DNA of 64,000 nucleotides, from the NCBI RefSeq assembly GCF_014349105.1, contig NZ_JACSJI010000001.1, forward strand, positions 124,001 through 188,000, in the 5' to 3' direction. The position numbers and the translations under genes were made by a program. Numbering within the stretch: the stretch's first letter is position 1; every line of letters begins with the position of its first letter. Below the pieces are notes generated by a model that did no database searches, had not been told where the DNA came from, and was given only the letters and a program-made list of their open reading frames with translations. This document shows positions 1 to 64,000 of the stretch, piece after piece. This DNA comes from Caulobacter sp. 17J80-11 (lineage in GTDB: Bacteria; Pseudomonadota; Alphaproteobacteria; Caulobacterales; Caulobacteraceae).

Positions 1-105
1 AGGCTGGACGAGGTCAGCCGCCTGCCGGCCGAGTATCCGGGCTGGATGGTCGAGCGTCAGGGCGCCGGACGCGTGCCGCAGCCCTTCCAGCGCAGCGGAG
101 AGTAA
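1..105 (+). CDS. C-terminal end of an unidentified protein (5' truncated by the window)
   Basis: The first frame is open from base 1 to a TAA stop at 103-105 and gives 34 residues ending in PQPFQRSGE. The codons are GC-rich at third positions like the neighbouring genes, so this is probably the tail of a real gene that begins before the window. Too little is present to assign a family. The next gene starts 43 bases downstream on the same strand, so the two could be cotranscribed. Confidence 0.55.
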   Translation, partial: RLDEVSRLPAEYPGWMVERQGAGRVPQPFQRSGE

Positions 106-147
106 GCTAGGCCTTGGGAGAACCGCGATTTTTCCCGGAGCTCTCCC

Positions 148-789
148 ATGCGCCTGTCCCGTCGCGCCCTGCTGGCCGGCCTGTCCGCCCTAGCCGTCGC
201 CGGTCCGGCGGCGGCCGAGGAAGCCCCGATCGACAAGGGGTTTCCGTACCTCGAGCAGTATCTGAAGCTGCCCGCCGCCGAGCGCGACCGCTTCGCCTTG
301 GCCTACTATCTCGCCCGTGACGGCAAGCCGGCGACCGGTGTGAAGGTCTCGATCGTGGACAGGGCGGCCCAGACGCCGGTGCCGCTCGGGCCGAAGGGCC
401 GGCTAGAGCGGCTGCCCACCCTGGCCCAGCTGCAGTCGAAGACGGCCAAGGTGGTGATCGACGCGCCGGAGGGCGCGAAGCTGGCGCTGTCCCTGTCGAT
501 CGAACCGAACGTGCGGCCGGCGGCCGAAATGAACGCCGCCGACCTGGCCGCATCGGTGGCCCAGGCCGCGCGCGGGGCCAAGAAGGCGGCCGGTCTGATC
601 GGCTTCGCCGTGCCCAAGCTGCAGAAGGTCCGCATCTACGGCGGCGCCGGCGGCCAGGCGGTGTTCGCCGACGGCTCGGCGAGGGCGCTGCCGGTCGAAA
701 AGGGTGCGGCGGTGTTCGATCCGACCGTCCTGAAGGGCGCGGCGAAGCTGCGCTTCACCACCGCGCCCGAGCGGCTGGTGATCGCCTAG
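148..789 (+). CDS. Exported protein of unknown function
   Basis: This 213-residue protein starts with a typical export signal: basic MRLSRRALLAG, a hydrophobic run to about residue 20, and an A-A-A/E-E cleavage region near residue 23. The RR pair followed by A-L-L is compatible with either Sec or Tat export. The mature part is Ala/Lys-rich, has no cysteine, and is expected in the periplasm. I do not recognise a family. The start ATG at 148 follows a GGAG sequence about 7 bases upstream. Its last four bases overlap a small opposite-strand gene at 786-896. Confidence 0.75.
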   Translation: MRLSRRALLAGLSALAVAGPAAAEEAPIDKGFPYLEQYLKLPAAERDRFALAYYLARDGKPATGVKVSIVDRAAQTPVPLGPKGRLERLPTLAQLQSKTAKVVIDAPEGAKLALSLSIEPNVRPAAEMNAADLAASVAQAARGAKKAAGLIGFAVPKLQKVRIYGGAGGQAVFADGSARALPVEKGAAVFDPTVLKGAAKLRFTTAPERLVIA

Positions 790-896
790 GCGTCCGGCTT
801 CTTCCGCTCGGCGTACAGAGCCAGGACGATAGCCGTGACGACGCCGATGAGAATCGGAAGCCCTATCGCGACCCAGGTTCCAATCTGACCGTTCAT
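786..896 (-). CDS. Small single-pass membrane protein, 36 residues
   Basis: On the minus strand an ATG at 896-894 opens a 36-codon frame ending in TAG at 788-786. The product begins MNGQIGTWVAIGLPILIG, has one hydrophobic segment at about residues 8-28, and ends in a charged ERKKPDA tail. The layout of a short polar N-terminus, one membrane helix and a basic tail fits a genuine small membrane protein. It lies just downstream of the 928-1350 membrane-protein gene on the same strand, so the two could share a transcript. It converges with the 148-789 gene and overlaps its end by four bases. No function can be given. Confidence 0.55.
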   Translation of the reverse strand: MNGQIGTWVAIGLPILIGVVTAIVLALYAERKKPDA

Positions 897-927
897 GGCG
901 GCTCTCTTCGCGCTCCAGAGCGCCGCG

Positions 928-1350
928 CTAGCCTTCGTAGTGCGGCTGACCGTGTTGGCGCAGCAGCATCCAGCCGGCGCCGTAGCCCGCGGCCGGGATG
1001 GCGATCAGGGTCAGCACCACCGACCAGAGCGGGTAGGGCACGCCGTGGGTGGCCACGAGCGCGCTGACCAGCACCACGCCGGCCGCGGCCCAACCCGGCC
1101 AGGCCACGCCCTCATGGGACATCCTGATGCCCATCAGCGACGCCACGAAGGACCCGACGCCCCAGGCGACCGCGGTGAAGAAGGCCGCGCCGGCCGGCAG
1201 GCGTCCGGCCAGGGACTTCAGGCTCGCGGGGTCGGTGCGGTCCACGTCCGGCGGCCAGGGGAACACGTAGTCGGCCACCGCGCTCAGCAGCAGCGCCAGG
1301 CAGACGCCGACGACGACACCGGCCAGAACCGACAGAACCGTTCTGAGCAT
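928..1350 (-). CDS. Four-helix integral membrane protein of unknown function
   Basis: The 140-residue product has hydrophobic segments at about residues 3-27, 52-73, 84-102 and 108-129, which suggests four membrane helices. A polar loop rich in D, P and R separates the first two. It begins MLRTVLSVLAGVVVG and ends in a short polar LRQHGQPHYEG tail. No catalytic or family motif was recognised. It is transcribed toward the 36-residue membrane protein at 786-896. Its upstream region is shared divergently with the ABC exporter genes and contains a palindromic repeat at 1476-1544. Confidence 0.75.
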   Translation of the reverse strand: MLRTVLSVLAGVVVGVCLALLLSAVADYVFPWPPDVDRTDPASLKSLAGRLPAGAAFFTAVAWGVGSFVASLMGIRMSHEGVAWPGWAAAGVVLVSALVATHGVPYPLWSVVLTLIAIPAAGYGAGWMLLRQHGQPHYEG

Positions 1351-1475
1351 GAAAACTTCCCCCGACTTGGGGCGACCGTGGCGGCCCGCGGGGGCCGCGT
1401 CAACACGGTTCGCGCGGCGAGCGCGAGGGGCGGGAGACGGCCGGACGCGAACCCTGTTATGAGGGAAGCTCGACC

Positions 1476-1544
1476 AGAGCGCGACAGCCGAAAGTGTAAG
1501 CCGGTTTCGGCGGCCGTCGCGCTCTGAATCCGGGGGAATGAGCC
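1476..1544. repeat. Dispersed palindromic repeat, copy A (69 bp, inverted orientation)
   Basis: The core at 1476-1525 begins AGAGCGCGACAGCCGAAA and ends GGCCGTCGCGCTCT, so its ends are inverted copies of each other. Its reverse complement matches the core of copy B (26021-26069) with only two mismatches and also closely matches copy C (56232-56281). The similarity extends to a GAGCC at 1540-1544, the counterpart of the GGCTC that opens copies B and C. This copy sits in the intergenic space upstream of the ABC ATPase gene. Confidence 0.85.
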
Positions 1545-1594
1545 TCCTGTTTCGAATTCATTCGAAACGAGAAGGCTCGGGGGGTGAAACGGGC

Positions 1595-2515
1595 ATGGAC
1601 GTCGCGTTGAAGTTGGAGGGCGTGTCGAAGCGCTACGGGCGCTTCGAGGCTGTGAAGGACCTGAGTTTCGAAGTCCCGCGCGGATCGATCTGCGGCTTCC
1701 TGGGCCCGAACGGGGCGGGCAAGACCTCGACCATCCGGATGATTCTGGGGCTCAGCCCGCCGAGCGCGGGCCAGATCACCGTGCTGGGGGGCGAGGGCGG
1801 AAACGCGGTGCGCGACCGCATCGGCTTCCTGCCTGAGGAGCGCGGCCTCTATCGGAAGATGACGCCGGTCGACGCCATCGCCTTCTTCGCCGGCCTGAAG
1901 GGCGTGCCGCTGGGCGAGGGCCGCAAGCGCGCCAAGAAGCTGCTGGAGGCCCAGGGCCTGGGCGCCTCCATGAAGAAGCCGATGAAGGCCCTGTCCAAGG
2001 GCATGGCCCAGAAGGTCCAGCTGATGGCGGCCATCGCCCACGAGCCGGATCTGGTGATCCTGGACGAGCCGTTCTCCGGCCTCGACCCGGTCAACCAGCA
2101 GGGCCTGGAGGACGTGATCCGCGACCTGGCCGATCGCGGCACGACGGTGCTGTTCTCCACCCACGTCATGCAGCACGCCGAGCGGCTGTGCCGGCAGGTG
2201 GTGCTGCTGGCCCGCGGCGAGAAGGTGTTCGAGGGTACGGTCGAGGCCGCCCGGGCGCGGGCGCCGCGCTTCCTGGAGCTGGAGGGCGCGCTGGCGACCG
2301 ACGCGGTGGCCGGCCTGCCCGGCGTCGCCGCCGTCGAGGCGGCGGGCGATCCCGCCGCGGGCACGGCGACCTACCGGGCCACCCTGGCCCCGGGCGCGGC
2401 CCCGCAGGAGGCGCTGAAGACCGCCTTCGCGCGCGGCCTGGACGTGCGCCGGTTCGAAATGAAGGAACCGACCCTGCACGACGCTTTCATCGTTCTTACC
2501 GGAGGTCGCGCGTGA
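1595..2515 (+). CDS. ABC transporter ATP-binding protein (NatA-type exporter)
   Basis: This cytoplasmic ATPase subunit energises the membrane protein encoded immediately downstream. The Walker A motif GPNGAGKT is at about residues 37-44, the signature LSKGMAQK at about 133-140, Walker B with LVILDE at about 153-158, followed by a D-loop and an H-loop in FSTHVM. A C-terminal extension of about 80 residues is typical of NatA-like subunits. An upstream in-frame ATG exists at 1538, but the ATG at 1595 gives the conventional N-terminus (MDVALKLEGVSKRYG) and the usual length of about 306 residues. The stop overlaps the downstream permease start by four bases, which indicates translational coupling. 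The substrate is unknown; Na+ export is the function of the family's namesake only. Confidence 0.9.
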   Translation: MDVALKLEGVSKRYGRFEAVKDLSFEVPRGSICGFLGPNGAGKTSTIRMILGLSPPSAGQITVLGGEGGNAVRDRIGFLPEERGLYRKMTPVDAIAFFAGLKGVPLGEGRKRAKKLLEAQGLGASMKKPMKALSKGMAQKVQLMAAIAHEPDLVILDEPFSGLDPVNQQGLEDVIRDLADRGTTVLFSTHVMQHAERLCRQVVLLARGEKVFEGTVEAARARAPRFLELEGALATDAVAGLPGVAAVEAAGDPAAGTATYRATLAPGAAPQEALKTAFARGLDVRRFEMKEPTLHDAFIVLTGGRA

Positions 2516-3933
2516 AACGCATGCTGCTGATCGCGCGTCGCGAGTACTTCGCCTACGCGCGGACCGTGGGGTTCTGGCTGTCGATGCTGGCCCTGCCGGC
2601 GCTGATGCTGCTGGGCGGCATGATGCCGGCCATGATCAAGAACGCCTCGCCGACGCGCACCGTCGCCATCGTCGACTTCGCCGGCGGCCAGCAGGCCGCC
2701 CTGACCGCCGCGCTGGACGCTCGCTATGTGACGGCCCAGGCCAAGGCCATGCGCGAGGCCGCGGTCAGCGAGGCCGGCGAGCCGGGGGCCGACGCCGTGC
2801 GCGAGGCCGTCGACCGCGACGGCCTGGAGGCCGGGCTGGCGGCGCTGAAGCGGGTCGCGCCGCGCGCCGGCGCGGCCTACGCGCCGCCCAAGCGCGACCT
2901 GCGCGTCGTGGCCGCCCCGCCGGAGGTGGCGTCCGCGCCGACCCTCGCGGCGGCTGAAAAGGCGCTGCGTCCGCACCTGACCGGCGGCGAGCTGTCGGCC
3001 GTGGTGCTGCTGGAGCGCCGCGACGGCGAGTTGAAGGCGCGGCTGTGGTCGGAACGCGTGTCCGACGAGGCGGTGGAGACCGCGGTGCGCGACGCGCTCC
3101 GCGACGTCATCCGCCGCGACCGGCTGATCGCCGCCGGGCTGGATCCGGCCACGGCGACCTCGCTGGCCGAGCTGAAGCCCAAGCTGGACGTGTTCTCGCC
3201 CAAGTCGGCGGGCGGCGGCGAAGTCTCCCTGCGCGACCGGCTGCCGGGCGTGGTCGGCTTCGTGCTGGGGATGCTGCTGTGGTCGTCGGTGATCAGCGGC
3301 GCCAGCATCCTGATGAACAGCGTCATGGAGGAGAAGTCGAACCGGGTGCTGGAGGTGCTGATGTCCTCGGCCTCCACGACCGAGATTCTCGGCGGCAAGG
3401 TGCTGGGGGTGGCGATGATCACAGCCACGGTGCTGGGCGTGTGGTTCGGCCTGGGCGCCTACGCGCTGCGCATGCTGCTGCCGGGCCTGGCCGACGACCT
3501 GGGCTCCGTGCTGCTCGACGGCGGCCTGATCTTCTACCTCGCCCTGTACCTGGTCGGCGGCTATCTGATGTACGCCATGGTTTTCGCGGCCATCGGGGCG
3601 TTCTGCGAGACGCCGCGCGACGCCCAGACCCTGCTGGGGCCGGTGATGATCGTGCTGAGCGTGCCGATCATCGTCATGCAAATGGCCGTCCGCACCCCGG
3701 ACCTGCCGCTGATCAAGACCATGTCCATGGTGCCGTTCTTCGCGCCGTTCCTGATGAGCGCGCGGGCGCCTTCAAACCCGCCGCTGATCGAGGTCGTGAT
3801 CGCGCTGGCCGGCATGGCGGCGGTGGGCGCGCTGATGGTCTGGCTGGGGGGCAAGGCCTTCCGGGCCGGGGCCCTGTCGAGCGGCAAGTTCGACTGGCGC
3901 GGCGTGTTCGCCCTGATGACCGGGCGAGGCTGA
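2512..3933 (+). CDS. ABC transporter permease (NatB/ABC-2 type)
   Basis: The start GTG at 2512 overlaps the TGA of the ATPase gene in a GTGA arrangement, and a GGAGG ribosome-binding site lies just upstream. The 473-residue product has one N-terminal membrane helix (about residues 18-40), a large extracytoplasmic region of about 200 residues, then five or six helices in the C-terminal half. A conserved-looking MNSVMEEKSNRVLEVLMSS stretch precedes the helical block, as in ABC-2 family exporters such as NatB and YhaP. It presumably forms the transmembrane part of the exporter with the upstream ATPase. The substrate cannot be read from sequence. A strong hairpin terminator follows at 3991-4023. 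Confidence 0.88.
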   Translation: MKRMLLIARREYFAYARTVGFWLSMLALPALMLLGGMMPAMIKNASPTRTVAIVDFAGGQQAALTAALDARYVTAQAKAMREAAVSEAGEPGADAVREAVDRDGLEAGLAALKRVAPRAGAAYAPPKRDLRVVAAPPEVASAPTLAAAEKALRPHLTGGELSAVVLLERRDGELKARLWSERVSDEAVETAVRDALRDVIRRDRLIAAGLDPATATSLAELKPKLDVFSPKSAGGGEVSLRDRLPGVVGFVLGMLLWSSVISGASILMNSVMEEKSNRVLEVLMSSASTTEILGGKVLGVAMITATVLGVWFGLGAYALRMLLPGLADDLGSVLLDGGLIFYLALYLVGGYLMYAMVFAAIGAFCETPRDAQTLLGPVMIVLSVPIIVMQMAVRTPDLPLIKTMSMVPFFAPFLMSARAPSNPPLIEVVIALAGMAAVGALMVWLGGKAFRAGALSSGKFDWRGVFALMTGRG

Positions 3934-3990
3934 CGACGAGGCGGGCGCCAGACCGGCGCCCGCCTTCAGCCACCACGTTTCAGACGCAGA

Positions 3991-4023
3991 AAAGGCCGCC
4001 TCCGGAGGAGGCGGCCTTCTTTG
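3991..4023. terminator. Bidirectional rho-independent terminator between the ABC exporter operon and rpsU
   Basis: AAGGCCGCCTCC (3992-4003) pairs perfectly with GGAGGCGGCCTT (4007-4018) around a three-base loop. A T-rich tract follows on the plus strand and TTTTCTG follows on the minus strand. It lies between two converging genes and could serve both. Confidence 0.85.
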
Positions 4024-4075
4024 TCTCGGCTACGTCAAGGAGCGGCGGGAGACCCCGCGCTCGACCTCACGCGTA

Positions 4076-4318
4076 TTAGCGACGGCCGCCCGGACGCGGC
4101 TTCGGGGCCGGCAGCAGGCCTTCGCGCTGCAGGCGCTTGCGGGCCAGCTTGCGGGCGCGACGCACGGCTTCCGCCTTCTGGCGGGCGCGCTTTTCGGACG
4201 GCTTTTCGTAGTGCACGTGGCGCTTCATCTCGCGGAACGAGCCCTCGCGCTGCATCTTCTTCTTCAGCGCCTTCAGGGCCTGGTCGACATTGTTGTCGCG
4301 GACGAAAATCTGGACCAC
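4076..4318 (-). CDS. rpsU: 30S ribosomal protein S21
   Basis: The 80-residue basic protein begins [20 protein letters not shown], which is the characteristic S21 N-terminus. It continues with the [15 protein letters not shown] segment and a strongly basic C-terminal tail rich in R, K and A. S21 is a small-subunit protein that acts at the 30S platform near the 3' end of 16S rRNA. The alphaproteobacterial version is usually longer than the 70-residue E. coli form because of the tail, as seen here. It is monocistronic and is followed by the terminator at 3991-4023. Confidence 0.96.
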
Positions 4319-4478
4319 GGTCTCTCCTTACGATCACCCGCCTCGCCGTGCAGTCATGGCGGGCAACGGAACCTCGAACCCGGAAGGCGGCCTTCCGTGC
4401 AGGCGGGCGGATATACGTGAAAGACTCCCCTGAGTCTAGGCGTGGCTCGCGCCCGCGCGGCGGCCTATGTTGGCGCCC

Positions 4479-5123
4479 ATGATCGAAGACAGCGGCTGGG
4501 CCGAACGCAAGGAACAGGAGCTCCTGGAGGCCGCCATCGCGCGGGCGCCGGGGCTGGGCTGGAACGTCTCGCTGGCCGACGCGGCCGGGCGCGACTGCGG
4601 CCTGACCCGCGGCGAACGCGAGCTGGTGATTCCGCACGGCGCGCGCGACCTGGCCGCCCTGCTGTCTCGCCGTCACGACGCCCAGGCCATGGCCGCCCTG
4701 GCCGATGTAGACCCCAAGAGCCTGAAGATCCGCGAGCGCATCTTCCGCGGTGTCCAGGCGCGCCTGCGCGCCGCCGCCGCCGAGGAGGCGGCCGTGCACC
4801 GCTGGACCGCCTTCCTGGCCTTCCCGCTGAACACGCCGCTGGCCCTGAAGCTGGTCTGGGAGAGCGCCGACGCGATCTGGCGCTGGGCCGGCGACACGGC
4901 CACCGACGAGAACCACTACTCCAAGCGCGCCATCCTCTCGGGCATCCTGGTCTCGGCGCTCGCCGTGCTGCTGGAGAGCGGCGAGAAGGCGGCCGACGAA
5001 TACGTCGCCGCCCGCATCGAGAACGTCATGCAGTTCGAGAAGTGGAAGGCTGGCATCAAGCCGTCCGAAACCGCCCGCCAGGTCGCCGAGGCGCTGGGCC
5101 GGATGCGGTACGGGCGGGCTTAG
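4479..5123 (+). CDS. COQ9 family protein (ubiquinone biosynthesis accessory factor)
   Basis: This 214-residue protein carries the COQ9 hallmark near residues 145-165: WRWAGDTATDENHYSKRA, followed by a hydrophobic helix. In eukaryotes COQ9 is a lipid-binding partner of the COQ7 hydroxylase; bacterial members are assumed to aid ubiquinone synthesis at the membrane. The start was placed at ATG 4479 (MIEDSGWAERKEQ); another ATG lies 12 bases upstream and cannot be excluded. It is transcribed divergently from rpsU and stands alone, with an inverted repeat downstream. Confidence 0.88.
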   Translation: MIEDSGWAERKEQELLEAAIARAPGLGWNVSLADAAGRDCGLTRGERELVIPHGARDLAALLSRRHDAQAMAALADVDPKSLKIRERIFRGVQARLRAAAAEEAAVHRWTAFLAFPLNTPLALKLVWESADAIWRWAGDTATDENHYSKRAILSGILVSALAVLLESGEKAADEYVAARIENVMQFEKWKAGIKPSETARQVAEALGRMRYGRA

Positions 5124-5135
5124 GTCGCGCGACGC

Positions 5136-5216
5136 CCTCGTCCTTCGACAAGCTCTGGATGAGGGCGACTGAGCGCGAAGTAGAAATCCTCATCCTGAGC
5201 TTGTCGAAGGACGAGG
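5136..5216. repeat. 29-bp inverted repeat pair (dispersed alphaproteobacterial intergenic type)
   Basis: The left arm at 5136-5164 begins CCTCGTCCTTCGACAAGCTC, and the right arm at 5188-5216 is its reverse complement with a single mismatch. The arms are separated by 23 bases. The CCTTCGACAAGCTCAGGATGA-like word is familiar from intergenic repeats in many alphaproteobacterial genomes. It lies between the convergent coq9 and purK genes and would form a very stable hairpin in RNA from either strand, so it may also end transcription. Confidence 0.85.
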
Positions 5217-5229
5217 ATTTCGGTCCCGC

Positions 5230-6312
<1,083 letters not shown>

Positions 6313-6317
6313 TTACT

Positions 6318-6809
6318 TCAGTCCTCGACGGTTTCAGCGACCGATTCGGTCTGGCGTTCGCGCCAGGCGGCCAGCCGCAGGGCGAGGCCGGCGTCCGCCA
6401 GGGCCAGGATCTGCACCGCCAGCAGGCCGGCGTTCTTCGCGCCCGCCTCGCCGATGGCCAGGGTGCCGACCGGCACGCCGCCGGGCATCTGCACGATGGA
6501 GAGCAGCGAATCGAGCCCGCTCAGCGCCTTGGACTGCACCGGCACGCCCAGCACCGGCAGTTCGGTCATGGAGGCGCACATGCCCGGCAGGTGCGCCGCG
6601 CCGCCGGCGCCGGCGATCACCACCTTGTAGCCCGTGGCCTTGGCCGTCTTGGCGAAGTCGAACAGGCGCTCGGGCGTGCGGTGGGCGGAGACCACCTTGG
6701 CTTCGTAGCGGACGCCCAGGGCGTCGAGCATGTCGGCGGCGCCCTTCATGGTCGGCCAGTCCGAGCGGCTGCCCATGATGATCGCCACCGGCGGCGTGGT
6801 CTTGCTCAT
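6318..6809 (-). CDS. purE: N5-carboxyaminoimidazole ribonucleotide mutase
   Basis: PurE class I isomerises N5-CAIR to CAIR, the step after PurK. The product is 163 residues long and shows the family signatures [19 protein letters not shown] (with the catalytic histidine) and [13 protein letters not shown]-terminal [17 protein letters not shown] helix is followed by a short variable tail. It is the promoter-proximal gene of the purEK operon; a sigma-70-like promoter is proposed at 6844-6871. Confidence 0.97.
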
Positions 6810-6843
6810 TCGCGTGCCTTCCCCCGGCCCGGAAAAGCCGCGG

Positions 6844-6871
6844 AGTATAGGCAGGCGGGTCGCGCCCGCAA
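6844..6871 (-). promoter_or_regulatory. Candidate purEK promoter
   Basis: On the minus strand TTGCGG (6871-6866) and TATACT (6849-6844) are separated by 16 bases and lie about 35 bases upstream of the purE start codon. This is a plausible housekeeping promoter by inspection only. No PurR-type operator or purine riboswitch was seen between it and purE. Confidence 0.45.
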
Positions 6872-7026
6872 CAAGGGAGGGCGTGCGCCGGTCGAATGGA
6901 CGCGGTTTTCGTCGCAGCGCACGCGATCTGACGTTGAAAGGAGCGGCTGAGCGGGCTCCCCACCGCCTGAAACCGGCGCTAGCATCATCCGGCGCGGCGT
7001 TCGTGACTCGCGTGTGGGAGCCTTTG

Positions 7027-7620
7027 ATGACGTCCGAGAGCGTTCGCAGTCAGCCGGTCGACACCGACGACGTGCGCGCGTTGCGGGCGGAGGTCGAGCG
7101 GCTGCGCGCCGAGGTGGCGGAGCTGAAGGTGCGGGCCGAGACGGCCGAAAGTCTGGCCGACCACGACCCGCTGGTGCCGGTGCTGAACCGCCGGGCCTTC
7201 ATTCGCGAGCTTCAGCGGGTGATCGGCGCCAGCCGGCGCTACGGCACCAAGGCCTCGCTGCTCTATCTCGACCTCGACGGCTTCAAGTCGGTCAACGACA
7301 GCTTCGGCCACGCCGCCGGCGACGCGGCGCTGAAGTGGATCGGCGAACTGCTCACCGCCAACCTACGCGACAGCGACTGGCTGGGCCGGCTGGGCGGCGA
7401 CGAGTTCGGCGTGCTGATGCTCTACGCCGACGAGGCGTCGGCCAAGGCCAAGGCGGCCGTGCTCACCGACCTGATCGCCGCCGGCGGCTTCGACTGGAGC
7501 GGCATGCCGGTCCCGCTGGGCGGATCGTTCGGCGTGCGCGCCCTGGTCGACCAGACGGACGCGGAGCAGTGGCTGGCCGAAGCCGACGCGGCCATGTTCG
7601 TCCGCAAGCGGAGCCGGTGA
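7027..7620 (+). CDS. Soluble GGDEF-domain protein, probable diguanylate cyclase
   Basis: Diguanylate cyclases make cyclic di-GMP from two GTP. The 197-residue product has a short N-terminal coiled coil (about residues 15-42, with L-R-A-E-V heptads) followed by a GGDEF domain to the C-terminus. The active-site GGDEF is intact at about 123-127. An RxxD inhibitory site (RDSD, about 114-117) sits five residues upstream, as in product-inhibited cyclases. [14 protein letters not shown] supplies metal and nucleotide contacts. There is no sensor domain or membrane helix. The ATG at 7027 was chosen because it starts just before the coiled coil; further upstream the frame has no coding character. Confidence 0.88.
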
Positions 7621-7626
7621 CGAATT

Positions 7627-7811
7627 CTCCTCCCCTGCCAAGCGGGGGAGGGGGACCACGCGAAGCGTGGTGGAGGGGGCGAGCGCCCCCCTCGACGTTC
7701 AAGGAATTCGGATCAAGCTCTCCGCGGAGAGCCGCGCCCGCGGTTCGCCCCTCCACCGCCTTCGGCGGTTCCGCTCCCCCGTTCCGCTGCGCTTCACAGG
7801 GGAGGAGGGGG
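7627..7811. repeat. Compound inverted-repeat element of about 185 bp
   Basis: The left part contains CTCCTCCCCTGCCAAGCGGG, then CACGCGAAGCGTG and GGTGGAGGGGG. The right part contains CCCCTCCACCGCCTTCGGCG and ends with CACAGGGGAGGAGGGGG. The ends and inner blocks are inverted versions of each other. This layout (CCTCCCC...GGGGAGG ends, CCTCCACC inner block) is a familiar dispersed intergenic repeat of alphaproteobacteria. It fills the gap between the GGDEF gene and a convergent DUF465 gene. Confidence 0.8.
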
Positions 7812-7812
7812 A

Positions 7813-8037
7813 TCAGGCGATGATGTCCGGCAGGATCTGGTCTTCCAGCACGCCGATCTGGTCGCGCAGGGCCAGCTTCTTGCGCTTCAGGCGCGCGATC
7901 AGCAGCTGGTCGGGCAGGGGCATGGTCTCGAGCGCACTGATGGATGCGTCGAGATCCTGGTGTTCTTGCCGCAGGGTTTGCACCCGGGAGCGGATGTGGG
8001 GGTCACCGGCCCGGGCGGTCGAATCGTCGTCGTTCAT
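7813..8037 (-). CDS. DUF465 (YdcH-like) small helical protein, first copy
   Basis: The 74-residue product has the DUF465 pattern of two helices: RSRVQTLRQEHQDLDASIS, then a short PDQLLIARLKRKKLALRDQI segment. The LKRKKLALRDQI motif is diagnostic. Members are small, probably cytoplasmic helical hairpins of unknown function. A second, divergent member lies at 9272-9448. Its stop codon directly abuts the compound repeat at 7627-7811. Confidence 0.85.
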   Translation of the reverse strand: MNDDDSTARAGDPHIRSRVQTLRQEHQDLDASISALETMPLPDQLLIARLKRKKLALRDQIGVLEDQILPDIIA

Positions 8038-8103
8038 GCGCAGACTTAGGTCCCCTCGCGCGCGACCCCGGCGCGAGAAACCTGGATTATACCCGAGGGC
8101 GGG

Positions 8104-8574
8104 TCAGGCCGGAAGCTGGGCGGCGAGACCTTCGAGATCCGCCCGCGGAGTCACGCGGCTCCAGGCCTTGGAAGCGGCGACCAGGGCCGGCGCGTAAGGC
8201 TTCGTTCCGCTGGCCGCGGCCGAAGACAGCGCCTCCAGGTCGTCCAGCAGGGCGCGCTCGGCCGCCAGCTCGGCGGCCTTGACCTGCTCGCGCACAGCCT
8301 CGCGCGCCGCGTCGGTCATGTCGGGGATCGGCCCCTTCAGGGTGCGCCGGACGGCGCGCAAGGGCGAGACCGCCGCGCCGTCCCAGGCCCGCACGGTGTC
8401 GACCGCGGCTTCGAGCGCGTCTTCGTCCAGGGCGCGGCCCTCGCCGGCGCACCAGGCCGCCCACAGCAGCAGCGGCACGTTCTGGGCGTGGGTGTCCTGC
8501 AGCAACAGGCACCGCTCGCTCACCCCCGGCCGCGCATAGGCGGCGACGGCCCAGTCCCACAGACGCATGCTCAC
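8104..8574 (-). CDS. TIGR02444/DUF2390 family protein
   Basis: This 156-residue protein shows the family's N-terminal layout: LWDWAVAAYARPGVSERCL, then LQDTHAQNVPLLLWAAWC. Function is unknown and no catalytic motif is apparent. It starts with GTG at 8574, whose GTGA overlaps the ubiX stop codon; an ATG lies two codons later at 8568. The four-base overlap means it is translationally coupled to ubiX. Confidence 0.8.
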   Translation of the reverse strand: MSMRLWDWAVAAYARPGVSERCLLLQDTHAQNVPLLLWAAWCAGEGRALDEDALEAAVDTVRAWDGAAVSPLRAVRRTLKGPIPDMTDAAREAVREQVKAAELAAERALLDDLEALSSAAASGTKPYAPALVAASKAWSRVTPRADLEGLAAQLPA

Positions 8575-9161
8575 ATCTCGCTCACGGGACCGAGATCGCG
8601 GCCCCAGCGCTTCACCGGCTTCCAGTCCAGGCCGAACAGGTCGAGCGCGCGGCCGACCGACTGGTCGACCAACTCCTCGATCGAGGTCGGGCGGGCGTAG
8701 AAGGCGGGCAGGGGCGGGGCGATCACCGCGCCCATCTCGGCCAGGGCGGTCATGGTGCGCAGGTGGCCGAGGTGGAACGGCGTCTCGCGCACCATCAGCA
8801 CCAGCGGCCGGCGCTCCTTCAGGGTCACGTCGGCGGCGCGGGTCAGGAGGTTGGAGGTCACGCCGGTGGCGATCTCGCTCATGGTCCGCACCGAGCAGGG
8901 CGCGACGATCATCCCCAGGGCGCGGAACGATCCGGATGCGACCGAAGCGCCCACGTCGGAGAGCTTGTGCACGACCGCGGCGCGCGCCTGCAGGTCGGCG
9001 ATGGACAGATCGGTCTCGCTGGCCAGGGTCAGCGCGGCGGCCTTGGTGACCACCAGATGGCTTTCCACGCCGAGCTCTGCGAGGGCGTCCAGCACCCGCA
9101 CGCCGTAGGCCGCCCCCGAGGCGCCGGATATGCCCACGATGATCCGCGCAGGTTCACCCAC
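8571..9161 (-). CDS. ubiX: UbiX-family flavin prenyltransferase
   Basis: UbiX transfers a dimethylallyl group to FMN to make the prenylated flavin cofactor used by UbiD decarboxylases in ubiquinone synthesis. The 196-residue protein begins with the FMN-binding IIVGISGASGAAYGVRVL. It contains the APCSVRTMSEIATGVTSNLL segment and the ERRPLVLMVRETPFHLGHL region typical of the family. It heads a two-gene unit with the DUF2390 gene. Together with coq9 it is a second ubiquinone-linked gene in the window. It is divergent from the DUF465 gene at 9272. Confidence 0.95.
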   Translation of the reverse strand: MGEPARIIVGISGASGAAYGVRVLDALAELGVESHLVVTKAAALTLASETDLSIADLQARAAVVHKLSDVGASVASGSFRALGMIVAPCSVRTMSEIATGVTSNLLTRAADVTLKERRPLVLMVRETPFHLGHLRTMTALAEMGAVIAPPLPAFYARPTSIEELVDQSVGRALDLFGLDWKPVKRWGRDLGPVSEM

Positions 9162-9271
9162 AGAAATTTCGCTCCGGATTCCGTGAAGTGTGGAAACGCA
9201 ATGTGATTCAACACCCGAGCCTCACGGGTGTGGTCTGGAGATGTTCCGTACCTTTTTAGGAGGCGCAAGCC

Positions 9272-9448
9272 ATGGCGATAGACGCTCGTATCCGTGAACT
9301 CGGTAATCGGCACCAGTCGCTCGACCTGGCCATCCAGCAGGAGATGGCCAGGCCGAACGCGGATTCCATACGAGTTCACGAAATGAAGCGTCAGAAGCTC
9401 AGGCTGAAGGAGGAGATCCAGACTCTGCAGACCCGCTCTTCAAGCTAG
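9272..9448 (+). CDS. DUF465 (YdcH-like) small helical protein, second copy
   Basis: An ATG at 9272 with a strong AGGAGG site seven to ten bases upstream opens a 58-residue frame ending in TAG at 9446-9448. The product starts MAIDARIRELGNRHQSLDLA and contains VHEMKRQKLRLKEEIQTL, which matches the DUF465 helix-turn-helix pattern. It is shorter than the copy at 7813-8037. A 7-bp stem hairpin (9211-9217 with 9225-9231) lies in its leader. Function is unknown. Confidence 0.85.
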   Translation: MAIDARIRELGNRHQSLDLAIQQEMARPNADSIRVHEMKRQKLRLKEEIQTLQTRSSS

Positions 9449-9452
9449 ATCT

Positions 9453-10103
9453 TCACCACTCGTCGCCGGCGTCCTCAGGCTCGGACGCCGGCGATTCTTC
9501 TTCGCCGAACACCGAGGTCGACTCCGCCGCCGGGCGCAGGGTGGCCCCGCCGGTGCGCGCGTCTTCCTTGGCCTTCTTCTCGGCCGCCTTGCGCACCACG
9601 TCGTCCAGCTCCAGCTGGCTGACCAGGCCCAGGGTGACCGGGTCCACCGGCTTCAGGTTGGCCGCGTTCCAGTGCGTGCGGCCGCGCACGCTCTCGATGG
9701 TGGCCTTGGTGGTGCCGAGCAGCTTGGCGATCTGGGCGTCGGCGACTTCCGGGTGGTGACGGATGAACCAGGCGATGGCGTCCGGACGGTCCTGACGGCG
9801 CGACACGGGCGTGTAGCGCGGGCCCTTCTTCTGGGTCGACTTGGCGAACAGGTCGGCGTGACGGCTGACCAGGGCCTTCATGCGGTAGTTCTCGTCGGCC
9901 TGGGCCTTGTCGAGCTCCTCGCGCGACAGCTGGCCGTTGGCGATCGGGTCGGCGCCGCGGATGTCGCGCGCCACTTCGCCGTCGGCGATGCCCTTCACTT
10001 CCAGCGGGTGCAGCCCGCAGAAGTCGGCGATCTGCTCGAACGAGAGCGAGGTGTTGTCGACCAGCCAGACGGCGGTCGCCTTGGGCATCAGGATCTCGGC
10101 CAT
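9453..10103 (-). CDS. trcR: DUF1013 protein, TrcR-type cell-cycle transcriptional regulator
   Basis: The 216-residue protein begins MAEILMPKATAVWLVDNTSL and contains two helix-turn-helix-like segments. One is FEQIADFCGLHPLEVKGIAD near residues 24-43; the other is DAQIAKLLGTTKATIESVRG near 121-140. This is the DUF1013 family, which is conserved in alphaproteobacteria and annotated as the cell-cycle regulator TrcR. The last 40 residues are acidic and low-complexity. It converges with the small DUF465 gene, with only four bases between stop codons. It appears monocistronic. Confidence 0.85.
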   Translation of the reverse strand: MAEILMPKATAVWLVDNTSLSFEQIADFCGLHPLEVKGIADGEVARDIRGADPIANGQLSREELDKAQADENYRMKALVSRHADLFAKSTQKKGPRYTPVSRRQDRPDAIAWFIRHHPEVADAQIAKLLGTTKATIESVRGRTHWNAANLKPVDPVTLGLVSQLELDDVVRKAAEKKAKEDARTGGATLRPAAESTSVFGEEESPASEPEDAGDEW

Positions 10104-10191
10104 GGCGCGAGTTCTTTCGTTGTTCTGCCGCGCGAGCGGGGGTCTGGAAACGGCGGCGCCCGGCCTTTCGGCCGGGCGCGGATCGAACGAT

Positions 10192-10965
10192 CTATAGGCC
10201 GCTTCGTTGCCGAAGGGAACTGCGAACGGCGGTCTTCGCGCGGGAATCCATGTGATTTAACAGGCGTTCGGCGTCCTTCGGGGCGGCGCTCTTCACGTCG
10301 TTGTCGAAGTAGACGTAGGCGTCCAGGCCGCGCTTGCGCCAGGCCTTCAGCCGCCGCGCCCAGTCCGTCAAAGTCTCGTCCGCATACGATCCGACATAGC
10401 GCCCGCTGGAACCGTGGCCGCGGACGTAGACGAAGCTGGCCGTGGCCTCCCAGGGCGCGGGCGCGTGGTGGTGATCCGAGACGCACAGCGCCGCGTCGTG
10501 CGCGCGCAGCAGCTCGAAGACGGCGGCCTCGTACCAGCTGGGATGGCGGAACTCGACGACGCAGCGGCGCCCCTTCGGCAGCAGGGCGAGAAAGCCGGCC
10601 AGTCGCTCGTCGTCGCGCTTCAGGTTGGGCGGCAACTGGAACAGCACCGGCCCGAACCGGTCGCCCAGCCCGTCCATGCGCCCGAAGATGAAGCCGAGGC
10701 TTTCGCCCACGTCCTTCAGCCGCTTGGTGTGGGTGATGAACCGCGAGGCTTTCCAGGCGAACAGGAACCCCTCGGGCGTGCGTTCGCGCCAGGTCGCCAC
10801 CGCCTTTTCGCTGGGGACCCGGTAGAAGGACGCGTTGATCTCGGTCGTGTCGAAGCGGGACGCGTACCAGGCCAGCAGGCCCGCCGCCTTCGTGCCCTCC
10901 GGATAGAATGGGCCGATCCAGTCCTTGTAGGTCCAGCCGGAAGTGCCGACGCGCAGGTCCGCCAT
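10192..10965 (-). CDS. DUF72 (YecE-like) protein
   Basis: The 257-residue protein opens with VGTSGWTYKDWIGPFYPEGT and has the FDTTEINASFYRVPS block. It also carries FAWKASRFITHTKRL and the C-terminal DAYVYFDNDVKSAAPKDAERL, all landmarks of the DUF72 TIM-barrel-like family. Its biochemical role is not established; members are found widely in bacteria. It stands alone between trcR and the redoxin-oxygenase gene, on the same strand as both, with 37 bases separating it from the upstream gene. Confidence 0.9.
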   Translation of the reverse strand: MADLRVGTSGWTYKDWIGPFYPEGTKAAGLLAWYASRFDTTEINASFYRVPSEKAVATWRERTPEGFLFAWKASRFITHTKRLKDVGESLGFIFGRMDGLGDRFGPVLFQLPPNLKRDDERLAGFLALLPKGRRCVVEFRHPSWYEAAVFELLRAHDAALCVSDHHHAPAPWEATASFVYVRGHGSSGRYVGSYADETLTDWARRLKAWRKRGLDAYVYFDNDVKSAAPKDAERLLNHMDSRAKTAVRSSLRQRSGL

Positions 10966-11002
10966 GAGGCCCTAGCGCGCGGGCGGGCGGCGGCGTTCCC
11001 GG

Positions 11003-12118
11003 TCAGGCGGCCGGCGAGTCGCCTGACCGGTAGGCGCCCACGCCCTCGCCCAGGTGGGCGTTGTTGGCCTCGCGCAGCCTGGCGGCGGCCTCGTCGTAGA
11101 GGAACGGCAGGAAAGCGTAGCGCCGTCCGCGCGTGACGGGAGCCACGGTGTGGAGCAGGCCGCAGCCGAACACCACCGCCCCGCCGGTCGGGGCCTTGTA
11201 CCGGCGCGGGCCGAACTCCGGGAACATCAGCTCCCCGCCTTCGTAGGCTTCGGCGTTCAGATTGATGGTTACGGCGAAACGCCGGTGGGCGGTGCCGGCG
11301 GTGGTGTTGTCGCGGTGCGGGCGGAACCAGCCGCCGGTCTCCCCGTCGTAGCAGGCCACCAGGTGGCGCTCCATGCGGGTCACCTGGAACTGGAAGGCCT
11401 TGGCGATCTCCGGGACGATCCGGCGCTGGATACGGGCCTTGGCCGCCTGGATGACCGCCGCGTCCTGGAGTTCGTGGTCGGTGCGCCGCTTGAAGGCGTG
11501 GTCCAGCACCAGCACGGTCTTGCCGTCGATCTCGCGCATGAAGCCGGAGTCCTGCGCCTCGCCCTGCTCGTAGATCTCGATCAGCCGGCGGCAGAACTCG
11601 GGCTCGAACACCCGGGGCAGGATCAGCACCGGGGCGTGGATCTCGGCCCCGGCGTGGTCCTCCGGGGGCGGCAGGGTGGCCAGCAGGTCCGCGACCGCTC
11701 CGATCCGCTCCAGCGGCGCCCTGGCCAGCACACGCAGCATCGGATCGAGCAGCAGACAGAACGGACGGTAGCCGTCGTCCTCGCCGGCCGCGCCGTAGAG
11801 GCGGCTGACGGCGCGCTCGAAATCCAGGAAGAAGCGCACGCCGGGCAGGCTTTCGACCAGGCGGCCCTGGGCCTGGTCGTCAGGATCGGTGCTGACGCCG
11901 AAGAAGGAGGCCCGTTCGTCGTCGAACAGCGGCCGGCGCGCCTCGACGGCGGCCAGCGCCGCCCGCGCCTCGGCCGAGGCGGCGGAGCCCAGGAAGGCCA
12001 GCACGACGTAGCGGCCCGCGACCGTGTCGAACACGTAGCGAGGGTTGCTGGTCGAGGCGACCCGGAACCAGGGCGCCGGATCGCCAGGGGACAGCGTCGT
12101 GCGAGGATCGGGGCTCAT
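11003..12118 (-). CDS. Fusion of a redoxin-like domain and a 2-oxoglutarate/Fe(II) oxygenase
   Basis: Residues about 8-150 resemble an AhpC/TSA thioredoxin fold (PGDPAPWF, YVVLAFLGSAASAEARAAL, FFGVSTDPDDQA). However, the spot where a peroxidatic cysteine should stand reads SAASAEARA, so the domain is probably not a peroxidase. Residues about 160-345 form a prolyl-4-hydroxylase-type double-stranded beta helix. The iron ligands there are H268 and D270 (PHRDNT) and H323 (LLHTV), with arginines at 330-333 suited to bind 2-oxoglutarate. The protein is 371 residues long, has no signal peptide and should be cytoplasmic. Its substrate is unknown; protein or small-molecule hydroxylation is inferred from the family. 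Confidence 0.85.
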   Translation of the reverse strand: MSPDPRTTLSPGDPAPWFRVASTSNPRYVFDTVAGRYVVLAFLGSAASAEARAALAAVEARRPLFDDERASFFGVSTDPDDQAQGRLVESLPGVRFFLDFERAVSRLYGAAGEDDGYRPFCLLLDPMLRVLARAPLERIGAVADLLATLPPPEDHAGAEIHAPVLILPRVFEPEFCRRLIEIYEQGEAQDSGFMREIDGKTVLVLDHAFKRRTDHELQDAAVIQAAKARIQRRIVPEIAKAFQFQVTRMERHLVACYDGETGGWFRPHRDNTTAGTAHRRFAVTINLNAEAYEGGELMFPEFGPRRYKAPTGGAVVFGCGLLHTVAPVTRGRRYAFLPFLYDEAAARLREANNAHLGEGVGAYRSGDSPAA

Positions 12119-12174
12119 GAGCTCTCCGCGGACAGGTCCGCGAGACTAGCCGCGAGCGCCGCCGGCGCAACACG

Positions 12175-12579
12175 CTAAGGCTTGGTGGCCAGCCTGATGA
12201 CGCTGTGGCGCGCGCCGCCGTGGACCGTGAACAGCTCGGCCTGGGCGCCGTCGGGTGAGATCACCAGCACCATGGTGGCGTACTCGGCCCGGCTGGCGCC
12301 GCCGATCGTGTTCGGCTTCAACGTCAGCTCCAGGCCGCCGTCGGCCGTGGGCTTGCGATCGACCACCTTGCCTTCGCTGAACACCGAGCCGCCGTCGCCC
12401 TGCTCGCTGACCGCCAGCGAGTAGGTGCCGTTGTGGACCTCGACGAAGTCGCCGCTTTCCGCTTCCCACGTGCCCTTGCCCGAAGGCTGGGCCAGGACCG
12501 GAGTCGCCAGAAACACTGAAATCAGAAACGCCGCCGCGTGCCGACGAACAAACGCACGCGGATCGCTCGACCGAGCCAT
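12175..12579 (-). CDS. Small exported protein of unknown function
   Basis: The 134-residue product has a signal peptide with a basic start (RRHAAAFLIS), a hydrophobic core and a probable cleavage after VLA near residue 30. The remaining 100 residues are Gly/Ser/Thr-rich with alternating polar and apolar residues (GTWEAESGDFVEVHNGTYSL), suggesting a small beta-rich periplasmic domain. There are no cysteines and no recognised family. It sits between two unrelated genes on the same strand and may be transcribed alone. Confidence 0.75.
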   Translation of the reverse strand: MARSSDPRAFVRRHAAAFLISVFLATPVLAQPSGKGTWEAESGDFVEVHNGTYSLAVSEQGDGGSVFSEGKVVDRKPTADGGLELTLKPNTIGGASRAEYATMVLVISPDGAQAELFTVHGGARHSVIRLATKP

Positions 12580-12653
12580 GATCCCCTCCGTGCACTCTGA
12601 GCGCGAAGGTTAACACGAAAAGCTCGGCTGTAACGCTCCGTCGGAAATCCGCC

Positions 12654-13625
12654 TCAGGCGGTCAGCACGACCTTGCCTACGTGGGTTCCCTCGTCCAGCC
12701 GGCGATGGGCGTCGGCGGCGCGCTCCAGAGGGAACACCGCGTCGATCGGCGGCTTCAGCAGCCCGGCCTCGACCCACGGCCAGACGTGGGCCTCGACCGC
12801 TGCGGCCAGGCGGGCCTTCTCGTCCGGGTCGCGCGCGCGCAGGGTCGAGCCGGTCACGGTCAGGCGCTTGAGCATGATCCGGCGCAGGTCCAGTTCGACC
12901 GTCGCGCCGGCCTGGAAGGCGATCTGCACCAGCCGCCCGTCGGTGTTAAGGCACTCCAGGTTCCGCGACACGAAGTCCCCGCCCACCATGTCGAGGATCA
13001 CGTCGGCGCCGCCGGCCTCGCGCACGGGGGCGACGAAGTCGCTCGCGCTGGAATCGATCGAGAGGTCGGCGCCCAGGCTCTTGGCCCGCGCCGCCTTCTC
13101 CGCCCCTCGCGAGGTGGCGATCACCTTGGCCCCGGCGGCCTTGGCCATCTGGATCGCGGTCACGCCGATGCCCGAGGTGGCGCCATGCACCAGCAGGGTC
13201 TGGCCGGCCTTCAGCCCGCCGCGCTCGAACACGTTGGTCCAGACGGTGAACACGGTCTCGGGCAGGGCGGCGGCGTCGACGTAGGAAAGTTCGTTCGGAA
13301 TCGGCAGGGCGTGGCGGGCGTCGACCGTGGCGAACTCGGCGTAGCCGCCGCCGCCCAGCAGCGCCGTCACCTTGTCGCCGACGCGCCAGCGCACGGCGTC
13401 CTCGCCGACCATGGCCACCTCGCCGGCGACCTCCAGGCCCAGCACGTCGGGGGCGCCCGGCGGCGGCGGGTAAAGCCCCTGGCGCTGCAACAGGTCCGGG
13501 CGGTTCACCCCGGCCGCGTGCACCCGGATCAGGATTTCGTTCGCCTTCGGCCGCGGCACGGGAACTTCGGCCAGGGTCAGGGCCTCGGCCGGGCCCGCGC
13601 CGCCGCGCACCTCGATCGCGCGCAT
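12654..13625 (-). CDS. NAD(P)H quinone oxidoreductase, PIG3-like zinc-independent MDR family
   Basis: Medium-chain reductases of this kind reduce quinones with NADPH. The protein shows an N-terminal GroES-like part (VHAAGVNRPDLLQRQGLYPP) and the Rossmann nucleotide site LVHGATSGIGVTAIQMAKAAG. It ends in the typical RRLDEGTHVGKVVL. The start at 13625 (MRAIEVRGG, 323 residues) is preceded by a GAGG-type ribosome site and matches the family's usual start; ATGs at 13640 and 13670 are weaker. It is divergent from the DUF1192-rcdA pair. Confidence 0.88.
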   Translation of the reverse strand: MRAIEVRGGAGPAEALTLAEVPVPRPKANEILIRVHAAGVNRPDLLQRQGLYPPPPGAPDVLGLEVAGEVAMVGEDAVRWRVGDKVTALLGGGGYAEFATVDARHALPIPNELSYVDAAALPETVFTVWTNVFERGGLKAGQTLLVHGATSGIGVTAIQMAKAAGAKVIATSRGAEKAARAKSLGADLSIDSSASDFVAPVREAGGADVILDMVGGDFVSRNLECLNTDGRLVQIAFQAGATVELDLRRIMLKRLTVTGSTLRARDPDEKARLAAAVEAHVWPWVEAGLLKPPIDAVFPLERAADAHRRLDEGTHVGKVVLTA

Positions 13626-13708
13626 CACCTCAGCCCTCATGCTTGCTTTCCCATTAAGAGCGGGGTTCACATAGGCCTTCGTTCCGGGCCGAGCAAAGAG
13701 GAGGGCGT

Positions 13709-13915
13709 ATGTTTGAAGACCTTCCCCGCCCGACAGGCCGCGGCGCGGCCTTGGCGGACTTGAAGCGTGAGGATCTCGACCTCTACGGGGTCGAGGAACT
13801 GGAAGAGCGAATCGCCGTGCTGGAAGCCGAGGCGGCGCGCTCGCGCGCGGCGCTGGACGGCAAGCAGGCGAAGAAGAGCGCGGCCGACGCGCTGTTTTCG
13901 TTCAAGGGTTCTTAA
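13709..13915 (+). CDS. DUF1192 family small protein
   Basis: The 68-residue product has the DUF1192 core LYGVEELEERIAVLEAEAARSRAAL, an amphipathic helix likely to form a coiled coil, and ends in ADALFSFKGS. Function is unknown. It is encoded just upstream of rcdA on the same strand with 76 bases between, a pairing I recall for Caulobacteraceae. The ATG at 13709 has a GAGGAGG site upstream. Confidence 0.88.
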   Translation: MFEDLPRPTGRGAALADLKREDLDLYGVEELEERIAVLEAEAARSRAALDGKQAKKSAADALFSFKGS

Positions 13916-13991
13916 CGGTTGGCACGGCCGTTGCAGCGCGCCGGCCGTGACGAGGCGCGGGTCTCGTCTCGGCTGCACAGGGGGCAATGAG

Positions 13992-14507
13992 TTGATCGAT
14001 CAGGACGCGGACATCTCCGTCGCCCAAGCCGAAACGGTGCACGACTTCGCCTGTTCGGAACTGTTCGACCGCACCTTCCGCGAAGGCATGGAGCTGGTCG
14101 AGGAGACCGCCGCCTACCTGGACGGCGACGGCCGCCGCGACTCCAAGCTATTGTCCCGCTCCGCCGCCCTGGCCTACGCGGGCGAGAGCATGCGCCTGAC
14201 CACCCGGCTGATGCAGGTCGCCTCCTGGCTGCTGGTCCAGCGCGCGGTGCGCGAGGGCGACATGGAGGCCCGCGAAGCCTGCCTGCCGCGCTATCGCCTG
14301 GGCGCCCAGGCCGTGTGCCAGGCCGAGCCCGGCGCGCACGTCGAGGACCTGCCGGCCGACCTGCGCGACCTGCTGGACCGCTCCGAGCGACTCTACGACC
14401 GCGTGCTCTACCTGGACCGCAAGATGTTCGTGGATGGCCCCGTCGAGGAAGCCGCCCACCCGGTGCTGTCCCAGTTCGGACGGTTGCAGGCCGCCTTCGG
14501 GGGCTAA
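13992..14507 (+). CDS. rcdA: DUF1465 protein, regulator of CtrA degradation RcdA
   Basis: RcdA is an adaptor that helps deliver the cell-cycle regulator CtrA and other substrates to the ClpXP protease in Caulobacter. The product has the DUF1465 core: [39 protein letters not shown] and LLVQRAVREGDM, which would form the helical bundle. The only start consistent with the open frame and an AGGGGG site is TTG at 13992; the nearby ATG at 13987 is in another frame and stops at once. This gives 171 residues. Together with trcR it makes two cell-cycle regulators in this part of the window. Confidence 0.87.
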   Translation: MIDQDADISVAQAETVHDFACSELFDRTFREGMELVEETAAYLDGDGRRDSKLLSRSAALAYAGESMRLTTRLMQVASWLLVQRAVREGDMEAREACLPRYRLGAQAVCQAEPGAHVEDLPADLRDLLDRSERLYDRVLYLDRKMFVDGPVEEAAHPVLSQFGRLQAAFGG

Positions 14508-14513
14508 GCGTTC

Positions 14514-16052
14514 CTACGGGCCGAGCGGGGCGGTGACGTCCCGCGCCGTCGCCAGCCGATCGCGGCCCTTCACGCCCATCGCGCGCGCCAGGTCGTCGTC
14601 CCACCCGTAGACGTCGGGCCGGAAGGCCACGCGCCCGTCCGCATCGACGAACACCGTGTGATAGAGCAGCCGCACCGGCACGCTCCGGCCCAGGTCGACG
14701 CGCTCGGTCTTGCCCGACACCAGGGCCGCGTCGAATTCCGCGCCCTTGCCGCTCTCCTCCGCCAGCTCCCGCGCGAACTCGACCGCGCCGTCCACGCGCA
14801 CGCAGCCGTGGCTGAGATGGCGCTCGTTCTCGGCGAACAGGTCCTTGGACGGGGTGTCGTGCAGGTAGATGGAGTGCGGGTTGTCCATGTCGAACTTCAC
14901 CTGCCCCAGCGAGTTCTTCGGGCCCGGCCGCTGGACGATCTGGCCGTCGCGCCAGGACATGCCGTGGCTGCGCAGGTAGCCGCGGCCCTTGGGGGCGATC
15001 TCCTTTTTCGCGATCGAGGCCGGCACCACCCAGGGCGGGTTCACCACCAGGCTGTTGAACGGGGAGCCCAGCGAGGGCGTGGGGTCCTTGGGCCGGCCTG
15101 CCACGACCTTGGCCACATGCACCGGAACGCCGTCGCGCCAGTAGGTCAGGACGGTCGAGGCCGTGTTCACGTCGATGCGCGTCTGCGGGACGACGCGGCT
15201 GAGCCAGCGGCGGCGTTCCAGATTGACCGCGATGCGGGCGGCGCGGTCGCCCGGGCTCTCGGAGAGGGCTTCGGCGGTGTCGTCGCCGATCAAGCCGTCG
15301 GCGTTCAGGCCGTGGTCGGTCTGGAAGCGCGTCACCGCGGCCACCAGATCGGGACCGTAGCTGGCCGGGGCGGGCGCTTGGGCGCCCGACGCGGGCAGAT
15401 AGCCTTCGACCGCCAGGCGGGCCTGCAGGGCGCCCAAGCGCGTGTCGCGGCCGCCGGGGGCAAGCTTCGCGCCGGCCGGCACGCGCGGCCAGTCGCTCGT
15501 CTCGGCGAGCTTGCGGTAGCTCACATAGGCTTCCGACAGGGCCACGTATTCCTTGTCCTGGGGCGCCAGCGAGGCCAGCCATTCGCCGACCTCGCCGCGG
15601 CTCAGGGCGGCGGAAAGGCCGGGGGCGGGGTTCAGCCGGTTGCCGTCCAGCTCCCAGATCGGATTGACCGTGGTCGGATCGACCACGCCCGACGACAGCG
15701 CGCCGGCGTAGGCCAGGGCGGCGCGGGTCAGGCCGACGTCGCGCGCCGCCAGACCGGCCTCGGCGGGCGGGATCAGCTTCAGGTAAGGCGCCGGATCGAG
15801 CCCCTGGCGGTCGGCCTTGCCGATGGCCTCGATGAGGGATGTGGCGTCGGCCTCGGTCCAGGCGGCCTGGTTCTGCCGGGCGGCGTAGAAGCTCCGCACC
15901 GACATCTCCCGCCCCTGCAGGGCGGCTTCCATCTCGAGGGGAGAAAGCGCAGGCGCTGAACGCTCGCCCGACTGGCCCAGGGCGTCGGCGCCGCAGGCGC
16001 TGGTGGTGAAAATCACCGCCGCGCAGGCGGCGTACATCAGGGGACGCGGCAT
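14514..16052 (-). CDS. L,D-transpeptidase (YcbB type) with peptidoglycan-binding domain, copy 1
   Basis: These periplasmic enzymes make 3-3 cross-links in peptidoglycan. The 512-residue protein has a signal sequence with a possible lipobox (TTSAC at 16-20) and a scaffold domain at about 40-200. A putative PG-binding motif LVAAVTRFQTDHGLNADGLIG lies at about 236-256, followed by a YkuD catalytic domain to about 480. The catalytic motif HLSHGCVRVD places the nucleophile at C417, with H398 in YLHDTPSK and H415 nearby. The upstream gene on the same strand, ending at 16146, encodes a paralogue with the same layout, so they look like a tandem duplication. Confidence 0.92.
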   Translation of the reverse strand: MPRPLMYAACAAVIFTTSACGADALGQSGERSAPALSPLEMEAALQGREMSVRSFYAARQNQAAWTEADATSLIEAIGKADRQGLDPAPYLKLIPPAEAGLAARDVGLTRAALAYAGALSSGVVDPTTVNPIWELDGNRLNPAPGLSAALSRGEVGEWLASLAPQDKEYVALSEAYVSYRKLAETSDWPRVPAGAKLAPGGRDTRLGALQARLAVEGYLPASGAQAPAPASYGPDLVAAVTRFQTDHGLNADGLIGDDTAEALSESPGDRAARIAVNLERRRWLSRVVPQTRIDVNTASTVLTYWRDGVPVHVAKVVAGRPKDPTPSLGSPFNSLVVNPPWVVPASIAKKEIAPKGRGYLRSHGMSWRDGQIVQRPGPKNSLGQVKFDMDNPHSIYLHDTPSKDLFAENERHLSHGCVRVDGAVEFARELAEESGKGAEFDAALVSGKTERVDLGRSVPVRLLYHTVFVDADGRVAFRPDVYGWDDDLARAMGVKGRDRLATARDVTAPLGP

Positions 16053-16145
16053 CCTCTACTCGTACAGAACTACCCGTCCTGAACGCGTAGCGTCACGATA
16101 GGTGGCGACCCCTAAGTGAATATCGTCGGAGTCCCAGCGATCGAC

Positions 16146-17792
16146 TTACGGGCCGACGTCGGTCGGGTCCTGCACGGTCGTGCCGCCCGGCAGATAGACG
16201 TCGATGCCCAGAGCTTGGGCTAGCTTGGCGTCGCGCCCGTAGACGTCCGGGCGGAAGGCCACCCGGCCCTGACCGTCGACGAAGGTGGTCCAGTAGAGCA
16301 GGCGCACCGGGATCGAGCGCGACAGCTGAACCCGCTTGGTCTCGCCGGAGGTCTGCAGCTCGTCGAACTGCTGCAGGGCGGTCGGATCCGGCTCCAGCAG
16401 CAGGCGCGCGAACTCGACCGCGTTCTCCACGCGCACGCAGCCGTGACTGCGGTGGCGCTTGGGGCTGGCGAAGGCGCTCTTCGTGGGCGTGTCGTGCAGG
16501 TAGATGGCGTAGGAGTCCTGCAGCTCGAACTTCACCTGGCCGAGCGCGGCGTTCGGCCCGGGGCGCTGCACGACGCGACCGTCCTCGGTCACGTACATGT
16601 TCTCGGCGGCCAGATAGCCGGCGCCCTTGGGCAGGATTTCCTTGGCGGCGATACCGGCCGGGACGTTCCACGGCGGGTTGGCCACCAGCGAGCTGAACTC
16701 CTTCTCCAGGCTGGGGGTCTGGTTGCGGGAGGTGCCCACCACCACGCGGCTGGCGTGGTAGGGCGCGCCGTCGCGCCAGTAGACCATGATGGCCGCGGCC
16801 GTGTTCACCTCGATGCGCTCGGACGCCAGCTGGCGGGGCAGCCAGCGGCGGCGCTCCAGGTTCAGCGCGATCTGGCGGGCGCGGTCCTCGGCGGTGGCGG
16901 CCAGGGCGGACTGGGTGTCGCCCCCGATCACGCCGTCGCCCCCCAGGCCGTGGCGGACCTGGAAGCGCTGGACGGCCTCGACCAGGGCCGGGTCGTAGGT
17001 CTCGACCTCCATCGTGTCGGCCAGGTCGCCTTCCGCCACCAGGCGCGCGACCAGGGCCGGCAGGCGCGGGTCGGCGTCGCCGGGGCGGATCACCGCGCCG
17101 GGCTCGAACTTCGGCCAGCCGCCCTTGGCGGCCAGGTCGCGGTACTTCAGATAGCCGGCCGACAGGTTGGTGTAGCCGAGGTCGCTGGGAGCCAGGCTGT
17201 CCAGCCAGGCGCGCACGCCGTCGCCGTTCAGCGCGGTCTGCAGCCCCGTGGCGCCGTCCAGGCTGTTGCGGCGAAGCTCCCACAGGGTCTCGACCGTCGA
17301 CGGGTCGACCCGGCCCAACGCCAGGGTCTTGGCGTAGAGCAGGGCCGCGCCGGTCAGCCGCGCGTCGCGATCCAGGTCGCGCGTCTTGCCCAGCACCGGC
17401 ACGTAGCTCTTCGGGTCGAGGCCGTGCTTCTGGGCCTCGTTCAGGACCGCCAGCAGCTCGGCCTCGCTGGCCTTGTTCCAGGCGGTCTTGTCCTTGCGCG
17501 CGACGTAGAAGCGCCGCACGTCGGCGGCGACCTCGGCCGGCACCGCCGGCAGGTAGGCGTCGACCGCGGTGCGGGGCAGCGGGACGGGCGGCGCGGGCGG
17601 GGCCTGCGGCACGACCATCGGCGGGGTCGAGGCGGCCGGCCTGGCCGTCGGCGCGGCCGGCTTTAGCGCTGCGGGAGCGGGCTGGCCCGCCGGCGCCGGA
17701 GCCCGGCTCTGCGACTGGCTTTGGGCGTGGGCCGTGCCGGCGACGAGCGCGGCGGCGGCGCTTGAGATCAGAAGCGCTCGGATCATTCCCAT
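16146..17792 (-). CDS. L,D-transpeptidase (YcbB type) with peptidoglycan-binding domain, copy 2
   Basis: The 548-residue product has a cleavable signal peptide (AHAQ near residue 23). A Pro/Ala-rich linker spans about 30-75 and is lacking in copy 1; it probably spans part of the periplasm. The scaffold domain, the PG-binding motif LVEAVQRFQVRHGLGGDGVIG and the YkuD domain follow in the same order as copy 1. The catalytic HRSHGCVRVE gives C452. The segments NLERRRWL, NPPW-V-P and IYLHDTP are nearly identical in the two copies. The 93 bases between the genes contain no obvious terminator, so cotranscription is possible. Confidence 0.92.
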   Translation of the reverse strand: MGMIRALLISSAAAALVAGTAHAQSQSQSRAPAPAGQPAPAALKPAAPTARPAASTPPMVVPQAPPAPPVPLPRTAVDAYLPAVPAEVAADVRRFYVARKDKTAWNKASEAELLAVLNEAQKHGLDPKSYVPVLGKTRDLDRDARLTGAALLYAKTLALGRVDPSTVETLWELRRNSLDGATGLQTALNGDGVRAWLDSLAPSDLGYTNLSAGYLKYRDLAAKGGWPKFEPGAVIRPGDADPRLPALVARLVAEGDLADTMEVETYDPALVEAVQRFQVRHGLGGDGVIGGDTQSALAATAEDRARQIALNLERRRWLPRQLASERIEVNTAAAIMVYWRDGAPYHASRVVVGTSRNQTPSLEKEFSSLVANPPWNVPAGIAAKEILPKGAGYLAAENMYVTEDGRVVQRPGPNAALGQVKFELQDSYAIYLHDTPTKSAFASPKRHRSHGCVRVENAVEFARLLLEPDPTALQQFDELQTSGETKRVQLSRSIPVRLLYWTTFVDGQGRVAFRPDVYGRDAKLAQALGIDVYLPGGTTVQDPTDVGP

Positions 17793-17870
17793 CCGAAATC
17801 CCGGAAGCGCGGCCTCATTATGACCGCCGCGTTAATGCGCGGTAACGTTAGGCTGTGAGGCCCAAAAAGC

Positions 17871-17900
17871 AAAAGCGCCGGTCGACGACCGGCGCTCTTT
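17871..17900 (-). terminator. rho-independent terminator of rpmE
   Basis: AGCGCCGGTC (17874-17883) pairs with GACCGGCGCT (17887-17896) around a three-base loop. On the minus strand the stem is followed by TTTTGCTTTTT. It lies 27 bases downstream of the rpmE stop codon. Confidence 0.85.
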
Positions 17901-17923
17901 CTTCGTCCGCTGATGCGGCCGGG

Positions 17924-18148
17924 TCACTTCTTGAGGAAGCCGCCGAACTTGTTGGTGAAGCGCGACACGCGCCCGCCCCGGTCCAGCAGGGTCTGGTTGC
18001 CGCCGGTCCAGGCCGGGTGGGTCTTCGGGTCGATGTCGAGGTTCAGGGTCGCGCCTTCCTTGGCGTAGGTCGAACGCGTCTGATAGGTCGTCCCGTCCGT
18101 CATCACCACGGTGATGAAGTGATAGTCGGGGTGGATGTCCTGTTTCAT
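17924..18148 (-). CDS. rpmE: 50S ribosomal protein L31 (cysteine-free type)
   Basis: The 74-residue product begins [19 protein letters not shown] and contains [27 protein letters not shown], the L31 signature. No cysteine is present, so this is the form that does not bind zinc, unlike E. coli RpmE. The frame is open further upstream, but the ATG at 18148 gives the standard N-terminus. A promoter-like sequence (18244-18215) and a leader hairpin with a U-tract (18206-18186) lie upstream, and a terminator follows. Confidence 0.96.
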
Positions 18149-18185
18149 CGGCGCGGCGCCCAAAGATAGTCGCGTAAATGGAAAA

Positions 18186-18206
18186 CCCGCCGGTGGTCCC
18201 GGCGGG
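18186..18206 (-). promoter_or_regulatory. Hairpin with U-tract in the rpmE leader (candidate attenuator)
   Basis: CCCGCCGG (18186-18193) and CCGGCGGG (18199-18206) form a perfect 8-bp GC stem with a five-base loop. On the rpmE strand it is followed at once by TTTTCC. It starts only a few bases after the predicted transcription start and ends 37 bases before the rpmE ATG, so it could act as an early terminator controlling L31 synthesis. Confidence 0.5.
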
Positions 18207-18214
18207 AGCGCGGC

Positions 18215-18244
18215 TCTATACACGCAGCCTGCTCAGAAAGGCAA
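18215..18244 (-). promoter_or_regulatory. Candidate rpmE promoter
   Basis: On the minus strand TTGCCT (18244-18239) and TATAGA (18220-18215) are separated by 18 bases. The predicted start is just before the leader hairpin at 18206. The site lies within 40 bases of the divergent ABC gene's ATG at 18254. Confidence 0.5.
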
Positions 18245-18253
18245 GAGGCGCAC

Positions 18254-20092
18254 ATGAGTTCCACCGAGGCCGCGTCCGAGGCCCGGGGCCGGCCCAATCC
18301 CGGCGCGATGGTTGTAGGTCAGATCGCCGACGAGGCCCGCCGGCGCGAGAAGAAGCGCGACGTGCGCCCGTTGGGGCGGTTGCTGCCTTTCATGCTGCGG
18401 CACAAGACCGACACGGGCCTGGCCCTGCTGTTCCTGTTCTGCTCGTCGGCTGCGACGCTCGGTCTCACCGGCGCCTCGCGCCTGCTGGTCGACCACGGCT
18501 TCGCGACCGGAGGCGGGGGAATCGACCGCTGGTTCCTGCTGCTAGGCGCCGTCGCCATCGCCTTGGCCCTGGCGACGGCGCTTCGGTACTTCTACGTGAC
18601 CAAGTCGGGCGAGCGCACGGTCGCGGACCTGCGCAAGGCGGTCTACGCCCACGTCATGACCCTGGATCCGGCCTTCTTCCTGAAGATGCGCACGGGCGAA
18701 GTCCTGTCGCGCATGACCACCGACATCCAGATCGTGGAGACCCTGCTCAGCACCTCGATCTCGGTGGCGCTGCGCAACATGGTCATGCTGTTGGGCGCGG
18801 TCGCCGTGCTGTTCTGGGTGAGCCCGCGCCTGACCGCGCTGGTGCTGCTGCTGGGGCCGGTGGTGTTGGCCCCCATGTTCCTGGTCGGCCGGCAGGTGAA
18901 GAAGCTGACCGTCCAGTCGCAGGACCGCTTCGCCCACGCGGTCGGCTACGCCGGCGAAAGCCTCGACGCGCTGGAGACCGTGCAGGCCTTCGGCCGCGAG
19001 AAGAGCGCCACCGCCCAGTTCGGCTCGGCGGTCGAGGGCGCCTTCTCCGCCTCGCTCAAGCGCATCCGGGCCCGTGCCTCCATGACCGCTCTGGTCATCA
19101 CCCTGATGTTCTGCGGCATCGCCGTGATCCTGTGGCTGGGGGCGCGCGCGGTGATCTCCGGCGACATGTCGGCCGGCGCCCTGGCCCAGTTCGTCTTCCT
19201 GTCCTTCCTGGCGGCCGGCTCGGTCGGTTCGCTGGGCGAGGCCTGGGGCGACGTGCAGAAGGCCGCCGGGGCCATGGAGCGAATCGACGAGCTGATGCGC
19301 GAGCGGCCCTCCATCGCCGCCCCGGCCCAGCCGGTCGCTCTGCCGGTGAAGCCGCGCGGCGAGGCGGCGTTCGAGAACGTCACCTTCGCCTATCCCGGCC
19401 GGCCGGACCTGCCGGCCCTGAACGGGTTCACCCTGGACGTCCGCCCGGGCGAGACGGTCGCCCTGGTCGGCCCCTCGGGCGCGGGCAAGAGCACCGTCTT
19501 CCGCCTGCTGCTGCGCTTCTACGATCCGCAGTCGGGCCGCATCCGCATGGACGGGGTGGACCTGCGCGACGCCGATCCGCGCGCGGTGCGCGAGCGCATC
19601 GCCCTGGTCGCCCAGGAGGCGCCGTTGTTCTCGGGCTCGGCGCTGGACAACATCCGCTTCGGCCGCGAGGCCGCCTCGCGCGACGAGGCGGTGGCCGCCG
19701 CCGCCGAGGCCCAGGCGCTGGCCTTCCTGGAAGCGCTGCCGGAAGGCCTGGAGACGCCGCTGGGCGAGCGGGCCCGCTCGCTGTCCGGCGGCCAGCGCCA
19801 GCGCCTGGCCATCGCCCGCGCCCTGGTGCGCGACGCGCCGGTCCTGCTGCTGGACGAGGCCACCAGCGCCCTGGACGCTGAGAACGAGCGGCTGGTGCAG
19901 CAGGCGCTGGACGAGGCGATGAAGGGCCGTACCACCTTGGTCATCGCCCATCGGCTGGCCACCGTCCTGCGCGCCGACCGCATCGTGGTCATGGACCAGG
20001 GCCGCGTGGTCGAGGAGGGCACGCACGCCGACCTCGTCGCCCGCGGCGGCCTCTACGCGCGCCTGGCCGAACTGCAGTTCCAGGGGGCCTGA
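18254..20092 (+). CDS. ABCB-type exporter, fused transmembrane and ATPase half-transporter (MsbA/BmrA-like)
   Basis: The 612-residue protein has a cytoplasmic N-terminal stretch of about 45 residues and six membrane helices between about 50 and 330, including LALLFLFCSSAATLGLTG. The C-terminal ABC ATPase follows. The ATPase shows Walker A GPSGAGKST near 400, the signature LSGGQRQRLAIARA and Walker B VLLLDEATSALD. It should work as a homodimer that exports lipids or hydrophobic compounds from the inner membrane. The substrate cannot be decided. It is divergent from rpmE and followed by a hairpin at 20096-20122. Confidence 0.92.
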   Translation: MSSTEAASEARGRPNPGAMVVGQIADEARRREKKRDVRPLGRLLPFMLRHKTDTGLALLFLFCSSAATLGLTGASRLLVDHGFATGGGGIDRWFLLLGAVAIALALATALRYFYVTKSGERTVADLRKAVYAHVMTLDPAFFLKMRTGEVLSRMTTDIQIVETLLSTSISVALRNMVMLLGAVAVLFWVSPRLTALVLLLGPVVLAPMFLVGRQVKKLTVQSQDRFAHAVGYAGESLDALETVQAFGREKSATAQFGSAVEGAFSASLKRIRARASMTALVITLMFCGIAVILWLGARAVISGDMSAGALAQFVFLSFLAAGSVGSLGEAWGDVQKAAGAMERIDELMRERPSIAAPAQPVALPVKPRGEAAFENVTFAYPGRPDLPALNGFTLDVRPGETVALVGPSGAGKSTVFRLLLRFYDPQSGRIRMDGVDLRDADPRAVRERIALVAQEAPLFSGSALDNIRFGREAASRDEAVAAAAEAQALAFLEALPEGLETPLGERARSLSGGQRQRLAIARALVRDAPVLLLDEATSALDAENERLVQQALDEAMKGRTTLVIAHRLATVLRADRIVVMDQGRVVEEGTHADLVARGGLYARLAELQFQGA

Positions 20093-20095
20093 ACT

Positions 20096-20122
20096 CTCCC
20101 CTGGGTAAAAACCCCAGGGGAG
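20096..20122 (+). terminator. Hairpin after the ABCB exporter gene
   Basis: CTCCCCTGGG (20096-20105) pairs perfectly with CCCAGGGGAG (20113-20122) across a seven-base A-rich loop, starting three bases after the stop codon. No U-tract follows on the plus strand, so it may terminate weakly or protect the 3' end. Confidence 0.5.
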
Positions 20123-20172
20123 GAAACGGGGGGCGGGGCTGAGCCGTTGGTGCGGATCGCCCAGGAGATTCG

Positions 20173-21147
20173 ATGCCCGCTCCGGTGTCCCTGCAGGTCG
20201 TCGTCTGCACCTACAACCGCGCCCAGCACCTGGACGCGACGCTGGCGGCGCTGTCGCATCAGCGGGAGGCCCCGATCCCCTGGTCGGTGCTGGTCGTGGA
20301 CAACGCCAGCACCGACGACACGCCCGCCGTGGTCGACGCCTGGCGGGGGCGCGTGCCTGGGCTGCGGCGGGTGCTGGAGTCGGAGCCCGGCCTGACCTCG
20401 GCCCGCCGGCGGGGCGCGCGGGAGGCTTACGCCGACTGGATCGCCTTCGTCGACGACGACAACCTGCTCGCGCCGGACTGGATCGCGCAGGCCGCGGCCG
20501 CCATCGCGGCGCATCCCGAGGCGGGCGGGTTCGGCGGAAAGATCGTGCTCGATTTCGAGGCGCCGCCGCCGGCGTTCCTGAAGGGATTCGGCTTCTGCTT
20601 CGCCGAGCAGGACCACGGCGAGGTCCCCTGCGAGGTCGACAACCTGGCGGGGGCCGGCATGCTGCTGCGCCGCGCCGCGCTCGAGGCGTGCGGCTGGACG
20701 CGCCAGCCCCTGCTCGCAGACAGGAGCGGCGCGCAGCTGATCTCCGGCGGCGACGTGGAGATCTCCCAGCGGGTGCGGGGCGCGGGTTACGCGCTCTGGT
20801 ATGCGCCCGGTTGCGTGCTCCGCCACCAGATCCCCGCCAGCCGCATGACCCGGTCCTACTTGTTGAGGATGAGCGAGGGGCTGGGCGTGTCGGCGAGCCT
20901 CGTGAACGCGCTCGGCTGGCCGGGCCCGTACACGGCCTGGCGGGATCAGGCGAAGGACAACGCCTGGCGATGCGGGGTCTGGGCGGCCGGCGAGCTCCGG
21001 CGCGCCCTCATGCGTCGCTGCGGCGTGACCGCGGCGCTGGCCTGGCTGTGGTTCGCCGGCGGCATGCGCCGCGGCGTTAGGACGGTCGAAAACATGCCAG
21101 ACGACCGGCGCGCCGCCTTCTTCGGAGCGGCGGCGCGCAGGGCTTAG
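20173..21147 (+). CDS. Glycosyltransferase family 2 (GT-A fold)
   Basis: The 324-residue protein begins with the GT2 pattern QVVVCTYNRAQHLDATLAAL and VLVVDNASTDDTP. It has the metal-binding acidic motif FVDDDN near residue 95 and an acceptor-side region with ISGGDVEISQRVRGAGY near 195. A hydrophobic stretch near 283-297 (AALAWLWFAGG) could anchor it to the membrane. The sugar donor and acceptor are unknown; surface polysaccharide assembly is the usual context. No other polysaccharide genes are adjacent. It converges with suhB. Confidence 0.88.
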   Translation: MPAPVSLQVVVCTYNRAQHLDATLAALSHQREAPIPWSVLVVDNASTDDTPAVVDAWRGRVPGLRRVLESEPGLTSARRRGAREAYADWIAFVDDDNLLAPDWIAQAAAAIAAHPEAGGFGGKIVLDFEAPPPAFLKGFGFCFAEQDHGEVPCEVDNLAGAGMLLRRAALEACGWTRQPLLADRSGAQLISGGDVEISQRVRGAGYALWYAPGCVLRHQIPASRMTRSYLLRMSEGLGVSASLVNALGWPGPYTAWRDQAKDNAWRCGVWAAGELRRALMRRCGVTAALAWLWFAGGMRRGVRTVENMPDDRRAAFFGAAARRA

Positions 21148-21160
21148 CGTCAGAGCGCGC

Positions 21161-21979
21161 TCAGGCGGCGCGCAGCTTCTCGATCAGCTGCGGGTGCAGG
21201 TCGAGGTTGGCGGCGCAGATGGAGACGCCGCTCTTCGGGTCGCCGTCCTCGTCGATGGTCGTGACCTTGCCGCCCGCCTCCGTGACCAGCAGGATCCCCG
21301 CCGCCACGTCCCAGGGCTTCAGGTTGCGCTCCCAGTAGGCGTCGTAGCGGCCCGCGGCGACCCAGGCGAAGTCCAGAGCCGAGGAGCCCAGGCGGCGCAC
21401 GCCGGCCACGCGCTGGGTCAGCTGGTGCAGCTCCTTCAGGAACTGGCCGTGGCCCGGACGGCCGACGAACGGAACGCCGGTGCCGATCAGGGCGTCGTCC
21501 AGCCGGTTGCGGCCGGCCACGCGGATGCGCTTGTCGTTCAGGAAGGCGCCCTTGCCCCGCTCGGCCCAGAACAGCTCGTTCAGGATCGGGTTGAAGGTGA
21601 CGCCGGCCACGATCTCGGTGCGGCCGTCGGCTTCGCGCCGTTCCAGGGCCACGGTGACCGCGAAGTGCGGCATGCCGTGCACGAAGTTGGTGGTGCCGTC
21701 GATCGGGTCGACGATCCAGGTGTGGGTCTTGTCGGTGCCTTCGACCAGACCGCGTTCCTCGCCCAGGAACCCGTAGCCCGGACGCGCCTTGAGCAGGCTC
21801 TCGAACAGGGCGGCCTCGGTCTTCAGGTCGGCCGCGGTGACGAAGTCGCCCGGTCCCTTGCGGGAGACCTGCAGCTCCTGGACCTCGCCGAAGTCGCGCG
21901 CGAGCGGACGGGCGGCCTTGCGGACCGCGTCGATCATCACCTGAAGCAGGGCGGAGGGCGTGCTCACGTCAGCATCCAA
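21161..21979 (-). CDS. suhB: Inositol-1-monophosphatase family protein
   Basis: The 272-residue product has the metal-dependent phosphatase motifs FLGEERG, DPIDGTTNFVHG and KPWDVAAGILLVTEAGG in the correct order. SuhB-type enzymes hydrolyse inositol monophosphate and, in E. coli, also act with the Nus complex in rRNA transcription. It lies downstream of efp on the same strand with 42 bases between the genes, which hold a GC-rich hairpin (21984-22012). The ribosome site GGAG lies against that hairpin. Confidence 0.92.
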   Translation of the reverse strand: MDADVSTPSALLQVMIDAVRKAARPLARDFGEVQELQVSRKGPGDFVTAADLKTEAALFESLLKARPGYGFLGEERGLVEGTDKTHTWIVDPIDGTTNFVHGMPHFAVTVALERREADGRTEIVAGVTFNPILNELFWAERGKGAFLNDKRIRVAGRNRLDDALIGTGVPFVGRPGHGQFLKELHQLTQRVAGVRRLGSSALDFAWVAAGRYDAYWERNLKPWDVAAGILLVTEAGGKVTTIDEDGDPKSGVSICAANLDLHPQLIEKLRAA

Positions 21980-21983
21980 ACTC

Positions 21984-22012
21984 CGCTCGCCCCGTCCGGG
22001 ACGGGGCGAGCG
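21984..22012 (-). other. Intercistronic hairpin between efp and suhB
   Basis: CGCTCGCCCCGT (21984-21995) pairs with ACGGGGCGAGCG (22001-22012) around a five-base loop. There is no U-tract after it on the efp-suhB strand, so it does not look like a standard terminator. It ends next to the suhB ribosome-binding site. A similar CTCGCCCCG stem lies between gap and pgk. Confidence 0.6.
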
Positions 22013-22021
22013 GTAAAAAGG

Positions 22022-22588
22022 TTAGTCCGCGCGGCGGACGTACTCGCCGGACTCGGTCGACACCACGATGCGCTCGCCGGTGGTCATGTACGGCGGGATC
22101 ATGATGCGCATGCCGTTGTTGGCGATGGCCGGCTTGTAGGACGACGAGGCGGTCTGGCCCTTCACGGTGGGCTCGGTCTCGACCACTTCCAGGGTGACGT
22201 ATTCCGGCAGCGACAGGCCGATCGGGCGCTCTTCATGCGACTCGATGGTCACTTCCATGCCGTCCTGCAGGAACTGGGCGCGCTCTTCGCCGACCCAGTC
22301 CTTCTGCAGCTCGATCTGCTCGTAGGAGACCTTGTCCATGAACACCAGGACGTCGCCCTGGTCGTAGAGGAAGGTGTAGTCCTTCTGCTCCAGGCGGACG
22401 CGCTCGACCGTGTCTTCCGACCGGAAGCGTTCGTTCAGCTTGGTGCCGGTGATCAGGTTCTTCAGTTCGACCTGGGCGAAGGCGCCGCCCTTGCCCGGCT
22501 TCACGTGGGCGGTCTTCACCGCGACCCACAGGCCGCCGTCGTGCTGTAGCACCATGCCCGGTTTGATGGCGTTGGCGTTGATCTTCAT
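22022..22588 (-). CDS. efp: Translation elongation factor P
   Basis: EF-P binds ribosomes stalled on polyproline and speeds peptide-bond formation. The 188-residue product begins [20 protein letters not shown]. It has the tip loop [13 protein letters not shown], where K33 corresponds to the lysine modified in many species. Domains II and III end in [25 protein letters not shown]. The frame remains open upstream, but the ATG at 22588 gives the canonical N-terminus and length. No epmA or epmB gene for lysine modification is seen nearby. Confidence 0.97.
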
Positions 22589-22706
22589 GGGAAGCGGTCC
22601 CGCGAAAGGGGCTGAAATTCGGCCGCGGAACCTAGAGTGCGAACGGGAAAAGTGGAAGCCGGATTTTCGGGGGCGGCGAGCACAGGCGTAGCCGCTGCGC
22701 CGCGGC

Positions 22707-24389
22707 TCAGGCCTGGGCGGCGGGAAGGTCGACCCAGAAGCGGGCCCCGTCGCCCGGCCGGCTCTCGAAGCCGATGCGGCCGCCCTGCAGTTCCGCGAGC
22801 CGGCGCGCCAACGCCAGGCCGATGCCGTGGCCCTCGATCTCCGACTTTTCCATGCCCAGCCGGTTGAACGGCTCAAACAGCTCGGTCTGCTTCTCCAGCG
22901 AGATGCCCGGGCCGCGATCGATCACCTCTATGCGGGCGGTCTCGGCGTCCGGACGGGACAGGCGGAAGATCACCACGCCGCCGGAGCGCCCGTACTTCAC
23001 GGCGTTGGTCGCCAGGTTGGTCACCACCTGCGACAGCCGCACGGAGTCGGCCAGCGCCACCAGGCGGTCCTGGGCCGGTTCGACCACGAAGCGCAAGCCC
23101 GCGGATTCCGGCCGCACGGCCACGGCGCGGCGCACGTCTTCGGCCAGGCCGTCCAGGTCCACCGAGCGCAGGGTGACGGCGACGCGGCCGGCCTCGGCGC
23201 GGGCCACGTCCAGCAGGTCGTTGGCCAGGGCCTCGACCTGACGGGCGGTGCGCACCAGCATTTCCGACATTTCCGCCTGGGTCGGCGACACCGGGCCGAG
23301 CTGGCCGGAGGCCCACAGCTCGCCGATGCCGATCACGCCGGCGACCGGGCTTTTGATCTCATGGCTGACGTTGGCCAGCAGGCGCGACTTGGCGGCGCTG
23401 GCGGCCTCGGCGCGCAATTGGCCGGCCTGGGCGGCCGCGGCCAGGCGGTCGCGCTCGTCCAGCAGGGCGGCGACGAGCAGGATCGGCACGCAGCCCAGCA
23501 GGACGTAGAGCTGGGTGACGCGCAGCTTGGTCTCGACCATGCTGAAGGCGCCCAGCACCACGGGGCCGGTCTCGAGCATGACGCCGGCGATCGCGCCCAG
23601 CGCCACGATCAGGATGGCGCTGGCCGCTCCGAACAGGCGAAGGCGAACCGCCGCCAGCAGCAGCATCGGGGTGATCAGGAAGCCGATCGCGAACTTCGAC
23701 TGGAGGAAGGCGACGGCCGTGACCACGGCCATGCCCAGCAGGATGGCGGCGGCCTCGAGCAGGCGGCGCGGCCGGCGCCATTCCTGGAGACGCTCGGACG
23801 TGACCGAAAGGCCTACGGTGCCGACCACCGCCAGGCCCAGGGCGTGGCCGAACCACCAGGTCTCGACCGAGTGGCGGAACTCGCCGAGCCCGGCGGCGGC
23901 CAGGCCGGCGCCGGCGAGCAGGGCGCCGGGCAGCGGCGAGACCAGCGGTACGGCGAGCAGATAGCGGGCCAGGCCGTTCAGGCTGGACAGGTCGAACCCC
24001 TGCGGCGCCACCCGGCGGGCCAGGAACACGGCGGTGGCGACCTCCAGCATGTTGGCGACGGTGAACATCGCCGTCTGGGTCAGCGAATTCCCGACCAGGA
24101 CGTTGGCGGTGGCGAAGGCCACGGTGATGAAGAGGGCGTAGGCCGCGTCGAACTCGGTGCTGCGCGGGCCGCGCAGCCAGCCGGCCACGGCCACGCCGCC
24201 GGCGCCCCACAGCGCCGCGACCAGGCCGGTCATGCGCGTGGTCAGGATCGCGGCGACGCCCAGCACGAGGACGAGCACGGCGGCGACCAGGCATGCGGTG
24301 ACGCGCGCGGAGCGGAGCTCCGATGTCGAACGGGGACCCGCGGCCGCTTCCGGCGCCTGATGGGTGGTTGCTGCGTAGGCCTCGGCCAT
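22707..24389 (-). CDS. Membrane sensor histidine kinase with MASE1-like sensor region
   Basis: The first 310 residues form about eight to ten membrane helices in the style of MASE1 sensors, with no large periplasmic domain. A HisKA dimerisation domain follows with [10 protein letters not shown], placing the phosphorylated histidine at H343. Then comes a HATPase domain with [10 protein letters not shown] (N box), VIDRGPGIS (G1), FEPFNRLG (F box) and [13 protein letters not shown] (G2). All catalytic motifs look intact. No response-regulator gene is adjacent, so this is an orphan kinase whose partner lies elsewhere. The stimulus is unknown. Confidence 0.9.
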
Positions 24390-24446
24390 TAGGTCCGGCC
24401 TCCTCGCCAGACTCCGATCTTGGCCGGCTAACAGAACACGAGGATT

Positions 24447-25112
24447 CTAATTTTGATTGAACGGGTTCCGTTCTTTCAGGCCGGCCTCGATCTCGGCCAG
24501 GAAGGCGCGCACCGCGGCCGCGGGGCCGTCCGGCCGCGCCCAGACCCCGGCGCTGACCGCCAGGAAGTCGGCCCCCGCGCGCACCAGCGGGCGGCAGTTC
24601 TCGACCGTGACGCCGCCGATCGCCACGCAGGGGACCTCCATGGTCTCCTGCCAGATCGACAGGATTTCCGGGTCGGCGCGGGTCGGCGCCTCCTTGGTCG
24701 TGGTCGGAAAGAACGCGCCGAAGGCGACGTAGTCGGCCCCGGCCTCGGCCGCCTCCATGGCCAGGTGACGGCTGTCGTGACAGGTCACCCCGACCATGCC
24801 GTTCGGACCCACGGCCTTGCGCGCGTCGGCGAAGGACGCGTCGCCCTGGCCGATGTGGACGCCGTCGCAGCCGAGCGCGCGGGCCAGGTCGGGCCGGTCG
24901 TTCATGATCACCGCCACGCCGTGGGCGTGGGCCAGCGGCAGGATCGCCCGGGTCGCCTCGGCGACGGCGTCGTCGGCGGCGCCCTTCAGCCGGATCTGCA
25001 GCGCGGCGACGTCGCCGGCGCCCAGCGCCGCCTCCAGATCGCGCAGGAAGCCCGCCAGGTCGGGCAGGGCGGGCGGGGTGATCAGGTAAAGGCGGCAGAG
25101 CGGCTCGGTCAT
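24447..25112 (-). CDS. thiE: Thiamine-phosphate synthase
   Basis: ThiE joins HMP-PP and thiazole phosphate to give thiamine phosphate. The 221-residue product shows the TIM-barrel landmarks [50 protein letters not shown] and [11 protein letters not shown]. The start was placed at ATG 25112 ([14 protein letters not shown]); the frame extends 12 codons further but with proline-rich, non-homologous sequence. No TPP riboswitch motif was seen upstream. thiD, which makes the pyrimidine substrate, is at 55392. Confidence 0.9.
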
Positions 25113-25198
25113 CGGCGCGGGAATGGGCGCGCGCGGCCCGGGGGTCAAGAGGCTGGGGTCAAGGCGCTGGGGGCCGTGCTGCGGCGGCTGGTCGCGAC

Positions 25199-25248
25199 TG
25201 AGAACGATTTGCAGGTGTGCGGAGTTGTGCTATCGAGAGTCGTTCTCA
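25199..25248. promoter_or_regulatory. Two Fur-box-like sites upstream of bfd-bfr
   Basis: TGAGAACGATTTGCA (25199-25213, plus strand) and TGAGAACGACTCTCG (25248-25234, minus strand) each resemble the Fur-box half pattern TGAGAATGATTCTCA, the second with three mismatches. They form a 9-bp inverted repeat, TGAGAACGA/TCGTTCTCA, immediately before the bfd start. Iron-dependent control of the downstream ferredoxin and bacterioferritin genes is inferred. Confidence 0.6.
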
Positions 25249-25265
25249 ATCAGTGGGTCCGCCCC

Positions 25266-25451
25266 GTGTACGTCTGCAACTGTAACGGAATCCGTGAACG
25301 CGAGGTCCGCGCGGCCATCGACGCGGGCGCCGTGCGTCCGAAACAGGTTTTCGATCGTTGCAACGCCGCGCCTCAGTGCGCCAAATGCGTGTGCGACATG
25401 CGGCGGATGATTCAAGAGTCCGAGGAGGCTCTGCGCTTCGCCGCCGAATGA
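25266..25451 (+). CDS. bfd: Bacterioferritin-associated ferredoxin
   Basis: Bfd carries a [2Fe-2S] cluster and passes electrons to bacterioferritin to release stored iron. The frame starting with GTG at 25266 encodes 61 residues beginning VYVCNCNGIREREVRAAI. The cluster ligands C4 and C6 (CNC) and C38 and C41 (CAKC) are all present in the Bfd spacing. bfr follows 13 bases later on the same strand. Two Fur-like sites lie within 70 bases upstream. Confidence 0.93.
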   Translation: MYVCNCNGIREREVRAAIDAGAVRPKQVFDRCNAAPQCAKCVCDMRRMIQESEEALRFAAE

Positions 25452-25464
25452 GGAGGCGGGGCTG

Positions 25465-25965
25465 ATGAAGGGCGATCCGGCGATTGTGAAGCTTTTGAAC
25501 GCGGTGCTCACCAACGAGCTGACCGCGGTCAACCAGTACTTCCTGCACGCTCGGATGTTCGAGAGCTGGGGCTTCCACCACCTGGGCAAGATCATCTACG
25601 ACGAGTCGATCGGCGAGATGAAACACGCCGACCGGCTGATCAAGCGGGTGCTCTACCTCGAAGGCCTGCCCAATCTTCAGGACCTGCACAAGCTGCGCAT
25701 CGGCGAGACCGCGGTCGAGTGCATGGGCGCCGACCTGGCGCTGGAGGTCGAGGGCCGCGCCCTTCTGGTCGACGGCGTGCGCGCCTGCGAGGCGGCCTCG
25801 GACTTCGTCAGCCGCCGGCTGCTGACCGACATTCTGGCCGACACCGAAGAGCACATCGACTTCCTGGAGACCCAGCTGTCGCTGGTGGAGTCGCTGGGCG
25901 AGCAGAACTACCTGCAGAGCGCCATGGGCCAGATCCAGACGGACTCCTCGGCCACCGGCAACTGA
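25465..25965 (+). CDS. bfr: Bacterioferritin
   Basis: Bfr forms a 24-subunit iron-storage cage with haem between subunit pairs. The 166-residue protein has the ferroxidase ligand pattern NELTAVNQYF (Glu), DESIGEMKHADR (Glu, His and the haem-ligating Met), LALEVEG (Glu) and DTEEHIDFLE (Glu, His). The ATG at 25465 gives MKGDPAIVKLLNAVLTNEL, the classic start. It pairs with bfd in one transcript and is followed by a strong hairpin at 25979-26005. Confidence 0.97.
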   Translation: MKGDPAIVKLLNAVLTNELTAVNQYFLHARMFESWGFHHLGKIIYDESIGEMKHADRLIKRVLYLEGLPNLQDLHKLRIGETAVECMGADLALEVEGRALLVDGVRACEAASDFVSRRLLTDILADTEEHIDFLETQLSLVESLGEQNYLQSAMGQIQTDSSATGN

Positions 25966-25978
25966 CCCAAGACGGCCC

Positions 25979-26005
25979 GGAGCCTTCCCGCTTCGGGAAG
26001 GCTCC
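25979..26005 (+). terminator. Terminator-like hairpin after bfr
   Basis: GGAGCCTTCCCG (25979-25990) pairs perfectly with CGGGAAGGCTCC (25994-26005) around a three-base loop, 14 bases after the bfr stop. The following AAATTCC is not a U-tract, so termination may be imperfect. The right arm overlaps the first bases of palindromic repeat copy B. Confidence 0.6.
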
Positions 26006-26069
26006 AAATTCCTGGAGTTGGAGCGCGACGGCCGCCGAAACCGGCGTCCACTTTCGGCTGTCGCGCTCT
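26000..26069. repeat. Dispersed palindromic repeat, copy B (70 bp)
   Basis: The element starts GGCTCCAAATTCCTGGAG and has the 49-bp palindromic core GAGCGCGACGGCCGCCGAAA...TTTCGGCTGTCGCGCTCT at 26021-26069. Copy C matches it along the full 70 bp with few substitutions, and the reverse complement of copy A differs by two bases in the core. It sits between bfr and the TspO-like gene. Confidence 0.88.
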
Positions 26070-26132
26070 ATGGCGTCGCCGGAACCGCCGCCGGAGCAAC
26101 CTGTTTCCTCTCCTCTACGGACGGAGAGTTCC

Positions 26133-26699
26133 ATGTTGCAGGCGGGCCGGGACGCCTTGGCTGATTTCCTCAACAGTCGCGATCGCAGCGCCGGCCACGT
26201 GGCGCTGGGCGTGGTGCTGTGCGTCGGGGCCGTCGCCCTGTCGGCGGCCATCGCCGGCCGCAACGCGCCGACCCCGCGCAATCCCCAGGTGAAGGCCGAC
26301 TACGACGCGCTGGAGAAGCCGGCGATGCAGCCGCCGCGCCAGGTGTTCGGCCTGGTCTGGCCGGCCCTGTTCTCCATGCTGACCTGGTCGGGCCTGCGGA
26401 TCTGGAACGCGCGCGGGCCGGAGCGCGACCGCGCGTTTGCGCTGTGGGCGGCGATCCAGGGCCTGCAGGCGCTGTGGATGGCCTGGGGCCCCCGCCATCG
26501 GCTGGCGCAGTTGCTGACCGCCCTGACCACGCTGGGGGCGACGGCGGCCTATGTGAACGCCGCGCGCAAGGTCGACGGCAAGGCCGCGGCCATGGTCGGG
26601 CCGTATGCGGGGTGGATCAGCTTCGCCAACGTCCTGACCGAAGAGCTGTGGCGCAAGAACCGGCCGGCGCAGACGCCGACCCGTCATACCGTCCATTAG
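26133..26699 (+). CDS. TspO/MBR-family membrane protein
   Basis: TspO proteins are five-helix membrane proteins that bind porphyrins and other ligands. The 188-residue product has the family pattern LEKPAMQPPRQVFGLVWPAL in the first loop and helix. It ends with the helix WISFANVLTEELWRKN, matching the common WxxFAxxLNxxxWxxN ending. The ATG at 26133 (MLQAGRDALADF) follows a GGAGAG site. The N-terminus is about 40 residues longer than in minimal TspO proteins. The TAG stop at 26697-26699 lies inside repeat copy D, so the repeat defines the protein's end. Confidence 0.8.
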   Translation: MLQAGRDALADFLNSRDRSAGHVALGVVLCVGAVALSAAIAGRNAPTPRNPQVKADYDALEKPAMQPPRQVFGLVWPALFSMLTWSGLRIWNARGPERDRAFALWAAIQGLQALWMAWGPRHRLAQLLTALTTLGATAAYVNAARKVDGKAAAMVGPYAGWISFANVLTEELWRKNRPAQTPTRHTVH

Positions 26700-26738
26700 A
26701 GCGCGATAGCCGCCGGTTTCAGCGGCCAATGCGCATCA
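26697..26738. repeat. Dispersed palindromic repeat, copy D (deleted, degenerate)
   Basis: TAGAGCGCGATAGCCG followed by CCGGTTTCAGCGGCC matches the reverse complement of copy C with a 10-bp deletion at the loop. The far arm has decayed (AATGCGCATC in place of ATCGCGCTC). Its first three bases are the stop codon of the TspO-like gene. Confidence 0.7.
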
Positions 26739-26739
26739 C

Positions 26740-27366
26740 TCAGACGTCGCCGTAGACCGAGGCGAAGCGCGCGCGCAGCTCGTCCAGGTCGCGCTGGGCG
26801 CGGCTCTCGTCGCGCTTGGCGCGCTCCATGGCGTCCAGCGCCCGCTCGCGGTCGTTGCGCAGGCGCTTGAGGCCGGCGCGGATCGACTCGCGCTCCTGGG
26901 CGGTCAGCTTCGGGTCGGCCAGCCGGCCCTCCTGCTGGCGCATTTCCTTTTCCAGCCGCTCGGCCTCGTAATAGGCGGAGCTCGCGTCGGAGCTGGCGCG
27001 ATCGACGTCCTGTTTGGCCGCGTAGATCAGCTTGCCGTCGGAGTAGCCGGCGAGGAAGTCGGGCTCCAGGTCGGCCGGGCAGACGCCGGCATAGCTCGAG
27101 CCGGCCGCGCCGACCCGGAAGCCCCGCTGCGGCTGGCAGTAGTCGAGCAGCCCCTGCTCGCGGCCGCGCTTCCAGGCCGTGACGTCGGGCTTCACCCCGT
27201 GCGGCGCGCAGGCCTTGGCGTGGTCGTCGACCCGGCTCATCGGCGCGCCAGCCGCGCCGTCGCGCAGGCCAATCCCCTGCCAGTCGCCGGCCAGGCACTC
27301 GTTCTTGTCCAGCGTGGCGCAGCTGCCGAGCAGCAGCAGGGCCGGCACGATCAACAGACGACGCAT
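26740..27366 (-). CDS. DUF2799 lipoprotein
   Basis: The protein starts MRRLLIVPALLLLGSCATLD, with a clear lipobox (LGSC, modified cysteine at residue 16). The DUF2799 pattern follows: ECLAGDWQGIGLRDGAAG, VKPDVTAWKRGREQGLLDYC and PDFLAGYSDGK. The last 90 residues are a charged coiled coil rich in E, R and K (EAERLEKEMRQQEGRL). It is 208 residues long from the ATG at 27366; an upstream ATG at 27405 would spoil the signal peptide. It should be membrane-anchored in the envelope. Its function is unknown. Confidence 0.87.
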   Translation of the reverse strand: MRRLLIVPALLLLGSCATLDKNECLAGDWQGIGLRDGAAGAPMSRVDDHAKACAPHGVKPDVTAWKRGREQGLLDYCQPQRGFRVGAAGSSYAGVCPADLEPDFLAGYSDGKLIYAAKQDVDRASSDASSAYYEAERLEKEMRQQEGRLADPKLTAQERESIRAGLKRLRNDRERALDAMERAKRDESRAQRDLDELRARFASVYGDV

Positions 27367-27421
27367 GGAAACGCTCCCCCCATGTCCCCGGCGGGAAAAG
27401 ACCACAGCTAAGCTGCAGACG

Positions 27422-27452
27422 CAAAAAGGGCCGCGGCGTGAACCGCGGCCCT
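27422..27452 (-). terminator. rho-independent terminator of fba
   Basis: AGGGCCGCGG (27427-27436) pairs with CCGCGGCCCT (27443-27452) around a six-base loop. On the minus strand it is followed by TTTTTG. It lies about 30 bases after the fba stop codon and ends the gap-pgk-fba run. Confidence 0.88.
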
Positions 27453-27480
27453 ACAAAGCGCCTGGATGAAAGCGGGGCCC

Positions 27481-28500
27481 TTAGGCCGCGACCTTCTCCA
27501 TGCCGGCTTCCCACTGGCCCAGAGCGGCCAGGCCGTTCATGCGGGCGCGGTGCAGGAAGGCGGCCTGGGCGGCCGGCACGTTTTCCTTCTTGCCCGACCA
27601 GGCCTTCTGCGGCGCGGCCTGCAGGGCGCGGCCGTAGGAGAAGGTCATCTTCCACGGGAAGCCGCCGATCTTGTTCATGGCGTCCAGGTGGGCGGTGGCC
27701 TGCTCGTCGGTCTGGCCGCCGGACAGGTAGGCGATGCCCGGCACGGCCGACGGCACGGTGGCCTTCAGGGCGGCGACGGTTTTCAGGGCGACTTCCTCGA
27801 CCGAGGCCTGCACCGGCGCCTTCTTGCCGGAGATGACCATGTTCGGCTTCAGCACCATGCCTTCCAGGGCGACGCGCTGCTCGAACAGCTCCTGGAACAC
27901 GGTGGTCAGCACCCAGCGGGTGACCTCGTCGCAGCGGTCGATCGAGTGGGCGCCGTCCATCAGGATTTCCGGCTCGACGATCGGCACGATCTGGTGCGCC
28001 TGGCAGATGGCGGCGTAGCGGGCCAGGGCGTGGGCGTTGGCCTTCACCGCGCCCCAGGTCGGGATGCCGTCGGCGATGTCGATCACCGCGCGCCACTTCG
28101 CGAAGCGGGCGCCGCGCTCGTAGTACTTCACCAGGCGCTCGCCGAGGCCGTCGAGGCCTTCGGTGATGGTCTCGCCCGGGAAGCCCGGCAGCGGCTTGGC
28201 GCCCTTGTCGACCTTGATGCCCGGAACGGCGCCGGCGGCGGCGATCAGCTCGACCAGCGGCGTGCCGTCGGCGGCGTTCTGCCAGATGGTCTCGTCATAC
28301 AGGATCACGCCCGACACGTGCTGCATGCCCTGCGCGCGGAACATCAGTTCGCGGTAGTCGCGACGGTTCTCTTCGGTGTTCTCCACGCCGATGGCGTCGA
28401 ACCGCTTCTTGATGGTGCCGGTGGATTCGTCGGCGGCCAGGATGCCCTTGCCGGGCGCCACCATGGCTTCCGCCACCGCGTTCAGAGCTTGCAGGTCCAT
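27481..28500 (-). CDS. fba: Fructose-bisphosphate aldolase, class I
   Basis: Class I aldolases interconvert fructose 1,6-bisphosphate and two triose phosphates through a lysine Schiff base. The 339-residue protein has GKGILAADESTGTIKKRF near the start. It has EGMVLKPNMVISGKK around residue 220, where the lysine in LKPNM is the expected Schiff-base residue, and a C-terminal GKKENVPAAQAAFLHRARMNG. No zinc-ligand pattern of class II enzymes is present. It is the last gene of the minus-strand order gap, pgk, fba, 55 bases after pgk. Confidence 0.95.
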   Translation of the reverse strand: MDLQALNAVAEAMVAPGKGILAADESTGTIKKRFDAIGVENTEENRRDYRELMFRAQGMQHVSGVILYDETIWQNAADGTPLVELIAAAGAVPGIKVDKGAKPLPGFPGETITEGLDGLGERLVKYYERGARFAKWRAVIDIADGIPTWGAVKANAHALARYAAICQAHQIVPIVEPEILMDGAHSIDRCDEVTRWVLTTVFQELFEQRVALEGMVLKPNMVISGKKAPVQASVEEVALKTVAALKATVPSAVPGIAYLSGGQTDEQATAHLDAMNKIGGFPWKMTFSYGRALQAAPQKAWSGKKENVPAAQAAFLHRARMNGLAALGQWEAGMEKVAA

Positions 28501-28555
28501 AGTCGTAGTCCCTCGATAATCGTTCAGTTCGTTCGGCCGTCGCCCGTCCGGCGAC

Positions 28556-29749
28556 TTAGCCGCGCAGCGCCTCGACGCCCGGCAGGGCCTTGCCTTCCAT
28601 CCACTCCAGGAAGGCGCCCCCGGCCGTGGACACGAAGGTGAAATCGTCGGCCACGCCCGCGTGATTCAGGGCCGCGACCGTGTCCCCGCCGCCCGCCACA
28701 GCGGTAACTGCTCCGCTCTTGGCCAGTTCCGCCGCGGCCTTGGCGGCCGCCACGGTGGCCGCGTCGAACGGCGGCACCTCGAACACGCCCAGCGGGCCGT
28801 TCCAGATCAGGGTCTTGGAGCTCTTCATCGCGTCGATCAGGCGCGCCACGCTCTGGGGGCCGGCGTCCAGGATCTTTTCGTCGGCGCCGATTCCGTCGAG
28901 GGCGCGAACCGTCGCAGCAGCGCCCGGCTTCACCTCGACGGCGACCACCACGTCGACCGGCAGCAGCAGTTCGCAGCCGGCCTTCGAGGCCTCGGCCATG
29001 ATCTCGCGCGCGGTGTCGGCCAGGTCCTTCTCGCAGAGCGAGCCGCCGACGTCGTGGCCTTGCGCGAACAGGAAGGTGTTGGCCATGCCGCCGCCGATGG
29101 CCAGGCGGTCCAGCTTGCCGACCAGGTTCTTCAGCAGGTCGAGCTTGGTCGAGACCTTGGAGCCGCCGACGATGCCCAGCACCGGGCGCTGCGGCTGGCC
29201 GAGCGCGGCGTTCAGCGCGTCCAGCTCGCGGCGCATGCTCTCGCCCGCGTAGGCCGGCAGCAGGCGGGCCACGCCCTCCGTCGAGGCGTGGGCGCGGTGG
29301 GCGGCGGAGAAGGCGTCGTTGACATAGATGTCGCCCAGTTCGGCGAGCTGAGCGGCGAAGGCCGGGTCGTTCTTCTCTTCGCCCTTGTGGTAACGGACGT
29401 TCTCCAGCAGCACGACGCCCTTGGGGGCCAGCGCCGCGATCGCGGCCTTGGCCGGCTCGCCCACGCAGTCGTCGGCGAAGGCGACCGGCTCGCCCAGCAG
29501 GGCCGACAGGGCCGGGGCCACCGGGGCCAGGCTCATGGACGGCACGCGCTCGCCCTTCGGGCGGTCGAAGTGGGCCAGCAGGGCGACCTTGGCGCCCTTT
29601 TCCTGCAGCTTGCGGATCGTCGGGATCGCCACCCGCAGGCGGGTGTCGTCGCTGACCCCGCCGTCCTGCATGGGCACGTTGAAGTCCACGCGCACGAGGG
29701 CGGTCTTATCCGAGAGGTCGCCGGCCTGGTCGAGGGTGCGGAAGGTCAT
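28556..29749 (-). CDS. pgk: Phosphoglycerate kinase
   Basis: Pgk makes ATP and 3-phosphoglycerate from 1,3-bisphosphoglycerate. The 397-residue product shows the substrate-binding [12 protein letters not shown], the [15 protein letters not shown] and [14 protein letters not shown] blocks, [12 protein letters not shown], and the nucleotide region [14 protein letters not shown] and [12 protein letters not shown]. It is complete and in the expected order. It lies between gap and fba, with a strong hairpin in the gap-pgk interval. Confidence 0.97.
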
Positions 29750-29772
29750 CGTGGGCGTGCCCTGAAAAGCGG

Positions 29773-29800
29773 CTCGCCCCGACCGGAAAGTCGGGGCGAG
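29773..29800 (-). other. Intercistronic hairpin between gap and pgk
   Basis: CTCGCCCCGAC (29773-29783) pairs perfectly with GTCGGGGCGAG (29790-29800) around a six-base loop. On the gap-pgk strand it is followed by CCGCTTTTC, a weak U-tract. It may be a partial terminator or a processing/stability element that sets the ratio of gap to pgk mRNA. Confidence 0.65.
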
Positions 29801-29821
29801 GGAACGGATACGAAAAGCGGC

Positions 29822-30829
29822 TTAGAGGAACTTGGCCATCGCCAGAGCGGTGTCGCTCATGCGCGTGGCGAAGCCCCACTCGTTGTCGTACCAGCTCAGC
29901 ACGCGGGCCAGCTTGCCCTCGATCACCTGCGTCTGCGGCAGGGCGAAGGTCGAGGAGGCGGCGATGTGGTTGATGTCCATCGACACGATCGGGTCGTTGG
30001 TCACGGCCAAGACGCCCTTCATCGGGCCTTCGGCGGCGGCGATCATGGCCTGGTTGATCTCGTCTTTGGTCACTTCGCGACCCGGGACGATCTTCAGGTC
30101 GACGACCGAGACGTTCGGGGTCGGGACGCGGATCGACGAGCCGTCCAGCTTGCCCTTCAGCTCCGGCAGCACCAGGCCGACGGCCTTGGCCGCGCCGGTC
30201 GAGGTCGGGATCATGGACAGGGCCGCCGCGCGGGCGCGGTAGAGGTCCTTGTGCATGGTGTCCAGCGTCGGCTGGTCGCCGGTGTAGGCGTGGATGGTGG
30301 TCATGTAGCCGCGCTCGATGCCGCACAGGTCCTGCAGGACCTTGGCCACCGGCGCCAGGCAGTTGGTGGTGCACGAGGCGTTCGACACCACGGTGTCGGC
30401 GGCGGTCAGCACGTCGTGGTTCACGCCGAAGACGATGGTCTTGTCGGCGTTGTCGCACGGGGCGGAGACCAGCACGCGCTTGGCGCCGGCTTCCAGGTGG
30501 GCCGAGGCCTTCTCCTTGGAGGTGAAGATGCCGGTGCACTCGAAGGCGATGTCGACGCCCATTTCCTTGTGCGGCAGCTCGGCCGGGTTACGGATGGCCG
30601 TGACCTTGATCTTGCCGAGGCCGACGTCGATCCAGTCCTCGCCCGAGGTCACGACGCCGGGGAAGCGGCCGTGCACGCTGTCGTAGCGCAGCAGGTGGGC
30701 GTTGGTCTCGACCGGACCCAGGTCGTTGATGGCGACCACTTCGATGTCGCGGCGGCCGTGCTCGACGATCGAGCGCAGGACGAGACGGCCGATGCGGCCG
30801 AAACCGTTGATGGCGACGCGAAGGGTCAT
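29822..30829 (-). CDS. gap: Glyceraldehyde-3-phosphate dehydrogenase, type I
   Basis: GAPDH oxidises glyceraldehyde 3-phosphate to 1,3-bisphosphoglycerate. The 335-residue product starts with the Rossmann motif [12 protein letters not shown] and contains the catalytic [12 protein letters not shown]. It also has the [27 protein letters not shown] and [10 protein letters not shown] blocks. It is the first gene of the glycolytic run. Its 296-bp upstream region, shared with the divergent MarR-GNAT gene, holds two TGCA-N6-TGCA motifs. Confidence 0.97.
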
Positions 30830-30957
30830 GAGTGGGTCCTCTGGGGCGGAAAGACGCGCGACATGCGCGCGCGGAAAGGTCGGCGGGCGTTTCGCCCTCG
30901 GGGGCGGTCAAGTCAACCCCTGCGGCGGCTCAACACCGGTGTCCAATTGCTACGGTT

Positions 30958-31051
30958 TTGCATTTGCCTGCAAAGGTTTGGCGCGTTCCGGTCGACATGG
31001 TCGCGCCTAGGCGATGCTGCTGTGGTCCTTGCGTGAATGCAATTTACTGCA
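30958..31051. promoter_or_regulatory. Paired TGCA-N6-TGCA motifs in the gap/MarR-GNAT divergent region
   Basis: TTGCATTTGCCTGCAA (30958-30973) is a perfect TTGCA-N6-TGCAA inverted repeat. TGCAATTTACTGCAA (31038-31052) repeats the TGCA-N6-TGCA spacing. The two centres are about 79 bp apart, near eight helical turns. The arrangement suggests a pair of operators for a dimeric regulator that could loop the DNA. The regulator is unknown. Confidence 0.45.
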
Positions 31052-31091
31052 AACGAATAGATCCGTGTTCGCTTGCCTTTCCCATGTGTGG

Positions 31092-31111
31092 TTATATAAC
31101 GTGATATGTAA
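31092..31111. promoter_or_regulatory. Candidate operator for the MarR-GNAT protein
   Basis: TTATATAAC-GT-GATATGTAA is an AT-rich imperfect palindrome in which seven of nine bases match between the arms. It lies 15 bases before the start codon of the MarR-GNAT gene. MarR proteins commonly bind such palindromes and repress their own gene; the link here is inferred from position. Confidence 0.4.
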
Positions 31112-31125
31112 TTTGGAGGGCGGGC

Positions 31126-32097
31126 ATGCGCGACGACGTCGTGAGCCGGCGGGGGCACCTGTTTCTCGGCAGCCGCTTGAAGCGGATCGGCGAGCGCATG
31201 CAGGCCGACGTGGCCCGCGTCGTCGAGAAGACCGGCCTGCCGATCCAGCCGGCGCAGTACCCGCTGCTCGCCACCCTGGACGCCGAGGGACCGCTGACGG
31301 TCAACGAACTGGCCGACGCGGTCGGGATCAGCCAGCCGGGCGCGACCCGCAGCATCGCGCGATTGATCGAGGTCGGCCTGGTCGAGACCAGCCGCGCCCA
31401 TCGCGACCAGCGCCACAAGACCGTCGCCCTGACCGAAGCCGGGCGGGCGGCCATGGCGCGGTCCAAGCGCGAGGTCTGGCCGGGCATCGACGCGGCCGTG
31501 CGCGAACTGTGCGCCGGCCTGTCCGGCCCGCTGCTGGACCAACTGGGCGCGATCGAGGCCGCGCTCGATCAGGAGACGCTGGACCGCCGGGCCGCACGCG
31601 CCGCGCCGGGGCTCCGGATCCACGCCTGGTCGGACGACCTCGCCCCGCTGTTCCACGACATCAACGCCGAGTGGATCCAGGCCATGTTCGCGCTGGAGCC
31701 GACCGACCGCGCGGTGCTCGAAGACCCTCAGACTCACATTCTCGCGCCCGGCGGCGACATCCTGTTCGTCGAGGCCGACGGCGTGATCGTCGGCACGTGC
31801 GCGCTGCGCCGGTCCGGCGAGGGCGCGTTCGAGCTGACCAAGATGGGCGTGCTGGAGCGGGCGCGCGGGCTGAAAGCCGGCGAGTTCCTGCTGCGCGCCG
31901 CCATTCGCCGCGCCGCGGAGCTGGGGGCCGAGAAGCTCTACCTGCTGACCAACGCCCGGTGCGCGCCCGCCATCCACCTCTACGAGAAGGTGGGCTTCGT
32001 GCACGACGCGGCGATCATGCGCGACTACGGCGCCATCTACGAACGCTGCGACGTGGCCATGCGCTACCGGCCGCCCGTCGAGGCGGCGGCCGCCTGA
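31126..32097 (+). CDS. MarR-family regulator fused to a GNAT acetyltransferase
   Basis: Residues about 1-150 form a MarR winged helix, with GPLTVNELADAVGISQPGATRSIARL as the DNA-reading helix region and a wing at HRDQRHKTVALTEAG. Residues about 165-315 form a GNAT domain. There, ERARGLKAGEFLLRAAIR is the acetyl-CoA-binding region and NARCAPAIHLYEKVGFVH is the C-terminal strand-helix-strand. Such fusions are known, but their substrates are mostly unidentified. The protein is 323 residues long with a GGAGGG site before ATG 31126. It is divergent from gap, with a candidate operator just upstream. Confidence 0.9.
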   Translation: MRDDVVSRRGHLFLGSRLKRIGERMQADVARVVEKTGLPIQPAQYPLLATLDAEGPLTVNELADAVGISQPGATRSIARLIEVGLVETSRAHRDQRHKTVALTEAGRAAMARSKREVWPGIDAAVRELCAGLSGPLLDQLGAIEAALDQETLDRRAARAAPGLRIHAWSDDLAPLFHDINAEWIQAMFALEPTDRAVLEDPQTHILAPGGDILFVEADGVIVGTCALRRSGEGAFELTKMGVLERARGLKAGEFLLRAAIRRAAELGAEKLYLLTNARCAPAIHLYEKVGFVHDAAIMRDYGAIYERCDVAMRYRPPVEAAAA

Positions 32098-32168
32098 CGA
32101 CTGCGACGTCGTGTCGGCGGGGGCGGGGCCGCCCTGCGCGCTAGGTTCGCGCGCGAGGGGGTGGTCCC

Positions 32169-33152
32169 ATGCGTCGCGCGTTCTGCGCCGCCTTTCTGGC
32201 GGCGGTCCTGTCCGCGAGCCCGGCGCTCGCGGCCCAACGGTCGCCGGTCGACGCTCATGCGGCGGCGAACCTGAAGGTGTTCGACACGGTCTGGCGTCGC
32301 GTCGACCGTGACTACTACGACCGCCGCTTCCACGGCATCGACTGGAAGGCCGTCCGCGCCGAGTACCGGCCGAAGGCCGAAGCCGCGGCCGATGAGCCCG
32401 CGCTCTACGCCGTGATCGGGGACATGCTCGGCCGGCTCAAGGACCGGCACGCCTTCGCCAGCAGTCCGGACTTCCTGAAGCGCCGCGCCGCCTCGTCGGC
32501 CGGGGCCTCGGCGGCGGCGCAGACCGGGCCCCGGTCCGGCCGTCGCCCGGCTGAGCTGCGCGACGGCGCCTGGGTCGTGGGCTTCGACGCCTTCGACAAG
32601 GGCTCCGCCGACTGGCTCGCCCAGCAGATCTCGCGCGTGCCCGCGGATGCGCCGCTGGTCGTAGACCTGCGCGGCAACCACGGCGGCTACATTTCCGAAC
32701 TGCGTCGCAGCCTGGCCTGCCTGGCGCCGGAGGGCTGGGTGGTCGTGCGCACCACCTCGCGCCGGGGCTTCGTCGAGTCCGAGCGCGTCGGGGCGTGCGA
32801 AACTCCGCGCCCGGGGCCGATGGCGGTCCTGGTCGGCCTGCGCACCAACAGCTCCGCCGAGCTGTTCGCCGCCGCGATCCAGGAAAGCAGGCGGGGCGCG
32901 ATTGTCGGCGTACGCACCGGCGGAGCCGTTCTGGCGTCGCGGGAGTACCTCCTGCCCGACGGCGGCGAGCTCAGCGTCAGCATCGGCGACGCCCGCACCG
33001 GGGCGGGCGTGCGGCTGGAGGGGCAGGGCGTGAGACCGGACGTCGAGGCGGTCACGACGGGCGGCGACCGTCAGGCGGGGCGCGATCCGGCCCTGGCCCG
33101 GGCCGTCGAGGTCGCGGCCGGCCGCGTCAGCCCCGGACCGGCTTCACCTTAG
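32169..33152 (+). CDS. Exported S41-family protease-like protein without a PDZ domain
   Basis: The 327-residue protein has a signal peptide ([23 protein letters not shown], cleavage near 22). It then shows the S41 N-terminal pattern [30 protein letters not shown]. In the core, [15 protein letters not shown] is followed by [14 protein letters not shown], where the second serine is the likely nucleophile. The segment GVRTGGAVL lacks the lysine that serves as general base in Tsp/CtpA enzymes, and no PDZ domain separates the blocks. It could use a different catalytic set or be inactive. Its 3' end overlaps purT by 26 bases in convergent orientation. Confidence 0.78.
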
Positions 33153-34326
33153 CGGCCGCCTCGCGGGCGCGTTCACGGGCCTGATCGACGTCGGCGCCGC
33201 GGGCCAGGGCCACGCCCATGCGCCGACGCTCGAAGGCTTCCGGCTTGCCGAACAGGCGCAGATCCGCGCCCGGGACGGCCAGGGCCTGGTCCACGCCCTC
33301 GAAGGCGACGCCCTCGGCTTCCATGCCGCCGTAGACGACGGCGCTGGCGCCCGGCTCGCGCTGCGAGGTGTCGACGGGCAGGCCCAGGATGGCGCGGGCG
33401 TGCAGGCAGAACTCCGACATGGTCTGGCTGGCCAGGGTGACGAGGCCCGTGTCGTGCGGGCGGGGGCTGACCTCCGAGAACCAGACCTCGTCGCCCTTCA
33501 CGAACAGCTCGACGCCGAACACGCCCTGGCCGCCCAGCGCGCCGGTGACCTCGGCGGCGATGTCCTGGGCGCGTTCCAGCGCCTTCGGGCTCATCGGCTG
33601 GGGCTGCCAGCTCTCGACATAGTCGCCCTTCACCTGGCGGTGGCCGATCGGCGCGCAGAAGCGGGTCTCGATCTCGCCGGCGGCGTTCCTCGCGCGCACG
33701 GTCAGGAGCGTGATCTCGTAGTCGAACTCGACCTTGCCCTCGACGATGACGCGGGCCTGCTCGACCCGGCCGCCGGCCAGCGCATAGGTCCAGGCGCCGT
33801 CAACGTCCTCGGGGCTTTCCAGATAGCTCTGGCCCTTGCCGGAGGAGGACATCACCGGCTTCACGAAGCAGGGGAAGCCGGTCACGTCGCGGGCGGCGGC
33901 GGCCAGCTCGTCGCGGCTCGATGCGAAGGCGAAGCTCGAGGTCGGCAGGCCCAGCTCCTCGGCCGCCAGCTTGCGGATACCCTCGCGGTTCATGGTCAAC
34001 TGGGTGGCGCGCGCGGTCGGGATGACCGTGGCCAGGCCCGCGGCCTCGACCTCGGCCAGCACGTCGGTGGCGATCGCCTCGATTTCCGGCACCACCAGGT
34101 GCGGACGCTCCTGCTCGATCACGGCGCGCAGGGCGGCCGGATCGGTCATGGCGATCACGTGCGAACGGTGAGCCACCTGCATGGCCGGCGCGTTCGGATA
34201 ACGGTCGACCGCGATCACCTCGACGCCCAGGCGCTGCAGCTCGATCGCCACTTCCTTGCCGAGCTCTCCCGAGCCCAGCAGCATGACCTTGGTGGCGGTG
34301 GGCGACAGCGGCGTGCCGAGGCGCAT
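33127..34326 (-). CDS. purT: Formate-dependent phosphoribosylglycinamide formyltransferase
   Basis: PurT uses formate and ATP to formylate GAR, an alternative to folate-dependent PurN. The 399-residue ATP-grasp enzyme starts [29 protein letters not shown]. It contains the [36 protein letters not shown] and [14 protein letters not shown] blocks and the metal-site [15 protein letters not shown]. It lies downstream of tkt on the same strand, separated by a strong terminator. Other purine genes in the window are purEK and purA. Confidence 0.96.
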
Positions 34327-34343
34327 GGGAATATCCTTTGACA

Positions 34344-34380
34344 GAAAAAGGGCCCGTCCGCCTTGGACGGAACGGGCCCT
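34344..34380 (-). terminator. rho-independent terminator of tkt
   Basis: AGGGCCCGTCCG (34349-34360) pairs with the right arm at about 34365-34380 (GGACGG-AA-CGGGCCCT, with a two-base bulge) around a short loop. The minus strand then reads TTTTTCTG. It separates tkt from purT. Confidence 0.88.
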
Positions 34381-34403
34381 GGTCGTTGATCAGGACGTCG
34401 GGA

Positions 34404-36410
34404 TCAGAGCTGCGACTTGGCCGCGGCGACCACGCCTTCCGGGGTGATGCCGAACTCCTGGTACAGCCGGTCGTACGGCGCGCTGGCGCCGAAGCTCTTC
34501 ATGCCGACGAACACGCCGTCGTCGCCGATGAAGCGCTCCCAGCCGAACTTCACCGCCGCTTCGACCGCGACGCGCACGGTGGTCTTGCCGATCACCTTGC
34601 GCTGGTAGGCGGCCGGCTGGGCCTCGAACAGCTCCCAGCAGGGGGTGGAGACCACGCGGGTGCCGACGCCTTCCGCTTCCAGCTGGGCGCGGGCGGCCAT
34701 GGCGATGGCCACTTCGGTGCCCGAGGCGAACAGGGTGACCTGGGCGGGACCGGCCTCGGCCGCGGCCAGTTCGTAGGCGCCGCGGGCCGACAGGTTCTCT
34801 TCGGCCCGAACGGTCCGCACAGCCGGGGTCTTCTGGCGCGACAGGGCCATCACCGACGGCGAGGTCTTGGCTTCCAGAGCGGCCTTCCAGCACTCCATCA
34901 CCTCGACCGCGTCGGCCGGGCGGAACACCAGCAGGTTCGGGATGCAGCGCAGGGCGGCCAGGTGCTCCACCGGCTGGTGGGTCGGGCCGTCCTCACCCAG
35001 GCCGATCGAGTCGTGGGTCAGCACGTGGATGGCGCGCACGCCCATCAGCGCGGCCAGGCGGATGGCCGGGCGGCTGTAGTCGGAGAACACCAGGAAGGTG
35101 CCCGAGTAGGGGATGATCCCGCCGTGCAGGGCCATGCCGTTCATGGCCGCGGCCATGCCGTGCTCGCGCACGCCCCAGTGGACGTAGCGGCCGCTGTAGT
35201 CCGGATAGTCGAACGCCTTCATGCCCTTGACGAAGGTGTTGTTCGAGCCGGTCAGGTCGGCCGAGCCGCCGATCATCTCGGGGATGTAGGGGGTCAGGTT
35301 CTCGAGGGCCGAGCCCGAGGAGACGCGGGTGGCGGCGGCCGGCTTGGCCTCGGTCTGCTTGACGATCTCGGCGTCGATGGCGGCGAAGGCCTCGGCCGGC
35401 AGGTCGCCCTTCATGGCGCGGAGGAACTCGGCCGACTTCTCCGAGCCCTTCAGGCGGTCCTCCCAGGCGCGGCGGGCGCGGCCGCCCTTGCGGCCGGCCT
35501 TGCGCCAGGCGTCGACGATGTCTTCCGGCAGCTCGAACGGCGGCAGGGTCCAGCCCAGCTTCTGGCGGGTGGCGGCCACTTCGGCCGCGCCGAGCGCTGC
35601 GCCGTGGGTCTTGTGGCTGCCTTCCATGGTGGCCGCGCCCTTGCCGATGCGGGTGCGGCAGGCGATCAGGGTCGGGCGGTCCTGGCGGGTGGCCCAGATC
35701 ATCGCGCGGCGGATCTGGCCCTCGTCATGGCCGTCGATGCGCTTCACCGCCCAGCCGAACGCCTTGAAGCGGGCCAGCTGGTCGCCGGTCTCGGAGATGC
35801 GGACGTCGCCGTCGATGGTGATCTCGTTGTCGTCCCACAGCACGGTCAGCTTGTTCAGCTTGAAGCGGCCGGCCAGGCCGATGGCCTCGTGGCTGACGCC
35901 TTCCATCAGGCAGCCGTCGCCGGCGATCACCCAGGTGCGGTGGTCGACCAGCTCGGAGCCGAAGCGGTTGGCCAGGTGGCGCTCGGCCATGGCCATGCCG
36001 ACGGCGGTGGCCAGGCCCTGGCCCAGCGGGCCGGTCGTGGTCTCGACGCCCGGTGTGTGACCGTACTCGGGGTGGCCCGGGGTCTTGGAGCCCCACTGGC
36101 GGAAGTTCTTCAGCTCCTGGGTGGTCACTTCCTTCACCCCGGTCAGGTGCAGGAGCGAGTAGATCAGCATGGAGCCGTGGCCGGCCGACAGCACGAAGCG
36201 GTCGCGGTCGTGCCACTCGGGCTTGCGCGCGTCGTACTTCAGGAAGCGAGTGAACAGCACGGTGGCGACGTCGGCCATGCCCATCGGCATGCCGGGGTGG
36301 CCGGAGGCCGCCTGTTCGACGCCGTCCATGGACAGCACGCGGATGGCGTCGGCCATGCGCTGCGTCGAAACCGACGTGCGGGCGGGGGCGCGGACGAGGT
36401 CGTCGGCCAT
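34404..36410 (-). CDS. tkt: Transketolase
   Basis: Transketolase moves two-carbon units between sugar phosphates in the pentose phosphate pathway, using thiamine diphosphate. The 668-residue protein has [17 protein letters not shown] and [20 protein letters not shown]. The ThDP motif begins [15 protein letters not shown] and runs to about residue 185. The second half has [15 protein letters not shown] and [19 protein letters not shown]. The start was placed at ATG 36410 ([12 protein letters not shown]); the frame continues upstream without homologous sequence. It is divergent from the DUF4164-zapA pair. Confidence 0.97.
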
Positions 36411-36513
36411 GAAACGGACTCCGGAGACGAGGAAAACAGGGCGCGCGCGCTTTACCTGACGCACGGCGCGCGTTCTATACAGATTCGTGTCAGGATTTGG
36501 GTGGAGGGGCGTG

Positions 36514-36780
36514 ATGGCGGACTCGACCAGTGAACTGGACGCCGCGGCCGGCCGGCTTGACCAGGCGCTCACCGCGCTGGAGGGGCGCTTCCGTGCGCTC
36601 AAGGCGCAGAGCCGTGGCGGCGAGGGCGATCTGTTCGATCAGGACCGCGCACGCCTGGCCGAGGACCTCGATCGCGCCAGGGCCCGCGCCCGCGATCTCG
36701 AGGACGCCGCCGCCGAGGCGTCCGCGGCGCTGGGTCGCGCCGCCGAACACGTCCGTCTGATCCTGACCGCCGAGGAATAG
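36514..36780 (+). CDS. DUF4164 coiled-coil protein
   Basis: This 88-residue protein is predicted to be almost entirely alpha-helical, with heptad repeats ([18 protein letters not shown] and [22 protein letters not shown]). DUF4164 proteins usually sit directly before zapA in alphaproteobacteria, and here the next gene starts four bases after the stop. A division-related role, such as a ZapB-like partner of ZapA, is suggested by the pairing only. The ATG at 36514 with a GAGGGG site was preferred to one nine codons upstream. Confidence 0.8.
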
Positions 36781-36784
36781 TCCC

Positions 36785-37111
36785 GTGGCCACCGTCACCG
36801 TCGAGATCAACGGGCGCCCCTATAACGTCGGTTGCGCCGACGGCCAGGAGGAGCGCGTCCGCGCCCTGGCCCGCCAGTTCGACGACAACGTCCGCCAGGT
36901 GGCCCAGGACGTCGGCCACGTCGGCGACATCCGCCTGTTCCTGATGGCCGCCCTGCTGGTCGCCGACGAGCTCAGCGACATCCGCACCCAGCTGAACCGC
37001 CTGCGCGCCGAGCACGACCGGACCATGGCCGGCTCCGAAACCGTGGAAAAGCGCGCCGCCGACGCCCTGAACGCCGCGGCCGGGCGGCTCGAGAAGCTGC
37101 TGGCGGAGTAG
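36785..37111 (+). CDS. zapA: Cell division protein ZapA
   Basis: ZapA binds FtsZ and bundles protofilaments at the division ring. The 108-residue product begins MATVTVEINGRPYNVGCADG and has EERVRALARQFDDNVRQVAQDVGHV followed by LFLMAALLVADELSD, the typical head domain. A C-terminal coiled coil completes the protein. It is cotranscribed with the DUF4164 gene. The order zapA, 6S RNA, 5-formyl-THF cyclo-ligase downstream is the same as in E. coli. Confidence 0.94.
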   Translation: MATVTVEINGRPYNVGCADGQEERVRALARQFDDNVRQVAQDVGHVGDIRLFLMAALLVADELSDIRTQLNRLRAEHDRTMAGSETVEKRAADALNAAAGRLEKLLAE

Positions 37112-37123
37112 TTTCAAAAAGGC

Positions 37124-37224
37124 CCGTCATCCCGGAAAGTTCGACCTCGACGCTGCGCGGGGGCCTGCAACAAGCATGCGCTTGCTGGAGCCCGGCTCTT
37201 CGCTGCGCTGCGGCCGGGATGACG
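37124..37224. repeat. Inverted-repeat element of about 100 bp (CCGTCATCCCGG type)
   Basis: CCGTCATCCCGG (37124-37135) and CCGGGATGACGG (37213-37224) are perfect inverted ends. The interior carries GCAACAAGCATGCGCTTGC and TGCGCTGCGGCC. GTCATCCCGG ends are a familiar dispersed repeat in proteobacteria. It lies between zapA and the 6S RNA gene and may also end zapA transcription. Confidence 0.82.
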
Positions 37225-37289
37225 GAAGTTCAATTGCGACAGCGCGCAGGGTTGTGATCGTTTCCCCCGCCCCCTACCTTGGACATCCG

Positions 37290-37460
37290 GCGGGTCTTGC
37301 TGCGGCTCGCGTCGAAGGCTTCACATCCCGGGGACCTTAATCATCCTCGAAGGGAGCTGTCCCTGTTCGGGTCCGTGGACCCGCGCACACGGCGCCCACC
37401 TGGCTATCCAGGTCCGAGGGGATTGAAACTGCCTTCACGGTTCTACGCGGCGCCGCCACC
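37290..37460 (+). ncRNA. ssrS: 6S RNA
   Basis: The stretch between zapA and the 5-formyl-THF cyclo-ligase gene is the conserved location of 6S RNA, which mimics an open promoter and binds RNA polymerase. The sequence has long-range pairing consistent with this. GCGGC/CGCG near 37302-37311 pairs with CGCG/GCCGC at 37446-37456, and GAAGGC-TTCA (37314-37323) pairs with TGAA-GCCTTC (37424-37436). Inner local hairpins include GGGTCC/GGACCC near 37370-37383 and ACCTGG/CCAGGT near 37398-37413. The exact ends are estimates. A covariance search would be needed to confirm the central bulge. Confidence 0.75.
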
Positions 37461-37508
37461 CTCTTCTTCCCGGTGCGTTCCGGGCGTACAGCTTCGCCGA
37501 ACGCGCCG

Positions 37509-38099
37509 ATGACCGATTTCCCCGACCCGAAATCCGCCGCCAGGGCCGACGCCGCCGAGGCGCGGGCGCGCGCCTTCGCGCTGAACCCGATGGCCGGCGA
37601 GACCGCGGCGGCCCTGTTTCCGGCCTTCTGGATCCCCGCGCCGGGCGCGGTGGTGGCCGGCTACTGGCCGTTCCGCACCGAGATCGACCCGCGCCCGCTG
37701 ATGCGCCGGCTGATGCGGCTGGGCGCGCGCGCAGCCCTGCCGGCCACGCCGCCGCGCGGCTCGCACGACCCGCTGACCTTCCGCCTGTGGCGCCCCGAGG
37801 CCGAGCTCGCGCCCGGGCATTTCAAGGTGCACGAGCCGCTGGAGGACGCCCCCGTCGTGGTCCCCGACCTGGTGATCGTGCCCCTGCTGGCCTTCGACCG
37901 CTTCGGCGGGCGGCTGGGCTACGGCGCGGGTCATTTCGACCGGACCCTGGAGGCCCTGCGCGCGTTCAAGCCCGTGGTGGCGGTGGGCCTGGCCTACGCC
38001 GCCCAGGAGATCGACCAAACGCCGCTGGACGCGCACGACCAGAAACTGGACGGCGTCGTCACCGAGCTCGGCTATATTGCGGTCCGAGAGGACGACTGA
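37509..38099 (+). CDS. 5-formyltetrahydrofolate cyclo-ligase
   Basis: The enzyme converts 5-formyl-THF to 5,10-methenyl-THF using ATP. The 196-residue product has VVAGYWPFRTEIDPRPLM and the C-terminal signature PDLVIVPLLAFDRFGGRLGYGAGHFDRTL. The start at ATG 37509 (MTDFPDPKSAARADAAEARA) follows the 6S RNA region; the frame is open 12 codons further up but overlaps RNA-gene sequence. The stop codon is immediately followed by the ATG of the YmdB-like gene. Confidence 0.92.
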   Translation: MTDFPDPKSAARADAAEARARAFALNPMAGETAAALFPAFWIPAPGAVVAGYWPFRTEIDPRPLMRRLMRLGARAALPATPPRGSHDPLTFRLWRPEAELAPGHFKVHEPLEDAPVVVPDLVIVPLLAFDRFGGRLGYGAGHFDRTLEALRAFKPVVAVGLAYAAQEIDQTPLDAHDQKLDGVVTELGYIAVREDD

Positions 38100-38936
38100 A
38101 TGCGTATCGCTTTTTTCGGAGACGTCGTGGGCCGCTCCGGCCGCGAGGGTCTCGCCGACCACCTTCCCGCCCTGCGTCGCCGCCTGGGCCTCGAGTTCGT
38201 GGTGATCAACGCCGAGAACGCGGCGGCCGGCTTCGGCATCACCGAGGCCACCGCGCGCGACCTGTTCGAGGCCGGGGCCGACTGCCTGACGCTCGGCAAC
38301 CATTCCTGGGACCAGAAGGAGGCGCTCACCTACATCGTGCGTGAGCCCCGTCTGATCCGCCCGGCCAACTATCCGCGCCTGTCGCATGCGCCCGGGCGCG
38401 GCGCGAACCTGTACGAGACCCAGTCGGGCAAGCGGGTGCTGGTGATCAACGCGCTCGGCCGCGTGCACATGGACGCGCTGGACGACCCGTTCGCCGCCGT
38501 CGACAAGGAACTGGAATCCTGCCCGCTGGGCCTGGCCGCCGACGCGGTGATCGTCGACATCCACGCCGAGGCGACCAGCGAGAAGATGGCCATGGGCCAC
38601 TTCTGCGACGGGCGCGCCAGCCTCGTGGTGGGCACCCACACCCACGTGCCGACCGCCGACTGCCAGATCCTGAACGGCGGCACCGCCTACCAGACCGACG
38701 CCGGCGCCTGCGCCGACTACGACAGCGTGATCGGCAACGAGAAGGAAGAGCCGCTGCGCCGGTTCACCACCCGCATCTCGCAGAGCCGCTACACGCCGGC
38801 CTCGGGTCCGGCCACCATCTGCGGCGTCTATGTCGAGACCGACGACCGCACCGGCCTGGCGGTGCGCGTCGAGCCGATCCGCGTCGGCGGACGGCTCTCG
38901 CAGCACGTTCCGAACGTCGAGGCGGTGTTCGCCTGA
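38100..38936 (+). CDS. YmdB/TIGR00282-family metallophosphoesterase
   Basis: These dimetal phosphodiesterases hydrolyse 2',3'-cyclic nucleotides; Bacillus YmdB affects biofilm gene expression. The 278-residue protein begins MRIAFFGDVVGRSGREGLADHL (metal ligand Asp). It has VINAENAAAGFGIT, LTLGNHSWDQKEAL (Asn and His ligands), VDIHAEATSEKMAMGHF and VVGTHTHVPTAD, all in the family order. It starts directly after the stop of the 5-formyl-THF cyclo-ligase gene, so the two are cotranscribed. Confidence 0.92.
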   Translation: MRIAFFGDVVGRSGREGLADHLPALRRRLGLEFVVINAENAAAGFGITEATARDLFEAGADCLTLGNHSWDQKEALTYIVREPRLIRPANYPRLSHAPGRGANLYETQSGKRVLVINALGRVHMDALDDPFAAVDKELESCPLGLAADAVIVDIHAEATSEKMAMGHFCDGRASLVVGTHTHVPTADCQILNGGTAYQTDAGACADYDSVIGNEKEEPLRRFTTRISQSRYTPASGPATICGVYVETDDRTGLAVRVEPIRVGGRLSQHVPNVEAVFA

Positions 38937-38938
38937 GC

Positions 38939-39124
38939 TCAGTGGTGGCGCAGTCGCTCCACCGCCAGCAGCACGCCGGCCCCGACCAGGGCGCCCAGTG
39001 CGAAGGCGGACGCGAGCGCCACCGCGGGCGTCACGTCGCCCAGGGGCCAGCCCGGGCGCTCGTACCAGTGCACGATCTCCGGACCGGCCAGCTCTTCCAT
39101 GTAATCGGCGTCGATCGGGGTCAT
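38939..39124 (-). CDS. Small single-pass membrane protein, 61 residues
   Basis: From ATG 39124 the product reads MTPIDADYMEELAGPEIVHW, a proline-containing linker, then a hydrophobic helix at about residues 31-54 (VTPAVALASAFALGALVGAGV), and ends in ERLRHH. The frame is open further upstream but with non-coding-like proline and arginine runs. A second possible start is the methionine at residue 9. The acidic N-terminus, single helix and basic tail suggest a small inner-membrane protein. No family is recognised. It converges with the YmdB-like gene, leaving two bases between stop codons. Confidence 0.6.
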   Translation of the reverse strand: MTPIDADYMEELAGPEIVHWYERPGWPLGDVTPAVALASAFALGALVGAGVLLAVERLRHH

Positions 39125-39274
39125 GTACGCGTCTCCGGGCGGGGCCTTTGACTGAACCCCGTCGTCGCACGGGGGTTCCGCGCGCCGTTCCGGTTCGCTA
39201 CTTAGGCCCCGAAACCCTACACCGGGCGGCGGGGGCCGCCTGGAATCCAAGCAAAGAGCTCAGACAGCGACCAC

Positions 39275-40048
39275 ATGGCCGGGCATTCTAAGTTCAAGAA
39301 CATCATGCACCGGAAGGGACGCGCCGACGCCGTCCGTTCCAAGCTGTTCTCGCGCCTGTCGCGCGAAATCACCGTGGCGGCCAAGTCGGGCATGCCCGAC
39401 CCGGCCATGAACCCTCGCCTGCGGCTGGCGGTGAACAACGCCAAGGCCGAGTCCATGCCCAAGGACAACATCGAGCGGGCGATCAAGAAGGCGGCCGGCG
39501 GCGACGCCGACGCCTACGAAGAGATCCGCTACGAAGGCTTCGGCCCGGGCGGGATCGGGGTCATCGTCGAGGTGCTGACCGACAACCGCAACCGCGCGGC
39601 CTCGAACGTGCGTTCGACCTTCGCCAAGAACGGCGGCAACCTGGGCGAAACCGGGTCGGTCAGCTTCATGTTCGATCGCGTCGGCCAGATCGTCTACCGC
39701 GCCGAGGCCGGCAGCGAGGACGCGGTGATGGAGGCGGCCATCGAGGCCGGCGCCCAGGACGTCGAGAGCGACCTGGTGAAGCCGGACATCTACGAGGACG
39801 CGCCGGGCCACACGATCTACACCGCCTTCGAGGACCTCAACGAGGTGGTCGAGGCCCTGACCGCCAAGCTGGGCGAGCCGAAGTCGACCGCGATCATCTG
39901 GAAGCCGAAGTCGCTGACCCCGGTGACCGGCGACGCGGTGGCCACGGTCATGAAGCTGGTCGGCGCGCTGGACGACGACGACGACGTCCAGAACGTCTAC
40001 GCCAACTTCGAGATCAGCGACGAGGACCTGGAGCGCCTCGCCGGCTGA
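39275..40048 (+). CDS. YebC/PmpR-family protein
   Basis: YebC proteins are known as DNA-binding regulators and, more recently, as factors that help ribosomes on difficult proline-rich sequences. The 257-residue product begins with the signature [23 protein letters not shown]. It contains [40 protein letters not shown] and [13 protein letters not shown], and has an acidic C-terminus. It is complete and followed by a hairpin terminator at 40073-40104. In many bacteria yebC lies next to ruvCAB; here two genes separate them. Confidence 0.95.
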
Positions 40049-40072
40049 GGCTTTCAAGCCAGCTACGTTTCG

Positions 40073-40108
40073 AGAAGGCCTCTCCGCCCGGAGGGGCCTT
40101 CTTCGTTT
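40073..40108 (+). terminator. rho-independent terminator of the yebC gene
   Basis: GAAGGCCTCTCCG (40074-40086) pairs with CGGAGGGGCCTTC (40089-40101) including one G-U pair, with a small loop, followed by TTCGTTTCG. Confidence 0.75.
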
Positions 40109-40162
40109 CGTTTCGGGAACGGCTCGCGAGCGGCGCCGTTGACCGCCGGAGAGGAGCGGCGG

Positions 40163-40855
40163 ATGTGGGAGCTTGAGCCGGATCTGATCTGGCCGATCAT
40201 CGGCGCCCTGGTCGGCGGCGGCCTGGTCGGGTTCGAGCGCGAGGCGCGCGGCCGCCCGGCCGGACTGCGCACCCACACCCTGGTCTGCCTGACCTCGGCC
40301 ATGCTGATGGTGGCCGCGGCCCATCAGGGGCGCTGGTCGGTGGGCTTTATCCCCGGCGAGAACATCACCGCCGATCCCACCCGCATGGCGCACGGCATCC
40401 TGACCGGCATCGGCTTCCTGTGCGGCGGGGTGATCTTCAAGCACGGCTTCAGCGTGCAGGGCCTGACCACGGCGGCCTCGCTGTGGGCGGTGGCGGGCCT
40501 GGGCGTGCTCTACGGCACCGGCCTCTACGGCGTGGCCGTGGTGGGAAACCTGCTGATCCTGGTGGTGCTGGTCGGCCTGCGCTGGATCGACGAGCACCTG
40601 CCGCGCAAGACCGCGATCGTGCTGGAGGTCCGCTATGCGCGGGACCGGGCCCCCAGCGACCGCGAGTTCGTCCAGACCATGAGGGAGCTGGGATGCGGCT
40701 GCTCGGGCCTGGCCCAGCGGCTGACGGCGGAGGGCCGGATCCTGCAGCACTCCGCCAAGATCAGGGCCAGCCGCGAGTGCGTGAAGGTCCTGGCGGCCAA
40801 CCTGCTGGCCGACCCGGCGGTGGTCGAATACGCCATCACCCCGCGCGACGACTGA
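40163..40855 (+). CDS. MgtC/SapB-family membrane protein
   Basis: MgtC-type proteins are inner-membrane proteins linked to magnesium stress and control of the F-type ATPase in pathogens. The 230-residue product has helices carrying [25 protein letters not shown] (the family's most conserved segment), ILTGIGFLCGGVIFKHGFSVQGLTTAASLWAVAGLGVLYG and LLILVVLVGLRWID. A cytoplasmic ACT-like tail follows. The ATG at 40163 with a GGAG site upstream was chosen. It stands alone between yebC and a convergent peptidase gene. Confidence 0.88.
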   Translation: MWELEPDLIWPIIGALVGGGLVGFEREARGRPAGLRTHTLVCLTSAMLMVAAAHQGRWSVGFIPGENITADPTRMAHGILTGIGFLCGGVIFKHGFSVQGLTTAASLWAVAGLGVLYGTGLYGVAVVGNLLILVVLVGLRWIDEHLPRKTAIVLEVRYARDRAPSDREFVQTMRELGCGCSGLAQRLTAEGRILQHSAKIRASRECVKVLAANLLADPAVVEYAITPRDD

Positions 40856-40882
40856 TCGCGCGGGGGGCGAGACGAGAGCCCG

Positions 40883-42292
40883 TCACTTCGAGACGGCGTA
40901 GTCCTTGACCAGGGCGTAGAGGAAGTCGCGCGCGTCGTAGAGCGACTTCACCCGCACCCGCTCGTTCAGGCCGTGGATGCCGTCGCCGTCCGAGCTGGTG
41001 AACAGGCCTTCCACGCCGTAGGTCGGGATGCCGGCGGCGATCAGGTATTTCCCGTCGGTGGCGCCGGTCTGCATGATCGGGACGATCGGCACGTTCGGCC
41101 ACAGCTTGGCGGCTTCACGCTCCAGCGGCTTCATCATCTCCGGCGTCAGCACCGGGGCCGGGCCGACCGGGCTGATCGGGCCGTTGACCGCGACGCTCAC
41201 CTTCGGATCGCCGACCACCTGCTCCAGGGTCTTGCGCACCTCCTCGACCTGCGTGCCCGGCAGGATGCGGCAGTTGACGTTGGCGGTGGCGCGCTGGGGC
41301 AGGGCGTTGGTCGCGTGCCCGGCGTTGACCAGGGTGGCCACGCAGGTGGTGCGCAGCATGCTGTTCCACATCGGATCCTTGGTCACCTCGGCGAGCGCGT
41401 CCGCGTTCGTCGGATCGGCGACCAGGGCCTTCATGGCCGCGCCGGCCTTGGCGTCGACCAGCGGGGCCATGCGGGTGAAGTAGCCGCGGGTGGTGTCGTT
41501 GAAGCGGATCGGGAACTCATAGGCGCCGATGGCCGAGAGCGCCGCGGACAGGTGGTAGATCGCGTTGTCCTTCACTGGCCGGCTGGAGTGGCCGCCCGGG
41601 TTGGTCGAGACCAACTGGAAGTCCTGATAGATCTTCTCGCCCGACTGAATTTCCAGCGACACCGGCTTGTCGTTGGCGTCCAGCAGGCCGCCGGCGCCCT
41701 CGTTCAGGGCGAAGCCGGCGTCGATCAGCGGCCGGTACTGGGCGATCAGGTGCGAGATGCCGTTGTAGGCCCCGTTCTCCTCGCCGCAGGTCAGCGCCAT
41801 CTTGATGTCGCGCTTGGGCTTGAAGCCCTCCTGCTTCATGCGGATCAGGCTGTCGGTCCAGATCGCGGCCTGAGCCTTGTCGTCGCTGGCGCCGCGTCCG
41901 TAGAACCAGCCGTTCTCCTCGATCAGGGTGAAGGGATCGCGGGTCCAGTCCTCGCGCTTCGCCGCCACCACGTCGATGTGGGCCAGCAGCAGGATCGGCT
42001 TGGCCTTGGCGTCCGTGCCGTGCAGCACGGCGACCAGGTTGCCTTCCTTCGGATGGTCGGGGTGGGCGATCACGTTCAGGTCGGCGTCGGCGAAGCCGGC
42101 CGCCTTCAGGCGCGCGGACATGGCCTGGGCGACGGCGGTGCAGCTGCCGTTCGGCTGCGAGGAGTCGATCTCCACCATCTCCTTGTAGAGGCCGCGGAAC
42201 GCCTGCTGGTCGGCGCGCGGCGCCTGGGCGTTGGCGGCGGCGGGCAGCATCAGGGCCGCGGTTGCGACCGCCGCCTTCATCCAGAACTTCAT
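40883..42292 (-). CDS. Exported M20-family metallopeptidase
   Basis: M20 enzymes are dizinc exopeptidases or deacylases. The 469-residue protein has a signal peptide (MKFWMKAAVATAALMLPAAANAQ). Zinc and catalytic motifs are LLLAHIDVVAA (His, Asp), YGRGASDDKAQAA (bridging Asp), TCGEENGAYNGI (Glu-Glu) and GIHGLNERVRV near the C-terminus (His). A dimerisation domain occupies the middle. It should act in the periplasm on peptides. A hairpin in its leader (42303-42320) contains the purine-rich ribosome site. It is divergent from ruvC. Confidence 0.9.
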   Translation of the reverse strand: MKFWMKAAVATAALMLPAAANAQAPRADQQAFRGLYKEMVEIDSSQPNGSCTAVAQAMSARLKAAGFADADLNVIAHPDHPKEGNLVAVLHGTDAKAKPILLLAHIDVVAAKREDWTRDPFTLIEENGWFYGRGASDDKAQAAIWTDSLIRMKQEGFKPKRDIKMALTCGEENGAYNGISHLIAQYRPLIDAGFALNEGAGGLLDANDKPVSLEIQSGEKIYQDFQLVSTNPGGHSSRPVKDNAIYHLSAALSAIGAYEFPIRFNDTTRGYFTRMAPLVDAKAGAAMKALVADPTNADALAEVTKDPMWNSMLRTTCVATLVNAGHATNALPQRATANVNCRILPGTQVEEVRKTLEQVVGDPKVSVAVNGPISPVGPAPVLTPEMMKPLEREAAKLWPNVPIVPIMQTGATDGKYLIAAGIPTYGVEGLFTSSDGDGIHGLNERVRVKSLYDARDFLYALVKDYAVSK

Positions 42293-42302
42293 TGGTGGGA
42301 CT

Positions 42303-42320
42303 CCCCCGAATTGTCGGGGG
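42303..42320 (-). promoter_or_regulatory. Leader hairpin that includes the ribosome site of the M20 peptidase gene
   Basis: CCCCCGA (42303-42309) pairs with TCGGGGG (42314-42320) around a four-base loop. On the peptidase strand the 3' arm is TCGGGGG followed by AG, which is the purine-rich stretch 10-15 bases before the ATG. Pairing would hide the likely Shine-Dalgarno sequence. Confidence 0.4.
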
Positions 42321-42404
42321 ATGTAACGCCCGACCGCCCCGCCTGCGCAAGGCCTCGCCGTTTTTACTTCCGGTTAGCCAAGGCGGGGCTTTATGCAGGA
42401 ACAC

Positions 42405-42908
42405 ATGGCGAACAAGATTCGAATTCTGGGGCTCGACCCCGGCCTGCGCCGCACAGGCTGGGGCGTGGTGGCCAGCGAGGGCTCGCGGCTGTCCTGGGTC
42501 GCCCACGGGGTCATCGCGCCGGACGAGGGTGCGCCCTTCGCCGAGCGTCTGCTTCACCTGTTCGAAGAGATCACCAAGGTGATCGAGACCTGGACGCCGG
42601 ACGAGGCGGCGGTCGAGGAGACCTTCGTGAACGTCAACGGGGCCTCGACCCTGAAGCTGGGCCACGCGCGGGCCTGCGCCCTGATCGCTCCGGCCCGCGC
42701 CGGGCTGTCGGTGGCGGAGTACGCGCCCACGGAAGTGAAGAAGGCGCTGGTCGGCACCGGCGGCGCCGACAAGACCCAGGTCGCGTTCATGGTGAAACGG
42801 CTGCTGCCGACCGCCGGCGACGTGAAGGCCGACGCCGCCGACGCCCTGGCCGTCGCCGTGGCGCACGCGCATGCGCGCAAGGTTCGTAATTTCGGGAGCG
42901 CCGCATGA
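42405..42908 (+). CDS. ruvC: Holliday junction endonuclease RuvC
   Basis: RuvC cuts Holliday junctions at the end of homologous recombination. The 167-residue product begins [20 protein letters not shown], giving the first catalytic Asp. It continues with [10 protein letters not shown] (Glu) and ends with the [16 protein letters not shown] block carrying the remaining acidic residues. An ATG four codons upstream is possible, but MANKIRIL is the usual start. The gene overlaps ruvA by four bases, and ruvA overlaps ruvB by four bases. Confidence 0.96.
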
Positions 42909-43525
42909 TCGGCAGACTGCGGGGCGTGCTGGCCGAGGTCGGCGACGAAGAGGCGCTCGTGGACGTCGGCGGCGTGGGCTACGTCGTGCGCTGCGGCGTG
43001 CGCACCCTCTCGCGCCTGCCCGCGCCCGGCGAAGAGGTGCTGCTGCACGTCGAAACCCAGTGGTCGCAGGACCAGGGCCCCAGGCTTTACGGCTTCCTGG
43101 CCCGCGACGACCGCCGCGCCTTCGTTGCCCTGCAGGGCGTCCAGGGCGTGGGCCCCAAGGCGGCGCTGGGCGTGCTGGACGTGCTGACGCCCTCCGAGCT
43201 GGCCCAGGCGGTCGCGCGTGAGGACAAGGCCGCGGTCGGCCGCGCCAACGGCGTCGGCCCCAAGCTGGCGCTCCGCATCGTCGTCGAACTGAAGGACAAG
43301 CAGCTGACCGAAGTCGGCGCCTTCCAGCCGAGCGCGCTGCCTTCCGCCCCCGCCGCGGCCCCGGCCGCGCCGTCCGTGTCGGGCGAGGCGGTCGCCGCCC
43401 TGCTGGGCCTGGGCATGTCCGAGCCGAATGCGCGCCGCGCGGTCGACCAGGCGCTGATCCGGCTGGGTGAGGACGCCGCCATCTCGGCGGTCATCAAGGC
43501 CGCCCTGCAGGAGCTCGGGCGGTGA
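42905..43525 (+). CDS. ruvA: Holliday junction DNA helicase subunit RuvA
   Basis: RuvA tetramers bind the four-way junction and position RuvB. The 206-residue product has an N-terminal OB-fold ([30 protein letters not shown]), helix-hairpin-helix motifs in [17 protein letters not shown] and [18 protein letters not shown], and a C-terminal domain III ([22 protein letters not shown]) that contacts RuvB. An Ala/Pro-rich flexible linker lies near 140-155. Confidence 0.97.
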
Positions 43526-44547
43526 GCCGGCTGATCTCCGGGGAAGCCCAGGGCGGCGAGACCTACGACAAGGCGCTGCGGCCCCAGACCCTGAGCGAAT
43601 TCGTCGGCCAGGAGCCGATCAAGGCCAACCTGCAGGTGTTCGTCGACGCCGCCCGCGGCCGCGGCGAGGCCTTGGACCACGTGCTGCTGTTCGGCCCGCC
43701 GGGCCTGGGTAAGACCACCCTGGCCCAGATCGTCGCCCGCGAACTGGGCGTGAACTTCCGCGCCACGGCCGGGCCGGTGCTGGCCAAGGCCGGCGACCTG
43801 GCGGCCATCCTGACCAACCTCGAGCCGCGCGACGTCCTGTTCATCGACGAGATCCACCGCCTGGCCCCGGCCGTCGAGGAGATCCTCTATCCGGCGATGG
43901 AGGACTACGTGCTGGACCTGGTGATCGGGGAGGGGCCCTCGGCGCGCTCGGTGCGTATCGATCTGGCGCCCTTCACCCTGGTCGGCGCGACTACGCGGGC
44001 GGGCCTGCTGGCCACGCCGCTGCGCGACCGCTTCGGCATTCCGCTGCGGCTGGAGTTCTACACCCCCGACGAGCTGAAACGGGTGATCCTGGGGGCGGCG
44101 CGCAAGATGGGTGCGCCCCTGTCCGACGAAGGCGCGGCCGAGATCGCCACCCGCGCACGCGGCACGCCGCGGGTGGCCGGCCGGCTGCTGCGGCGCGTGC
44201 GCGATTTCGCGACCGCCGAGGGGGCCGAGGTGATCGACCGGCTGTGCGCCGCCCGCGCCCTGGCGCGCCTGGACGTCGACGAGGTCGGGCTGGACAGCCT
44301 GGACCGTCGCTACCTGCGCGCCATGATCGAGAACTACGGCGGCGGACCGGTCGGCATGGACACCATCGCCGCCGCCATCGCCGAAGCCCGCGACGCGGTC
44401 GAGGACGTGATCGAGCCCTACCTGCTGCAGCAGGGCTTCATCCAGCGCACGCCGCGCGGGCGCATGGCCTGCGCCAAGGCCTATGCGCACCTGGGCCTGA
44501 CCGCGCCTGCGCCCAAGCCCGGTCAGGCGGGTCTTTTCGAAGACTGA
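43522..44547 (+). CDS. ruvB: Holliday junction branch-migration ATPase RuvB
   Basis: RuvB is the AAA+ motor of branch migration. The 341-residue product starts with GTG at 43522, overlapping the ruvA stop in GTGA. It has [20 protein letters not shown], Walker [13 protein letters not shown], Walker [25 protein letters not shown] and sensor region [21 protein letters not shown]-terminal winged helix with [18 protein letters not shown] completes it. It is the last gene of the ruvCAB operon. Confidence 0.97.
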
Positions 44548-44585
44548 CGAATATGGTCGGTTCGCGCCGGCCGCAGGAGGACAGC

Positions 44586-44984
44586 ATGCGCAAGATGACC
44601 GTGAAGCCGACCCGGCGGACGTGGATCCTGATTTTCGGCCTGCTCGCCGCCGTCGCCGTCGGGGCCTGGGTGCTGAAGCAGGGCGCCGCCAAGCGGGCCG
44701 CCGCCCACCGCCCGGCCGTGGCGCTGTCGGCCGGGGCCGAACAGGCCCGCGGCGCGCTGAAGACCCGCGTCGGCAGGGACGTGGACCTGCTCTACGTGAC
44801 CGAGCCGGGCGCCGGAGTGGTGTGCGGCTACTACGGCCGGAAGGCTGAGAAGCCGGGCCAGCCGGTGCGGGCCGCCAGCTTCGTGTTCCAGAACGGCCAG
44901 GTGGTCCTCGGCGCCGACAAGGGGGCGGAGTGGAACGCCTTCCAGAAGGCGGCCTGCGGGGCCGGCTGGACGGCGCAGCCCTGA
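44586..44984 (+). CDS. Membrane-anchored periplasmic protein of unknown function
   Basis: The start ATG at 44586 follows an AGGAGG sequence. The 132-residue product has a basic N-terminus (MRKMTVKPTRRTW), one hydrophobic helix at about residues 13-30 (ILIFGLLAAVAVGAWVL), and a soluble domain of about 100 residues with two cysteines (VVCGYYGRK and AACGAG). Those cysteines could form a disulfide in the periplasm. No family is recognised. It lies between ruvB and ybgC on the same strand, with two bases before ybgC, so it is probably cotranscribed with the tol genes. Confidence 0.78.
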   Translation: MRKMTVKPTRRTWILIFGLLAAVAVGAWVLKQGAAKRAAAHRPAVALSAGAEQARGALKTRVGRDVDLLYVTEPGAGVVCGYYGRKAEKPGQPVRAASFVFQNGQVVLGADKGAEWNAFQKAACGAGWTAQP

Positions 44985-44986
44985 GC

Positions 44987-45445
44987 ATGAGCGCCGATCT
45001 CGTCGCCACGGCCGGCCAGTTCGTCGGCCGCGACCATCTGCTGCCGGTCCGGGTCTATTACGAGGACACCGACTTCACCGGCCTGGTCTATCACGCCAAC
45101 TACCTGCGCTATTTCGAGCGCGGCCGGTCGGACTTTCTCCGGGTCGTGTCCTCGGGCCACACCGAGCTGCTGGAGCGCGAGGATCCGCTCGCTTTCGTGG
45201 TCGTGCGTATGGAGATCGACTACCTGCGCGGCGCGCGCATCGACGACGCCCTGGTGGTGCGCACGGCCTACGACCGGGTCAAAGGGCCGCGCCTTATTAT
45301 CTCGCAATCGATTGAACGGGCCGGCGAAATCGTGTGTCGTGCGAAGGTCGAGGCGGCCTGCATCGACCTCGCCGGCCGCCCGCGCAGACCGCCCAGGCAG
45401 ATGATCGAGCATCTGCGACCGTGGCTTCTGCCCGACGCGCCGTAG
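44987..45445 (+). CDS. ybgC: Tol-Pal-associated acyl-CoA thioesterase
   Basis: YbgC is a hotdog-fold thioesterase encoded at the head of tol-pal clusters; it hydrolyses acyl-CoA and has been linked to phospholipid metabolism. The 152-residue product contains the active-site region RVYYEDTDFTGLVYHANYLRYFERGRSDFLR, with the catalytic Asp in YEDTDF, and MEIDYLRGARIDD. The start at ATG 44987 (MSADLVATAG) follows the previous stop by two bases. tolQ follows 71 bases later. Confidence 0.95.
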   Translation: MSADLVATAGQFVGRDHLLPVRVYYEDTDFTGLVYHANYLRYFERGRSDFLRVVSSGHTELLEREDPLAFVVVRMEIDYLRGARIDDALVVRTAYDRVKGPRLIISQSIERAGEIVCRAKVEAACIDLAGRPRRPPRQMIEHLRPWLLPDAP

Positions 45446-45516
45446 ATTTGTCGCGTTCGATCTGTTGAATATGGTCGCGCTTAGCCGACCTGGCGAACTT
45501 CATACGGGAGCTGTTC

Positions 45517-46230
45517 ATGGCCGAGGGCGTGAACCCTGACACCCTGAACATCATCAGCCTGTTCATGCAGGCCGACTGGGTCGTGAAACTGGTGATGATC
45601 GGGCTGGCGATCGCCTCGCTGTGGTCGTGGGCCGTCATCCTGGACAAGACCGTCCGCTTCGGCGCCCTGAACCGGCAGGCCGACGCCTTCGAGGCCGCCG
45701 CCGGGACCGGCCGGTCGCTGGACGACCTGGCCGCCCAGGCCGGCGACAACCCGCGCCACCCGCTGCCCCTGCTGCTGGTCACCGCGCTGAAGGACTGGCG
45801 CGAGACCCGCGCCCGCGGTCCGCTCAGCGACACCCAGACGGCGCTTCTGATGCAGCGCATCGACCGGGCGCTGGACGCCGTGATCGCGCGTGAGAACCGC
45901 AAGATCGAAGACGGCCTGGGCGTGCTGGCGGTGGTCGCCACCGCTTCGCCCTTCATCGGCCTGTTCGGCACGGTGTGGGGCATCATGCACGCCTTCGACG
46001 CCATCGCCGCGTCGGGCAACACCAACCTGGCCACCGTCGCCCCGGCCATCGCCGAAGCGCTGTTCGCCACCGCCATCGGCCTGGGCGCGGCCATTCCGGC
46101 CTACATCGCCTACAACAAGTTCTCGCTGGACGCGTCGAAGTTCGCCGGCCGCATGGAGAGCTTCGCCGACGACCTGGGCGTCGCCGTCGCCAAGAAGCTG
46201 GGCGACCGCCTCAACGACCGGGCGGCCTGA
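45517..46230 (+). CDS. tolQ: Tol-Pal system protein TolQ
   Basis: TolQ forms, with TolR, the inner-membrane proton channel that powers the Tol-Pal system during outer-membrane constriction. The 237-residue product has three membrane helices, at about 26-46 ([18 protein letters not shown]), 131-155 ([23 protein letters not shown]) and 165-195 (containing [27 protein letters not shown]). The [15 protein letters not shown] segment is the MotA/TolQ/ExbB signature. tolR starts three bases after its stop. Confidence 0.97.
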
Positions 46231-46233
46231 TCC

Positions 46234-46710
46234 ATGGGCATGTCGTTGCAGGGCGGCGACGGGCGCGGCCGCCGGCGCATCCGCCGCCGCCAGACCCTGT
46301 CGGAAATCAACGTCACGCCGCTGGTCGACGTGATGCTGGTGCTCTTGATCATCTTCATGATCTCGGCGCCGCTGCTGACGGTGGGCGTCGAGGTCGAACT
46401 GCCGAAGACCGAGGCCCAGGCGCTCTCCGACTCCAAGGAAGAGCCGCTGACCGTCTCCATCCGCCGCGACGGCGCGATCTTCATCCAGGAGACCGCCATC
46501 GACTATGCGGAGCTGGCCCCGCGCCTGACCGCCCTGGCCGGCGAAGTCCTCGACAAGCCGATCTACGTGCGCGCCGACGGCGGCGCGCCGTACGAGTCCG
46601 TGGCCCGCGTCATGGCCAAGCTGTCGACCTCGGGCTTCACCAAGATCAACCTGATCACCGACACGGCCGGCAACGGCGCCGACAAGGCGTCCAAGCCGGA
46701 CGCCGGCTGA
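46234..46710 (+). CDS. tolR: Tol-Pal system protein TolR
   Basis: TolR is the second channel component. The 158-residue product has a basic cytoplasmic N-terminus, then [21 protein letters not shown], where the Asp in PLVDVML is the essential proton-path residue. A periplasmic ExbD/TolR domain follows with [11 protein letters not shown] and [21 protein letters not shown]. It is coupled to tolA, which begins three bases after its stop. Confidence 0.97.
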
Positions 46711-46713
46711 CGC

Positions 46714-47511
46714 GTGGCGATGCGCAAGAACGGTCTCACCCCGGCCCTGATCGGATCGGCCCTGCTGCACGTGGCCGTGTTCGGCTTTGCGCTGTGGAAA
46801 TGGCCGGATCAGACGCGCGAGGTGCTGAACGCCGTCCCGGTGCAGATCGTCTCCGACATGCCGGCCCTGGCGCCCGCCCCCGCCGCCGACCACCCGGAGA
46901 TGGACGAGACGCCGACGCCCGCGGTCGAAGAGCCCGCGCCGGAGCCGACCCCGCCGACGCCGGAGCCGCCCAAGCCGACCCCGCCGAAGCCTGAGCCCAA
47001 GCCGGTTCCGCCCAAGCCCGACCCGAAGAAACCGGAGCCCAAGCCGGAGCCGAAGTCGGCCAAGGCCGACAAGGCCCCGGTGAAGAAGCCGACGAAGGAG
47101 GCGGAGACCAGCCCGCTCGACTTCGTGAAGGACCTGTCGCGCTCAAGCTCGAAGCCCAAGTCGAGCCAGGACCCGAATGCGGCCAAGGGCACGTCGCGCA
47201 CAGGCACGGCCCAGGTCGACACGGGCCCGGCGCTCAACGCGCTCGTCTCCAAGCTCAACGACCTGTGGATCGTGAACTGCGCGGCTGAAGGCGTCGATCA
47301 GGTCGTGATCAAGATGCAGTTCAAGCTGTCGAACAATGGCCGCATCAGCGACGGGCCGCGCTGGGTCAATCGGAACAGCGACACGGTCTGGATGGCCGCG
47401 GCCGAGCGCGCCGACGCCGCGATCAGCAAGGGGCAACCGTACACCGAGTTGCCGTCCGAGCTCTTCAATCAGCAGATCACCGTGAACTTCATCGGCAAGA
47501 ACGCCTGCTGA
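46714..47511 (+). CDS. tolA: Tol-Pal system protein TolA
   Basis: TolA spans the periplasm and links the TolQR motor to TolB and Pal. The start is a GTG at 46714, with [25 protein letters not shown] as the membrane anchor. A proline/lysine-rich domain at about 50-150 (repeated [12 protein letters not shown] units) replaces the long helical domain II of E. coli TolA. The C-terminal domain III contains [23 protein letters not shown] and ends in VNFIGKNAC. The protein is 265 residues long. Confidence 0.93.
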
Positions 47512-47606
47512 GCGCGGCGCCGCCGCGCCCAATCTTCGCCGCTTTCCGACTCCACCAATTCACTTTGGCTGCTAAGGTCGAAAAGAAAACGAGGATACGC
47601 CAGCCT

Positions 47607-48938
47607 ATGCGCCTGCCCCGCCCGCTCGTCGCCCTGTTCGCTACGCTCGCCGTGTTCGGGACCTTCGCGCCCGCGACAGCCTGGGCGCAGATCGAGGTCG
47701 ACGTCACGCAGGGCGTGATCAAGCCGGTTCCGATCGCCATCCCGGCCTTCCAGGGGCAGTACGGCGCCGAGATCGCCAAGGTGGTCTCCGATGACCTCGA
47801 ACGTTCGGGCTATTTCCGCCCGATCGATCCGAACGCCTTCATCGAGCGCAATCTCGACATCAGCGTCCAGCCGCGCTTCGCCGACTGGCGCGTGATCAAC
47901 GCCGAGTTCCTGGTCAACGGCCAGTCCGTCGTCGACGCCGACGGCCGGCTGCGGGTCGACTTCCGCCTCTGGAACGTGGCGGGCGAAAAGGGCGTGGACC
48001 TCGCCGGCAAGCCGGGGCAGGTCCCGACGGGACTGCAGTTCACCTCCACCCCGGAGAACTGGCGCAAGATCGCGCACATGATCTCCGACCGGCTCTACGA
48101 ACAGATGACCGGCGCGGGCGGCTACTTCAACACGCGGATCGTGTTCGTGGCCGAGAGCGGTCCGAAGACAAAGCGCCGCAAGGTGCTGGGCATCATGGAC
48201 CAGGACGGCGCCAACCCGCAGTACCTGACCGACGGCACCTATCAGGTGATGACGCCGCGCTTCTCGTCCTCGGACCAGAAGATCACCTACATGGCGCTGG
48301 GCGACAACTTCACCCGCATCTACCTGTTCGACATCGAAACCGGCCGCCAGGAGTCGCTGGGCCAGTTCGAGGGCGCGGTGTTCGCCCCGCGGTTCTCGCC
48401 GGACGGGAGCAAGGTGGCGTTCTCGATCGAACGCGCCGGCAACTCCGACATCTGGACCATGGACCTGCGCACGCGGGCCCGTTCGCGCCTGACCGCGGAC
48501 CCGGCGATCGACACCTCGCCGTCCTATTCGCCGGACGGCCGCTCGATCGTGTTCAACTCCGACCGCGGCGGCAGCCCGCAGCTGTACGTCATGGGCGCCG
48601 ACGGTTCGGGCGCGCGCCGGATCTCCTACGGAAACGGCCGCTATTCGACGCCGGTGTGGAGCCCGAAGGGCGACTGGATCGCCTTCACCAAGCAGGAGGG
48701 CGGCCGCTTCCACATCGGGGTGATGAAGCCGGACGGCTCGGACGAGCGCATCCTGACCTCGAGCTACTTCGAGGAAGGCCCGACCTGGGCCCCGAACGGC
48801 CGCTACATCATGTTCCACCGCGAAGCTCCGGGCGTGCCGCCGCGCCTCTGGATCGTGGACGTGACCGGGCGGATCGAGCGCCAGGCCCCCTATTCGGGCT
48901 CGGCCTCGGACCCGGCCTGGTCGCCGCTGCTCGACTAA
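47607..48938 (+). CDS. tolB: Tol-Pal system beta-propeller protein TolB
   Basis: TolB is a periplasmic protein that shuttles between TolA and Pal. The 443-residue product has a signal peptide ([20 protein letters not shown], cleavage near AWAQ). An N-terminal alpha/beta domain ([26 protein letters not shown]) is followed by a six-bladed propeller with repeated [27 protein letters not shown] and [16 protein letters not shown] motifs. The ATG at 47607 was preferred over an upstream TTG because it gives a clean signal peptide. Confidence 0.96.
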
Positions 48939-49051
48939 GTGGATTTGAAGATTCCGAAACCGCGTTCTAAGAACGTAGCTCAAGCGTGACGGAACCGTCG
49001 CCGACTGTGCGTAAGCTCGGTCGGAAACTCGGGAACAAGGAGAGTAAAAAA

Positions 49052-49591
49052 ATGAAAAACGTCGTTTCTCGCGTCGCTCTGGTCGCGCTGATGGCCGCCT
49101 CGATGGCCGCCTGCGCCAAGAAGCCGGAACCCAAGCCGATCGAGCAGCCGCAACAGCCGGCCGTGGAAGCCCCGCAGCCGCAACCGCAGCCGCCGGTCCA
49201 GCAGCAGCCGACCGGCCCGATCCCGGGCTCGGAGCAGGACTTCGTCATCAACGCCGGCGACCGCGTGTACTTCGACTTCGACCAATACTCCGTGCGCGAC
49301 GAGGCCCGCGGCGTTCTGGACGCCCAGGCCGCCTGGCTGGCCCGCTACCCGGGCGTGACCGTCCGCATCGAAGGCAACGCCGACGAGCGCGGCACCCGCG
49401 AATACAACATGGCTCTGGGCGCCCGCCGCGCCAACGCCGTGCGCGACTACCTGGTCAGCCGCGGCGTTTCGGCCTCGCGCATCGAGACCATCTCCTACGG
49501 TAAGGAACGTCCGATCGATCCGGGCTCCAACGAGGACGCTTGGGCCCGCAACCGGAACGCCCACACCGCCATCACCGCCGGCGCGCGCTAA
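49052..49591 (+). CDS. pal: Peptidoglycan-associated lipoprotein Pal
   Basis: Pal anchors the outer membrane to peptidoglycan. The 179-residue product has a lipoprotein signal with the modified cysteine in SMAACAKK, a Pro/Gln-rich linker (PQPQPQPPVQQQP), and an OmpA-like domain. That domain carries VYFDFDQYSVRDEARGVLDAQ and the diaminopimelate-binding GNADERGTREYNMALGARRA. ATG 49052 is preceded by an AAGGAG site at good spacing. The gap of 113 bases after tolB may hold its own promoter. A strong terminator follows. Confidence 0.97.
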   Translation: MKNVVSRVALVALMAASMAACAKKPEPKPIEQPQQPAVEAPQPQPQPPVQQQPTGPIPGSEQDFVINAGDRVYFDFDQYSVRDEARGVLDAQAAWLARYPGVTVRIEGNADERGTREYNMALGARRANAVRDYLVSRGVSASRIETISYGKERPIDPGSNEDAWARNRNAHTAITAGAR

Positions 49592-49615
49592 TCCGCACGA
49601 CGGAATGAGACGGGG

Positions 49616-49650
49616 AGGGGGCCGGAGCGATCCGGCCCCCTCTTTTCTTG
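49616..49650 (+). terminator. rho-independent terminator after pal
   Basis: GAGGGGGCCGGA (49616-49627) pairs perfectly with TCCGGCCCCCTC (49632-49643) around a four-base loop and is followed by TTTTCTT. It divides tolQRAB-pal from cpoB. Confidence 0.92.
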
Positions 49651-49701
49651 GGCGCGGCCGTGCCGCAAAGTCGTCTGAAAGCCGTGGGAGCCTCCAGGTT
49701 C

Positions 49702-50571
49702 ATGAGAAAAGCTCTTTCCTCCATCTCGGTCCTGACCCTGGGCGCGGTTCTGGCCGCGACCCTGGCCGCCGGCCCGCTGGCCGCCCAGACCAAGCCCGTC
49801 GCCGTCCAGCCGGTCGAGCCGCCCGCCATCGAGTGGGACAAGAAGCGCCTCGAGCGGCTGGAGAAGAACGTCCGCAAGATGGAGAAAGCGCTCGGCCAGT
49901 ATAACGAGCAGGGCGAACCCTTCGTCATCCAGCCCGACCCGGAAGTCGTGGCCCTGCAGGGGCAGGTCGCCAGCCTGACCGGCAAGGTCGCCGACCTCGA
50001 AGAGGCGCTGCAGCGCGTGAACGGCCAGCTGGAGAGTTCCAACTTCGAGCTGACCAAGGCCCGTCAGGCCCAGAACGCCTCGGCCGCCCAGATCGACCCG
50101 CTGCTGGCTCGCATCGCCGCGCTCGAAACCAAGATGGCGACCATGGACACGGCCGCCGCGTCGGCGCCGGCCAAGTCGACGGGCAGCTCGGCGTCGGACT
50201 TCAAGGCCGCCAAGCAGATGATGCTGGAGGGCGACTACGCCGCCGCCGAAAAGGCCTTCGAGGCCTTCGTCGAGGCCTGGTCGGACAGCCCGGAGACGGC
50301 GGAGGCCTGGTACAACCTGGGCGAAATCCGCTTCACCGGCTCGGACCGCGAAGCCACCGCCGTGGCCTACGCCTACGCGCTGAAGGGCTGGCCCAAGACC
50401 AAGTGGGCGCCGGAAGCGGCCGTGAAGTTCTCGACCGCCCTCGCTGGCGCAGGCCGCAACAAGGAAGCGTGCTCCGCCCTGGCCGAATACAACAAGCGCT
50501 ACGCCGAAGGCGCCAGCGCCGCGCTCAAGACCCGCGCGGCCGCGGCCAAGACCAAGGCCAAGTGCGTCTGA
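49702..50571 (+). CDS. cpoB: Cell division coordinator CpoB (YbgF)
   Basis: CpoB links peptidoglycan synthesis to Tol-driven outer-membrane constriction. The 289-residue product has a signal peptide (MRKALSSISVLTLGAVLAAT, cleavage after LAA near residue 28). A coiled-coil region lies at about 45-140 (ALQGQVASLTGKVADLEEAL), and a C-terminal TPR domain starts with FKAAKQMMLEGDYAAAEKAFEAFVEAW. The ATG at 49702 fits the signal peptide. Its last ten bases overlap the start of tilS. Confidence 0.92.
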   Translation: MRKALSSISVLTLGAVLAATLAAGPLAAQTKPVAVQPVEPPAIEWDKKRLERLEKNVRKMEKALGQYNEQGEPFVIQPDPEVVALQGQVASLTGKVADLEEALQRVNGQLESSNFELTKARQAQNASAAQIDPLLARIAALETKMATMDTAAASAPAKSTGSSASDFKAAKQMMLEGDYAAAEKAFEAFVEAWSDSPETAEAWYNLGEIRFTGSDREATAVAYAYALKGWPKTKWAPEAAVKFSTALAGAGRNKEACSALAEYNKRYAEGASAALKTRAAAAKTKAKCV

Positions 50572-51913
50572 TCGACCGCGTCGCGGCCGTCCTCGGCGGC
50601 CGGCTGGACCATCGCAGCAAGGCTCCGATCGCCGTCGCCCTCTCGGGCGGCGGCGATTCTGTTGCGCTGCTGGCCCTGACGCTCGACTGGGCGCGCCCGT
50701 ACGGCCGCCCGGTGCTGGCGCTGAGCGTCGACCACGGGCTGAACCCCGACAGCGCCGCCTGGACCCGCTACGCCGCCGAAACGGCCGCGCGCCTGGGGGC
50801 GGCCCACCGCGCCCTGGCCTGGACCGGCGCGAAGCCCGCGACCGGCCTGCCCGCCGCCGCCCGCGCCGCGCGCCATGCGCTGTTGGCGCAGGCCGCCCGG
50901 GCCGAAGGCGCCGGCGTGATCCTGCTGGGCCACACCGCCGACGACGTCGCCGAAGGCTGGGCCATGCGGGCCGAGGGCTCCAGCCTGGGCGCGCTGCGGG
51001 CCTGGTCGCCGTCGCCGGCCTGGCCGGCTGGGCGGGAGGTCATGCTGCTGCGGCCGATGCTGGGCGCATCGCGCGCCGAGCTGCGGGATTTCCTGACCGG
51101 CCGAGGCCTCGACTGGATCGAGGACCCCGCCAACGCGGATCCCAGGTTCGCTCGCGCCCGCGCGCGCCAGCGTTTGTCCGCGGGTGATCTCACCCCGGCG
51201 AAAGCGCGTCCCGAAATCGCCCCGGGCCGGGACGACCGGGTGAAGTCCCTAGCCACGGCTTGCGCCGAAGACGGCGCCGGCGGCCTCGTGATCGCCCGCG
51301 AGACCCTGCGTAATAGCGAGCCCGGCGCTTTGCGCGCCTTCCTGTCCGCCGCCCTGGTCTGCGCCTCTGGCGGCGCGCGCCCGCCGCGCGGGCCGCGGCT
51401 CGACGCCTTGCTCGCCCGGCTGGCCGCCGAGGACGCCTTCACCGCCACCCTCGCCGGGGCGCGGGTCGAGGCGGACAACGCCCGGCTGCGGATCCTGCGC
51501 GACGCCGGCGAGGCGGCGCGCGGCGGGCTGGCGCCGGTCACGCTCGCCCCGCGAATCGCCTCGGTTTGGGACGGCCGCTTCGAAATCGTCGCCGACCACG
51601 CCTGCGAGGTCCGTCCGCTGAAAGGCCTGGCGGCCCGGCTGGACGCCGCCGACCGGGCGGCGCTAAGAGCGCTCCCCGCCGCGGCCCGGCCCGGCCTCCC
51701 GGTGCTGGTTCGGGACGACCAGGCTCGCCCGGTTCTTGCAGCGCGGGGGGCGTGGGTTCGCGCTTTGGCCCTGTCGAGATTGTTCCGGGCCTGCGGCGTG
51801 ATCGCACACGAACGAGAGAACGGCGTTTCGGCGCATAGCGTCTTAAGGCTCGTATCCCTATGTTCGGAGCCTGAGACACCCCCGGTCGCCGGGGAACAAC
51901 GGTCGAGGTCTTA

Positions 51914-51914
<1 letters not shown>
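50562..51914 (+). CDS. tilS: tRNA(Ile)-lysidine synthetase TilS
   Basis: TilS converts the wobble cytidine of the minor tRNA-Ile (CAU) to lysidine so that it reads AUA. The 450-residue product has the ATP-pyrophosphatase P-loop [14 protein letters not shown] near residue 25, [17 protein letters not shown], and [15 protein letters not shown] with the family's HTxDD pattern. [15 protein letters not shown] is followed by the [19 protein letters not shown] block. The start is GTG at 50562, inside the end of cpoB; this gives [16 protein letters not shown]. ftsH begins on the last base of its stop codon. Confidence 0.93.
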
Positions 51915-53836
<1,922 letters not shown>

Positions 53837-53859
53837 AGGGGCGGCAGCTGAACTGACGG

Positions 53860-53893
53860 AGGGGCGGTCCTGCCGGGCCGCCCCTTTGCTTTG
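53860..53893 (+). terminator. rho-independent terminator of ftsH
   Basis: AGGGGCGG (53860-53867) pairs with CCGCCCCT (53878-53885) across a ten-base loop, followed by TTGCTTT. It lies just after the ftsH stop. Confidence 0.7.
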
Positions 53894-53970
53894 CGCCATG
53901 CGTTGGCGCGGGGGCCCCCTCGCTGCTAAGTTGTTTGCGGCGCCGTGATCGCGCGCCGGGGGGACACATC

Positions 53971-54444
53971 ATGAAATTCGCTGTCGCCGGCCTCGCCATG
54001 GCCGCCGCCGTCTTCGCCGCGAGCGCCGCGAGCGCCGCCACGATCCACGACGGCGGCATGACCGGTCCGGAAGTCGCCGCCTGGCTCAAGGAGAAGGGTT
54101 ACCGCGCCGACCTGTCCAAGGACGACGCGGGCGATCCCATGATCAGCAGCGCGGCGGATGGCATCACTTTCAAGGTCTATTTCTACGACTGCGAAGGGCC
54201 GCGCTGCAAAGCGATCCAGTTTTCGGCCGGGTTCGACCTGAAGGACGGCCTGTCGGCCGCCCAGGCCAACCGCTGGAACCGCGAGAACCGCTATCTCAAG
54301 GTGTATCTCGACGACGATAGCGACCCCTACGTCCAGTACGACGTCAACGTGAACGCCGGGCGCACCATGTCCGGCCTCGACGACGACTTCTCGGTCTGGA
54401 CCGGCATGCTGGGCGACTTCGCCGAGTTCATCGACTGGCGCTGA
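53971..54444 (+). CDS. Exported YbjN-domain protein
   Basis: The 157-residue product has a signal peptide (MKFAVAGLAMAAAVFAASAASA, cleavage near residue 22). It then shows a YbjN-like domain: GPEVAAWLKEKGYRADLSKD, ISSAADGITFKVYFYDCEGPRC, then ANRWNRENRYLKVYLDDDSDPYVQYDV. YbjN domains resemble type III secretion chaperone folds and their periplasmic members have no assigned role. The two cysteines in YDCEGPRC could form a disulfide. It stands between ftsH and folP, with its own probable promoter. Confidence 0.85.
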   Translation: MKFAVAGLAMAAAVFAASAASAATIHDGGMTGPEVAAWLKEKGYRADLSKDDAGDPMISSAADGITFKVYFYDCEGPRCKAIQFSAGFDLKDGLSAAQANRWNRENRYLKVYLDDDSDPYVQYDVNVNAGRTMSGLDDDFSVWTGMLGDFAEFIDWR

Positions 54445-54519
54445 CCCAAGCCGGGCGTTTTCGCGAGCGTCGATCGGGCCTAGAAGGTCCGGGCCCGATC
54501 GCGCCGCAGACGAGTTCGC

Positions 54520-55326
54520 ATGCCTTCCTCCCGCCCGCTCGTCATGGGCATCGTCAACGTCACGCCTGACAGCTTCTCCGACGGCGGACGCTTCCTCGAT
54601 CATGAGGCGGCGGTCGCTCACGCCCTGACCCTGGTCGGGCAGGGGGCGGACATCCTCGACATCGGCGGCGAGAGCACCCGCCCCGGCGCGCCCGCCGTCG
54701 ACGAGGCCGAGGAGATCGCCCGCGTGGTCCCGGTGATCACGGCGATCCGGGCGAAGAGCGACGTGCGCGTCTCGATCGACACCATGAAGCCGGCCGTCGC
54801 GCGCGCCGCCGTTCAGGCGGGCGCGGACATGTGGAACGACGTCGCCGGCCTCGGCTTCGCGCCGGAAGCGCCGGCCGTCGCCGCCGTGCTCGGCTGCGAG
54901 GTGGTGCTGATGCACATGCAGGGCGAGCCGCGCACCATGCAGGATGCCCCGCGCTATGACGACGTGGTCGAGGAGGTCCGCACTTTCCTGGCCGAGCGCG
55001 CCGAAAAGGTGATGGCGGCCGGCGTGGCGCGCGAGAAGATCTGGCTGGATCCGGGCGTGGGCTTCGGCAAGACGCCGGCCCACAACCTCGAGCTCATCCG
55101 ACATCTCGATCGCATCTGCGACCTGGGCTTCCCGGTGCTGCTGGGCGTCAGCCGCAAGCGCTTCGTGCAGGCGCTCGACCCGTCGGCGACGTCCGCGACC
55201 GATCGGCTGGGCGGCTCGCTGGCCGCGGCCCTCTACGGCGTCGCCAAAGGCGCGGCGGCGGTGCGGGTGCACGACGTGCGCGAGACCGCCCAGGCGGTGA
55301 AGACGTGGGCGGCGCTGGCCGGCTGA
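54520..55326 (+). CDS. folP: Dihydropteroate synthase
   Basis: FolP joins dihydropterin pyrophosphate and p-aminobenzoate in folate synthesis and is the sulfonamide target. The 268-residue TIM barrel has GIVNVTPDSFSDGGRFLD, DILDIGGESTRPGAP, SIDTMKPAVARAAVQAGADMWNDV, LMHMQGEPRTMQ, WLDPGVGFGKTPAHNLELI and the final VRVHDVRETAQAV, all in the correct order. No folK or folB gene is adjacent. It is followed by thiD on the same strand, 65 bases later. Confidence 0.96.
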   Translation: MPSSRPLVMGIVNVTPDSFSDGGRFLDHEAAVAHALTLVGQGADILDIGGESTRPGAPAVDEAEEIARVVPVITAIRAKSDVRVSIDTMKPAVARAAVQAGADMWNDVAGLGFAPEAPAVAAVLGCEVVLMHMQGEPRTMQDAPRYDDVVEEVRTFLAERAEKVMAAGVAREKIWLDPGVGFGKTPAHNLELIRHLDRICDLGFPVLLGVSRKRFVQALDPSATSATDRLGGSLAAALYGVAKGAAAVRVHDVRETAQAVKTWAALAG

Positions 55327-55391
55327 GGAGCCGATCGGCCGGCCTTGCGTTCCCCTCTCGCATTCGGCGCCGGTGTAGGTAGAACGCGCCC

Positions 55392-56210
55392 ATGTCAGAC
55401 TCAGTGGACTTCAAAGGCCGCGTCCTGATCGTGGCGGGATCGGATTCCGGCGGCGGCGCCGGGATCCAGGCCGACATCAAGGCGGTGACAGCGCTCGGCG
55501 GCTTCGCGGCGACCGCCGTCACCGCCATCACCGTGCAGGACACCCTGGGCGTCCACGGCGTGCACCCCATTCCACTGGAGGTGATCGAGGCCCAGGCGCG
55601 CGTCGTTTTGGACGACATCGGGGCCGACGCGATCAAGACCGGCATGCTGGCCACGGTCGAGGTGGTCGAGCTGGTCGCCCGCCTGCTGGACGGGCCCGCC
55701 CGCGGGGTGCCTGCGGTGATCGATCCGGTGATGATCGCCAAGGGCGGCTCGCCCCTGCTCGAGACTCGGGCGGTGGAGGCGGTGCGCAGCCTGCTGGTCC
55801 CGCGCGCCGGCCTGCTGACCCCCAACGCGCCGGAGGCCGAGGCCCTGACCGGCCTGAGCGTCGCCTCGCTGGACGACCAGCGCCGGGTCGGCGAGCGGCT
55901 GCTGGAGCTGGGCGCCCACGCCGTGCTGATGAAGGGCGGCCATGTGCCGGGCGAGCTGGTGGTCGACGTGCTGGTCACCCCCGCCGGCGAGACCACCTTC
56001 GAGGGCGAGCGGCTGGACACCCGCAACACCCACGGCACCGGCTGCACCCTGGCCTCGGCCTGCGCGGCCGGTCTGGCCCAGGGCCTGCACCTGACCGAGG
56101 CGGTCGCCAACGCCTGGGCCTATACGGCCGAAGCCATCCGCCGCGCGCCGGGCCTGGGCAAGGGCCACGGTCCGCTGGACCACGCCTGGCCGCTGCGCGA
56201 CGCGCGATGA
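55392..56210 (+). CDS. thiD: Hydroxymethylpyrimidine/phosphomethylpyrimidine kinase
   Basis: ThiD phosphorylates HMP twice to supply HMP-PP for ThiE. The 272-residue ribokinase-fold protein has VAGSDSGGGAGIQADIKAV, TAITVQDTLGVHGVHP, AIKTGMLATVEVVE, VIDPVMIAKGGSPLL, LLTPNAPEAEALTG, VLMKGGHVPG and the anion-hole NTHGTGCTLASACAAGL. thiE lies 30 kb away at 24447. Repeat copy C begins two bases after its stop codon. Confidence 0.96.
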   Translation: MSDSVDFKGRVLIVAGSDSGGGAGIQADIKAVTALGGFAATAVTAITVQDTLGVHGVHPIPLEVIEAQARVVLDDIGADAIKTGMLATVEVVELVARLLDGPARGVPAVIDPVMIAKGGSPLLETRAVEAVRSLLVPRAGLLTPNAPEAEALTGLSVASLDDQRRVGERLLELGAHAVLMKGGHVPGELVVDVLVTPAGETTFEGERLDTRNTHGTGCTLASACAAGLAQGLHLTEAVANAWAYTAEAIRRAPGLGKGHGPLDHAWPLRDAR

Positions 56211-56211
56211 A

Positions 56212-56281
56212 GGCTCAAACTTCCTAGAGTTAGAGCGCGATGGCCGCCGAAACCGGCGTCCCCTTCCGGCTATCGCGCTCT
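56212..56281. repeat. Dispersed palindromic repeat, copy C (70 bp)
   Basis: The element starts GGCTCAAACTTCCTAGAG and has the palindromic core AGAGCGCGATGGCCGCCGAA...CCGGCTATCGCGCTCT at 56232-56281. It matches copy B over all 70 bp with few changes. It fills the space between the convergent thiD and GNAT genes, and its final CTCTA supplies the GNAT stop codon (TAG on the minus strand). Confidence 0.88.
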
Positions 56282-56729
56282 AGCGGACGTCCGGCCGGCC
56301 CAGGGCGCGGGCGTAGATCTGCGGGTCCAGCCGCTCCATGCCGCGCTCGGCGTTCGCCGCGGTGAAGCCGAACTGGCGATACAGTTCGTGCGCGTCGCGG
56401 GTGGCCAGCGACCAGCGGCGCAGGCCCTGCAGGTCGGCATGGTCCGCGAGGTAGGCCATCATGCGCTTGCCCACGCCGCGGCCGCGCGCCGGCGCGTCCA
56501 CCCAGACGTCGCACAGCCAGGCGAAGGTCGCCCGATCGGTCACCACCCGGGCGAAGCCCACCATCTCTCCGCCGGTGAAGGCGCCGACGCACAGCGAGTT
56601 CTCGGCCGCGCGGCGGAACACGGCGTAGGGAATGTCCTTGGCCCAGTAGCTCTCGCCGGAGATCCAGCGGAAGGCGCGCGCCAGGTCGATGCGGGCGCGG
56701 TCGTCGGTGAGGATCAACTCGTCGGTCAT
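56280..56729 (-). CDS. GNAT-family N-acetyltransferase
   Basis: The 149-residue product has a GNAT fold. It shows WISGESYWAKDIPYAVFRRA near the start, VGFARVVTDRATFAWLCDVWVDAPARGRGVGKRMMAYLADH (with the acetyl-CoA-binding RGRGVGKRMM) and the late ELYRQFGFTAAN. The substrate is unknown. Its C-terminus (RPDVR) ends exactly at the border of repeat copy C, which provides the TAG. It is divergent from an exported protein gene at 56868. Confidence 0.9.
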   Translation of the reverse strand: MTDELILTDDRARIDLARAFRWISGESYWAKDIPYAVFRRAAENSLCVGAFTGGEMVGFARVVTDRATFAWLCDVWVDAPARGRGVGKRMMAYLADHADLQGLRRWSLATRDAHELYRQFGFTAANAERGMERLDPQIYARALGRPDVR

Positions 56730-56867
56730 GGGACGGGCCTACCGCGGCCGGGCGCGCGGCGCCACCGCCCTCGTCGCAGGTGCGGCGCAGTTGAACTGTG
56801 CGCGTGCGGCCTCACTATGGCCGCGAAGCCGCCGCCTGATGCCGACGGTGATCGTGAAGGGGCCGAG

Positions 56868-57410
56868 ATGTATCTGACCGTTCTCGCCGCGCTGGCCGGC
56901 CTCGCCGCCGCGCCTGCGAACGTTTCGGCGCCGGTCGCGGCGCCCGCCCCCGCGTCCGCGCCCGCTGTCGAGACCGCCGCGTCGGTGGTCGCCGTCCCAA
57001 TCCCGCGGAACAGCTGGGTGATCGTCGCCGCCGACGCGAGCGGCGGGACCGCCTACGACGCGGGCTCGATCCGCCGCGCGCCGGACGGAAACTCGGCCCA
57101 GATCGCCACCCTGTTCGCCACCAAGGCGCCCATGTCGCGCGACGGCGCGCCGGTCCACTTCCTGGTGGCTAACAACGAGTACGACTGCACCCAGCCGCGC
57201 CGGCGCGAGGGCGCGGTGCTGGGGCTGGACGCGAGCGGCAAGCCGGTCGCCTCCGAGGAGACGGTCGGCGAGTGGCAGGCGGTCGAGCCGAAGTCGACCG
57301 AGGCCGGCTACCTGGCCCTGGCCTGCAAGGGCGCGACGCCGGACGCCAAGTTGGCCGAAGGGCCGCTGAAAGACATCGTGGCCGAATTCCAGAAGCGCTT
57401 CGCCAAGTAA
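56868..57410 (+). CDS. Exported protein, possibly surface-adhesin E-like
   Basis: From ATG 56868 the 180-residue product has a signal peptide ([20 protein letters not shown]) and an Ala/Pro-rich stretch. The remaining domain has [42 protein letters not shown] and [21 protein letters not shown]. The pattern of a W-x-V start, a tyrosine-cysteine pair, and a late cysteine recalls small periplasmic proteins of the surface-adhesin E type, but this is a loose resemblance. An ATG at 56817 would add a polar extension ahead of the signal peptide and is less likely. Confidence 0.72.
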
Positions 57411-57435
57411 CGCCGCCAATGCTAATGGCGCGGAC

Positions 57436-58245
57436 ATGCGCCAGTGGACAGTCGACGCCTTCGCCGCCGCCCCCTTCCGCGGCAATCCGGCCTGCGTGGT
57501 CGAGCCCTTCGAGGCCTGGCCCGAGGACGCCTGGATGCAGGCGCTGGCCAAGGAGAACAATCAGGCCGAGACGGCCTTCCTGCTGAAGACCGACCGGCCC
57601 GACCGGTTCAGCCTGCGCTGGTTCACCCCGGGGATGGAAGTGCCGCTGTGCGGGCACGCGACCCTGGGCTCGGCTCATGTTCTGTTCGCCGAACTGGGCG
57701 TCGACGCCGAGGCCCTGACCTTCGACAGCCGCTCCGGGCCGCTGATCGTGCGCCGCTCGGCCGACGGCTATGAATTGGACTTCCCGGCCGACCCGCCGCG
57801 GCGCACCGACGTCCCGGCCGGCCTGGCCGAGGCGTTGGGCGTGACGCCGGTGGAAGTCTGGGCCGGCGCCTATCTGATCGCGGTGCTGGACACCGCGGCC
57901 ACGGTGCGCGGGCTCGATCCCGACATCGCCGCGCTGCACCGGATAGCCGGCGAGGCCACGGGCGGGCGCGGCAACATCGTGGTCGCCGCCCTGTCGGACG
58001 ATCCCGCCTTCGACGTGGTCGACCGCTTCTTCGCGCCGGGCTCCGGCGTGGCGGAGGACCCGGCCACCGGCTCGGCCCACTGCATCCTCGCGCCGCTCTA
58101 CACCGACAAGCTGGGCCGGGCGGAGCTGCGCTTCCTGCAGGCCTTCCCGGGCCGGGGCGGTGAGATCTCCACCGCCATGCGCGGCGAGCGGGTCCTTCTG
58201 CGCGGCCAGGCCGTCACGGTTATCGAGAGCCGGTTGCGGCTCTGA
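57436..58245 (+). CDS. PhzF-family isomerase
   Basis: PhzF-like enzymes are diaminopimelate-epimerase-fold isomerases; most members outside phenazine clusters have unknown substrates. The 269-residue product begins [22 protein letters not shown]. It has [10 protein letters not shown] with the catalytic Glu, [18 protein letters not shown], and the late [25 protein letters not shown]. No phenazine genes are near. It lies 25 bases after the previous exported-protein gene and may be cotranscribed with it. Confidence 0.92.
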
Positions 58246-58247
58246 AA

Positions 58248-58279
58248 TGAAAACCGCCGCGGTGGGGAGCCCGCGGCGG
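58248..58279 (-). terminator. rho-independent terminator of the minus-strand exported protein gene
   Basis: CCGCCGCGG (58254-58262) pairs perfectly with CCGCGGCGG (58271-58279) across an eight-base loop. The minus strand continues TTTTCATTT. It may also catch plus-strand transcripts from the PhzF gene. Confidence 0.8.
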
Positions 58280-58312
58280 CGTTCAGTTCGAGGGATGGAA
58301 GCTCAGGGCCGA

Positions 58313-58678
58313 TCAGGGGCGGCCGCGACGGTCGTAACGGTCGTCATAGCGGCCGCGGCCGTCACGGTCGTGGCGCTCGAATTTGATGCGGGCGCTCAGC
58401 CGGTCGAAGCGGGCGTCGAGGTCGCGGCGCTCCCATTGCTCCAGGCCGCGGCCGGTTTGGCGATAGCGGGCTTCGAGGCGGGCGATCTGGTTGAATTCGG
58501 CGCGCAGGCTGCGGGCCTCGTGGCGGGTCAGCGAGCCGTTGCGCACGCCGATGTCGATGCGCTGGTCGAGGCGGGCCTGACGCTCGTTGATCGACTGCCA
58601 ACCGCCGGGGGCGGCCAGGACGGGAGCGGCGGCGGCCAGGGCGGACACAAACAGGACGGACGCGAGAACCTTCTTCAT
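58313..58678 (-). CDS. Small exported protein with Arg/Asp-rich tail, function unknown
   Basis: From ATG 58678 the 121-residue product has a signal peptide (MKKVLASVLFVSALAAAAPV, cleavage near VLAA). A helical region rich in R, E and Q follows (INERQARLDQRIDIGVRNGS, then LRAEFNQIARLEARYRQTG). The C-terminal tail is DRDGRGRYDDRYDRRGRP. The layout resembles small periplasmic proteins seen in Caulobacteraceae, but I do not recognise a named family. The upstream in-frame ATG at 58735 would destroy the signal peptide. The gene is monocistronic and has a terminator downstream. Confidence 0.78.
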   Translation of the reverse strand: MKKVLASVLFVSALAAAAPVLAAPGGWQSINERQARLDQRIDIGVRNGSLTRHEARSLRAEFNQIARLEARYRQTGRGLEQWERRDLDARFDRLSARIKFERHDRDGRGRYDDRYDRRGRP

Positions 58679-58804
58679 GGGTCTACTCCTTCGGATCGGG
58701 CCGCCTCCGTGGCGGCTTCGAGAGCAGAGAACCACGGTGCGGCTGACGCGAACCTGAACCCGCTCAGTCAGCTTCCGTTCAGATTTCGCCGGTCGGCGAA
58801 AAGA

Positions 58805-58840
58805 GAAAGGCCCCGGCGGTGGACCGCCGGGGCCTTCTCA
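58805..58840. terminator. rho-independent terminator of the chemoreceptor gene
   Basis: AAGGCCCCGGCGGT (58807-58820) pairs perfectly with ACCGCCGGGGCCTT (58823-58836). On the minus strand TTCTCTTTT follows, and on the plus strand CTCATTT follows. It lies 25 bases downstream of the chemoreceptor stop codon. Confidence 0.85.
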
Positions 58841-58860
58841 TTTCCGCGCCTTTCGGGCGA

Positions 58861-60813
58861 TCAGAAGTCCTCCCAACCCTCGTCCGGGGCGTAGGCCAGC
58901 TTGGCGGCCGTGGCCGCGCGGCCGGCGCCGGCCCGCATGACCGGAGCCTGCGGGGCGGGACGGCGCATGTCGGCGGCCGGGGCGCGCGGCGCGGTGCGCT
59001 GGCGGGCTTCCAGGCCGTTGACCCGGAACTGGGCCACCAGGCGGGACAGCTCGCCGGCTTCCTGGGCCAGCGAAGCGGTCGCGGCGGTGGTCTCCTCGAC
59101 CATGGCGGCGTTCTGCTGGGTGGCGCGGTCCATCTCGTTGACCGCGGTGTTCACCTCGGCCAGGCCCGACGCCTGCTCGCGCGCCGAAGCGGCGATCTCG
59201 GCGACGACGCCGTTGATCTCGATGACCCGGGCGACGATGCGTTCCAGCGTCTTGCCGGTCTCGCCGACCAGCGACACGCCCTGCTCGACCTGGGTCGAGG
59301 AGGCCGAGATCAGCGACTTGATCTCCTTGGCGGCTTCGGCCGAACGCTGGGCCAGGGCGCGCACTTCGGAGGCCACGACCGCGAAGCCCTTGCCGGCGTC
59401 GCCGGCGCGGGCCGCTTCCACGCCGGCGTTGAGCGCCAGCAGGTTGGTCTGGAAGGCGATCTCGTCGATCACGCCGATGATCTGGGTGATCTGGCGCGAG
59501 GAGGCGTTGATCGCGCCCATGGCCTCGACCGTGCGGCCGACGATTTCGCGCGACTGCTCGGCGTCGACCTTGGCGGTCTCCACCGCTTCGCGGGCGTGCG
59601 AGGCGCCTTCGGCGGTGCCGTTGACCGTGGCGGTGATCTGTTCGACCGCGGCGGCGGTCTGCTCCAGGGTCGCGGCCTGGTGCTCGGTGCGGCGCGACAG
59701 GTCCGAGGCGGCCTCCGACAGTTCGCCGGTGCCCGACTGGATGTTCGAGGTCGCCGCGGTGATGGTGCGGATGGTCTGTTCCAGCTGGCTGACGGCGGCG
59801 TTGAAGTCGCCGCGCAGCTTGTCGTAGTCGCCGTCGAAGTGGTCGTTCAGGCGGAAGGTCAGGTCGCCGGAGGCCAGCTTCTCCAGGCCCTGGGCCAGGG
59901 AATTGACCACGAAGGCCTGGGATTCGGCGGAGGCGGCGGCGGTCTGCTCGTCGGCGCGGCGCTTGGCTTCCGCTGCGGCGCGCTCGCTGTCCTGCTGGGC
60001 CTTCAGTTCGGCCAGGTTGCGCTGGTTGTCGCGGAACACCACCAGCGAGCTGACGACGGCGCCGAGTTCGTCCTTGCGCTGCAGGCGGTCCAGCTCGACG
60101 CGGTCGTCGCCGCGGGCCAGGGCCTCGGTCGCGGTGGCGATCCGCCGGACTTCACGGCGCAGGTTCAGCACCAGGAAGGCCGCGATGCCGCCCACGGTCA
60201 GCAGGGTCATCACCGCGCCGGTGATCATCAGGCCGACCGCGCCCTCGGCGCTTTCCAGGCTGTGCGCGGCGCGCTTGTCGGTGGCGGCCTGGGCCGAGCT
60301 CACGACCTTGCCCAGGGTCTTGTTCATCGCCTTGTAGCTGTCTTCGAAGGCGCTGAGATAGCTGCTGGCCATGCCGACATCGACGTCCAGCATGCCTTCC
60401 ACCATCTCGATGCCGCTGCGGCAGTCGGAGAGATCCTTGCGCAGCTGGGCGATCGAGGCCTTCTGGTCCTTCGGCGAGGACGCCTCGAGCGCTTTCAGGT
60501 CCTTGTCGATGCCGTCCATCTCGGACAGCAGCGCCTTCATGCGCGCGCCGGTCTGCCCCTCGTCGGTCGCGGTCGCCTTCTTGGTCATGGCCACGTAGAG
60601 CTGGCCGTTGACGGCGGTGATCCGCTCGGAGATGTCCTTCAGCTTCAGGCTGCGCGGCATGTCGCCCTGGACGACGCCCGCCAGTTCGGCCGACTGGGTC
60701 TTTTGGGTCCAAACCGCGCCGCCGGCCATGGCGGCGAGCATGACGACCGCAAAGGCGGGCGCGAAGCCGACCTTCACGATCAAAGGCAGGTCGGCGAGCC
60801 GTACCAGACGCAT
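58861..60813 (-). CDS. Methyl-accepting chemotaxis protein with a CheR-docking tail
   Basis: The 650-residue receptor has a first membrane helix at about 12-35 and a periplasmic helical-bundle domain to about 190. A second helix lies at about 192-215 ([21 protein letters not shown]). A HAMP domain follows, and a second HAMP-like segment with [20 protein letters not shown] lies near 315-355. The signalling tip [23 protein letters not shown] is intact. Potential methylation helices flank it. The protein ends DEGWEDF, whose last five residues fit the xWxxF pentapeptide that tethers CheR methyltransferase. No che operon is adjacent. The ligand is unknown. Confidence 0.94.
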
Positions 60814-60874
60814 AATTTCTTCTCCCCCCGGAGAGCCGCGCGCGTGCGACTCTAGGATTTCAGGAGGGACTTAA

Positions 60875-60910
60875 CCCTAACATCCCTAACGAATTCATAC
60901 CTCCGTTAGG
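60875..60910. promoter_or_regulatory. CCCTAAC repeats upstream of the chemoreceptor gene
   Basis: CCCTAAC occurs at 60875-60881 and 60884-60890, nine bases apart. An inverted partner CGTTAGG is at 60904-60910, able to form a stem with CCTAACG (60885-60891). The cluster is 60-100 bases before the chemoreceptor start and may bind a regulator. It does not match the TTAA-N7-TTAA CtrA site. Confidence 0.35.
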
Positions 60911-61012
60911 CATAAATCGCCGTGAAATGGTCACGGTGCGTCAGTGGTTTTTTAAGATGACCGTGGCATCCCTCCGCTTGAAAGCAACAGCTTCTAGTAG
61001 GGGAGCCCATCC

Positions 61013-61321
61013 ATGAAGAAGTCTATCGTCGCCGGCCTGATCGCCGCTAGCGCTTTGTTCGCCGGTTCGTCGGTCAACGCCGCGAACTTCCAAGAGCAGA
61101 TGGACCGTTGTCTGTCGCGCTTCGCCAACACCAAGGACGCCGCCAGCGTGATGCTGGAATGCACCGCCGACGCCGGCAAGCTCTCGGGCTGCAAGGTCGT
61201 CGAGGACAGCGCCGCTGGCAAAGGCTTCGACAAGGCCGCCCTTTGCATCGCCGAAGCCCTGCCGATGGGCAGCAAGTCCGGCGTGGTGAAGGTTCCGCTG
61301 AAGTTCCCGGGCGGCAACTGA
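61013..61321 (+). CDS. Secreted stand-alone TonB C-terminal-like domain protein
   Basis: The 102-residue product has a signal peptide (MKKSIVAGLIAASALFAGSS, cleavage near VNAA). It is followed almost at once by a domain reading VMLECTADAGKLSGCKVVED, then AAGKGFDKAALCIAEALPMG and VVKVPLKFPGG. The order (beta strand with C, G-x-L-x-x-C-x-V, GFxxAAL, final V-x-V-P-x-x-F) matches the C-terminal domain of TonB-like energy transducers. The membrane anchor and proline-rich span of TonB are missing. Four cysteines could form disulfides. It has its own terminator. Confidence 0.75.
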   Translation: MKKSIVAGLIAASALFAGSSVNAANFQEQMDRCLSRFANTKDAASVMLECTADAGKLSGCKVVEDSAAGKGFDKAALCIAEALPMGSKSGVVKVPLKFPGGN

Positions 61322-61357
61322 TCTGACGCGGCCCTGCCGCGAAGCTGTTAAGTATGA

Positions 61358-61396
61358 AGGCGCCCCCGAGCCCACGCCCGGGGGCGCTTTTCATTT
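61358..61396 (+). terminator. rho-independent terminator after the TonB-C-like gene
   Basis: GCGCCCCCG (61360-61368) pairs perfectly with CGGGGGCGC (61379-61387) across a ten-base loop, followed by TTTTCATTT. Confidence 0.88.
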
Positions 61397-61475
61397 GGCG
61401 CGGCCTCTGTCCCTGAGGGGCGCGTGCGCCTAGGTTCAGGCGCAGCCGACTCTCTCCCCAGGGAACGCCAAAGCC

Positions 61476-62645
61476 ATGAACCCGTCCGCCCAACCCTCGC
61501 GTCGGCCCGAGCGGCCGTGGTTCTCGTCCGGTCCGACCGCCAAGCGCCCAGGCTGGTCGCCCGACGCCCTGGCCGGCGCCCTTGTCGGCCGCGGCATCCG
61601 CGCGCCGTCCTCGCTGGCCCGGGTTCAGCAGTCGGTCGACCTGACCCGCGAGGTGCTGGGCATTCCCGACGATTATCGCGTGGCGCTGATCCCCGGTTCC
61701 GACACAGGCGCGGTCGAGGCGGCGCTGTGGAACCTGCTGGGCGAGCGTCCGGTGCAGGTTCTGGACTTCGAGAACTTCGGCCACACCTGGGCCGAAGACG
61801 TGGTCAAACACCTGAAGATCGACGCCGAGGTGCTGAAGGCGCCCTACGGCCAGGCGCCCGACCTGTCGAAGGTGCGCCCGGACGCCGACCTGGTGTTCCC
61901 GTGGAACGGCACGACCTCGGGCGTGCGCATGCCCGGCCCCGACTTCATCGCCGCCGACCGGTCCGGCCTGACCATCTGCGACGCCACCTCGGCCGCCTTC
62001 GCCATGGACCTGCCCTGGGACCGGCTGGACGTGACCACCTTCTCCTTCCAGAAGGCGCTGGGTGGCGAGGCCGGCATCGGCTTCATGGTGCTGTCGCCGC
62101 GCGCGGTCGAGCGGCTGAACACCTTCGACCCCGGCCGTTCGATCCCCAAGGTCCTGCGCCTGCGCAAGGACGGCCGTGCCGACGAGGCGATCTTCGACGG
62201 CGCGCTGATCAACACCTTCTCCCTTCTCACGGTCGAGGACTGGCTGGACGGCCTGCGCTGGGCCGCCCGCGTCGGCGGCGTGCCCGAGCTGATCCGCCGC
62301 ACCCAGTCGAATTTCGAGATCCTGTCGGACTGGGTGGCGCGCACGCCCTGGATCGACTTTCTCGCCAGCGATCCGGCGATCCGGTCGGAGACCTCGGTCT
62401 GCCTGCAGTTCGTCGATCCGCGGGTGACCGGGCTGGACGCCGAGGGCCGCACGGCCTTCGTAAAGCGGTTCTGCTCGGCCCTTGAGCGGGAAGGGGTGGC
62501 GCTGGACATCGCCGGCCATCGCTCAGCCCCGCCGGGCCTGCGCGTCTGGTGCGGCTGCACGGTCGAGGCCGCCGATGTCGAAGCGCTGACGCCCTGGCTG
62601 GACTGGGCTTTCGCGGCGTCGATGGTGGAGCCGCAGCCGGCCTGA
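61476..62645 (+). CDS. serC: Phosphoserine aminotransferase
   Basis: SerC is a PLP enzyme that makes phosphoserine from 3-phosphohydroxypyruvate. The 389-residue product belongs to the longer alphaproteobacterial branch. It shows PWFSSGPTAKRPGW near the start, GSDTGAVEAALWNLLG, LVFPWNGTTSGVRMPG, ICDATSAAFAMDLPW and the PLP lysine in TTFSFQKALGGEAG. It ends with the GLRVWCGCTVEAADVEAL block. The gene is followed by purA after 139 bases. serA, which often follows serC, is not here. Confidence 0.92.
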   Translation: MNPSAQPSRRPERPWFSSGPTAKRPGWSPDALAGALVGRGIRAPSSLARVQQSVDLTREVLGIPDDYRVALIPGSDTGAVEAALWNLLGERPVQVLDFENFGHTWAEDVVKHLKIDAEVLKAPYGQAPDLSKVRPDADLVFPWNGTTSGVRMPGPDFIAADRSGLTICDATSAAFAMDLPWDRLDVTTFSFQKALGGEAGIGFMVLSPRAVERLNTFDPGRSIPKVLRLRKDGRADEAIFDGALINTFSLLTVEDWLDGLRWAARVGGVPELIRRTQSNFEILSDWVARTPWIDFLASDPAIRSETSVCLQFVDPRVTGLDAEGRTAFVKRFCSALEREGVALDIAGHRSAPPGLRVWCGCTVEAADVEALTPWLDWAFAASMVEPQPA

Positions 62646-62784
62646 TCGCCGCTTCGGTGGACAATACGGCGCCGACGGGACGACAGCGGCTTAAGACTGG
62701 TCTATAGGCTCGCCCCGCGTGCGCCGCCGGCCCCTGGCCGAGCGGCTCGACGTGTGTGGAATTTGATCAGCGATCGGAGCGAAG

Positions 62785-64000
62785 GTGGCGAACGTCGCGG
62801 TTGTCGGCGCCCAGTGGGGCGACGAAGGCAAGGGCAAGCTCGTCGACTGGCTGTCGAACCGGGCGGACGTGGTGGTGCGTTTCCAGGGCGGCCATAACGC
62901 CGGCCATACCCTGGTGGTGGGCGACATCACCTACAAGCTTTCGCTGCTGCCCTCGGGCCTGGTGCAGGGCAAGCCGTCGATCATCGGCAACGGCGTGGTC
63001 GTCGACCCCTGGGCCCTGCTGGACGAGATCGGCCGCATCGAGGCCCAGGGCGTGAAGATCACGCCCGAGGTGCTCAGCCTGGCCGACAACGCCTGCCTGA
63101 TCCTGCCGATCCACCGCGACCTGGACGCCGCGCGCGAGAAGGCCGCCGGGGCCGGCAAGATCGGCACCACCGGCCGCGGCATCGGCCCGGCCTACGAAGA
63201 CAAGGTGGGCCGCCGCGCCGTGCGCGTCGCCGACCTGGCCGACCGCGCCGCCCTGGAGATCAAGGTCGAGCGCCTGCTGGCCCACCACAACGCGCTGCGT
63301 CGCGGGCTGGACCTGCCGGAAGTGGACGGCCCGGGCCTGATCGAGGCCCTGCTCGAGATCGCGCCGAAGGTGCTGCCGTACGCGCAGCCGGTCTGGCGCG
63401 TGCTCGACGCCGCTCACCGCGAGGGCAAGAAGATCCTGTTCGAAGGCGCGCAGGGCTCGCTGCTCGACGTCGACCACGGCACCTATCCGTTCGTCACCTC
63501 GTCCAACACCGTCGCCGGCCAGGCCGCGGCCGGCTCGGGCCTGGGCCCGAGCGCCGTGGGCTATGTTCTGGGCATCGTGAAGGCCTACACCACCCGCGTG
63601 GGCGGCGGCCCGTTCCCGACCGAGCTGCACGACGACATCGGCCGCCAGATCGGCGAGCGCGGCCGCGAGTTCGGCACCGTCACCGGGCGCGCGCGCCGCT
63701 GCGGCTGGTTCGACGCGGTGCTGGTGCGCCAGTCGGTGGCCATCAACGGCATCCACGGCGTGGCCCTGACCAAGCTGGACGTGCTGGACGGCCTCGAAAA
63801 GCTGAAGATCTGCGTCGGCTACCGCGTGGGCGGCCGCACCCTGGACTACCTGCCGGCCGGCATGAAGGACCAGGCCTCGGTCGAGCCGATCTACGAGGAA
63901 ATGGACGGCTGGTCGGAAAGCACGGTGGGCGCCCGTTCGTGGGTCGAACTGCCGGGCAATGCGGTGAAATACGTGCGCCGCATCGAGGAGCTCATCGGCG
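62785..64000 (+). CDS. purA: Adenylosuccinate synthetase (3' end beyond the window)
   Basis: PurA converts IMP, aspartate and GTP to adenylosuccinate. The frame opens with GTG at 62785, giving [23 protein letters not shown], with the nucleotide-binding GDEGKGK. It continues with [14 protein letters not shown], then [42 protein letters not shown] and [16 protein letters not shown]. It is open to the last base, at about 405 codons. Since PurA is usually about 430 residues, only around 25 residues are missing. Confidence 0.96.

Follow-up and report, generated by a model that had tools for sequence, protein, structure and literature searches.

The window, a 64,000-nucleotide stretch of one contig of Caulobacter sp. 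17J80-11, carries four copies (A to D) of a non-coding palindromic repeat (Table 1). The first-pass annotation of the window had placed all four correctly, and its comparisons between them were also borne out: the core of A, once reverse-complemented, matches B except at two positions, B and C can be aligned at 89% over 74 bp, and the 10 bp missing from D are AAAGTGGACG. The GGCTC that opens B and C and the GAGCC at 1540-1544 in A were found to be the opposite arms of a second hairpin, and the repeat unit is larger than the roughly 70 bp proposed there.

Table 1. Positions of the repeat copies, of their parts and of other features (window positions unless a locus is named).
Feature	Position	Strand	Evidence or description	Congener (G001)
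Copy A, full-length, two hairpins	1475..1581	-	covariance model R1, 87.2 bits; two-hairpin fold z -7.1	same place, L105:1282-1381
Copy A, parts	hairpin 2 1476-1525; linker 1526-1539; hairpin 1 1540-1578
Copy B, full-length, hairpin 1 shortened	25977..26070	+	R1, 83.6 bits; fold z -6.9	common, L124:8320
Copy B, parts	hairpin 1 25980-26004; linker 26005-26020; hairpin 2 26021-26069
Copy C, most of hairpin 1 gone	56210..56282	+	R1, 55.1 bits	common, L117:9253
Copy C, parts	hairpin 1 arm remnant 56210-56216; linker; hairpin 2 56232-56281
Copy D, lone hairpin 2, 10-bp deletion, one decayed arm	26697..26738	-	sequence	missing (L124); gene there ends CAC-TAA
Other subfamilies, own genome	L142:10426-10529; L132:7624-7727; L144:786-893; L054; L056		stems GAGCGCATTTTC.., GAGCGCGTTCGG..
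IS630-family element, Brevundimonas MAG	L170:2624-3677		ends TAGAGCGGGATCA
Different palindromic pair	5136-5216		29-nt arms, 97% complementary, CCTCATCCTGAGCTTGTCGAAGGACGAGG; single pair in window
6S RNA	37294-37457	+

When the flanks of all copies were read, the full element proved to be about 105-118 bp long and to consist of hairpin 1, a short linker and hairpin 2, on the plan TA-[GAGC..hairpin 1..GCTC]-TA-linker-[GAGC..hairpin 2..GCTC]-TA, the whole being bounded by TAGAGC..GCTCTA. Hairpin 1 has arms GAGCC..GGCTC and the letters CTAGAGCCTTCCCG..CATTCGAAACGG....AGAAGGCTCTA; hairpin 2 is the 50-bp core recognized earlier, and the element's right-hand part corresponds to the 70-bp piece. A lone-hairpin form also exists. 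The element is not part of a larger IS; it is short, lacks an open frame and has TA-flanked inverted tips, as is expected of a MITE of the IS630 type. Other subfamilies in the same genome have very different stems with the loop and the plan unchanged.

Pairing within the two hairpins is well conserved. The consensus structure derived from 15 full-length copies has 39 pairs, 16 of them with compensatory changes, while in 15 divergent representatives drawn from several genera both hairpins are kept, with compensatory changes at 24 of 32 pairs. Constant across these representatives are the GAGC..GCTC tips of hairpin 2 and some letters both of the hairpin 1 tip and of the hairpin 2 loop (ACCG, CACTT). 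A typical copy from Caulobacter vibrioides OR37, folded as single-stranded DNA, gave a z of -11. Compensatory changes of this strength favour a conserved structured RNA, or a 3'-end processing or termination element, which is kept for its function and for which mobility is secondary; a weak, sub-threshold antisense match at L274:1613-1730 to the Brucella sRNA family BASRCI27 points the same way. The changes do not prove an RNA role, because the arms of a DNA palindrome can correct each other and so be homogenised without any function as RNA, and copy A has no T-run terminator. No Rfam family for the element was found at the gathering threshold.

The repeat recurs well beyond the four sites, far more often than chance would allow. 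A search with the 70-mer of B (self-match 1.6e-30) returned 26 further places in the same genome (E <= 8e-4), and a covariance model of the 15 full-length copies found about 39 distinct places there at E<=0.01, after antisense double hits had been removed by hand and with E-values that are rough. The expectation of hundreds per genome was therefore too high for this strain, and OR37 has more than 100. Among relatives the copy number jumps from genus to genus: with some antisense double hits included, there were 58 matches in the congener G001, 41 in G018, 20 in G008, 18 in G013, 13 in G006 and none in many others, and amongst the named genomes 136 in OR37 (many near-identical), 41 in a Phenylobacterium MAG and 0-1 in Brevundimonas. 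When the genus-tuned model was run across the class it gave few matches, which is a weak test, since the stems diverge and the filters were stricter. Elements that agree in plan, linker and loop occur on Rhizobium plasmids; plasmids searched with the element of the window's genome (G000) gave no match. Neither did the phage records searched, and carriage by phages was accordingly rejected. Half-element matches at L028 and L030 were judged to be due to chance.

Mobility of the family, as the first-pass annotation had proposed for a dispersed, non-coding and non-autonomous repeat, is evident from orthologous positions. Over the stretches they share, G000 and G001 have about 92.6% identity; copies A, B and C are common to both, and D and several full-length copies are missing from the partner, in both directions. 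Altogether about 10 copies, D included, are missing at the orthologous position in the congener or another Caulobacter, and these empty sites show that copies have been gained or lost between species. Three clean junctions, with several others less clean, fit a single TA at the insertion site that is afterwards present on both sides, although a duplicated terminal TA and one belonging to the element look alike in sequence. In the first, OR37 reads CAC-TA-[GAGCG..GGCTC]-TA-AGGACAAAAGCC and G049 reads CAC-TA-GAGACAGAAGCC; in the second, GCCGC-TA-[GAGCCC..GCTC]-TA-GTCGCC of OR37 corresponds to GCCGT-TA-GTCCTC of G048; and in the third, GCGCGC-TA-GATGC of G000 is the site that a copy occupies in G001. 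Other empty sites between G000 and G001 have TGA/TCA where the occupied copy reads TAG/CTA, which would require either a subsequent change or a less strict target.

The implied target in intact OR37 copies was YTAR in 36 of 37 cases (CTAG 22, CTAA 10 and TTAG 4), the remaining one being CTAT. At both ends the TA is followed, reading into the element, by a G; a stop codon TAG or TAA that takes up the element is therefore left as TAG in the same position, and insertion at TA inside CTAG-like sites means that the element often lands on gene stops and swaps in its own TAG. Copy C illustrates this, its terminal CTA (56280-56282) being the TAG stop of the minus-strand ORF 56280-56729, as does copy D, whose first three bases (26697-26699) supply the TAG stop of a TspO-like ORF ending at 26699. 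A gene ends within 60 bp of 68 element ends, and at 46 of these its stop coincides exactly with the TAG of the element; 42 of 125 copies (5/31 in G000, 17/44 in G001 and 20/50 in OR37) supplied a neighbour's stop on at least one side; genes were called by a simple codon-usage script, which makes these counts approximate, and orthologues among the G000 and G001 copies are not independent observations. In G000 sequence, 22% of the non-coding YTAR sites and 29% of the non-coding CTAG sites belong to stop codons; in Caulobacter sequence the figure for non-coding YTAR/CTAG sites is 16-39%. Set against the roughly 34% of copies concerned, this availability makes a special targeting of stop codons unnecessary.

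Copies lie mostly outside genes, many of them at or near gene 3' ends, as a 3'-end processing or termination element would. The share of copies at stops is, however, close to what the availability of YTAR/CTAG sites provides, some copies lie upstream of genes, and copies often differ between close species, all of which leaves a primary role as RNA or 3'-end signal distinctly unlikely.

The first-pass annotation had considered the family to be REP-like or MITE-like and had suggested looking for a REP-associated tyrosine transposase or an IS with matching ends. Two palindromes per unit, a mostly intergenic location and the lone-hairpin form would suit a REP/BIME-like element that such a tyrosine transposase moves in single-stranded form. 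Y1_Tnp was nevertheless not found in the window's own genome by a search that detected 10 of 14 controls, and in 30 relatives it gave one match only, in a genome with few copies, the element-rich relatives having none. The junctions, too, resemble a TA duplication, within the ambiguity of the terminal TA noted above. Movement by a REP-associated tyrosine transposase was thus rejected for this genome and is barely credible for the family, and only the MITE-like half of the earlier description is retained.

As for an IS with matching ends, the ends were found in relatives and the enzyme was not found at home. When the surroundings of IS630 genes were scanned with TA-flanked inverted repeats as the sole requirement, ends starting with GAGC came up in G010, G017 and G020, and a separate scan of the collected loci for paired TAGAG..CTCTA ends added one Brevundimonas IS, assigned to IS630 by eye from its DDE motifs. 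One end of the latter matches the end of a Rhizobium element at 18 of 20 bases. TA-GAGC tips are thus present on four IS630 elements in total, all from related genomes, and the IS copies themselves also sit in CTAG or TTAG; the part clearly shared by IS and element inside any single genome is the tip TAGAGC only. IS630-family elements are known to insert at TA and to duplicate it (PMC2170065), with a reported preference of IS630 for CTAG (Tenzen and Ohtsubo 1991, as cited in PMC2170065).

The TA-GAGC tips on IS630 elements, the CTAG and TTAG sites and the TA duplication make it probable that the repeat is a non-autonomous, non-coding IS630-type MITE of about 105-118 bp that is mobilised in trans, which is the account that fits best. 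An IS630-type (Tc1/mariner-like DDE) transposase, from an IS that was not detected in the genomes sampled, would most likely recognise the TA-GAGC tips, excise the element and place it in a YTAR site, ideally CTAG, whose TA becomes duplicated. Where the site is a TAG or TAA stop, an in-frame TAG would remain, and such an insertion would hence be harmless and persist, while insertions in coding sequence would presumably be removed by selection.

The main weakness of the IS630 account is the missing autonomous partner, most clearly in OR37, which has many near-identical copies and in which no IS630 transposase was found. DDE_3 (IS630) gave nothing above the cut-off in the element-rich G000, G001, G008, G013, G018 and OR37, nor did the NCBI IS630 model. 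The absence from the window's own genome rests on these two models; since G000 and OR37 are drafts, a collapsed IS could escape, and 20 sampled contig ends show none. A resident IS630 in this genome was rejected on these grounds. Other relatives do carry IS630 elements, as a check of the family confirmed; broken-up IS630 pieces were seen in G006 at L342 (G006:C19:19457-21467), a genome with 13 element matches. The best reading is that the IS630 mobiliser is gone or transient. It also counts against IS630 that it does not need the long hairpins of the element.

The want of an IS630 transposase in the element-rich genomes searched favours another TA-duplicating enzyme, for example an IS5-family transposase of the IS427/IS711 type, and in Brucella IS711 inserts at YTAR with duplication of the TA, preferring the palindromic Bru-RS repeats (PMC2266754). 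The TA-GAGC tips on four IS630 elements speak against such a mobiliser, which is regarded as unlikely.

Among known repeats, the element is placed with the CIR/RIME repeats of alphaproteobacteria, as a new subfamily that behaves like an IS630 MITE. The Caulobacter CcrM-associated intergenic repeats, CIR (Chen and Shapiro 2003, as cited in PMC2229807), are described there as intergenic, about 110 bp long and built of two linker-joined inverted repeats with TA termini, and the present element likewise has two inverted repeats with a linker and exceeds 100 bp. GANTC, the CcrM site, is central in hairpin 1 of most OR37 copies (42/50) but has mostly been lost in the genus of the window (2/23 in G000 and 7/29 in G001), where the stem sequences also differ. 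Strict membership of CIR is not claimed, because this GANTC feature is not shared by the window's own genome. The hairpin-linker-hairpin plan, linker and loop of the Rhizobium plasmid loci suggest a possible relation to RIME (Rhizobium-specific intergenic mosaic elements), although the stems differ. The BASRCI27 sRNA family may itself contain a repeat of the CIR/RIME-like kind.

The Bru-RS of Brucella, intergenic stem-loop repeats of 103-105 bp (PMC2267715), have been linked to TA/YTAR insertion as the target of IS711 (PMC2266754). They are thus similar by description in size, intergenic stem-loops and the tie to TA/YTAR, but their published role is that of an insertion target, not a passenger. 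RUP of Streptococcus pneumoniae and other IS630-type MITEs (PMC2229807) are likewise short and non-coding, with TA termini and ends matching an IS630 element; here, in contrast, the IS with matching ends belongs to related genomes instead of the genome that carries the element, and a long hairpin forms each end. Since genomes with fresh bursts were without IS630 and tyrosine transposases, it can also be proposed, with a small chance of being right, that CIR, RIME and Bru-RS form one old, fast-drifting alphaproteobacterial superfamily moved by a yet unrecognised enzyme, for which the invariant hairpin 2 loop (AACCG..CACTT) would be a second recognition site.

More information on the mechanism of CIR mobility has been called for (PMC2229807), and TA-duplicating empty sites at YTAR together with tips shared with IS630 offer a concrete and testable answer on how repeats of the CIR type move. 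In GC-rich genomes CTAG sites are rare and many of them are stops; because its ends bring a TAG with them, a mobile repeat can occupy these sites and leave genes unbroken. Such copies replace stop codons and alter 3' ends in many genes, and both annotation and any interpretation of these hairpins as regulatory RNAs have to take this into account. In the stretch 1540-1597, hairpin 1 of copy A stops 16 bases short of what is probably the start codon (ATG) of a gene for an ABC-transporter ATPase; this copy, which is kept in the congener, could influence translation of that gene.

Follow-up and report, generated by a model that had tools for sequence, protein, structure and literature searches.

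PiuC-type oxygenases are associated with the uptake of iron and are not known to act on a particular protein. The solved members of this group, PiuC/YbiX (PDB 9qn0-9qn4, 9ghl and 3dkq), have the same fold as the oxygenase half of the fusion protein described here and give its best sequence match, yet their chains of 225-243 aa are too short to hold a redoxin half. The HIF prolyl hydroxylase PHD2 also shares this fold, with the HxD...H and Arg layout seen in the fusion, but is of low identity and has another N-terminal region; to our knowledge, HIF is absent in bacteria. The active site of peroxiredoxins comprises a peroxidatic Cys within a PxxxT/SxxC motif together with an Arg. The 1-Cys peroxiredoxin AhpE and Bcp/PrxQ have the same fold as residues 8-152 of the fusion, in which, however, the Cys, Thr and Pro are replaced and the Arg is not conserved. 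PPHD (4iw3), described in an excerpt of PMC7864055 as a Pseudomonas prolyl hydroxylase acting on EF-Tu, is bacterial and single-chain and has the same oxygenase fold; unlike the fusion, its 201-residue chain contains no redoxin domain. Collagen P4H with PDI pairs a prolyl hydroxylase with thioredoxin-fold domains, as does the fusion, but according to excerpts of PMC9676403 the collagen enzyme consists of two chains joined via cysteines, whereas the fusion is one chain whose redoxin half is without conserved cysteines. We found no description of this fusion in the open-access papers searched, although subscription papers may hold an earlier mention.

Results

The fusion gene lies in a 64,000-nucleotide stretch of the genome of Caulobacter sp. 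17J80-11 (NZ_JACSJI010000001.1, positions 124,001 to 188,000), here called the window. ORF calling and translation place a 371-aa ORF on the minus strand at window positions 11003..12118, encoding a pseudo-peroxiredoxin followed by an Fe(II)/2OG oxygenase. It has a 95% identical orthologue in Caulobacter sp. 17J65-9, the closest homologue among the best 80 of 355 loci, and a 62% identical paralogue in the same genome (L179; G000:C26:77944-79044). This paralogue adjoins a large ORF, RTX-like in appearance, whose repeats are rich in glycine and aspartate. At the locus itself the fusion stands in a row of genes on one strand, running from a zinc-binding alcohol dehydrogenase (12654-13670) and a 134-aa protein without a Pfam match (12175-12579), through the fusion, to a DUF72 protein (10192-10965) and TrcR (9453-10103). 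Elsewhere in the window, at 14514-17792, two YkuD L,D-transpeptidases carrying scaffold and peptidoglycan-binding domains lie next to each other and probably arose by tandem duplication.

A family profile matched 199 ORFs. Of these, 176 distinct ones (query included) aligned over at least 300 profile positions, and this two-domain layout is common to all 176 full-length homologues; rows with fewer than 300 positions, including six distant ORFs in which the profile did not cover the redoxin half, were excluded before this count, and members without a redoxin domain would hence be under-counted.

Residues 160-345 (11084..11641, minus strand) are assigned to the prolyl-hydroxylase/PKHD-type oxygenases by Pfam, by a sequence match to PiuC and by fold matches. 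Pfam 2OG-FeII_Oxy_3 (PF13640) matches residues 254-339 at 44.8 bits against a cut-off of 27 (E 2.5e-11) and is matched in 51/53 close members at E 0.01. The best sequence match of this half among solved structures is PiuC (E 2.6e-7). The NCBIfam models for PKHD hydroxylase PiuC/YbiX (PRK05467 equivalogs) scored 44 against a cut-off of 143 and 34.8 against 180 bits, and further PiuC/YbiX models likewise fell below cut-off (31.6 against 336 and 31.4 against 399 bits). An AlphaFold2 model built on 53 aligned sequences has a mean pLDDT of 92.1 and a pTM of 0.88 for the two domains together. By VIA-align, its oxygenase half superposes on the algal P4H 3gze, solved with peptide (Z 19.4, rmsd 2.4 over 175), on PPHD 4iw3 (Z 18.9, rmsd 3.0 over 184), on PHD2 (Z about 17.5, identity about 13-16%) and on PiuC 9qn4 (Z 17.1), and Foldseek concurs on the fold. 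Residues ~160-345 are predicted from this model to adopt a prolyl-hydroxylase/PKHD-type Fe(II)/2OG oxygenase fold.

The residues expected at an iron centre are retained throughout the family. The codons of H268-R269-D270 (11309..11317, minus strand) specify the HxD iron ligands, and H, R and D are each present in 176/176 rows. The distal ligand H323 (codon 11150..11152, minus strand) is found in 175/176, with Leu in the remaining row, and R333 (codon 11120..11122, minus strand), which from its role in related enzymes would bind the C5-carboxylate of 2OG, in 176/176. The preliminary description of this gene, made from the letters of the DNA, had named H268, D270 and H323 as an intact triad beside basic residues for 2OG. 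This stands, as does its residue numbering, although it had not named the strand, and the predicted structure places the triad within a prolyl-hydroxylase fold, which speaks against a misassignment. Three cysteines of this half also recur. C176 is Cys in 175/176 rows, and may be a structural residue that P4H-type folds commonly have. C319, four residues ahead of H323, is Cys in 164/176 and Ser, Gly, Ala or Thr in 12, and C256 is Cys in 133/176 and Arg in 27; C256 and C319 both fall within window 11150-11353.

The N-terminal half presents a fold of which the chemistry appears to have been lost. Residues 8-152 (11663..12097, minus strand) are identified as a peroxiredoxin-fold domain without catalytic residues by Pfam AhpC-TSA, which matches residues 11-117 at 31.6 bits (cut-off 26, E 1.8e-7), and by the AlphaFold2 model. 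The nearest solved structures by sequence are Bcp-type peroxiredoxins, and the modelled half superposes on AhpE 5id2 (Z 17.1, rmsd 2.2 over 142) and Bcp (9a4d chain B; Z 17.6, rmsd 2.5 over 142). Residues ~8-152 are thus modelled as a peroxiredoxin (AhpE/Bcp-like) fold. A phmmer alignment to the PDB peroxiredoxins 2ywn and 3hjp, in which the relevant residue is Cys and a deposited Ser respectively, puts A51 (codon 11966..11968, minus strand) at the position of the peroxidatic Cys, in line with the column counts given below. Within the stretch GSAASAEARA, which starts at residue 44, G44 and S48 take up the Pro and Thr positions, and the active-site positions of the query therefore read G44/S48/A51/R118, with no peroxidatic Cys. 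The sole Cys of the redoxin half is C121, and just 4/120 homologues have Cys at that column, showing that there is no conserved resolving Cys. The absence of both cysteines, as originally proposed, is borne out, and judging from its residues the redoxin half should be unable to act as a thiol peroxidase.

The loss extends across the family. At the A51 column of the 176 rows we counted Gly 49, Ala 46, Ser 20, Val 10, Thr 8 and Cys 8, the rest being other residues or gaps; the peroxidatic Cys is thus missing in 168/176 homologues. At the other peroxidase positions the expected residue is found in 16 (Pro), 21 (Thr/Ser) and 78 (Arg) of 176 rows, and Cys51 together with Thr/Ser48 in none (0/176). 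The fold residues of this half are kept, with G12 in 175, G35 in 173, D99 in 172 and R129 in 164 of 176. A local loss or sequencing error was ruled out, as the Cys is missing not only in these homologues but also in the 95% orthologue and the in-genome paralogue. In the host genome, seven of nine AhpC-TSA matches keep the catalytic Cys, and the two without it are the fusion and its paralogue. The eight Cys rows are scattered: a 126-row tree needs seven label changes to accommodate them, of which well supported branches force at least five; four of the eight belong to one seven-row clade of Caulobacteraceae, the window's own family. We also rejected an ancestral Cys retained in one clade, since the scatter of these rows and their lack of Thr/Ser fit better with chance or secondary gain. 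A copy in the planctomycete Zavarzinella formosa (L094), 56% identical, has Cys at the peroxidatic column. On the residue counts, the pseudo-peroxiredoxin appears to be an old, family-wide trait and not a local loss. Accompanied by the retained triad and Arg and by models of both folds, this gives good support to the preliminary picture of a dead redoxin on a live oxygenase, in which the activity is inferred.

Across 15 close pairs, Nei-Gojobori dN/dS (one pair having saturated dS) was 0.06-0.30 for the redoxin half and 0.03-0.22 for the oxygenase half, and it was higher in the redoxin half in 14/15 pairs. Mean pairwise identity over 4000 sampled pairs was 31.7% for the redoxin half versus 53.1% for the oxygenase half. 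All 176 rows occupy at least 106/136 redoxin columns, and Pfam AhpC-TSA is recognised in 52/53 close but 33/59 distant members (E 0.01). The substitution rates show that the redoxin half is under purifying selection, and they disfavour its neutral decay. Constraint of this looser kind is what would be expected of a structural or binding module. Moreover, its faster evolution, together with the 26/59 distant members without an AhpC-TSA match, means that the job of the redoxin half may differ between subfamilies.

The fusion is widespread in Alphaproteobacteria. It was matched in 84/385 genomes of an alphaproteobacterial draw (E 1e-20) and in 13/299 genomes of a phylum-wide draw at 1e-15, all 13 being Alphaproteobacteria. 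A scan of named genomes, of which the best 80 of 355 loci were retained, gave hosts including Caulobacter, Azospirillum, Roseomonas relatives, Methylorubrum, Microvirga and Rhizobium, and a single planctomycete, the above Zavarzinella formosa. Some genomes hold several copies. Annotated plasmid records label full-length copies just '2OG-Fe(II) oxygenase'. Homologues in phage records (11 records) are all PiuC-like over ~20% of the query, and structure matches in BFVD added nothing on the redoxin half. The sole contig of the viral collections with a full-length relative (L220; 53% identity) is 5 kb long and may derive from a bacterium. At another locus (L235:1-6097) a fusion copy directly adjoins, and shares its strand with, phage genes for major head, scaffolding and tail fibre proteins.

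No conserved operon partner was found beside the fusion, either in 79 named loci or among the nearest genes in 185 loci. Genes for the alcohol dehydrogenase and TrcR were each met again by the fusion in nine of the loci fetched, in keeping with kinship, and neighbour blocks common to Microvirga or to Caulobacteraceae track kinship too. An apparent cluster of HlyD neighbours proved to be a mixture of response-regulator and sensor genes that single linkage had brought together. In eight loci (L039, L088, L100, L136, L138, L186, L187 and L188) the fusion has ECF sigma and/or anti-sigma-like genes no more than two genes away, frequently co-directional and separated by short gaps. Pfam confirmed the sigma factor in 4/4 of the ECF loci tested, and zf-HC2 matched weakly in 2/4 of the anti-sigma-like proteins tested outside L058; L058 itself, a candidate ninth locus, was discarded as doubtful with no Pfam match. 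Twelve genomes contain 8 to 18 Sigma70_r2 matches each, and the chance of ECF adjacency is estimated at ~1-2% per locus, a figure uncorrected for kinship and duplicate loci. We regard this neighbourhood as a weak lead only. In three Caulobacteraceae loci a gene of ~700 aa with an FkbH domain (HAD-IIIC) adjoins the fusion (L223:8013-10088, L224:5417-7543 and L238:2968-5094), with a TPR protein flanking the fusion on its opposite side in L224.

Discussion

We propose, with a probability of roughly 0.6, that the fusion is a PHD/P4H-like protein or peptide hydroxylase carrying a non-catalytic redoxin module that serves as a scaffold or in holding a substrate, partner or subunit. The oxygenase half, presumed active and cytosolic, would bind Fe(II) by H268/D270/H323 and 2OG by R333, and would hydroxylate a protein or peptide. 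A protein substrate is our leading guess because most of the enzymes sharing the fold hydroxylate proteins (P4H with peptide, PPHD with EF-Tu, and PHD2). The redoxin half, devoid of redox chemistry, would pack on the oxygenase as a scaffold or docking surface and could help to hold a substrate, partner or second subunit; recruitment of a partner or substrate through this half is possible. For a prolyl hydroxylase with a thioredoxin-fold partner, collagen P4H with PDI (excerpts of PMC9676403) sets a precedent, albeit one in which cysteines make the contact. Counting against this reading, PiuC-type relatives are tied to iron uptake, no conserved neighbour gene names a partner, and the redoxin half evolves faster and lacks an AhpC-TSA match in 26/59 distant members.

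In an alternative, the protein is a PiuC/YbiX-like enzyme whose substrate is a small molecule, e.g. an iron chelator, and not a protein. Its top sequence matches, in solved structures and in NCBIfam alike, are PiuC/PRK05467, and the Niveispirillum copy lies 2.4 kb from a TonB-dependent receptor gene. However, the NCBIfam scores are far under their cut-offs (at best 44 against 143 bits) and receptor genes were not among the recurring neighbours seen, and we consider a small-molecule substrate unlikely. In Niveispirillum, sigma-factor, FecR-domain and toxin-antitoxin genes stand between the fusion and the receptor gene. A stronger competitor, though itself doubtful, is that the redoxin half serves solely for dimerisation or solubility, the part that PDI plays for collagen P4H, and has no say in substrate choice. 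Peroxiredoxins commonly dimerise, and the conserved residues of the redoxin half are mainly of the fold type. According to excerpts of PMC9676403, the collagen P4H catalytic domain has a thioredoxin-fold PDI subunit as its working partner, and constructs are insoluble when truncation disturbs the contact between the two; in the same excerpts, however, the contact uses PDI cysteines, which have no counterpart in the fusion.

The preliminary description had also raised the sensing of peroxide. By way of the redoxin's own thiol this is unlikely, because no Cys is conserved there. A version in which oxidation of C319 and C256 switches the oxygenase, with a genuine peroxiredoxin or thioredoxin signalling to it through the redoxin half, draws on the conservation of C319, C256 and C176 (164, 133 and 175 of 176). 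Nevertheless, C176 may be the ordinary structural Cys of P4H-type folds, C319 is replaced in 12 rows and C256 by Arg in 27, and with a relay half lacking any conserved Cys we judge such a switch improbable. Least probable of all, in our view, is that the redoxin half no longer has any use and persists as the decaying relic of a fusion. The loss of its catalytic residues and its faster evolution relative to the oxygenase half would suit a relic, but dN/dS is well below 1 in 15/15 pairs and the redoxin is kept in 176/176 rows, poor-coverage rows having been excluded beforehand.

Going beyond the protein hydroxylase with a non-catalytic redoxin module, it is conceivable, but a long shot, that the pseudo-peroxiredoxin presents a thioredoxin-fold client or real peroxiredoxin, or an ECF-linked stress regulator, to the hydroxylase, such that oxygen and 2OG set a stress response. 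If true, this would represent an oxygen-dependent pathway of protein modification in Alphaproteobacteria. Few substrates are known for bacterial PHD-type protein hydroxylases, and the redoxin half could be used as bait for a substrate or partner. Moreover, AhpC/TSA matches arising from this fusion architecture should not be counted as peroxidases, and the family would clearly exemplify how a redox enzyme fold can be retained after its chemistry was lost.
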